Part shown: positions 1-31,868 of the stretch, piece after piece
How the letters are laid out: the number at the start of each line of letters is the position of its first letter
How positions within the stretch are numbered: the first letter of the stretch is position 1
IMG/VR virus record: IMGVR_UViG_3300010334_002378
Coordinates: 1 to 31,868 of that record
Length of the DNA: 31,868 nucleotides
Reading direction: 5' to 3' (one strand)
DNA from: a virus
The notes under the pieces: generated by a model
The model's input: the letters and a program-made list of their open reading frames with translations, nothing else
Database searches by the model: none
What the model was told of the DNA's origin: nothing
Translations under genes and position numbers: made by a program

Positions 1-345
1 AACTTTCAACAACCATGCGACTTATTCAAAATCATAAAGACCATTGTTAGAAGAAGAAGTCTTAAAAAGGTTTTAGATAGCCATGAATACTTAACACACA
101 CTCCTATAGTTGACGAGAATGTTCAGTTGTACAGAAAATATACTTGCAATAGACCACTCTCCAAGATAAGACTAAACCACTACTTTACAAAAAGTTTGGA
201 AGATTGGACTTTTAAGACAAGTAGACCAAGATTCAGTAATTCTCCCAAATATCCAAATGAATGGTTTGATTATTTTAGCTCGTTTGATTATCAAGATAAT
301 TATTTAAGTGCAAAATATTCATCAAAAATAAAAGAACTGTTATGA
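1..345 (+). CDS. Glycosyltransferase family 92-like protein, C-terminal fragment (5' end outside window)
   Basis: The frame is open from the first base, so this is the end of a longer gene; about 114 residues are visible. The segment around bases 160-230 reads LNHYFTKSLEDWTFKTSRPR. This resembles the C-terminal part of GT92/DUF23-like glycosyltransferases, which carry an N-H-Y-x-T-K-S stretch followed by a basic region. The catalytic GT-A core with its DxD motif would lie upstream and is not visible. The stop overlaps the start of the sulfotransferase by 4 bases (ATGA), so the two are probably translated together and act in one carbohydrate-modification pathway. A different glycosyltransferase family with a similar tail is possible. 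Confidence 0.6.
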   Translation, partial: NFQQPCDLFKIIKTIVRRRSLKKVLDSHEYLTHTPIVDENVQLYRKYTCNRPLSKIRLNHYFTKSLEDWTFKTSRPRFSNSPKYPNEWFDYFSSFDYQDNYLSAKYSSKIKELL

Positions 346-1031
346 AAACACTAATCACAGGATTTCCAAAATCTGGCACAACTTGGCTATGCAGAATATT
401 GGATTGCTTGTTGAAGGATGAGTATAAAATATCAAAACATATATCACTAAATATTAAAAGACTTTACAGATCCAAAGATCATACAATTTTTTTCTCATAT
501 CTAAACAATGCATTGCCATTATGTAATAAATCTATTGTAGTTCCTAATCACGACAAATGTATTATCCTGTATCGTGATTTCAAAGATGTTGTGGTTAGTT
601 GCTATTTCCAGCAAAAATATAGAGAATCAACAAACTATAGTGGAACAGTAAGTGAATTTATAGATTTTGACAACGGGGGAATAAAGAGTATAATTAATTT
701 CTATAAAGCCATTGAAGAACAGGGCAAAGACAAAGAGTACTTGTATTACGAGAAAATGGAAGAGTCTATTAAGTCTCTTTCTATATTTGATAAGACAAAG
801 CTAGATACTTGTTTGGAGCTAAATAGTTTTGAGAATATGAGACAACAAGAAATTGCAAATTATTCTAACACCCAAATAACAGGCTCAGATTTGATTGAAT
901 TATGCCCAAAAGATATAAACAATATCAATTCATACAAGACTAGAAGTGGTAAAGTTGGCGACTATATAAACTACTTGAGCAAAGAAGATATAGAAAAAAT
1001 AGATAAAATTTTAAAATATAGTAGTGTATAA
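342..1031 (+). CDS. Sulfotransferase (PAPS-dependent family)
   Basis: A 229-residue protein predicted to transfer sulfate from PAPS to a hydroxyl or amine, here probably on a sugar. Three family signatures are visible. The 5'-phosphosulfate loop is GFPKSGTTWL at residues 7-16. The 3'-phosphate binding segment is YRDFKDVVVS at residues 77-86, with Arg78 and Ser86 in the expected places. A late RSGKVGDY at 201-208 matches the RKGxxGDW motif of cytosolic sulfotransferases. It is slightly shorter than typical members (about 250-300 residues) but has both ends. The start ATG overlaps the stop of the glycosyltransferase upstream, which suggests that a glycan is sulfated after assembly. The acceptor cannot be told from sequence. 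Confidence 0.8.
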   Translation: MKTLITGFPKSGTTWLCRILDCLLKDEYKISKHISLNIKRLYRSKDHTIFFSYLNNALPLCNKSIVVPNHDKCIILYRDFKDVVVSCYFQQKYRESTNYSGTVSEFIDFDNGGIKSIINFYKAIEEQGKDKEYLYYEKMEESIKSLSIFDKTKLDTCLELNSFENMRQQEIANYSNTQITGSDLIELCPKDINNINSYKTRSGKVGDYINYLSKEDIEKIDKILKYSSV

Positions 1032-1071
1032 TAGTCTATATCGTATTTCTATTACACAAAAGGTATAAATC

Positions 1072-3195
1072 ATGTCACTTATTTTTTTTGAGGGTTTTGA
1101 TAATTGCTCTAGCTTTAAAGATGTTAGTGGAATTTTTAAAATTGCAAGTAATATGCTAGATGATCCTAGAACTATTAACCCTGTTCTTTCAAGTGGCGCT
1201 GTGGGATCTATAAGTGCTAAAAATAGTGGAAATATGATAGTTCTAGAATCTTCTTATAGTTTACCATCTACTAGCGGTCTGGCTACAATAGCTAATAATC
1301 AATCTATTAATATATCTGGAGTAGGAAGTTCAGTATCTAAATTTATTTTTAGAGATAATTTCTCTTATACAAATTTTCCTATATTTAAAATGCAGAAAAA
1401 TGGTATTTTTAATATCGATATAGGAGATAGCTATTTCACTGACCAATATGGCGATCAACAATCTCCATCTGTTCTTAACGCTACTAGAACAAGAAATGGA
1501 TCATCGGTAGATATACCAATTTACAGAAATGGTGATATTTATTATGCTGGTTATACTAGATTTACTGGAAGCGTTCCAGTAAAAAGCGGTGATCTTGTAT
1601 CGATAAAGGAAAAAAATCTAAACTTTACAAGAATTAATCCAAACAATACAAACTCTTTAGCATTTACTGCTTGGGCGGTAGAAAGTACTGGAGTATTTTT
1701 TCCATCAATAAGTATAGACTTAGGAAAAAATTTGACACAAGGAGTAGTTGGATTTTCATACGCTCCAATATTACCACCAAGCGGTAATTTTGGAAACGGT
1801 ATAGACAATTTTACACCCATTGCGTGTTTAACAGATGATCAATATAGGCCACACTTCTTTATTTGTAATACTAGCACTGGGCAATTACAGTTAAGAAAAT
1901 TTAATTCGTCAAATTTTAACAATGATCTTCAATCATTCTATAATTATAAAATTGGTTCTGCTAATACAGACGGCGTTCAGCAAACTTATCCAAGGTTTTT
2001 AAAATCTACAACAGATCCAACATTAACAATTGGTGGAAATGAAACAAACTTAACACTAATAGCAGAAAGCGCAGTGGAAAAAAATACACTCGTAAATAAT
2101 TTTTGGAATTATATAGAGTTAAAATTTGATATGAATACACAAGACACGGCGTTGAGAATAAATAGAAAAAATACATCAACAAAAAATGACCTAGAATTTA
2201 ATGGACCAAATTCCAACAATGTAAATTTTACAAACAGTAGTAATCTTATAACAGTATTAAGTGGAGTATTTTCTGGATCTGGAACTTATAACGCACCATA
2301 CAATGGAGCTATATCTAATAGCGGCATATTTAGAGCAAATGAAAGAGGAAATATATATTTAATTTTTACAGCCTCTTGGACTAGCCAAACTACTCCTAGT
2401 AGAAGCGCTTCTTTCTTTAAAAATGGATCTCTTACGGAAGCTATATCTCTCCCAAATCAAGGTTTTGCAACTTATAGTTCAGTGGACTATCAACGTGCTA
2501 TGCCTGTTGTGTCTGGAGACGTTTTTGGATTTACTTATAATTCATTAACCCCTACTATAAAAGCTTATTTTATTCCTAGTTCTTCTCTATCAGATCAATT
2601 AGATAAAACTGTAAGATATTTAGTATTAGGTACAATGTGGGGTCAGGATATTAACTCAGCTTCTCCAGCTGCTCACCTTGGATGGAAAACCTTATTAGAT
2701 GATATTTATGTAGTAGATACATCTGGTTCAATTTTACCAAACGATTTTTTGGGATCTGTATCTTGCAGGAGAATACCATTCAATCAACAGGTAAGAAATA
2801 CTACATCTAGTGGAAATTTAGCTAGCGTTTCAGATATATTATCTGGTGCTAGTGGATTTGCTACACCTAGTGGTAACGGAACATTGTTTTTTGATGCAAT
2901 AAATCAAGAATTTAATGTCAAATCTAGTGGCTTCTCTGTAAATAATAATAACATAATAGGACTACAAATTAATATGAACGGCTTTTCTCTGAATACAGAG
3001 GATTATATTGGCGTTGGATTAGAAATAGCAAACGGCTCTGGATCATATGATTTTTCACCAGTTGTATTATCAAGAAATAGCACTACTGGAGGATATGCGC
3101 GTGGGCAACTCTATACAACAAATCCAAGCGGACTCCCTTGGACAGAAGAAGCTATAAGACATACTACTTTTAAAATAAAATCATTGAGTGAATAA
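1072..3195 (+). CDS. Phage fibre/adhesin-like structural protein (707 aa)
   Basis: A long protein rich in Ser, Gly, Asn and Thr with no enzyme motif, typical of tail fibre or surface appendage proteins. It opens with MSLIFFEGFD, a start seen in phage proteins of this type. Near the C-terminus it has WKTLLDDIYVVDTSGSILPN followed by DFLGSV (roughly residues 537-563). That matches a recurrent element in phage fibre and concanavalin/laminin-G-like proteins (DDIYVxDxxG..NDFLG). WNYIELKFDM (about 345-354) fits the same beta-sandwich family. Two jelly-roll-like segments, about 97-212 and 394-503, look like a distant internal duplication. An AAAAGG ribosome site lies about 10 bases before ATG 1072, after a 40-base gap. 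The protein probably forms trimers and meets host glycans, but its place on the virion is unknown. Confidence 0.6.
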   Translation: MSLIFFEGFDNCSSFKDVSGIFKIASNMLDDPRTINPVLSSGAVGSISAKNSGNMIVLESSYSLPSTSGLATIANNQSINISGVGSSVSKFIFRDNFSYTNFPIFKMQKNGIFNIDIGDSYFTDQYGDQQSPSVLNATRTRNGSSVDIPIYRNGDIYYAGYTRFTGSVPVKSGDLVSIKEKNLNFTRINPNNTNSLAFTAWAVESTGVFFPSISIDLGKNLTQGVVGFSYAPILPPSGNFGNGIDNFTPIACLTDDQYRPHFFICNTSTGQLQLRKFNSSNFNNDLQSFYNYKIGSANTDGVQQTYPRFLKSTTDPTLTIGGNETNLTLIAESAVEKNTLVNNFWNYIELKFDMNTQDTALRINRKNTSTKNDLEFNGPNSNNVNFTNSSNLITVLSGVFSGSGTYNAPYNGAISNSGIFRANERGNIYLIFTASWTSQTTPSRSASFFKNGSLTEAISLPNQGFATYSSVDYQRAMPVVSGDVFGFTYNSLTPTIKAYFIPSSSLSDQLDKTVRYLVLGTMWGQDINSASPAAHLGWKTLLDDIYVVDTSGSILPNDFLGSVSCRRIPFNQQVRNTTSSGNLASVSDILSGASGFATPSGNGTLFFDAINQEFNVKSSGFSVNNNNIIGLQINMNGFSLNTEDYIGVGLEIANGSGSYDFSPVVLSRNSTTGGYARGQLYTTNPSGLPWTEEAIRHTTFKIKSLSE

Positions 3196-3206
3196 AGGGA
3201 ACCTAT

Positions 3207-3593
3207 ATGAAAAATAAAAACTATGTCATGTATTTTGTATTAATTACCAGTTTATTATTATTGCAATATAATATTTTTGTATCTAATAATAATTGTTGTA
3301 CTTTAGAAACTAAAGATATAGCAAATATGTATGAGAATTACATAGAAGATTGGAAAAATAAATCTAAAAGAGCTTTTGATGAAGCAGAAGCAAAAATTTT
3401 TACTACTCCAAAACCTCCAGTAGTAATCGTACCAATGGAAGATCCAGACCCAGCAAAGTGCATATGCAAAGGTACGGGTATAATAACTCATGGTGATGGT
3501 CATAAAACGCCGTGCCAATATCATGGAGTAAATAAGCAATTACTTAAAGACAAAGAATTAAAATACAAACAACTTATAATTATTGGAGAATAA
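3207..3593 (+). CDS. Small membrane-anchored protein with a DnaJ-like Cys/His motif
   Basis: A 128-residue protein. Residues 7-26 are hydrophobic (signal anchor or uncleaved signal). A Cys pair (C30, C31) follows, then a helical charged region at about 35-65 and a Pro-rich linker at 68-83. The end carries CICKGTGIITHGDGHKTPC (C85, C87, H95, H99, C103, then H106). The CxCxGxG core resembles one repeat of the DnaJ zinc-binding domain, but there is only one repeat and it is His-rich, so it may bind a single zinc. An AAAGGGA ribosome site precedes the start. It is the first of four consecutive small membrane-protein genes downstream of the fibre gene. Function not recognised. Confidence 0.6.
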   Translation: MKNKNYVMYFVLITSLLLLQYNIFVSNNNCCTLETKDIANMYENYIEDWKNKSKRAFDEAEAKIFTTPKPPVVIVPMEDPDPAKCICKGTGIITHGDGHKTPCQYHGVNKQLLKDKELKYKQLIIIGE

Positions 3594-3845
3594 ATGAACA
3601 TTGACAACATCTTAAGAACCATAGCTATTTTAGCAGCTGTAGTTCTAATACTTTCAAATGTAAATTTTGAATACATTTATCAATTTTTACTACAAAGATT
3701 TCAAAGTAAGACTAATAATTTTATTGAAATAGTTAACTTATGGCATATCTTAAGAGAAAAGTGCGATCAAGCAAATCTAAAAGACGCCGTTGTAAAGTTA
3801 GATGAAACATTTCCACTGTTGAATAACGAGGAAGACAATGTATAA
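3594..3845 (+). CDS. Small single-pass membrane protein, unknown function
   Basis: An 83-residue protein starting on the base after the stop of the gene before it (TAAATG). Residues 7-22 (RTIAILAAVVLILSNV) form one transmembrane helix. The remainder is a charged, probably helical tail of about 55 residues with an acidic end. One membrane helix near the N-terminus would be compatible with a holin, a spanin-like subunit or a small membrane scaffold, but no diagnostic motif is present and no lysozyme lies nearby. It overlaps the next gene by 8 bases, so the two are probably translationally coupled. Confidence 0.5.
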   Translation: MNIDNILRTIAILAAVVLILSNVNFEYIYQFLLQRFQSKTNNFIEIVNLWHILREKCDQANLKDAVVKLDETFPLLNNEEDNV

Positions 3846-4302
3846 AAATATTATTGCCATAGCACTTATTCTATATGCTATATTTGGCAGTGGACTAGTT
3901 GACCTATTAAAAAATATTAAACCTATTCCACAACCACAACCAGCATCAATACTAAATATTGATAAACCAACCAATGACGTAATACTTAGAGTAGAAAGAT
4001 TTTCTAATCTAATTACAGATCCAACAGATAGAGCTAAAATAGCTATATTTAATTATGATTTTGCTAATAGAATAAAAACTTGGAATACAAATAACCAACA
4101 AGTCAATGATGTATATACATTAGCTGGTAAGATATTTTTCCAAGAGTCTTTAGTTAATAAATACAGTGGTTTATCTACAGAGATTACTGATTTGCTAAAA
4201 GAATTATTGACTGACGATAATCATATTTTATCTGAAGAAGAAAAAAATAAAGTAAATCAATACTTTGTTGGCATAGCTTGGGTTTTAATACAAAGGAAAT
4301 AA
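3838..4302 (+). CDS. Membrane-anchored protein with soluble helical domain, unknown function
   Basis: A 154-residue protein. Residues 4-23 (NIIAIALILYAIFGSGLVDL) form an N-terminal membrane segment. A short Pro/Gln linker (PIPQPQPAS, about 32-40) leads to a soluble helical domain with an acidic stretch near 124-135. The linker and single helix suggest a domain held at the membrane and facing one compartment. The ATG lies inside the end of the preceding gene. I do not recognise the family. Confidence 0.5.
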   Translation: MYKNIIAIALILYAIFGSGLVDLLKNIKPIPQPQPASILNIDKPTNDVILRVERFSNLITDPTDRAKIAIFNYDFANRIKTWNTNNQQVNDVYTLAGKIFFQESLVNKYSGLSTEITDLLKELLTDDNHILSEEEKNKVNQYFVGIAWVLIQRK

Positions 4303-4303
4303 T

Positions 4304-4924
4304 GTGAATCCAGAAGAAATAAAATCTACGTTAAATAATATATTCTCACCAGATGGATTTATTTTAAATGGCTTTAATGTAAAGTGCAACACGCCGTTAG
4401 ATGTAAAAATTGAAAATAAAGATAACAACATACTTATTACATTTAATAACAACACTCCTAAAGCCTCAATTAAAAAATTCATTACATTGTCTGCAAATAT
4501 TGAACAACTATGTTTAGAAAATACTGGCGGTTATATAAAGTTTAAATACTTTCCAGTTATTAGATTTTCATACGACAAAGTTTTTGGTGAGTGCAAAAAT
4601 AATATAAACTTAGATCCAATATATTTAGAAATCGAAAATAAGTATGGAAATAAACAAGATCGTGAAGTTGCAAAAATGTGTTTGCACTTTGCGAACGAGT
4701 GGGTTACAATATGTCAATCGTCTGATCTTGACTTCGCTAGTGCCGATCTTGAGACACGAAAAAAATTAAGAAAAGAATGCTACTCATTTGTAAAAGAAAA
4801 CGTACATGAGGAACTGAAGAAAGAGTATGGCTCAATTGTACTAACGTGGGTGCTTGTTTATATAGCACTCCCAATGATGATTAGATGGATCGTTGCAAGG
4901 ATTTTAAGTAGATTATATAGTTGA
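4304..4924 (+). CDS. Tail-anchored membrane protein, unknown function (GTG start)
   Basis: A 206-residue protein. I place the start at GTG 4304 because AAAGGA lies 6 bases upstream and the protein is in frame from there; the ATG two bases earlier is in another frame. The N-terminal ~120 residues look like a soluble alpha/beta domain. A basic/acidic helical region (about 148-175) follows, then a hydrophobic C-terminal helix at about 178-203. This is the reverse topology of the three genes before it, which are anchored at their N-termini. Together they could form a membrane complex, but that is inference from proximity only. Confidence 0.5.
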   Translation: MNPEEIKSTLNNIFSPDGFILNGFNVKCNTPLDVKIENKDNNILITFNNNTPKASIKKFITLSANIEQLCLENTGGYIKFKYFPVIRFSYDKVFGECKNNINLDPIYLEIENKYGNKQDREVAKMCLHFANEWVTICQSSDLDFASADLETRKKLRKECYSFVKENVHEELKKEYGSIVLTWVLVYIALPMMIRWIVARILSRLYS

Positions 4925-4943
4925 ATAGGATATAGGATAAATA

Positions 4944-7184
4944 ATGAATGTAACTAAACGTAATGGAAATATCGAAACATATAATGTTGAAAAAATTCAC
5001 AAGGTTGTCGATTGGGCGATTTGCGGCTTAAATAATGTCTCTCTATCAGAAATAGAAATGAACGCTAATCTATCTCTTAGAGATTGTATTAGCACTAAAG
5101 AGATACATCAAATTCTAATTAAGTCTGCAAACGATCTTACTTCTCCACAAAATCCAAACTACCAATATGTAGCTTCAAGATTATTAAATATGTCTCTGCG
5201 TAAAGACTTGTGGGATAAATATGATTGCCCACCATCCTTATTTGATCATGTTAGCAAAAATATTGAAAGCGAAGTATACGACAATAATCTATTGCAAAAA
5301 TGGACAAAGGATGACATAGAAGTAATTGAAAAGTTTATTGATCACAACAGAGATTATTTATTTACATATGCTGGACTACAACAACTAATAGATAAATACC
5401 TTGTAAAGAATAGGGCTACTGGTAAGATATACGAAACACCACAGTTTGCATACATTTGTATAGCAATGGCCCTTTTTAATTCTATTGATGAAGTGAAAGA
5501 AGCGTATGAGTGTTTTTCAACATTCAAGATCAATCTGCCAACACCAATCATGGCTGGAGTTAGAACTAACATTAAGCAGTTTGCTAGTTGCGTACTTGTA
5601 GATGTTGAGGATAATTTAGCGTCAATATTTTCTAGCGTTCACGCTGTCGGTAAATATACAGCTAGACGAGCAGGAATAGGTTTAAATATTGGTAGAATTC
5701 GCCCCATCAACTCTAGTATTAGGGGTGGCGAAGTTATACACACTGGATTAATTCCATACCTCAAAATATTTGAATCAACAGTCAAGGCCACAAGTCAGAA
5801 TGGTATTCGTGGCGGCTCTGCCACAGTACACGTTCCATTTTGGCATTATGAAATTGAAGACATTATGGTATTAAAGAATAACGCTGGAACTGACGATAAT
5901 AGAGTTAGAAAACTCGACTACTCCGTACAGTTTAACAAGTTATTCTATGAACGCTTAATTAAAAATGAAGACATCACTTTATTTAGTCCAGAAGAAACTG
6001 GCGGTCTTTATAGTTCTATGAATGACAACGAAGACTTTAAAAAGCTATATGAAAAGTATGAGAATAGCCGCTACGTTAAAATGAAAAAGAAGATTAGTGC
6101 TAGAAAGTTGGCAGAAATATTTGCTAAAGAAAGACTAGAAACTGGACGTATATACGTAATGAATATTGACAACGCTAATGAGCATGGTTCTTGGGATGCT
6201 CCTGTTTACATGAGTAACTTATGTCAGGAAATAATTCATCCAACTAAACCCATTTCATCTATTGATGATGCAGAGGGCGAAATCGGTATTTGTATTTTGT
6301 CAGCACTTAATCTTCTTGAACTACAAACTGATGAGAATATAGAAAGTGCTTGTAGCATGGCAGTTAAAATGCTAGAATCTATTATAGATTATCAAGATTA
6401 TCCCATTTTAGCTGGAGAAAACTTTACGAAGAATCGTAGATCTTTAGGAATTGGAGTAACTAATTTTGCAGCCTTTTTAGCAAAGCATAAGCTTAAATAC
6501 GAAGATGCAGAAACATTAAAACTAGTACACCAAACGATGGAAAAAATTCAATGGTACTTACTAAACGAGTCTTGTAAACTTGCAGAAAAATTAGGGCCGT
6601 GTAATAAATTTTCAGAAACCAAATATTCTCGCGGACTATTGCCCATAGATTGGTACAAAAAAACAGTTGACGAATTAGTGTCTCCAGACTATACTATGGA
6701 TTGGGAAGGGCTTAGAGAAAGAATTAAAAAGTTTGGCCTGCGTCACTCCACCCTGACTGCTATCATGCCCTGTGAGTCATCCAGCGTCATCCAGAACAGC
6801 ACAAACGGCATTGAGCCAGTAAGAAGCCTAATGTCGTATAAAAAGGCAAAGAACGGAATATTAAAACAATTAGTACCCAATTATTCTAGTCGTAAAAACT
6901 ATTACACGCTAGCTTGGGATATGAAAGATAATAAAGCGATACTTAATATTTGCGCAATTTTACAGAAGTTTGTAGATATGAGCATTAGCGTTAATTTGTA
7001 TTATAATTATGCACATTATCCAGAAGGAAATATCCCATTGAGTGTATTAATTAAAGACCAATTGTACGGTTTTAAATATGGCGTCAAGAATTTTTATTAC
7101 TGTAACACTCCAGACTCTGACGGTGATACAGAAAAAGATATGCATAAAAAAGAAACTTGTGAAGGGGGTTCGTGCGCTATATGA
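4944..7184 (+). CDS. nrdA: Class Ia ribonucleoside-diphosphate reductase, alpha (large) subunit
   Basis: A 746-residue enzyme that reduces ribonucleoside diphosphates to deoxy forms with NrdB. An ATP-cone-like segment begins at residue 3 (TKRNGNIETYNVEKIHKVV). All catalytic residues of the E. coli-type enzyme are visible. Cys216 (SCVL) and Cys450 (GICIL) form the active-site redox pair. Asn425-Leu-Cys427-Gln-Glu429 is the thiyl radical site. Cys739 and Cys744 in the C-terminal CEGGSCAI form the redox-shuttle tail. The length (E. coli 761) and close motif match indicate a complete, active protein. It overlaps nrdB by 4 bases. No thioredoxin or glutaredoxin gene is visible here, so the reductant probably comes from the host or from elsewhere in the genome. 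Confidence 0.96.
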   Translation: MNVTKRNGNIETYNVEKIHKVVDWAICGLNNVSLSEIEMNANLSLRDCISTKEIHQILIKSANDLTSPQNPNYQYVASRLLNMSLRKDLWDKYDCPPSLFDHVSKNIESEVYDNNLLQKWTKDDIEVIEKFIDHNRDYLFTYAGLQQLIDKYLVKNRATGKIYETPQFAYICIAMALFNSIDEVKEAYECFSTFKINLPTPIMAGVRTNIKQFASCVLVDVEDNLASIFSSVHAVGKYTARRAGIGLNIGRIRPINSSIRGGEVIHTGLIPYLKIFESTVKATSQNGIRGGSATVHVPFWHYEIEDIMVLKNNAGTDDNRVRKLDYSVQFNKLFYERLIKNEDITLFSPEETGGLYSSMNDNEDFKKLYEKYENSRYVKMKKKISARKLAEIFAKERLETGRIYVMNIDNANEHGSWDAPVYMSNLCQEIIHPTKPISSIDDAEGEIGICILSALNLLELQTDENIESACSMAVKMLESIIDYQDYPILAGENFTKNRRSLGIGVTNFAAFLAKHKLKYEDAETLKLVHQTMEKIQWYLLNESCKLAEKLGPCNKFSETKYSRGLLPIDWYKKTVDELVSPDYTMDWEGLRERIKKFGLRHSTLTAIMPCESSSVIQNSTNGIEPVRSLMSYKKAKNGILKQLVPNYSSRKNYYTLAWDMKDNKAILNICAILQKFVDMSISVNLYYNYAHYPEGNIPLSVLIKDQLYGFKYGVKNFYYCNTPDSDGDTEKDMHKKETCEGGSCAI

Positions 7185-8260
7185 AAACAATACTAAATAA
7201 AAAAAATGTAGACTACACATCGCAGCCATTGTTTATGGGTGAAGACCTTTCACTACAAAGATATGACAGGTTCAAATATCCAGTATTCTTTGATCTTTAT
7301 AAGAAACAGCTTGAGTTCTTTTGGAGGCCAGAAGAAATTGAACTTAAAAAAGATCGCAACGATTTTAAAAATGACGATATAATGAGTCCAAACGAGAAGT
7401 TTATTTTTACTTCTAATCTATTATATCAAACAGCTTTGGATAGCGTTATCTGTCGCGGAGTACCAACACTGCTACAACATGTATCTAATCCAGAACTAGA
7501 AGCTTGCATGAACGTTTGGCAGTTTTTTGAGCAAATTCATAGTTATAGTTATACATATATAATTAAGAATGTATACAGTAATCCTACAGAAGTATTAGAT
7601 AGCTGCCTAACAAATGAAGAGATATTAAAGAGGTCAGAGGTAGCGGTCAGAGAATACAACTCACTTAGAAATATTGGGCATTCAGGTAAAAAAAATGACA
7701 TTAAAAAACAAATCTATCTTACGCTAATAAGTGTAAATATATTAGAAGCAATAAGATTTTATGTGTCATTTATATGTGCATTTGCTTTTGCTGAAAATAA
7801 GAAAATGATAGGTAATGCAGATATAATAAAACTAATAAAGCGTGATGAGGCATTACATTTGTATAATACTCAAGAAATAATTAAGATACTAAGAACAGTA
7901 CCAGAAGAAGGTTTTGTAGACATCGCAAAAGATTGCGAAGAAGAAGCTTGCAACATGTTTGATTCTGCCGCTAATGAAGAAAAGGCGTGGGCAGCATACT
8001 TATTTAAGGATGGATCTATAATAGGATTGAATGAAAAAGTTTTGTGCGAATATGTAGATTGGCTATGTATGAGCAGGCGTAAGAATATAGGATTACCATA
8101 CGAAAAGGGTAAGAAGAATCCTATATCTGGCTGGACTGACCCTTGGATGAATAGCGAAGCTGTACAGGTAGCACCACAAGAGCATGAGATAACATCATAC
8201 AAAATTGGTGCAAGTACAAACGATCTTGAACAAATTGACCTTGGAGAATTTTCACTATGA
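7181..8260 (+). CDS. nrdB: Class Ia ribonucleoside-diphosphate reductase, beta (radical) subunit
   Basis: The diiron-tyrosyl radical subunit that pairs with NrdA. I take ATG 7181 (ATGA overlap with the nrdA stop); a GTG at 7172 in the same frame would add three residues. From ATG 7181 the ligand set is visible: Asp87 (YQTALDS), Glu117 and His120 (FEQIHS), Glu205 (FAFAENK), and Glu223 and His226 (RDEALHL). The radical tyrosine is Tyr124, in the same E-x2-H-x3-Y arrangement as E. coli. About 359 residues against 376 in E. coli; the difference is mostly one short loop after the first helix pair. The acidic C-terminal tail (LEQIDLGEFSL) would dock onto NrdA. It overlaps the dUTPase gene by 4 bases. 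Confidence 0.96.
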   Translation: MKTILNKKNVDYTSQPLFMGEDLSLQRYDRFKYPVFFDLYKKQLEFFWRPEEIELKKDRNDFKNDDIMSPNEKFIFTSNLLYQTALDSVICRGVPTLLQHVSNPELEACMNVWQFFEQIHSYSYTYIIKNVYSNPTEVLDSCLTNEEILKRSEVAVREYNSLRNIGHSGKKNDIKKQIYLTLISVNILEAIRFYVSFICAFAFAENKKMIGNADIIKLIKRDEALHLYNTQEIIKILRTVPEEGFVDIAKDCEEEACNMFDSAANEEKAWAAYLFKDGSIIGLNEKVLCEYVDWLCMSRRKNIGLPYEKGKKNPISGWTDPWMNSEAVQVAPQEHEITSYKIGASTNDLEQIDLGEFSL

Positions 8261-8685
8261 AATATTCTATTAAAGTAACACCAGTAGATGTGCTAGCACA
8301 AGTTCCAACAAAAGCTCATCATAATGATGCTGGTTTTGATTTATATTCTACAGTTGATATCATAATCGAACCAAAACAAAGAAAGACCGTTAATACTGGG
8401 ATAACACTACAAATGCCAGACAATTTAGCTGGTTTAATATGGCCAAGATCTGGCCTATCTGTTAAACAGGGCATAGATGTTTTAGCTGGAGTAGTAGATA
8501 GTGGCTATAGGGGAGAGATAATGGTATGTCTATATAATACATCAGATAATGATGTGGTTATACGTACCGGGGATAGAGTCGCACAGATTATATTCCAAGA
8601 GGTTCCTCATGTAATTATGGAGGTCCATGAATCGTTAGGTTCCTCGCAACGCGGGAGTAACGGCTTTGGCAGCACAGGCACATAA
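8257..8685 (+). CDS. dut: dUTP diphosphatase (trimeric dUTPase)
   Basis: A 142-residue enzyme that hydrolyses dUTP to dUMP and PPi, supplying dTTP precursor and keeping uracil out of DNA. The five trimeric-dUTPase motifs are in order: AGFDLYS (25-31), the PRSGLSVKQG phosphate-binding segment, GVVDSGYRGEI with the catalytic Asp, GDRVAQIIF, and the C-terminal RGSNGFGSTG arm. Length is typical. It sits directly after nrdB with a 4-base overlap, which fits a nucleotide-supply operon. The last 20 bases overlap the start of phoH. Confidence 0.96.
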   Translation: MKYSIKVTPVDVLAQVPTKAHHNDAGFDLYSTVDIIIEPKQRKTVNTGITLQMPDNLAGLIWPRSGLSVKQGIDVLAGVVDSGYRGEIMVCLYNTSDNDVVIRTGDRVAQIIFQEVPHVIMEVHESLGSSQRGSNGFGSTGT

Positions 8686-9343
8686 CAACAGAAAAAAACG
8701 TCAAGAAGAAAAAAAACCTAAACAAAACAATCTGGAAGCCAAGACAGAGAACCAAAAAAAATATATAAGACTAATTGTAGAAAATGATATTATTTTTTGT
8801 TCAGGCCCGTCTGGAAGTGGCAAGTCATTTATTGCTGCTGGATTAGCAGCACAAAAATTACTTAAAGATGAAATAGATACACTAATCATTACTAGACCGT
8901 TAGTATGCACTGGTAAAGATATAGGTTCATTACCTGGAGAATTAGGAGATAAAATAAAACCATATTTACAGCCTATGGAAGAAAATTTAAAATACTTTCT
9001 AGGAAGAGATAAGTTTGGTTTATATTTTAATCAACGTAGAATTAGGTTTGAGCCACTAGAAACAATGAGAGGCTCTACATTTCATAACGCATTTATGATA
9101 TTAGACGAAGCTCAAAATTGCACACTAGAACAAATAAAAATGTTTATTACAAGAATGGGTCAAGATTCTAAAGTAATAATTAATGGAGATATTAAACAAA
9201 CAGATTTATATAGGGATAGCGGACTAGATTTCTGTATAGATAGATTATCTCAAGTTCACGGTGTAGGTATATGCAAATTGGACTATAATGATATACAGAG
9301 AAATGGAATACTAGGAGCTGTTTTATACGCCTTGGAGAAGTAA
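8666..9343 (+). CDS. phoH: PhoH-like ATPase
   Basis: A 225-residue P-loop ATPase of the PhoH family, frequent in phages. Walker A is GPSGSGKS at 47-54 and Walker B is MILDEAQN at 144-151. GSTFHN before Walker B is also typical. The family is related to helicase superfamily 1 and is thought to act on RNA or in phosphate stress; its role in phage is not settled. The start is TTG 8666, inside the end of the dUTPase gene, with GGGAG at 8653-8657. The N-terminal ~30 residues are Lys/Gln-rich and may be flexible. It lacks the N-terminal PIN domain of PhoH2 proteins. Confidence 0.9.
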   Translation: MAAQAHNNRKKRQEEKKPKQNNLEAKTENQKKYIRLIVENDIIFCSGPSGSGKSFIAAGLAAQKLLKDEIDTLIITRPLVCTGKDIGSLPGELGDKIKPYLQPMEENLKYFLGRDKFGLYFNQRRIRFEPLETMRGSTFHNAFMILDEAQNCTLEQIKMFITRMGQDSKVIINGDIKQTDLYRDSGLDFCIDRLSQVHGVGICKLDYNDIQRNGILGAVLYALEK

Positions 9344-9678
9344 TGTTATACGATTATAAATGTCAAGAATGTGGATATTTTATGGAAGATGTTTATCAAT
9401 CTATAAAAGCTGAAGCCTTAAAAAAATGCCCATCATGTAACAAAGATAGCCTGTCTAGGGTAGTATATGGTGGGCTAGGCTCATTCGTTAAGGACGTAAG
9501 GACCGTTGGACAAATTGCTGATAGAAATTGGAAGACAATGGGTTCCTATAAGCGTTCTGAGATTGAAAACAAAAATAAAGACTTGTCAGAAAGCAATAAA
9601 AAGAGTAAGCTTATTAGAGAAATTAATAAGATGACAACTGAGCAGAAAAAAAACTTTATCATAAATGGTGAAAAATGA
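9343..9678 (+). CDS. FmdB-type zinc-ribbon protein
   Basis: A 111-residue protein that begins with the zinc ribbon of the FmdB/putative regulatory protein family: MLYDYKCQECGYFMED, Cys7-x2-Cys10 and Cys29-x2-Cys32 (CPSC). The ribbon is followed by a Gly-rich turn (VVYGGLGSF) and a charged, probably helical C-terminal half. In bacteria the family is linked to regulation. In phages such ribbons commonly lie near replication genes and may bind nucleic acid. The ATG uses the last base of the phoH stop (TAATG), so the pair is probably coupled. Confidence 0.7.
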   Translation: MLYDYKCQECGYFMEDVYQSIKAEALKKCPSCNKDSLSRVVYGGLGSFVKDVRTVGQIADRNWKTMGSYKRSEIENKNKDLSESNKKSKLIREINKMTTEQKKNFIINGEK

Positions 9679-9998
9679 AATTTATTAACGCATACAACAA
9701 AGACGATTTCAAAGAAGATATAACCACAGTTTATTATGACAAGCTAGGTCAGATTACTAATAATGAAAAAGACTCGTTTGCTAAGACCGTCTTTACAAGT
9801 GAAAGTGAAAAATATTTTGTTACAACGTTTAGAAATATTATCTATGATCCATACGGTATAGATTCTCATAGGGAAAATTATTTAGAATTACACACTAAAG
9901 ATGTTGCTAAAAGAACATTTGACCTATATCTTGCATATTTACACACAAGAAACGGCACATATTTAAGTAAAGCACAAAGGAGTTTTATAAATGGTTAA
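9675..9998 (+). CDS. Hypothetical protein (107 aa)
   Basis: A soluble protein with no hydrophobic segment and no recognisable motif; it is rich in Lys, Tyr and Asp with a helical C-terminal half. The start overlaps the stop of the zinc-ribbon gene by 4 bases (ATGA) and its end overlaps the next gene, so it is a real member of this operon by arrangement. Its C-terminal AYLHTRNGTYLSKAQRSF segment is basic and could contact nucleic acid, but that is a guess. Confidence 0.5.
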   Translation: MKFINAYNKDDFKEDITTVYYDKLGQITNNEKDSFAKTVFTSESEKYFVTTFRNIIYDPYGIDSHRENYLELHTKDVAKRTFDLYLAYLHTRNGTYLSKAQRSFING

Positions 9999-10287
9999 AA
10001 AAGGTCCACTTGGTAAAGTTGAAATATTTTATCTAGAAAAGAATATAGAGCTAGGCTTGGGTCTAGATCAAATTGCTGTTGACTTAAATAGAAATCTAAG
10101 TACAATTAAGAATTACGTAGATAAACACTATACTAAGCCAAGCAACAATAATCCTTTTAACGTTGGTAGTCAGTTTATAAGCCAAAACGGTGCAACAATA
10201 ATGACAGAAAATGCATCGGCTTTGTCTGATAGCACAAAAAAATTAAGTCGCAAGCAGTCTCCATGTACTACCAAGATAAAGAGATGA
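9991..10287 (+). CDS. Small helix-turn-helix-like protein
   Basis: A 98-residue protein. Residues about 10-45 (…LEKNIELGLGLDQIAVDLNR, then NLSTIKNYVDKHY) have the spacing of a helix-turn-helix like those in resolvase or GcrA-type DNA-binding domains: a helix, a turn ending in LDQIAVDL, and a recognition helix STIKNYVDK. The C-terminal half is Ser/Asn/Lys-rich and looks disordered. An AAAGGAG ribosome site lies 9 bases before the ATG. It may be a small transcription regulator or a DNA-binding accessory for replication; family assignment is weak. Confidence 0.5.
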   Translation: MVKKGPLGKVEIFYLEKNIELGLGLDQIAVDLNRNLSTIKNYVDKHYTKPSNNNPFNVGSQFISQNGATIMTENASALSDSTKKLSRKQSPCTTKIKR

Positions 10288-10721
10288 AACAGTTTATACA
10301 TACTTATAGTGATTGGTTGACAGAGTATAAAAAAAATAAGACTTTAACTTGGTTTAAAGTTACTCTTTCTGATAAATTAGATTACTATTTTAATCAGTAC
10401 GAAGATTGGTTTGATATAAAAAAGATTTGTCAATCTTGTAAACTAAATATCATTTCTATAGGCTTACAGTATAAATCAAATTCATGTAATATTGATACTA
10501 TAGATGCGGATGGAGTATACTTAATACGTTCAGCGCTTGGTGCCATTGGTGAAGTAACCAAGCAAACTATAACTATAGGTAAATTGCATAATAGCATAGT
10601 ATATAAAACTATGTGGGTTGTTCCAGAGTTGGTTGAACAATTAAATGATCAAGATAAAGTTGAAAACTGTTTTGAAGAAGCAATCATTTACAATGACAAA
10701 CAAAAAACCGAGACTGTTTAA
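10284..10721 (+). CDS. Hypothetical protein (about 145 aa)
   Basis: No family recognised. Two starts are possible: ATG 10284, which overlaps the previous stop as ATGA, or ATG 10263, seven codons upstream. Neither has a convincing ribosome site; I prefer 10284 because the ATGA junction recurs through this operon. The protein is Tyr/Trp/Lys-rich with a Cys pair (CQSC) about one third along and a beta-rich second half. The Cys pair has no partner pair, so a zinc site is doubtful. Its 3' end overlaps the next gene by 29 bases. Confidence 0.5.
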   Translation: MKQFIHTYSDWLTEYKKNKTLTWFKVTLSDKLDYYFNQYEDWFDIKKICQSCKLNIISIGLQYKSNSCNIDTIDADGVYLIRSALGAIGEVTKQTITIGKLHNSIVYKTMWVVPELVEQLNDQDKVENCFEEAIIYNDKQKTETV

Positions 10722-11226
10722 CAAAGAGTTCCAAAAAGAATGGTCTGAAGAGTACAGTTATAAGCACATTCACACTGGTGAATATTGTACATTTGAGGCA
10801 TACTTAGCAGAATTTTTGATATTGAGATGGACAGAAGCTTTTAAGATGGACAAACCATCTTATAAATTCTGGACAATTGGAGACAAATATCATGATATGT
10901 TCATGAGAAATATGAAAGCTGCTAATTCTCTAAAAAAGAAGTTTGAAGAAAAATTAATTCTAGAAGCAGTTAAGTCTAAACACTTTGATAAAATTTATCA
11001 CATAGGCTTGAAATGCTATGGTCCTCGCGGATGGAAGTATAATCAGTTAGCCGTTAAGGCTATAGAGAACTATAAAAAGGAAATCAAAGCGGTCAACAAA
11101 TCTAAAGAGATAGAGAAGACTGCAAATGAAATAGATATAGTTCAAAACATAGAAGACACTAGGATTAGGCGTACTCAATCTATCATCAAAACAAAATCAA
11201 TGATAAACAAACTGAGGGATTTATGA
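10693..11226 (+). CDS. Hypothetical protein (177 aa)
   Basis: I place the start at ATG 10693 (MTNKKPRLFNKEF). The frame stays open to an ATG at 10645, but that would lie deeper inside the previous gene. The product is basic, with several aromatic residues (YKFWTIGDKYHDMFMRNMKA) and a long charged helical C-terminus. It sits directly before and overlaps recA (ATGA). Position and charge suggest a DNA-associated helper, but nothing in the sequence identifies it. Confidence 0.5.
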   Translation: MTNKKPRLFNKEFQKEWSEEYSYKHIHTGEYCTFEAYLAEFLILRWTEAFKMDKPSYKFWTIGDKYHDMFMRNMKAANSLKKKFEEKLILEAVKSKHFDKIYHIGLKCYGPRGWKYNQLAVKAIENYKKEIKAVNKSKEIEKTANEIDIVQNIEDTRIRRTQSIIKTKSMINKLRDL

Positions 11227-12332
11227 AAAAGAAAAAGGACGGATCATCAAGTAAGTTTTCGGAAGACGCTATAACTAGCTCAATACTAAGCAAGTACGGT
11301 GACATTGTACGCAGTGGCACTGAGGTATTAGAGTCAATCAATAACTTAAAGGTTATTAGTATTTCTCCAGCGTTAGATATAGCACTAGGTGGAGGATTAA
11401 GAGAAGGCTCTGTTGTTGTTATGACGGGAGATCCTAAGAGTGGTAAAACTACTACAGCGTTGCATTTCGCCGCCAAGTGTCAAAAGCAAAATAAAAAAAT
11501 AGTATATGTCAATACTGAAGGTAGATTATCCAAACAAAACTTTGAGGGCATCAAGGGCTTAGATTCTGATAAAATACTTATAGTAGAATCAACTGATGAT
11601 AGAATTCTAACTGCGGAAGATTTTCTAAACATAGTAGAATATTATATTAATAATGATCCCGGTTGTGTTATTATTACCGACTCATTATCAAATATGGTTC
11701 CCGCCTGTGAACTAGAAGGAGAAGTAAGAACTGGAGTGCGAAACGCTTTACCGAGATTACTTTCCATGTTCTTTAAAAGAATTAGCGGCACGTTAATGAA
11801 AAATCAAACCATCCTTATTTGTATCACACACAACATAGCAAATACTGGTGGATCGCCATATGCACCAGCAAAGATGGCAGACTGTGGCAACATGTTACAA
11901 TATCAAGCCGGAACTAATATGGTTATTACTCATAGAGGTAAGTGGCAAGTACCCAAAGATACTGGGCCACACGTTGGTCAAATAGCCAACTGGAATATAA
12001 AAACTTCTTGCTCTGGAGGTAAACCTAATAGCACAGCAGAAAGTTGGATAAGATACGGGATTGGCGTGGATGAGGTACAAGAAATAACGCAAATAGCTTG
12101 TGAGTTTAGGTTAATCAAAACTTCTGGAGCTTGGTATACAGTACAATGCGCAGTAGACAACAAAGATAATGAAGTTGTGCAAAGCTTATTAAAGTCTAAT
12201 AACGTTCAAGATACTTCAGAAGATATAGAAAAATTCTTCAAGTTTCAAGGTTCAAATAATCTATATGAATTCTTAACAAACAATGAACCTCTAGCAAATT
12301 TTGTATATGAAAAAATAAAGGAACTTTATTAA
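11223..12332 (+). CDS. recA: RecA/UvsX-type recombinase
   Basis: A 369-residue RecA-fold ATPase for strand exchange and recombination-dependent replication or repair. Walker A is GDPKSGKTT at residues 69-77. Walker B is VIITDS at about 147-152. YVNTEGRLS at about 95-103 holds the glutamate typical of RecA/UvsX after strand beta-2. GLREGSVVVMTG before Walker A matches the RecA entry to the P-loop. After Walker B a long helix (VRTGVRNALPRLLSMFFKRI) and ITHNI resemble the region near loops L1/L2. It is closer to phage UvsX-like recombinases than to cellular RecA. It overlaps the gene before it by 4 bases and shares one base with the nuclease gene after it. Confidence 0.88.
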   Translation: MKKKKDGSSSKFSEDAITSSILSKYGDIVRSGTEVLESINNLKVISISPALDIALGGGLREGSVVVMTGDPKSGKTTTALHFAAKCQKQNKKIVYVNTEGRLSKQNFEGIKGLDSDKILIVESTDDRILTAEDFLNIVEYYINNDPGCVIITDSLSNMVPACELEGEVRTGVRNALPRLLSMFFKRISGTLMKNQTILICITHNIANTGGSPYAPAKMADCGNMLQYQAGTNMVITHRGKWQVPKDTGPHVGQIANWNIKTSCSGGKPNSTAESWIRYGIGVDEVQEITQIACEFRLIKTSGAWYTVQCAVDNKDNEVVQSLLKSNNVQDTSEDIEKFFKFQGSNNLYEFLTNNEPLANFVYEKIKELY

Positions 12333-12754
12333 TGAAGGTAACTGGCTTAAATGGCAGAGTGTATCCTTGGAATTTAAGTGGATATGATATAAAATCTGAT
12401 GATAATAGAAAAAGGTCTAAGTACCATTTAAGAGCTAGAAGTTTACTAAAAGAAATATATCATAGTTATAGAATACTAGAAGAAGTAAAATTACCTGGGA
12501 GTACAGCTAGTCATAGAAAAGGTGTGCTGTATCTAGACTTTTATATACCGCAGATTATGAAAGCCGTAGAAGTTCATGGTCAGCAACATTATGAATTCTG
12601 TAGTTTTTTTCACAAGAATTTAGCTCATTTTACACTTGCAAAAGCCAAAGATGAGGATAAAATAGAGTGGTGCGCCCTGAATAATATAGATATAATTGTA
12701 TTAAAATATTCACACACGGATGAAGAGTGGAGACATCAAATTGAAAACAGCTAA
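12332..12754 (+). CDS. PD-(D/E)XK-type (VSR/DUF559-like) endonuclease
   Basis: A 140-residue protein. GVLYLDFYIPQIMKAVEVHG at residues 64-83 matches the catalytic strand pair of small VSR/DUF559-like nucleases: an Asp (D69) on one strand, then about ten residues on an acidic residue (E80) followed by hydrophobic-x-G. QQHYE (84-88) and the basic helix after it fit the same fold. Near the end NNIDIIVLKY resembles the final core strand. In phages such proteins may cut branched DNA or mismatched sites. Its place between recA and dnaB argues for recombination or repair. Substrate unknown; the active site is assigned by eye. Confidence 0.6.
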   Translation: MKVTGLNGRVYPWNLSGYDIKSDDNRKRSKYHLRARSLLKEIYHSYRILEEVKLPGSTASHRKGVLYLDFYIPQIMKAVEVHGQQHYEFCSFFHKNLAHFTLAKAKDEDKIEWCALNNIDIIVLKYSHTDEEWRHQIENS

Positions 12755-13202
12755 AGAAACTGTTGAGCATTTCCTAAAGTCTTTAGATGATTTTATACAT
12801 CAGACAAATACTAATTTTGCTCACTTTAGAGAAGAATTTCTGATAGTGTCTGACTTGTCTGATGAGCAACTAAGGAAGTTAACAAAAGAAGAATTGTTTG
12901 ATTCATCTTATATGTTATATAGTTATGCGTCATACATACAAGATCAAATAAATAAACAGAAGGTGGTTTATGATCTATGTACAGATCAATTAGAAAAACT
13001 AGTGGCACAACATAGTGAAGAATTTAGCAAGTATACTAAGCACGAAGCAAAAATACAACTAGTAATAAATGAAAATGAGTATGCCAAATCTATAGATAAT
13101 TATCGGAGTATAGCACACGCTAGATTACAAAGTCTTGATGGCAAGGTATATGAATTGAAACGTAAGGCAGATATACTATTAGAGAAGGGTAAGAGGTCAT
13201 GA
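12720..13202 (+). CDS. Helical, coiled-coil-like protein, unknown function
   Basis: A 160-residue protein that is almost entirely charged and helical with heptad-like spacing (for example about 65-100 and 125-155), suggesting a coiled coil. ATG 12720 has a poor ribosome site. A TTG at 12741, seven codons later, has GGAGA 7 bases upstream and may be the true start. It overlaps the nuclease gene before it and the Cys-rich gene after it. It could be a recombination mediator or helicase accessory by position; no motif supports either. Confidence 0.5.
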   Translation: MKSGDIKLKTAKETVEHFLKSLDDFIHQTNTNFAHFREEFLIVSDLSDEQLRKLTKEELFDSSYMLYSYASYIQDQINKQKVVYDLCTDQLEKLVAQHSEEFSKYTKHEAKIQLVINENEYAKSIDNYRSIAHARLQSLDGKVYELKRKADILLEKGKRS

Positions 13203-13555
13203 ATATAGATAAGTTTATAGAAACGCTAAGTCCAGAACAAATAGAATCGTTGAAGTCTGCGTTACTTAAGACACAACAAAAAGAAGAATTAGTAGAAGAC
13301 AATAATAATTTTCGTATGAATAAATCTATAGATAATAAGCACAAGAGAAAAGAGCCAGTAAGGGCTAGGGAGAATACGTGGGTAGACACTGGTGAAAAAA
13401 GAGATATTACCACACCAGAATTTACCCCAGTAGCAAGAACTAGAGAAGCTCCAGAAAAAATTAAAATTAAGTGCCATATATGTGGCAGAACAACTGAAGT
13501 AGATAATAGATTTGTTTGTGGCGAATTTTATAGATGCAATAACTGCACGGGGTAA
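13199..13555 (+). CDS. Small Cys-rich (zinc-finger-like) protein upstream of helicase
   Basis: A 118-residue protein. The N-terminal 30 residues form a helix; the middle is Lys/Arg/Pro-rich and probably disordered. The end holds a zinc-ribbon-like pattern: Cys92-x2-Cys95 (CHIC) and Cys113-x2-Cys116 (CNNC), with an extra Cys107. It overlaps the previous gene by 4 bases and lies 2 bases before dnaB, where phages often encode a helicase loader or a single-strand-binding accessory. That role is inferred from position only. Confidence 0.55.
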   Translation: MNIDKFIETLSPEQIESLKSALLKTQQKEELVEDNNNFRMNKSIDNKHKRKEPVRARENTWVDTGEKRDITTPEFTPVARTREAPEKIKIKCHICGRTTEVDNRFVCGEFYRCNNCTG

Positions 13556-13557
13556 AA

Positions 13558-15018
13558 ATGGCAAAACTAAATGACATTGGGGCAGAAAGAGCAGTCTTAG
13601 CTGGTATACTTCAACACGGAATTGATGGATACGTTACCGTATCTGATTTAATATCTGTAGACACGTTTGATCATACCAATAATCAAATTATATATAGGTG
13701 TCTAGAGCATATTATAACTAACGATCAAAAAATAGATATACCTTCTATCTTCGCTTCGGCAAAGTATCTAGGACTAGAAGACGCAATAAACACAGAGCAA
13801 GAATTAAAATATATCAAATCATTAATGGTATTTCCAATTAATGTAGATAACATACTACCATTTGCTGCACAAATTAAAAAGTTTGAATTTGCTAGAAAGA
13901 TACATAAACTAACTCAAAAGATACATCAAGATATAGAAAAGATAGATGGAACAGAAAAAATTTCAGATATAATAAGTATATTGGAAAGTCCAGTTACCGA
14001 TTTCCTAAGAGAAGATGAAGGTGGAGAACATCCAGAAAAGATAGGAAATAAGATAAATGATTACATTGAATTCTTAGCTGAAAACAAGTGTGACATTATA
14101 GGTATACCAACAGGATTCCAAAAGTACGATGAGGCTATAGGTGGCGGTCTTAGAAGAAAGTGTGTAGATTTAGTATCAGCTAGACCAAAGGTTGGAAAAT
14201 CCGTTTTTGCTGATAATGTTGCACTAAATGTTTCATCTAAGAATATACCTGTTCTTGTATTAGACACAGAAATGTCTAAAGAAGATCACTTAAATAGACT
14301 TATAGCAAACTTGAGTGGCGTCCCAATTAATGAAGTAGCTACTGGTAAGTTTGTTGATAATAAGGAGAAGCATAATAATGTACAGGAAGCTGTACAAAAA
14401 CTATCATCTATACCATATAGTTATATTAGTGTGGCGGGAAAACCATTTGAGCAAATACTTAATTTAATTAAAAGGTGGGTAGCTCAAGAAGTTAAAACAA
14501 ATGAATATGGACAAACCAATGAGTGTCTAATAATATATGATTATTTAAAGCTAATGTCTTCTGAGTCAATTAATAATCATATGCAAGAATATCAAGCGTT
14601 AGGATTTCAAATTACCTCACTGCACAACCTATGCGTTAAACTTGATATACCGTGCCTATCGTTTGTTCAGTTGAATCGTGATGGCATCACAAAAGAAAGC
14701 ACAGACGCTGTAAGCGGATCAGATAGATTAATATGGCTATGTACATCCTTTAGTATATTCAAGATCAAATCTCCAGAAGAACTTGCAGAAGACGGTCCAA
14801 AAGCAGGGAATAGAAAACTTGTTACAGTTGTGACTCGTCACGGTGCTGGATTAAACGACGGCGACTACATAAATATGCAGATGGATGGATCACACGCAAA
14901 GCTGATAGAGTTAAAAACAAGAAATGAATTCAAAAACCAGACCGTTGGAGATGCTGGGCTAGTTGATAAAGACAAAATGAAAAAGATAATAAATGAACTT
15001 ACAGAATCTGAAGTCTGA
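13558..15018 (+). CDS. dnaB: Replicative DNA helicase (DnaB family)
   Basis: A 486-residue hexameric 5'-3' helicase. The N-terminal domain begins with IGAERAVLAGIL (7-18), the classic DnaB entry. A linker leads to GIPTGFQKYDEAIGGGLRR (182-200), the start of the RecA-fold motor. Walker A is ARPKVGKS (208-215). The H1a-type VLDTEMSKEDH is at 234-244. Walker B is LIIYDYL (324-330). FVQLNRDG and SGSDRLI match later DnaB motifs. The length is close to E. coli DnaB (471). The primase gene begins inside its last 26 bases, so helicase and primase are probably made together. Confidence 0.95.
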   Translation: MAKLNDIGAERAVLAGILQHGIDGYVTVSDLISVDTFDHTNNQIIYRCLEHIITNDQKIDIPSIFASAKYLGLEDAINTEQELKYIKSLMVFPINVDNILPFAAQIKKFEFARKIHKLTQKIHQDIEKIDGTEKISDIISILESPVTDFLREDEGGEHPEKIGNKINDYIEFLAENKCDIIGIPTGFQKYDEAIGGGLRRKCVDLVSARPKVGKSVFADNVALNVSSKNIPVLVLDTEMSKEDHLNRLIANLSGVPINEVATGKFVDNKEKHNNVQEAVQKLSSIPYSYISVAGKPFEQILNLIKRWVAQEVKTNEYGQTNECLIIYDYLKLMSSESINNHMQEYQALGFQITSLHNLCVKLDIPCLSFVQLNRDGITKESTDAVSGSDRLIWLCTSFSIFKIKSPEELAEDGPKAGNRKLVTVVTRHGAGLNDGDYINMQMDGSHAKLIELKTRNEFKNQTVGDAGLVDKDKMKKIINELTESEV

Positions 15019-16009
15019 ACTTAATCTAAATATAGAGTCAGTGCTTAAAAAACTTGACATGGATTATGAAAAGTTTTCTGACAATATTTACTCTAATTGT
15101 CCAGCCCATGAGGAAAGTGACAATCCTAGAGGATTCTCATTTTCTACAAAGAAATATATATGGAAGTGCTGGACTAGAGATTGTCAAAATGATTTTAGTA
15201 ATGATGTGTTTGGGTTAATAAGAGGCGCATTATCTAAAAAATATGGTTACAATGTTGATTTCAAAGAAATGCTGAAGTGGGTTAACGCAAACGTAAAGCA
15301 GCTAGACAATAAAAAGATTAAGCAACCCAAAAAGGAAAACGTAGAAGAGAGCGAATTCTTTGACATAGTAAGAATATTTAGCCCCAAAGCATCACAATCA
15401 AACGAAAGTGTAGTAGATTATGAATATACAAAACCTTCAAAGTACTTTATAAGCAGAGGATTTTTGCCAAGTACTTTAGAGTACTTTGGAGTAAGTGACC
15501 GCTGCAACCATGACGCTTTAAAAGATAGGGCTATAATACCAATACATAATAGCGATGGATCAAGCGTGGTTGGCTTATTAGGAAGGTCTATTAAAGAATA
15601 TAAAGATCCAAAGTTTTTATTTTATCCAAGCGGATTTAACAAAAATCAGTATGTCTATAACTATCACAGAGCATATAATGAGATATGCAAGACTAGAACT
15701 ATCATAATAACAGAGGGTCAAAGTGATATCTGGAGACTTTATGAGGCCGGTATTGAAAATGTTATTGGGATTTTTGGCAAGTCTATTATAGAAAATCACG
15801 AAGAAATTTTACATAAGCTACCAATTATAAATATAGTCGTAGCTACCGATAACGATCAAGCTGGTAATGAGTGTAAAATAGAAATTTTTCGCAAACTTAA
15901 TCGTAGTTATAATCTTGTTTTTCCAAAGATATCAGACAAAGATATTGGAGAGATGAGTGTAAAGTTGATAAAAAGGGATTTCATTCCACAAATTAAGGGT
16001 TTAATATGA
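14993..16009 (+). CDS. dnaG: DNA primase (DnaG-type, CHC2 zinc finger plus TOPRIM)
   Basis: A 338-residue primase. An N-terminal zinc-binding module has Cys36-x2-His39 (CPAH) and Cys59-x4-Cys64. TOPRIM elements follow: IIITEGQSDIWRL with Glu241, and ATDNDQAG with Asp286 and Asp288. These three acidic residues would bind the catalytic metal. GVSDRCNHDALKDRAIIPI (about 166-184) matches the segment before TOPRIM in DnaG proteins. It is much shorter than E. coli DnaG (581) and lacks the C-terminal helicase-binding domain, as is usual in phages. The ATG lies within the dnaB 3' end and the gene's own stop overlaps the dNMP kinase start. Confidence 0.9.
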   Translation: MNLQNLKSELNLNIESVLKKLDMDYEKFSDNIYSNCPAHEESDNPRGFSFSTKKYIWKCWTRDCQNDFSNDVFGLIRGALSKKYGYNVDFKEMLKWVNANVKQLDNKKIKQPKKENVEESEFFDIVRIFSPKASQSNESVVDYEYTKPSKYFISRGFLPSTLEYFGVSDRCNHDALKDRAIIPIHNSDGSSVVGLLGRSIKEYKDPKFLFYPSGFNKNQYVYNYHRAYNEICKTRTIIITEGQSDIWRLYEAGIENVIGIFGKSIIENHEEILHKLPIINIVVATDNDQAGNECKIEIFRKLNRSYNLVFPKISDKDIGEMSVKLIKRDFIPQIKGLI

Positions 16010-16746
16010 AGATTATAGGGATATCTGGAAGAAAACAATCTGGAAAAAATACAGCTGCCAATTATATCAATGGCGTAATCTTGAAGCAAAGAAACATGAT
16101 AGAAGACTTCAAGATAAATGACGATGGCGCTTTAGAGATATATACTACTAATAGTAACGATCAAAAGGGGTGGGGAATATTTGATGTTTGTAGAAAAGAT
16201 AAAGAGTTTGTTCAATACGCAGATCATGAACTCTGGCCTTATATAAAAGTATACCATTTTGCAGACGCCCTAAAGGATATGTCTTCTTCTTTATTTGGAT
16301 TGAAGACCGAAAATCTTTATGGCACAGATAAACAAAAAAATTCTAAGACACAAATACGATGGAGCGACTTGCCAACTGACGAGAATAAAGACGGATATAT
16401 TACATACAGAGAATTTTTAGAATATTTTGGCACCAAGATTATTCGTAAAATCAAGAACGACGCTTGGGTTAACACCACCATTGTAAAAGTATTTAATGAG
16501 AATTCTGACTTAGCTATTATTCCAGATGTTAGATTCCCTAATGAAGTTCAGGCTATTAAAGACAACGGCGGCGTTGTAATAAGGCTAACAAGAAATATAT
16601 GTAAGTCAACAGTAGAGTGCGAGAGTGCTTTAGATAAAGATAAGTTCGATTGGTCAATGTTTGATCATGTAATAGACAATGAAAATTTCTCTATAACAGA
16701 TACTTGTAGAGAGCTAGACAAAATTAACCATATTTGGAAATCATAA
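16006..16746 (+). CDS. Deoxynucleoside monophosphate kinase
   Basis: A 246-residue P-loop kinase like T4 gp1, converting dNMPs to dNDPs. Walker A is GRKQSGKNT at residues 8-16, directly after strand beta-1 (MKIIGIS). YHFADALKDM (about 83-92) and IIPDVRFPNEVQAI (about 164-177) match conserved stretches of phage dNMP kinases; the second holds the Arg in the LID/NMP region. GVVIRLTR is the next core strand. It completes the nucleotide pathway with RNR and dUTPase although it lies in the helicase/primase block. ATGA overlap with the primase gene. Confidence 0.85.
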   Translation: MKIIGISGRKQSGKNTAANYINGVILKQRNMIEDFKINDDGALEIYTTNSNDQKGWGIFDVCRKDKEFVQYADHELWPYIKVYHFADALKDMSSSLFGLKTENLYGTDKQKNSKTQIRWSDLPTDENKDGYITYREFLEYFGTKIIRKIKNDAWVNTTIVKVFNENSDLAIIPDVRFPNEVQAIKDNGGVVIRLTRNICKSTVECESALDKDKFDWSMFDHVIDNENFSITDTCRELDKINHIWKS

Positions 16747-17771
16747 TGCTTGTAACATACATAAGATCATCTAGCTATAATAATTACGATTATTGCCAAA
16801 TGCAATACTTTATAACCTATGTGCTTGGTCATCAAGCTATAAGTGGTAAAAAGGCAGACATTGGCACCATTGTTCATAAAACATTAGAGTTATTAGCATC
16901 GCTTAAAAAAACACATCAAGACAGTAATAATAAGACAAAAAAATTACTATTCAATGATGACGCAGTAGGTAAGCTTTCTATAGATAAGAAACATTTGTTC
17001 TCAGATGATATAATTCCAGAGTTGCTAGATAAAAGTTTTACTTATTATTCAGAAAGTTCTCATCACGACTTCACGAAACTTGATAAAGAAACGTGTGAAA
17101 CATTAGTGTGGTCTGCCCTTAAATTTAATAATGGTCAATTTGATCCTAGAAATAGAGATATTGTGGCAGCAGAGCCACATTTTGATATACCTATTGAGGA
17201 AGATTGGGCTAAATATACATACAAATTAGCAGATGGTCAAGTAATAAATGGGCAATTAGCTATAAAAGGTACTATAGATTTAGTAACAAAGGTTGACGAA
17301 AAGGTTATCGAAGTTGTAGATTATAAAACTGGAAGAAGATTAGATTGGGCTACTGGAGCAGAAAAAGATTATGATAAATTATGTTCAGATCCACAGCTAT
17401 TGTTATATAATTATGCGATTTCTAAGCTATTTCCTGAGTATGAACAGGCTATTATGTCTATATTTTTCATTAAAGACGGTGGACCGTTTTCCATGTGCTT
17501 TGATAAATCAGATCGTGACAAATTTCTTGATATGTTAAGAGTAAGATTCAAAGATATTCAAGAAAATAATAAGCCTAGGCCAATATCGGAAGATAGAAGT
17601 AATTGGAAATGTACTAAATTATGCCACTTTTGTAAGAATAAGTGGAAAGATACGGAAGAAAGTATGTGTATTTATATAGATAACCATCTTAAAAAGCATG
17701 GCATGGAAAAAACTATTGCCAATTGCACAAGGGAAAACTTTAACATAGGCTTTTATGAAGCGCCGGGATAA
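16746..17771 (+). CDS. RecB/Cas4-family PD-(D/E)XK exonuclease
   Basis: I use ATG 16746 (GGAAA 5 bases before it); a TTG at 16734 would add four residues. The 341-residue product has the RecB/Cas4 nuclease layout. An N-terminal YDYCQMQYF holds Cys17. GTIVHKTLE holds His44. GTIDLV (Asp178) and VVDYKTG (Asp192, Lys194) form the catalytic set, and DPQLLLYNYA gives the conserved Gln. A late cysteine group (Cys289, 293, 296, 308) with Cys17 could hold an iron-sulfur cluster as in Cas4/AddB. The expected activity is on single-stranded DNA ends during recombination or repair. No CRISPR genes or array are nearby, so this is not taken as a CRISPR adaptation protein. Confidence 0.82.
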   Translation: MLVTYIRSSSYNNYDYCQMQYFITYVLGHQAISGKKADIGTIVHKTLELLASLKKTHQDSNNKTKKLLFNDDAVGKLSIDKKHLFSDDIIPELLDKSFTYYSESSHHDFTKLDKETCETLVWSALKFNNGQFDPRNRDIVAAEPHFDIPIEEDWAKYTYKLADGQVINGQLAIKGTIDLVTKVDEKVIEVVDYKTGRRLDWATGAEKDYDKLCSDPQLLLYNYAISKLFPEYEQAIMSIFFIKDGGPFSMCFDKSDRDKFLDMLRVRFKDIQENNKPRPISEDRSNWKCTKLCHFCKNKWKDTEESMCIYIDNHLKKHGMEKTIANCTRENFNIGFYEAPG

Positions 17772-17781
17772 GGAGAAAACA

Positions 17782-18747
17782 ATGCCAATACCAGAAAAAA
17801 AAGAAAATGAAGAAAAAAACGCTTTTATGTCACGCTGTATGTCTGACAGCGTAATGAATAAGGAATATCCAAATTCAGATCAGAGGATTGCCATCTGTAT
17901 GTCAAAGGCTACAGAGTTTTGTGATAAAATAGAAGCTGCTGATTTTGAATTTAATGTTAATACGTATGGATACGAAGAAGAAATTACAGAAGAAAATTTT
18001 GAAGTACCAGCAGAGGCAGACTATGTAGATTTTGGCGAAGAGACAGAAGAGTATGATATCTCTGTAGCAAAGCCTGGACTTTGGGAAAATATACGCAAAA
18101 AGAAAGAGCGTGAAGGTAAAAACTATAGACCAGCAAAACCTGGAGATAAGGATAGACCAAGCAAAGACGCTTGGAAAAAGGCACAGTCTGGTAATGATAC
18201 GATGGCTTTAGAACAAATTCAGAAGATGCACGATCAATTAATTGAAGTAGTTATGAAGGTTAAAAACTCAACTATTGAAATTGAATTTGAGGAATGGACA
18301 AAGGACATGATTTCTAAAGCAGAAATATATGTTCAAAACGTTTATGACTTTGTAAAATATTACGAGCCGGGAAAATATGAAGACGAGTATACCTCAGAAG
18401 CAAAATATCAATACAGAGATCCAGACAGTGGAGAAATTTATACGTATAGAAAAAAGGGTTATTATGCAAAAGATGGTAATACTTTAATATACGTTGGAGA
18501 GGCAAGTGAATATCAAGGAAGAAAAGTAACTCTTAATAAACCATTTAGGACTCCAAAAGGTCCAAAAAAAATGAGCGTATATGTTAAGAATGAAAAGGGT
18601 AATGTAGTTAAAGTAAATTTTGGTGATCCTAATATGACTATAAAGAAAAATATTCCAGAGCGCAGAAAAAGTTTTAGGGCTAGACATAACTGCGATAATC
18701 CAGGCCCAAAATGGAAGGCAAGATATTGGTCTTGTAAAGCGTGGTGA
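17782..18747 (+). CDS. Phage protein with recurrent capsid-region and DUF5872-like motifs
   Basis: I choose ATG 17782 because AGGAGA lies 5 bases upstream. The 321-residue protein joins three short elements seen in many large phages. First, residues 15-45 hold FMSRCMSDSVMNKEYPNSDQ then RIAIC, a Cys-containing motif common at the N-terminus of head-region proteins. Second, residues about 96-125 hold GLWENIRKKKEREG then KPGDKDRPS. Third, residues about 262-321 hold VNFGDPNM, RRKSFRARHNCDNPGP and ARYWSCKAW. An acidic stretch (about 50-90) and a helical segment (about 137-195) lie between them. These suggest a virion or prohead-associated protein, but the biochemical role is not known. It lies at the change from replication genes to possible late genes. 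Confidence 0.6.
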   Translation: MPIPEKKENEEKNAFMSRCMSDSVMNKEYPNSDQRIAICMSKATEFCDKIEAADFEFNVNTYGYEEEITEENFEVPAEADYVDFGEETEEYDISVAKPGLWENIRKKKEREGKNYRPAKPGDKDRPSKDAWKKAQSGNDTMALEQIQKMHDQLIEVVMKVKNSTIEIEFEEWTKDMISKAEIYVQNVYDFVKYYEPGKYEDEYTSEAKYQYRDPDSGEIYTYRKKGYYAKDGNTLIYVGEASEYQGRKVTLNKPFRTPKGPKKMSVYVKNEKGNVVKVNFGDPNMTIKKNIPERRKSFRARHNCDNPGPKWKARYWSCKAW

Positions 18748-18751
18748 AACA

Positions 18752-19294
18752 ATGAATAAATCAATTTCTCAATTATTAAAAGAACAAGAAAGAAAATCTA
18801 TGAATATTAAAGCTCAAACCGTTCAAGGTTATTCATCAAATGATGTTATAGAATTAATGAAAAAATCTCTAAATATACACTGGCAGCAAACCACCGTTTT
18901 GTCTGCACAAGCAGTACATTTGGAAAGATGGGGCTATAAAAAGTTAGCTGCTATTTTTAAAGAAGATGCTATACAAGAACAACAACACGCAATGATAAAT
19001 TTAACTAGATTAGAATTTTTTGATCAAGATTATCAACCCTTAACAGTGGCTCCACCATCATGGACAAGGCATGATATGCTAGAAATTATTAACTATAATC
19101 TAGCTTCTGTTAGAGAAGCTTCCGCAACAGAAAGAGCAACCATTGTTGCTGCTATGGAGATTGGAGATCAAATTACAGTACAAATGTTTATTGAATTACT
19201 ACAAGGTAGCGAAGATGGTATTGAACTATATGAAGGATATTTAAAACTTATTGAGCAAATGGGAATTGATAATTTCCTAACTCTACAGGTATAA
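18752..19294 (+). CDS. Bacterioferritin/ferritin-like four-helix protein with degenerate metal site
   Basis: A 180-residue protein. Residues 30-178 follow the bacterioferritin layout by eye. ERWGYKKLAAIFKEDAIQEQ (58-77) matches [20 protein letters not shown] of E. coli Bfr. The C-terminal LYEGYLKLIEQMGIDNFL (159-176) matches LETELDLIQKMGLQNYL. The first ferroxidase pair survives as Glu76 and His79 (EQQH). The position of Bfr Glu18 is His43, and those of Glu127 and His130 appear to be Ser153 and Gly156. The haem-ligand Met52 position is Gln77. Iron oxidation as in Bfr is therefore doubtful; a structural or DNA-protecting (Dps-like) role is possible. An N-terminal extension of about 25 residues is unlike Bfr. 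Confidence 0.6.
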   Translation: MNKSISQLLKEQERKSMNIKAQTVQGYSSNDVIELMKKSLNIHWQQTTVLSAQAVHLERWGYKKLAAIFKEDAIQEQQHAMINLTRLEFFDQDYQPLTVAPPSWTRHDMLEIINYNLASVREASATERATIVAAMEIGDQITVQMFIELLQGSEDGIELYEGYLKLIEQMGIDNFLTLQV

Positions 19295-19324
19295 ATGTAT
19301 CTAGATTAAAAGCTTAGAAATTAC

Positions 19325-19386
19325 TATAAATATGATTCTTACGTATAAAGATTGTTCAGGCAACTTGCTTACCTAAACGCTATAAT
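19325..19386 (+). promoter_or_regulatory. Candidate promoter elements upstream of the Ig-like gene
   Basis: TATAAATA at 19325-19332 equals the T4 late-promoter -10 consensus, and a separate TATAAT at 19381-19386 equals the sigma-70 -10 consensus. No good -35 box lies 16-18 bases before TATAAT (TTGCTT is only 10 bases away). In AT-rich DNA such matches arise often by chance. The case rests mainly on position: this is one of few real gaps, and an isolated gene with its own terminator-like hairpin follows. Confidence 0.25.
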
Positions 19387-19494
19387 AGTCTGCACCAAAA
19401 GGATTGTTGATGGGAAGTCATCTTTTATTTTTTGTCTTATTAGTTATACTACTAGAAAGTAGTATTATTATTTTATCTTATTATTCTATGAAGT

Positions 19495-19521
19495 GGAGGC
19501 GTCAATCAGAGTTACGCCCCC
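19495..19521 (+). other. GC-rich hairpin in the leader (possible terminator, attenuator or mRNA-stability element)
   Basis: GGAGGCGT (19495-19502) can pair with ACGCCCCC (19514-19521), with one A-C mismatch and an 11-base loop. TCTTTAT follows, a weak U-run. It lies 26 bases before the ribosome site of the Ig-like gene. It may end transcripts arriving from upstream, or sit in the 5' leader and protect the message. Its G+C content stands out against the AT-rich surroundings. Confidence 0.45.
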
Positions 19522-19559
19522 TCTTTATAAGTCACAAATTTCTTAAAAAGGAGATAGAT

Positions 19560-19850
19560 ATGGGTTTAGTATATGAATTAACATGCTCCGCGCCAGTAGA
19601 TGATGACGTTATGGAGCGTAGATTAACAGTAAAAGTAAACGGCGCAGTAGTTGCTACAGACTTTTATGCTAACAACGTAACCAATCTAGGCGAAAGAACA
19701 TTCGTACAGGGTGACAATGTTGTGCTATCGCTTGTAGACGTAGACGATGTTGGTAACATCAGTGAGCCAGCATTTGTAGAATTCGTGGCACATGATACAA
19801 TTGCTCCATCGGTTCCGGGACTAGAAGTTAAGTTAGTTCGTGAAGAATAA
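19560..19850 (+). CDS. Small Ig-like/fibronectin-like domain protein, possible virion decoration protein
   Basis: A 96-residue protein from ATG 19560, with AAGGAG 6 bases upstream in an A-rich context, the strongest ribosome site in the window. It is a single all-beta domain: MGLVYELTCSAPVDDDVMER, then a VKVNG hairpin, VVLSLVDVDDVGNISEPAFV and DTIAPSVPG. The D-x-x-GNxSEP...DTIAPSxPG pattern is typical of Ig/fibronectin-type modules. Codons carry more G and C at third positions (GGC, GTC, GAC, CTG-type) than neighbours, consistent with high expression. Flanking hairpins make it a near-isolated transcription unit. A head decoration protein (Hoc-like) or other abundant virion protein is the best guess. 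Upstream in-frame codons could give a membrane-anchored longer form. Confidence 0.65.
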   Translation: MGLVYELTCSAPVDDDVMERRLTVKVNGAVVATDFYANNVTNLGERTFVQGDNVVLSLVDVDDVGNISEPAFVEFVAHDTIAPSVPGLEVKLVREE

Positions 19851-19863
19851 TTTTGTTTTTCTA

Positions 19864-19890
19864 GGGGGGTGAAATATCCCCCCACTTTAT
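19864..19890 (+). terminator. Hairpin terminator after the Ig-like gene
   Basis: Six G (19864-19869), an 8-base loop (TGAAATAT) and six C (19878-19883) form a perfect 6-bp G/C stem 14 bases after the stop codon. ACTTTATATT follows, a weak T-rich tail. The U-run is imperfect, so termination may be partial, or the hairpin may protect the 3' end of the message. It separates the Ig-like gene from the polymerase operon. Confidence 0.6.
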
Positions 19891-19901
19891 ATTGAGGTTA
19901 T

Positions 19902-21482
19902 ATGTTGAATTGGTTTCCGTTAAATAACTACACTCACTACAGTTTGCTAAAAGGTTTTTCAAAACCAAAAGAATTAGCAAAGCTATGTAAAGAAAAGGGC
20001 TATCCAGCTTGTGGTATTACTGACTACAAGACCATATCTGGATGCGTATCTTTTTACAGAGCTTGCAAAGACGTTGGCGTAAAACCAATATTGGGATGTT
20101 CTTTTGATGGATATAATTTATACGCAAAGAACAAAGACGGGTGGCATAATCTTATTGAAATTATTTCATCGATAGATGAGAATGGTAATATAGACAATAA
20201 ATTTGTTGAAACTATACTAAAGCAAAGTAATCTTATTTATCTTGAGCGTAGTATAGATATACCGACAAGTTTTTATTGCTACAAAGATCAAGCTAACCTA
20301 CACAGGATTTTGCTTTGCTCAGAATTAAAAACAACACTTCCAAATATTGCAAAACAAATACGTAAAAATGAACTTGATAATAATATATCTCAGTTTTTTA
20401 CCAATGAAGATCATTATGTAATGGCTGGAAAACCATCAAAGGTGCTTGAAGATATTTACAACCAGTGTGAAGACTATGATATATTGAATAAGCCAATCCT
20501 ACCAAAATTTAAATGTCCAAATAATTTGTCAGAAGAAGATTACTTAAAAGAGTTGTGCAGAAGGGGTTGGAAATCATTACTAATTGACAAAGGCAAAGTG
20601 TCTGATGAAGTAAACAAGCAAAAGTATTTAGATAGATTCAAAGAAGAGTTCGATGTAATAAAAAACGCAAATCTTTTTGGATATTTCTTAATTGTGCAAG
20701 ATATAATAAAACATGTTCATGATAGTAATTGGTTGTCTGGACCGGGAAGAGGATCGGCGGCTGGTTGTTTAATATCATATTTAATAGGCATTACTCAAAT
20801 AGATCCTATTGAATTTGATCTTCTGTTTGCCAGATTTTATAACGCTGGCAGAAATACAGATGACCACATTTCTCTACCAGATATAGACATAGATGTTCCA
20901 GCTAATCATAGAGATGATGTTATTAAATATCTTAAAGACAAATACGGTAACGACAGGGTTAGTCAAATGATTACATTTGGTAGACTGCAAGGAAGGAGTG
21001 CTATCAAAGAAGTATTGAGAGTAAATGAAGCTTGCTCTTTTGCAGAAATGAATGCTATAACAAAAGTTATACCAAACGAAGCAGAGATATCAGACCAGTT
21101 AGCAGAAATGGATGACGATGATAGATCTATTATTAGGTGGGCGTTAATAAATAATGCAGATGAGCTTCAAGATTTTTGTAGAATAAACGACGATGGATCA
21201 CTAGATGGAGACTATGCTGAATACTTTGAGCAGGCTATTAAATTAGAGGGTACTTTTAAAACTCAAGGAAAACATGCTGCTGGTGTTGTTATATCTAAAG
21301 AACCATTACACAAAGTATGCCCAATGGTTAAGCAGAAAGGTTCATCAGAAAAAATTGCAGGATTAGAAATGGTAGACCTAGAAGCTCTAGGGCATGTAAA
21401 GTTTGATGTATTAGGTTTAACTTTACTTGATAAGATAATGTATGTAGAATATATCACAAAAAAGGAAAATATACATGGCTAA
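19902..21482 (+). CDS. dnaE: DNA polymerase III alpha (DnaE), N-terminal half: PHP and catalytic palm
   Basis: A 526-residue family C polymerase half. The PHP domain comes first (GITDYKTISGCVSFYRAC, about 38-55). The palm follows with GPGRGSAAGCLISYLIGIT (about 282-300) and LPDIDIDV, whose Asp329 and Asp331 match E. coli Asp401 and Asp403. The third catalytic Asp is Asp502 in KFDVLGL (E. coli Asp555). The protein stops about 20 residues after that motif, in the linker before the fingers; the rest is encoded at 22479-24038. In the PHP domain the usual LHxHS metal motif reads LNNYTHYS, so both first histidines are replaced (Asn8, Tyr10) and its own proofreading is unlikely. Its stop overlaps the exonuclease start by 8 bases. 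Confidence 0.9.
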   Translation: MLNWFPLNNYTHYSLLKGFSKPKELAKLCKEKGYPACGITDYKTISGCVSFYRACKDVGVKPILGCSFDGYNLYAKNKDGWHNLIEIISSIDENGNIDNKFVETILKQSNLIYLERSIDIPTSFYCYKDQANLHRILLCSELKTTLPNIAKQIRKNELDNNISQFFTNEDHYVMAGKPSKVLEDIYNQCEDYDILNKPILPKFKCPNNLSEEDYLKELCRRGWKSLLIDKGKVSDEVNKQKYLDRFKEEFDVIKNANLFGYFLIVQDIIKHVHDSNWLSGPGRGSAAGCLISYLIGITQIDPIEFDLLFARFYNAGRNTDDHISLPDIDIDVPANHRDDVIKYLKDKYGNDRVSQMITFGRLQGRSAIKEVLRVNEACSFAEMNAITKVIPNEAEISDQLAEMDDDDRSIIRWALINNADELQDFCRINDDGSLDGDYAEYFEQAIKLEGTFKTQGKHAAGVVISKEPLHKVCPMVKQKGSSEKIAGLEMVDLEALGHVKFDVLGLTLLDKIMYVEYITKKENIHG

Positions 21483-22155
21483 TAGAGACTACATAATTTT
21501 TGACTTTGAAACGGGATCTCGTAATCCTCATAAAACTCAACCTACGCAAATTGCCGCAATAGCATTAGATGGTAGGGATTTATCTGTAAAGGGTACATTT
21601 AATAGTGAGATTAAACCATTATTAAATGACGAAGAGGCCATTGCTGCTGGGTTAGATCCAATCGAAGATGGAGCTTTAAAAGTAACTGGCAAGACTAGAG
21701 AAAAGCTAGAAGAGGCACCAGCGTTAAAGTCCGTGTGGAGTAAGTTCACTAAATTTGTTGATCAATATAATTGGAAGGGTGAGCCATTTTTTAATCCTAT
21801 ACCAGTTGGATATAATATCATAGGATTTGACTTAATTATTGTAAATAGATTATGCCAAGAGTTTGGACCTTGGGATAAAACAAAAGATCAACCCAAATTA
21901 TTTAGTAGGGTTTATAAAGTAGATTTAATGGATAATGTTTTTATGTGGACTGAAGCAGATCCTAGTGTTAGATCTATTAGTATGGATTCTTTAAGAGAAA
22001 AGATGGGATTAAGTTTAGAGAATGCTCACGATGCTTTACAAGACGTAAAGGATACGGCCAATATATTTATTAAACTTTTGAAAACACATAGAGCGGTATA
22101 TCAAAACATAGAATTTGATAAAGCTTTTGCTAACGGTAACTTGTATGTTAAGTAA
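21475..22155 (+). CDS. DnaQ-like DEDDh 3'-5' exonuclease
   Basis: A 226-residue exonuclease. ExoI is FDFETG (Asp10, Glu12). ExoII is GYNIIGFDLIIVN (Asn114, Asp119). ExoIII is AHDALQDVKDT (His185, Asp190), making it the DEDDh type used for polymerase proofreading. It lies between the two halves of DnaE and is translated by overlap with the first half. It very probably supplies the proofreading that the degenerate PHP domain cannot give, acting in trans like E. coli epsilon. No clamp-binding motif could be recognised with confidence. RNase T-like or other exonuclease roles remain possible. Confidence 0.88.
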   Translation: MANRDYIIFDFETGSRNPHKTQPTQIAAIALDGRDLSVKGTFNSEIKPLLNDEEAIAAGLDPIEDGALKVTGKTREKLEEAPALKSVWSKFTKFVDQYNWKGEPFFNPIPVGYNIIGFDLIIVNRLCQEFGPWDKTKDQPKLFSRVYKVDLMDNVFMWTEADPSVRSISMDSLREKMGLSLENAHDALQDVKDTANIFIKLLKTHRAVYQNIEFDKAFANGNLYVK

Positions 22156-22489
22156 GACATGTATTTACTGTAAGAAAAAAAAGAATATAAATCAATTTCC
22201 TAAACATAGCATGTACAAGGATAAGCTTGACATGAGATGTAGAAGCTGTATAAAAGAACACGCATCTATAAGAAGGGATTTACATAAAAAGGCACCAAGC
22301 AAACCAAAATTATGCGAATGTTGCAAAAAGATTCCAATCAAGTGGTGTTTAGATCATGATCATGAAACTAATGAATTTAGAGGATGGTTATGCGAACGTT
22401 GTAATACGGGGCTTGGTAAACTAGGGGATAATATAGAAGGCATAGTAAACGCATTGAATTATTTGTTGGGTAAAAATAATGGAATATAA
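22145..22489 (+). CDS. Recombination endonuclease VII-like (HNH/His-Me finger) nuclease
   Basis: I place the start at ATG 22145, overlapping the exonuclease stop; the frame is open to a TTG at 22115. The 114-residue product has the endonuclease VII core: a CxxC pair (Cys57, Cys60), CLDHDHETNEFRGWLCERCN (68-87) with the His-Asp-His catalytic centre and the second CxxC (Cys83, Cys86), then LGKLGDN. An additional N-terminal pair of CxxC motifs (Cys6/9, Cys32/35) could hold a second zinc. T4 gp49 resolves branched DNA, but small relatives in phages often act as free-standing homing nucleases. Its position between the halves of a broken polymerase gene favours the homing view. Confidence 0.85.
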   Translation: MLSKTCIYCKKKKNINQFPKHSMYKDKLDMRCRSCIKEHASIRRDLHKKAPSKPKLCECCKKIPIKWCLDHDHETNEFRGWLCERCNTGLGKLGDNIEGIVNALNYLLGKNNGI

Positions 22490-24038
22490 TGATAAAAAAA
22501 CGTGGAAGCTTTTTGCTGAAGGAAGAACTAAAGGTATTTTTCAGTTAGAAAGCAATCTAGGTAAATCTTGGTCTAAGAAATTGGCACCAAACAACCTAGA
22601 AGAACTTTCTGCATTAATAGCTATTATAAGACCAGGAACTCTTAAATCTATGTTAGATGGAAAGTCTATGACTCAACACTATGTAGATAGAAAACATGGC
22701 AGGGAAGAAGTTACTTATTTACACTCAGCACTTGAAGATATACTTAAACCAACTTATGGAGTTTTAGTTTATCAAGAACAGTCTATGCGTATTGCTGAGA
22801 AAATAGCCGGTTTCAATCTACAAGAAGCTGACGTTCTTCGTAAGGCGATTGGAAAAAAGAAGGCTGACCTTATGAATGAAGTAAAAAAATCATTTATAGC
22901 GGGCGCAGAGCGCGTTGGAATCGTTTCTAAGGAAGAGGCAGAGCAGATTTTCGGATGGATTGAAAAGTCATCAAGGTACGCATTCAATAAATCGCATAGT
23001 ATATCATACGCCGCTTGTTCGTATTGGAGTGCCTATTACAAAGCTCATCATACAGACGAGTTTTTCTTATCATATCTATATCACGCTATAGAAAAACAAG
23101 ATCCACATCAAGAAATATATGAATTAGTTTCAGAGGCAAAGCTGTTTGATATTCAGGTAGCAACGCCTAGCCTAAAACATTTCGAAGAAAAGTTTAACCT
23201 AAAAAATGGGAAGATTTTCTTTGGCATAAAAGATATTAAATCTCTTTCTGGAAAAACTGGGGATGCTGTAGTAATCGCAATACGCTCAGTTGAAGAAGAA
23301 CAAAAGAAAAAAATAACAGAATTTACATGGCTAGAAATATTACTATATTTTGGCAGCAAGATAGGCTCTACAGCATTTAAATCATTAGCTTCTGTGGGAT
23401 TTTTTAGGGATTTTAATGGTTCTATTAGTAGAACTAGAGCTTTATATGAATATGAAATTTTTAGGACATTAACTGCCTCAGAGCAAAAATGGCTATCAGA
23501 AGAGTATAATACGATGAAGTGGCCTAATTTATTAGAAGCCCTTAAGTCTTTAGCACCAGTAAAAAAACTTGGTGGAGGAACTAGCAAAAAAGAAAGACAG
23601 CAAGTTGTAGAAAATGAGATTCAACTGCTCCTTAATCCACCATACGGATTAGAAGATAGTATTAAATGGATTATTGATCAAGAAATAAAGTTTCTAGGTT
23701 GTCCAATAACACTAACCAAGGTAGAAACAGTTGATACATCTTTAGCAAATACAACATGCAAAGAAATTATAAATGGCAAAAGGGGTGCTAATATTTGTAT
23801 AGTGGCAAATATAAAAGCTATATCAGAATATACGGTTAAGAACGGCGAATCTAAAGGACAAAAGATGGCATTTTTGACTATTGAAGATGACACATGCGCC
23901 CTAGATAACGTTGTAGCTTTTCCATCAGTCAAAGAAAAATATAAGTATATTCTTTATGAAGGTAATAATTTAGTATTATGTTGTAATACAAAAGGTAAGA
24001 ATGACTCGTTAATCATTGAAAAAATTATGGAGACATAG
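22479..24038 (+). CDS. dnaE: DNA polymerase III alpha (DnaE), C-terminal half: fingers to OB domain
   Basis: A 519-residue continuation of the polymerase at 19902-21482. It begins MEYNDKKTWKLFAEG, where intact DnaE has the DDKKTWxLF stretch, then FQLES (21-25), RPGTL, YVDRKHGREEVTY, PTYGVLVYQEQSMRIAEKIA, LRKAIGKKK and AFNKSHSISYA (168-178). A helix-hairpin-helix-like region follows, then an OB fold (about 440-515, VANIKAISEYTVKNGESKGQ). The catalytic aspartates are all in the other half, so this part cannot polymerise alone. The two halves sum to 1,045 residues (E. coli 1,160), so little is lost. ATG 22479 overlaps the nuclease stop by 11 bases. Confidence 0.9.
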   Translation: MEYNDKKTWKLFAEGRTKGIFQLESNLGKSWSKKLAPNNLEELSALIAIIRPGTLKSMLDGKSMTQHYVDRKHGREEVTYLHSALEDILKPTYGVLVYQEQSMRIAEKIAGFNLQEADVLRKAIGKKKADLMNEVKKSFIAGAERVGIVSKEEAEQIFGWIEKSSRYAFNKSHSISYAACSYWSAYYKAHHTDEFFLSYLYHAIEKQDPHQEIYELVSEAKLFDIQVATPSLKHFEEKFNLKNGKIFFGIKDIKSLSGKTGDAVVIAIRSVEEEQKKKITEFTWLEILLYFGSKIGSTAFKSLASVGFFRDFNGSISRTRALYEYEIFRTLTASEQKWLSEEYNTMKWPNLLEALKSLAPVKKLGGGTSKKERQQVVENEIQLLLNPPYGLEDSIKWIIDQEIKFLGCPITLTKVETVDTSLANTTCKEIINGKRGANICIVANIKAISEYTVKNGESKGQKMAFLTIEDDTCALDNVVAFPSVKEKYKYILYEGNNLVLCCNTKGKNDSLIIEKIMET

Positions 24039-24039
24039 A

Positions 24040-24354
24040 ATGAATTCTTGTTTATTTACTGGATACTTAACAGAAGATCCAATTGTCAGTAAAATGGATG
24101 GGGTTACTTTGGCAGAGTTTATATTAGTAGTCTATTCTTACAGAAAAACTAAAAGTACTGGAGAAAAAACAAAATTAGCCACACATATTTACTGTGAAGC
24201 TTGGCACACAGGCGCTGAAACTATTGCAAAGTTTGCTAAAAAGGGAACTAAAATAACCATCAATGCTAGTGCAAGACAGGTAGAAAAAAATGATGACAGA
24301 ATAGTATTTAGAATTAACGAATTTGATATTTGTAATCTAGAAAATAGAGAATAA
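24040..24354 (+). CDS. ssb: Single-stranded DNA-binding protein
   Basis: I place the start at ATG 24040, with TGGAGA just upstream; codons before it overlap the polymerase gene. The 104-residue product is a bacterial-type OB-fold SSB: MNSCLFTGYLTEDPIVSKMD, then LAEFILVVYSYRK, HIYCEAWHTGAETIAKFAKK (the CEAWGxxAE.. family signature), then KGTKITINASARQVEKND. It lacks the disordered tail and acidic tip (DDDIPF-like) that cellular SSB uses to recruit partners. It lies one base after the polymerase C-half, completing the replisome block. Confidence 0.85.
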   Translation: MNSCLFTGYLTEDPIVSKMDGVTLAEFILVVYSYRKTKSTGEKTKLATHIYCEAWHTGAETIAKFAKKGTKITINASARQVEKNDDRIVFRINEFDICNLENRE

Positions 24355-24358
24355 TACT

Positions 24359-26020
24359 ATGAGGAAAAAAAGAATATTGTTTTGTAGCGAAGCTACATTT
24401 TTAAACACTGGATATGCTACTTATACTAGAGAGATATTAAACTATTTACATAGTACTAATAAGTATGAGATAGCAGAAATGGCTTCGTATGGAAGTAGGC
24501 ATGATCCAAGAGGTACAAATTTGCCTTGGAAATACTACGGTGTTGCTCCAGACGATCAGTGTTCTAAAGAAGAACATGATGCTTATAATTCAATTCCCAC
24601 TAATCAGTTTGGTGAATTTATCTTCAACGATGTGTGTCTTGATTTTAAGCCAGATGTTGTTTGTGACATAAGAGATTTTTGGATGTTAGACTTTGTTGAA
24701 AGATCTCCATTTAGAAACTTTTTTAAGTGGGCTATTATGCCCACCGTAGACGCTGCGCCACAAGCTCGTCAATGGATTGCTACTTATGCTAATGCTGATG
24801 CATGTTTTACATACTCTGATTGGGCTGGCAAGGTATTAATTGATCAATCTGGTGGCAAAATTAATTACCTAGGTAGTGCGCCACCATCTGCTGATCCAGC
24901 TTATAAGCCCATAGAAAACAAAGAAGCGTTAAGAGAAAGCTTGGGTTTAAATCCTAATATAAAAATTATTGGCACAGTGATGAGAAATCAGCGTAGAAAG
25001 TTATATCCAGATTTGTTTAAAGCTTTTAAGAAATTCTTATCATTAGTACCAGATCCAGAGAATTACTTCTTATATTGTCATACAAGTTATCCAGATCTAG
25101 GTTGGGATTTACCAGAATTAATTCAGGAAAATGAATTAGCAAGTAAGGTATATTTTACATACATATGTCCAGATACAAAACAGCCGTTTCCTAGTCTATT
25201 TAGAGGGGCTGTAACAGTTTCTCCCTTCACACAAAAATATGGAGCAACCGTTTCTAGCGTTAAGAATGGGGCAAGTTACGAACATCTATCAATGATAATG
25301 AATCTTTTTGATTTATATGTTCAATATGCTAACTGCGAAGGGTTTGGACTCCCACAGGTAGAGGCTGCGGCTTGTGGAGTACCAGTTATGTCCACTGATT
25401 ATTCAGCAATGGAAAGTGTTGTGCGTCAACTTGGCGGAACTCCGCTAACTCCAAAGGCTTTATATAAAGAACTAGAAACTGGATGTATGAGAGCGGTTCC
25501 AGACAATGATCTTGCGGCTCAAAAGTTCTTAGAATTTTTTCAAAAGACAAAAGAAGAAAGAGAAGCTTTAGGTCTAAGAACAAGAGAATTATTTGAACAG
25601 CAATTCCAGTGGCATATTAGCGGCGGGCAGTGGGAAAAGTATTTTGATAGTATAGATATTATTCCAGAGGAAAAATCTTGGAAGTCGCCACCTAGAATTT
25701 CTTATCCCGCCCAACCATTAACAGAAGATCAGTTAAACAATGTTTCTAATTATCAACAATTAGCTCAGTGGTTAATAGTTGAAGTTTTAAGAGAGCCAGA
25801 AAAATTAAATACTTTTCTAGAAGCTAGATTGATTAGAGATCTAACTTATAAAACATCTACTGCGACCACAGGAGGAATGTATTATAATGAAAGTTCAGCA
25901 GCGTTTGATAACAAGCGATTAACACCATTCTCATTTGAGGATGCTTATAAGCACTTTTCATCACTTTGTGAGAGAAGAAATCATTGGGAACAAAAAAGAT
26001 TAAAGGTTATTAATCAATGA
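24359..26020 (+). CDS. GT4-type (GT-B) glycosyltransferase with C-terminal extension
   Basis: A 553-residue enzyme. The N-terminus RILFCSEATFLNTGYATYTR is a GT-B acceptor-domain start. The donor domain shows IGTVMRNQRRK (about 201-211) and the GT4 E-x7-E motif as Glu327-GFGLPQV-Glu335, followed by AAACGVPVMSTDYSAMESVV. The last ~100 residues extend beyond a normal GT4 domain and look helical. It probably transfers a sugar from a nucleotide donor to a phage or host glycan. It is the first gene of the glycosylation cluster, 4 bases after ssb. Confidence 0.82.
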   Translation: MRKKRILFCSEATFLNTGYATYTREILNYLHSTNKYEIAEMASYGSRHDPRGTNLPWKYYGVAPDDQCSKEEHDAYNSIPTNQFGEFIFNDVCLDFKPDVVCDIRDFWMLDFVERSPFRNFFKWAIMPTVDAAPQARQWIATYANADACFTYSDWAGKVLIDQSGGKINYLGSAPPSADPAYKPIENKEALRESLGLNPNIKIIGTVMRNQRRKLYPDLFKAFKKFLSLVPDPENYFLYCHTSYPDLGWDLPELIQENELASKVYFTYICPDTKQPFPSLFRGAVTVSPFTQKYGATVSSVKNGASYEHLSMIMNLFDLYVQYANCEGFGLPQVEAAACGVPVMSTDYSAMESVVRQLGGTPLTPKALYKELETGCMRAVPDNDLAAQKFLEFFQKTKEEREALGLRTRELFEQQFQWHISGGQWEKYFDSIDIIPEEKSWKSPPRISYPAQPLTEDQLNNVSNYQQLAQWLIVEVLREPEKLNTFLEARLIRDLTYKTSTATTGGMYYNESSAAFDNKRLTPFSFEDAYKHFSSLCERRNHWEQKRLKVINQ

Positions 26021-26649
26021 AAGTGATATGCGTTTCAAACTATGAAGATGATTTTACTAACATATATAATATAGTCTATCCGCATAATAAAGTTTATTTT
26101 GATAGACACGGAATAGATTATAGGGTAGTAAAAACATCAAGTAATGAAACTATGCAGAAAAAGTATTGGGAAAAAATCTTCCTAATCAAACAATGCTTAG
26201 AAGAAAAAACTCACGATTGGATTTTTTTACTTGATATTGATGCTATTATAGTAGATCAAAATATCGACATAAGAAATATCATTAATATGTCTAGGGAAAA
26301 AGCTGATATATTACTATGTCATACTAATTGTGATCCGCGAGAAAGATATTGGAATATTAATATTGGTTCTGTAATTTTCAAAAATAGTTCTTATAGCTTA
26401 GAAATTATTAACGAAATGATCCAACAGGGAAAAAACACAGAATTTTTATCATACGAACAGCCAATACTACAACGCATGTTAAAATACAATCATAACAATA
26501 TTTTAGAACACGCAGAAATATTTCCAGCAGAAGCCTTTAATCACGAAGGTAAGTTTATATATCACGCATGTAACATTAGCTCAACTAATGGAAACTTAAA
26601 AGATCAAATTAAATTAAAAGAAGAAGCATTAAGGAATATTATCAAATGA
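26017..26649 (+). CDS. GT-A glycosyltransferase (GT34/MNN10-like)
   Basis: A 210-residue protein. VICVSNYEDDF opens a Rossmann-like fold. YWEKIFLIKQCLEE followed by WIFLLDIDAIIVD gives the DxD metal motif (Asp73, Asp75). WNINIGSVIFKNS (about 109-121) is the typical N-x-G-x-F segment of GT34/GMA12-MNN10-type galactosyl/mannosyltransferases. HEGKFIYHACN near the end supplies a late His. It is compact but appears complete. ATGA overlaps with both neighbouring glycosyltransferases. Confidence 0.7.
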   Translation: MKVICVSNYEDDFTNIYNIVYPHNKVYFDRHGIDYRVVKTSSNETMQKKYWEKIFLIKQCLEEKTHDWIFLLDIDAIIVDQNIDIRNIINMSREKADILLCHTNCDPRERYWNINIGSVIFKNSSYSLEIINEMIQQGKNTEFLSYEQPILQRMLKYNHNNILEHAEIFPAEAFNHEGKFIYHACNISSTNGNLKDQIKLKEEALRNIIK

Positions 26650-27758
26650 ACATACTATATATTGGACATTATAAAGAGGGAAGTGGCTGGTCGCAAGCTG
26701 CAATAGACTATATTTTGGCATTAGATGCCGCTGGAGAGAATGTAGTCTGTAGAAATATTACGCTAACGAGGGATAATATTGATAATCTTCCTAGGCGTAT
26801 TTTAGAACTTGAAAAGAAAAATATTAATAATATAGACGTATGCATTCAACACGTTTTGCCACACCACCTAGTTCCCACAGAGAAATTTAAAAAGAATATC
26901 GCATACTTTGTTTTTGAATCAAGTACAATAAAACACATACCTTGGCTTGGCGCATTAAAGCAAATGGACGAAGTGTGGGTTCCAAACTCTGATGCAAAAA
27001 ATAGATTAATATCAGATGGTCTAAAAAATGTTAAAGTTTTACCACACACGTTTGATATGATAAAGTATAGAGGGTTTTATAATCATATAGCGTTTCCAGA
27101 TTTATCTACATTTAAGTTTTATACCATTCTAGATCTAAATGAGCGAAAGAATCTAGAGAGTATAATAAAATGTTTTCATTCAGAATTTAAAGAAAGTGAT
27201 AACGTAGACTTAGTATTGAAAGTAAAGAAATACGGAGTTAATGATGAAGCACTTTTTAGATACGTCAACGAATTCTGTTCTGATATTAAAAAGAAGTTAA
27301 GAATACATAAAGATGTAAATAGATATAAGCAAGAAATTATCATATGCGGCTCACTCAATGAGGAACAAATACTAAGTCTGCATAGTTCATGTAATTGTTT
27401 TATAAATGTATCTCATGGAGAAGCGTGGTCTATTCCTACATTTGACGCAATGTGTTTTGGCAATACTCCGATTGCCTGTAATGAGGGTGGCCCAAAAGAG
27501 TACATAGGCAACGAAAAAAATTCTGGCACATTAGTTAATGGAGTTTATTCAGTTTGCTGTCAACAGGATGCCGCTTTTGATTTTATATTTACTGGTAAAG
27601 AAGAGTGGTTTGTGCCAAGTGAAAGAGAGATAAAGGCCGCTATGAGATATTACTACGAAAATAGAGATAGCGTTAATAAAGATTATGGATTTGAGCAAGG
27701 TAAAAAATTCTCATATGACAATGTTGGAAAACTTATGAGGGACTATATAAATGAGTAA
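26646..27758 (+). CDS. GT4-like glycosyltransferase (E-x7-D variant)
   Basis: A 370-residue GT-B protein. It starts MNILYIGHYKEGSGWSQAAI, with the glycine-rich acceptor entry. VWVPNSDAKNRLISDGLKNV (about 111-130) and LPHTFD match the interdomain region of GT4 enzymes. The donor domain has the usual position of E-x7-E as Glu259-AWSIPTF-Asp267, so the second Glu is Asp. AMCFGNTPIACNEGGPKEYI follows as expected. The sugar is unknown. It overlaps the genes on both sides. Confidence 0.78.
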   Translation: MNILYIGHYKEGSGWSQAAIDYILALDAAGENVVCRNITLTRDNIDNLPRRILELEKKNINNIDVCIQHVLPHHLVPTEKFKKNIAYFVFESSTIKHIPWLGALKQMDEVWVPNSDAKNRLISDGLKNVKVLPHTFDMIKYRGFYNHIAFPDLSTFKFYTILDLNERKNLESIIKCFHSEFKESDNVDLVLKVKKYGVNDEALFRYVNEFCSDIKKKLRIHKDVNRYKQEIIICGSLNEEQILSLHSSCNCFINVSHGEAWSIPTFDAMCFGNTPIACNEGGPKEYIGNEKNSGTLVNGVYSVCCQQDAAFDFIFTGKEEWFVPSEREIKAAMRYYYENRDSVNKDYGFEQGKKFSYDNVGKLMRDYINE

Positions 27759-28740
27759 ATTAAGTAAGATAATCAGCTTGGCTAATAGTGAGAAGCCAGA
27801 AAAATATAGAATACTAACATTTCCCACACATGAAAGATATGAAACACAGTTATGCAAAACTGGTCATGAGTTTTATTCATTTCATCTCAAGGGCAGTAAG
27901 AAGTGGAATAAGGAACAGGTAGAAGTACCAGATAATTACCATATCTTGCCAGAGAACGAAGTGTCAAGTTATCTAGACTTTGACTTTATATTAGTTCAAA
28001 GTAAATTCTGGCAATATCAAGTTGCACAACAAATAAACGAAAGACTCCAACTACCAATAATAGTATTAGAGCATACAGTTCCAACGCCTCAAACTATTAG
28101 TAGAGAGCAATTTGAACAAATGAGACAGATGATTGGAAACAAAAATGTTTTTATATCTGAATATTCTAAGGGCGCTTGGGGAATTACATATAACACAAAA
28201 GTAATACATCATGGCCTAGATACTGAATCATTCAAGAATAATGGATTAACAAAACAAGAACATATACTTACAGTAGCAAACGATTTTGTAAAAAGAGATT
28301 ACTGCCTTAACTATTCTGGATGGAAAAGAATAACTGATGGTATATCTACAAAATTAATTGGAGATACTGAGGGTTTGTCAGAGCCAGCAAAAAGTACAGA
28401 AGATCTTATTAATGCATATAATGAGTGTGGCATATACCTTAATACTTCTATATTAAGTCCCATACCTATGTCTTTGTTAGAAGCAATGTCTTGTGGCTGT
28501 GCCGTTGTGTCTACAGCAACTTGTATGATTCCAGAGATAATAGAGAATGGTGTTAATGGCTTTATATCTAATGATGAATCTGAATTAAGATCATACATTA
28601 TAAAGCTACTAGAAGACAAAGATTTAAGAAATACTATTGGAAACAATGCTAGACAAACAATTGAAAATAGATTTTCTTTATCAAAATTTATAGACAGTTG
28701 GAATGACATATTTGATGAAACTTATGAGGAACAATTATGA
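27751..28740 (+). CDS. GT4-like glycosyltransferase
   Basis: A 329-residue GT-B protein. The N-terminal half is weakly conserved (FDFILVQSKFWQYQVAQQIN, then LEHTVPTPQ). VFISEYSKGAWGI and VIHHGLDTESF (about 131-158) mark the domain junction. The donor domain ends SPIPMSLLEAMSCGCAVVST with Glu244, then IPEIIENGVNGFIS. The first Glu of E-x7-E is replaced by Ser/Pro, so catalysis may differ. It lies in an unbroken run of overlapping sugar-transfer genes. Confidence 0.72.
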   Translation: MSKLSKIISLANSEKPEKYRILTFPTHERYETQLCKTGHEFYSFHLKGSKKWNKEQVEVPDNYHILPENEVSSYLDFDFILVQSKFWQYQVAQQINERLQLPIIVLEHTVPTPQTISREQFEQMRQMIGNKNVFISEYSKGAWGITYNTKVIHHGLDTESFKNNGLTKQEHILTVANDFVKRDYCLNYSGWKRITDGISTKLIGDTEGLSEPAKSTEDLINAYNECGIYLNTSILSPIPMSLLEAMSCGCAVVSTATCMIPEIIENGVNGFISNDESELRSYIIKLLEDKDLRNTIGNNARQTIENRFSLSKFIDSWNDIFDETYEEQL

Positions 28741-29165
28741 AACTATATATTACAAGCGATGTGGGTAAAAATATAAGTGGCTATGACACAATAGCTTTAC
28801 GTGACGGCAAATTTAATCTTGATGATATATCTAATAATTCGTGTGAAGAAATTATATTTATAGATGGACTTGAAACTATTAAAATTAGCGACTTGCAACA
28901 GGCATTGCATACTATATTTTCAAAAATGCGCTTTGGCTGCAAGTTAGTATTAAGTGGAGTAGACTTACATACATTGTCGCAATACGTATTGAATGGAAGC
29001 ATAGATATGGAAAATTATGCTAAGATAATAGAAAATAAAGTATTTATATCAGACTTATCAGAAATAAGAAATATATTAAAGTCTGCTGGTATAACAATAG
29101 AAAAAATTAATATGAAGGACATACACTATGAAATCTCAGCAAGAAGAAAAGCAATATCAAACTAA
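28737..29165 (+). CDS. Methyltransferase-like protein lacking the SAM-binding half
   Basis: A 142-residue protein that looks like the C-terminal half of a class I SAM-dependent methyltransferase (Methyltransf_11-like). It has CEEIIFIDGLETI, then LHTIFSKMRFGCKLVLSGVD, equivalent to the lkpGGxlvi strand, then IRNILKSAGITIEKI, equivalent to the final hairpin. The N-terminal GxGxG glycine loop that binds SAM is absent; only about 40 residues precede the half-domain. It may be a non-catalytic remnant, or work with a partner. Overlaps on both sides show it is kept in the operon. Confidence 0.5.
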   Translation: MKLYITSDVGKNISGYDTIALRDGKFNLDDISNNSCEEIIFIDGLETIKISDLQQALHTIFSKMRFGCKLVLSGVDLHTLSQYVLNGSIDMENYAKIIENKVFISDLSEIRNILKSAGITIEKINMKDIHYEISARRKAISN

Positions 29166-29880
29166 TTGTTTAGATTGTGCTTGCGCAATATATAAGGAAA
29201 ACAAGCAAACTGGTTGCGCAGTCAAAAGACTAGACAATTTTGTTAAAAGGGGTGAGGCGCGAGTTCTAACACAAGAAGATAAAGAGTCATATATAATAAC
29301 TAGAATATGCAACGCCTACAGAAGTCCAGCTTGGAATAATGGAAAACTAGACACTGACTTATTACTTAAAGAAGTGTCGCAAACTTTTGGTATTATAATA
29401 GATACTAATGGGATGACGAGAGAAATAGCAGACAATATATATGATAAGATAATGTCATCAAGCTATGACAAATCTAAATTAACTATAGTGCTAAGTAGTT
29501 CAATAGCTTCTAAAAATATTCATAACGTACTACATCTATTTCATAGGTTAATAAACTTTCCTGTAAAAACTATTACTATGAATTACGTAGAAGATTCTTT
29601 TAATCTATTTGTAAGACAGGTAATGAAGCACACTATATCTAATAGTTTTATATATTATACTTCCACGGGCATAGAACTATTTGACTTATCGTTATTAAAT
29701 ACTATAAATGACTTAATAAGTGTTCAAATGGAAAAACTTGCTGTAATTGAGACAGACAAAAATAAGTTCATCTTAACCAAAGGTTTTAAAGATTATCTAA
29801 ATACGTGTCCTAGTTATTGGATGTCATTAGACAATTTTGTGCAACTATCTAAAGATGTTGGATATTATAAAAAGATATGA
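29128..29880 (+). CDS. Cys-cluster protein with degenerate GT2-like domain
   Basis: A 250-residue protein. The N-terminus has a compact cysteine group: NCLDCACAIYKENKQTGCAV (C14, C17, C19, C31) and RICNAYRSP (about Cys62), which could bind zinc or an iron-sulfur cluster. The rest (about 95-250) has alternating strands and helices (LTIVLSSSIAS, FIYYTSTGIELFD, KFILTKGFKDYL) like a GT-A domain, but no DxD motif is evident. The start ATG lies 38 bases inside the previous gene. The fusion of a metal-type cluster with a glycosyltransferase-like fold is unusual. I cannot name the function. Confidence 0.45.
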   Translation: MKSQQEEKQYQTNCLDCACAIYKENKQTGCAVKRLDNFVKRGEARVLTQEDKESYIITRICNAYRSPAWNNGKLDTDLLLKEVSQTFGIIIDTNGMTREIADNIYDKIMSSSYDKSKLTIVLSSSIASKNIHNVLHLFHRLINFPVKTITMNYVEDSFNLFVRQVMKHTISNSFIYYTSTGIELFDLSLLNTINDLISVQMEKLAVIETDKNKFILTKGFKDYLNTCPSYWMSLDNFVQLSKDVGYYKKI

Positions 29881-30587
29881 ATATAACAAAAAAACACATC
29901 CATTTAATAAAGAATACAAATGCAGCAAAAGATAATTTTGTTAGTATTATTATACTTGCTGATAGAATAAACAGAGATAAAAAAAACAATATATCATATC
30001 TGTCTACTGTAAAAAACAAATCTATTATCGACATACAATTATCCCATATACTAAATACTTTCAAAAATTCAGAAATAATAATCTCTATAAACAATGAACA
30101 ACACGATCTATTAAACTATATTAAGTCATCATATGCTTCAAAAAATATAAGATTTGTAGAGAACTGTTCTACTAGCGACACCAATGATTCAGAAAGTCTT
30201 AGATTATGTCTCAATAATATATATAATGATAAGATTATAGTCATCAAGGGCGGAATCTTATTCCCACTTCATGATCTATCAAAAATAGATTTAAATAAAT
30301 CTGGAATTATAATTGGCCCACTAGACCAAAGGTTTGAGGTTGGAGTAATATATAATGAGAAGCAAAATTTAGATCATTTGGGATTTGGTCTAAGCAACTC
30401 ATGGATGGAAATATTTTGGATAAATAATACACATGGAATAAATGTATTAAGAAGTATAGTTTCTTCTAAGCTCTATAAGAAAAAATTTATATTTGAAGCT
30501 TTAAACGATCTTGTAGAATTAAAAAAACATAAACTACACACACATTTCATCAACAATATAACAACGAATAATTTCGGAGGAATTTAA
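29877..30587 (+). CDS. Degenerate sugar-nucleotidyltransferase-like protein
   Basis: A 236-residue protein. The N-terminal VSIIILADRI, then SIIDIQLSHILNTFKNSEII and ISINN, follow the order of an NTP-transferase fold (strand, P-loop position, PxxDxQL helix, next strand). The GxGxRxxPxTxxxPK signature is absent, so nucleotidyl transfer is unlikely. KIIVIKGGILFPLHD is a later core strand. It may instead be a non-catalytic GT-A relative. ATGA overlap with the gene before; it ends sharing a base with the next gene. Confidence 0.4.
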   Translation: MNITKKHIHLIKNTNAAKDNFVSIIILADRINRDKKNNISYLSTVKNKSIIDIQLSHILNTFKNSEIIISINNEQHDLLNYIKSSYASKNIRFVENCSTSDTNDSESLRLCLNNIYNDKIIVIKGGILFPLHDLSKIDLNKSGIIIGPLDQRFEVGVIYNEKQNLDHLGFGLSNSWMEIFWINNTHGINVLRSIVSSKLYKKKFIFEALNDLVELKKHKLHTHFINNITTNNFGGI

Positions 30588-31429
30588 TGAAGGCGATTGT
30601 ACAAAATTATGTTACAGCATTCAGTACTGAGTCGATGTATATAACAGAAACTATCAATAGAATCAGTGGGTGTAGCGCAGCATATTGGAAGAATAATATC
30701 AGTGCGTATGATATTTTTGATACTGTAAAACCAGACATATTTTTTACACACGCATCATTCTTGAAAAGGGATACTGTAGAATATTTGTCTAATAATGCTA
30801 ATATTGAATGCATATTTAATATAACTGGACTTAACCAAGATATTGTCAATAATATAAATAATTTAATTAAAGATCAAAATATCAAATGTCCATTGCTGTA
30901 TACTAATGAGCTAAACAAAAGTCTTAAATCCAAAATTAATTTACAGTATATACCATTAGGATTTGATCAATACAATCCCATTATTCGTGAAATTCCTGAG
31001 TATAAAATAGATCTAGGATGTTTTAGTATAAGCAAAGAGGTAAGCGTACCAGAAGAATTTAAGACATATCATATTCTTGGGTCAGTATCAAATGCTGATA
31101 TCAAAAGTACAATTTTAGAAATACCAAGTCTTTGTACTAGATATAAAAATTTTGTTATCTACGATGATAGTAATATTGTGTCTCAAGCGTTTTATACTAG
31201 CTTATATCATGGCACACCCACCTATTACCACACCAGTAACGAAAAGATTAAACAGGCTATAAAAAATATAACTAAATCTGAAAATACCTTTGATATAAAC
31301 AATAAAGAAGAGTATCAATGGAGGGATATACAAGAACAAATTAAGAGTAAGCATACTGGTGCGAACAGAGTAAAGACAATGTTCTCTAACTTTAGTCATG
31401 ATATAGCAACTAAGATAGAAATACTATGA
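30587..31429 (+). CDS. GT-B/CgeB-like glycosyltransferase-related protein
   Basis: A 280-residue protein with GGAGG 7 bases before ATG. The N-terminal half has IFFTHASFLKRDTVEYL and IFNITGLNQ, and the centre YIPLGFDQYNP is like the GT-B domain junction (xxPxGxDxxxF). The second half has YDDSNIVSQAFYTSLYHGTP, resembling the donor-site loop of CgeB-type and other short GT-B proteins. Classic E-x7-E is absent. It probably acts in, or derives from, the same glycan pathway. Confidence 0.5.
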   Translation: MKAIVQNYVTAFSTESMYITETINRISGCSAAYWKNNISAYDIFDTVKPDIFFTHASFLKRDTVEYLSNNANIECIFNITGLNQDIVNNINNLIKDQNIKCPLLYTNELNKSLKSKINLQYIPLGFDQYNPIIREIPEYKIDLGCFSISKEVSVPEEFKTYHILGSVSNADIKSTILEIPSLCTRYKNFVIYDDSNIVSQAFYTSLYHGTPTYYHTSNEKIKQAIKNITKSENTFDINNKEEYQWRDIQEQIKSKHTGANRVKTMFSNFSHDIATKIEIL

Positions 31430-31833
31430 AACTATTAGTACAATTTCCAACATTGTGCAGGAAAGAAAAATTCTTACATTGTATAGAAAAATATAATAAT
31501 CTATGTGGTGATCGCAACGACGTATTTTTTAATATCAACTGCGATGTAGATGATGGATCAATGAATAATGAATCTACAAGACAAGCAATAAGTGAAATAA
31601 TTAATAAAGCAAAGTACAGAATTAACTACTTAGAGAAATCAAACAAAATTAGTGCCATCAACGATAAAATTGATGTAGATTTTGACGTTGTATTATGCGC
31701 TTCTGATGATATGATACCAGTGGTTGACAAGTGGGATGAGTACATATGCTGTGCTATGCAAGAACATTTCCCAAATCTTACGGGCTTTAACTACTTTATT
31801 ACCACGTCCTTCCCGTTCATATTGGGTGTATAA
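31426..31833 (+). CDS. GT2-like glycosyltransferase, 3' end disrupted at a junction near 31771-31785
   Basis: The reliable part is 31426 to about 31785. MKLLVQFPTLCRKEKFLHCI is a GT-A start; VFFNINCDVDDGSMN, INDKI and VDFDVVLCASDDMIPVVDKW give the donor-binding region with an SDDM (DxD-like) motif at about residue 93. After HFPNLTG family members normally continue with further domain sequence. Here the next 15 residues (FNYFITTSFPFILGV) before the stop are the antisense of a ribonucleotide reductase segment, so they are probably not native. The true gene is likely longer. ATGA overlap with the gene before it. Confidence 0.6.
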   Translation: MKLLVQFPTLCRKEKFLHCIEKYNNLCGDRNDVFFNINCDVDDGSMNNESTRQAISEIINKAKYRINYLEKSNKISAINDKIDVDFDVVLCASDDMIPVVDKWDEYICCAMQEHFPNLTGFNYFITTSFPFILGV

Positions 31834-31866
31834 TTCTTCAAACTCGCGACCATATTTCAGATATAG
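31771..31866 (-). CDS. Fragment of a second, different ribonucleotide reductase large subunit (minus strand, window edge)
   Basis: Read from the window end on the minus strand, 32 codons give LYLKYGREFEELYTQYEREG, then RGNKVVKARKIW. This matches the region of class I NrdA before the active-site loop (YGxxFExLYxxYExEGrxxKvvKARxLW). It is not the same as the nrdA at 4944-7184, where that region reads FKKLYEKYENSRYV, then KKISARKLAEIF. Past TGG (31771) the frame no longer resembles RNR. The base composition of the last ~85 bases is less AT-rich than the rest. Most likely another genome joined at a contig end. Confidence 0.55.
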
Positions 31867-31868
31867 CC

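Follow-up and report, generated by a model that had tools for sequence, protein, structure and literature searches.

A family C replicative polymerase (DnaE, or Pol III alpha) divided between two genes, with an exonuclease gene lying between the halves, is a real arrangement and is widespread in uncultured bacterial viruses. It was recognized in a 31,868-base IMG/VR fragment, the whole stretch of DNA analyzed here and hereafter called the window, where the polymerase is encoded by the genes N and C, between which lie the exonuclease gene X and a small endonuclease gene, H, all four on the + strand. We consider it probable that the two chains, with no intein to join them, obligately make up one Pol III alpha and that X proofreads for this enzyme, such that the phage would replicate with a family C polymerase permanently encoded as two polypeptides. 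On balance, though with less assurance, we also favor a broader reading, in which a deep clade of uncultured phages shares an obligate three-subunit family C replicase (N, C and the DEDDh exonuclease) with a permanent split free of inteins, the subclade of the window has lost the PHP nuclease site while keeping the exonuclease, and Pol III alpha has a natural weak point in its palm/fingers linker. The last element is suggested by the apparently independent division of the same linker in at least one cultured phage.

Domain content of the two chains and layout of the locus

The N chain (19,902 to 21,482, + strand; 526 residues) matches the Pfam families PHP (7.7e-19; 69 bits against a cut-off of 26.4) and DNA_pol3_alpha (3e-69; 234 bits against 23.9), and comprises a degenerate PHP region, the palm, the thumb and the catalytic aspartates Asp329, Asp331 and Asp502, none of which varies among the 144 loci whose sequence extends over these positions. 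The C chain (22,479 to 24,038, + strand; 519 residues from an ATG start) contains the fingers, recognized as DNA_pol3_finger (1e-47; 162 bits against a cut-off of 22), followed by HhH-like and OB regions, the HhH match falling under its cut-off. The family C domain order of PHP, DNA_pol3_alpha and finger is thus retained across the two chains, with all three above the Pfam cut-off. An initial annotation made from the sequence had assigned PHP, palm and all three aspartates to the first half; the domains and the aspartates stand, while the PHP domain proves to be degenerate, with its metal-binding motifs lost. The C chain shows no clear motif for clamp binding.

The same annotation had placed the break in the palm-to-fingers linker, and the boundaries of the PDB profile matches bear this out, as N stops at Taq DnaE residue 636 and C starts at 641, leaving only a few linker residues missing from an otherwise nearly continuous protein once the halves are joined. 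In the reading frames themselves, N ends, as first described, about 20 residues past KFDVLGL, and C starts about 15-20 residues ahead of FQLES. AlphaFold models, computed for each chain alone, have a mean pLDDT of 82 for N, which matches the E. coli and Taq Pol III alpha structures in the PDB (E 1.2e-29), and of 83 for C, which likewise matches Pol III alpha in the PDB (E 7.1e-21). Because the separate models match Pol III alpha, each half is plausible as a folding unit, and because the cut falls at the palm/fingers linker, each chain would be a near-complete structural unit: N would provide PHP, palm, thumb and the whole catalytic triad, and C the fingers, HhH-like and OB regions. The two would associate non-covalently; polymerase activity is predicted, and assembly in trans is likely, in line with the view of the initial annotation that the halves have to work in trans.

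Between the N stop and the C start lie 996 bp, in agreement with the interval of about 1 kb first noted, and the two genes within it are the predicted DEDDh exonuclease and endonuclease VII-like gene. X (21,475 to 22,155, + strand; 226 residues, ATG start) matches RNase_T (5e-15) and H (22,145 to 22,489, + strand; 114 residues) matches Endonuclease_7 (2e-13), both above cut-off. H most likely starts at the ATG at 22,145 rather than at the TTG at 22,115 that was called mechanically. The genes overlap as had been reported, by 8 nt for N and X and by 11 nt each for X and H and for H and C, each start ATG lying over the preceding stop. Loci that lack inserts show a similar layout, with an X/C overlap of about 11 nt and an N/X overlap of 8 nt, and a GGA(G)-type ribosome site often precedes X in them. 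We infer that translation of N, X and C is likely coupled through the overlapping stop and start codons, which would help to balance the three products. Directly 3' of C is an SSB-like gene (24,040 to 24,354, + strand; Pfam SSB, 2.5e-8) that likely shares its operon, and upstream in the window are genes for a UvsX/RecA-like protein, a DnaB-type helicase, a primase, a ribonucleotide reductase, PhoH and a dNMP kinase.

Distribution, ancestry and selection

IMG/VR was scanned twice with proteins and twice with profiles, the best 80 matches being taken from each scan, and this yielded at least 148 distinct loci with N, X and C, and X lies between the halves in all of them. A fused N and C reading frame was found in none of these 148 among the IMG/VR matches listed, even though some pairs in the set are no more than about 30% identical. 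One contig, L002, has the same arrangement as the window, with all four proteins 98-99% identical; as the order is shared by this contig and by the 148 distinct loci, neither chance nor misassembly accounts for it. Single-gene DnaE is the condition in all 74 bacterial DnaEs and in most of the isolate-phage DnaEs that were examined. In a tree of 50 rows built by a quick method, the split polymerases with X make up one side of a single branch (SH-aLRT 100), so a single origin in this lineage, with retention ever since, is the most likely history of the arrangement. Close relatives with an unsplit dnaE, which the initial annotation had proposed as a comparison, were sought in IMG/VR, the GTDB species genomes and INPHARED, and none appeared among the matches listed at the sensitivity used; the nearest unsplit DnaEs among those matches are at best about 30-37% identical. 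An unsplit sister clade could lie outside the best 80 per scan.

Against relatives, dN/dS is 0.05-0.07 in N and 0.06-0.10 in C, and in X it is about 0.03; the three evolve in step, their distances correlating at r ~0.90. An apparent discordance between N and C distances was traced to truncated contigs such as L003, L014 and L021. In each of 16 contigs of 122-174 kb there is a single family C palm gene, which in one of them (G012) is in two pieces owing to a split intein. These contigs contain no full-length dnaE elsewhere, a finding that the initial annotation had named as one that would have counted against its reading, and searches of them revealed no family A, family B or second family C polymerase; uncultured contigs may be incomplete, and a polymerase of a family beyond A-C could be present. 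DnaN (PF02768) gave no match in the 16 long contigs, and searches for the T4-type clamp (PF02916) and gp23 (PF07068) gave no match with controls equally silent.

The exonuclease, the PHP site and the junction inserts

X matches phrog_192, annotated as 'DNA polymerase exonuclease subunit' (3e-26), and is the best conserved of N, X and C, with the DEDDh residues D10, E12, D119, H185 and D190 kept in 147-148 of the 148 loci. Its similarity to solved DnaQ/PolC-type exonucleases and exonuclease I folds is weak, and the homologues found in isolate phages are few, 23-31% identical and in no case adjacent to an annotated dnaE. In bacteria, the active PHP motif is HHDHEH[C/H]DH, and DnaQ compensates for an inactive PHP (PMC12926913). 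By simple motif matching, the PHP motif elements are absent altogether from 111 of the 148 loci, all present in 29 and nearly all present in 6, and the 111 loci without them have about 100 residues deleted. X is intact in both the PHP-lost and the PHP-retaining groups. Judged by sequence, the simplest reading is that X proofreads, so that the subclade of the window could lose PHP catalysis; this role, in which X would be the proofreading subunit of the two-chain enzyme, is suggested by synteny and by the loss of the PHP site with X intact.

The initial annotation had treated the exonuclease and the endonuclease as one cassette, a description that does not survive comparison across loci, since X is fixed in the whole clade and H is one of several optional inserts between X and C. 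The two are independent, with X in every complete locus and H in a minority: of the 148 loci, 91 have nothing between X and C and 33 have an EndoVII-type reading frame there, the remainder containing genes of the HNH, glycosyltransferase, methyltransferase or other kinds. The boundary of N and X is similarly varied, being empty in 79, filled by a reading frame of about 60 residues in 28 (mainly in a divergent clade) and by other genes in 41. A precise insertion is visible on comparing L004 with L043, where an FkbM-methyltransferase gene sits exactly at N/X between flanks that are 97.8% and 96.1% identical.

H is a later, optional arrival, in contrast to the fixed X. It also matches phrog_2633 (6e-23), and an EndoVII motif of the form LDHDH...R...CxxCN can be read in its sequence. 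In the window, H replaces the X/C overlap, its start (ATGTTAA...) being the start of C in several relatives, and C keeps an ATG that overlaps the H stop, so that H travels as a passenger where two genes meet. In the simplest view, H would be a homing endonuclease of the F-CphI/DHHRN type, free-standing and established between X and C, although it could instead be a resolvase or plain cargo. Homing endonucleases of the F-CphI and DHHRN kind carry an EndoVII motif (PMC6083498), and the apparent likeness extends to the small size of H, its free-standing nature and its position adjoining an essential gene.

Alternative readings and split polymerases elsewhere

Whether two genes mean two mature chains depends on how the halves might be joined. 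Cyanobacterial DnaE is itself made from halves joined by a split intein, and relatives of the window carry split inteins elsewhere in dnaE. A second break, at GPGRG/SAAG (the slash marks the junction), divides the N half in seven contigs (L053, L054, L062, L119, L124, L127 and L137). The split-intein halves there are clear (CF(L/V)P... on the N piece, ...VHN/S on the C piece), and in most cases a nuclease-like reading frame lies nearby or between. Occupied and empty versions of this site occur in DNA that is about 94-97% identical (L053 against L043, L119 against L121). L196 has an in-frame intein at RPG/C together with a split intein at FNK/S, the latter presumably close to the site of the cyanobacterial DnaE split intein. 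These parallels lend some appeal to the idea that N and C, too, are united after translation or transcription, by a split intein, an intron or a frameshift, into one mature chain, yet we judge it highly improbable. There is no room and no match for an intein half at the N/C split in the window, and none fits the ends near KFDVLGL and FQLES; no Rfam intron family matches between the halves, and since the overlaps at N/X and X/C are 8-11 nt in loci that lack inserts, the X coding sequence itself would have to be the intron. The intein-bearing splits are sporadic and come with halves that might mend them; the bare N/C split, on the other hand, is fixed, a difference that argues strongly for N and C working as two subunits. 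That the halves are decaying remnants or an artefact of assembly, with replication left to another polymerase, is less credible still and can practically be set aside: the window, at 31.9 kb, is a fragment whose own genome is not completely searchable, but the same order recurs in an independent, nearly identical contig and in 148 distinct loci, which also answers the concern over an assembly rearrangement raised in the initial annotation, the dN/dS values of 0.03-0.10 are not those of remnants, and the 16 long relatives have no alternative of family A, B or C.

Two further readings concern the genes inside the split. An intact dnaE could have been invaded by a single homing cassette of exonuclease plus endonuclease, as might be surmised from the window, where both genes are inside the split with overlapping ends, and from the known capacity of homing endonucleases to split phage genes (PMC2988022). 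We hold this to be very unlikely, given that X occurs without H in most loci, that the X/C junction is so often empty, that other genes occupy both junctions and that X is under strong purifying selection. A less radical view accepts the two-chain polymerase and makes X an unrelated nuclease, for host DNA breakdown, recombination or primer removal, that is merely co-expressed in the operon. The weak resemblance of X to the DnaQ/PolC-type and exonuclease I folds and the position of its isolate-phage homologues away from annotated dnaE are compatible with such a role, which nevertheless seems unlikely to us, since X is found between N and C at every locus and is the best conserved of the three, is intact in the subclade that has lost the PHP nuclease site, and belongs to a phrog annotated as a polymerase subunit. 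We continue to prefer a two-chain Pol III alpha for which X proofreads.

Compared with bacterial Pol III alpha and DnaQ/epsilon, this replicase has the same family C fold, Asp triad and order of fingers and OB, and its DEDDh exonuclease is likewise a separate protein; it differs in having two catalytic chains, in the exonuclease gene between them and, in the subclade of the window, in the loss of the PHP site. Like cyanobacterial split DnaE and fractured split-intein genes, it has DnaE in two genes, but the cyanobacterial break is at a different site of the protein and bears intein halves, of which there are none at the N/C split here.

Split dnaE genes are also known from the deposited annotation of two cultured phages. 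In Rossellomorea phage phiT1 (PV767480), dnaE is in two reading frames divided at the same palm/fingers linker, with a 49-residue reading frame between, and in Bacillus phage KLEB27-3 (OM634661) the break is just past the FQ(L)E motif and an HNH gene lies between. Neither has X between its halves, and both fall outside the clade of split polymerases with X in the tree; no paper naming KLEB27-3 was found in the open-licence literature.

Essential phage genes in two chains without an intein have precedents in gp43A/43B of Aeromonas phages 25 and 44RR and in NrdA of phage Aeh1, and the bare split enzymes Aeh1 NrdA and phage 25 gp43A/43B are active, with the two halves acting in concert (PMC2988022). 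Those splits affect a family B polymerase or a ribonucleotide reductase rather than a family C polymerase, and what separates their halves is untranslated sequence or a gene for an endonuclease, in contrast to the proofreader-like X and the clade-wide fixation seen here. Phage MIJ3 has a family B polymerase with a split intein (PMC6892783), and OM43 phages have DNA polymerases split around a small reading frame (PMC10580990). Split replicases as such are thus already known, and other lineages too have a split DnaE. The suggestion of the initial annotation that the arrangement may be undescribed accordingly needs to be narrowed, as a divided dnaE in itself is on record in phiT1 and KLEB27-3; we found no description in the open-licence literature of an intein-free family C split or of one with an exonuclease inside, and a fixed family C split with the exonuclease inside appears to be undescribed so far.

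Where earlier examples were split phage family B polymerases and the split-intein DnaE of cyanobacteria, the present one is a stable, intein-free split of a family C polymerase, fixed throughout a large clade. It makes testable the function of Pol III alpha as two chains and the tolerance of its palm/fingers linker, as well as the question of whether the PHP proofreader can decay once a DEDDh exonuclease is encoded alongside. As dnaE in these phages also attracts split inteins and mobile nucleases, the loci offer a natural series that runs from intein-repaired to permanent splits.

Further breaks and inteins in dnaE

The N-terminal chain of the split polymerase is itself divided a second time, at GPGRG|SAAG, in seven of the contigs related to the window dnaE (L053, L054, L062, L119, L124, L127 and L137; for example, L053 5995-8762), and split-intein halves flank the break in each, with a nuclease-like ORF lying between these halves in several of the seven. 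This split site is found in two subclades that are far apart, and relatives lacking the split exist that are near-identical to its carriers. The C-terminal chain of another related contig, L196 (8473-12109), bears two inteins: one lies in-frame at RPG|C, and the other, at FNK|S, is split and accompanied by a separate ORF. The FNK|S position is near the cyanobacterial DnaE split-intein site.

In Bacillus phage Jayan (PQ299153.1 30698-34105; L343), dnaE is annotated as two genes where approximately 270 bp, possibly an unannotated intron, interrupt it near the catalytic PDxDxD motif. The gene is whole in the similar phage PS1.

Additional ORFs at the gene junctions

In a divergent clade (L111-L145), the gap between the N-terminal chain and the exonuclease gene contains a conserved ORF of approximately 60 residues with an SCC motif (for example, L122 5021-5203), for which no Pfam or PHROG matches were found, and the C-terminal chain starts with an additional CGC motif. 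The same gap in L056 and L066 holds another ORF, of 74 residues, that is unlike the SCC-motif ORF. Between the exonuclease gene and the C-terminal chain, the 65 kb viral contig L142 carries a DUF1559/type IV pilin-like gene (3704-4777; match 1e-42); this gene may be cargo of an unusual kind, or else the contig may be chimeric. A gap of 3.6 kb also occurs at this junction in L136.

Genes flanking dnaE in the window

Just upstream of the window dnaE is a ferritin-like gene (18752-19294; Pfam Ferritin, 2.3e-12), and the stretch 18754-19378 is absent from L002, a relative at 97% identity. A sulfotransferase gene (342-1031; Pfam, 1e-19) lies near one end of the window, and dnaE is followed by a run of genes that are glycosyltransferase-like by appearance (24359-31429), the Pfam check within this run covering 26017-26649. 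Together, the predicted products of the sulfotransferase gene and this run suggest surface sugar modification.
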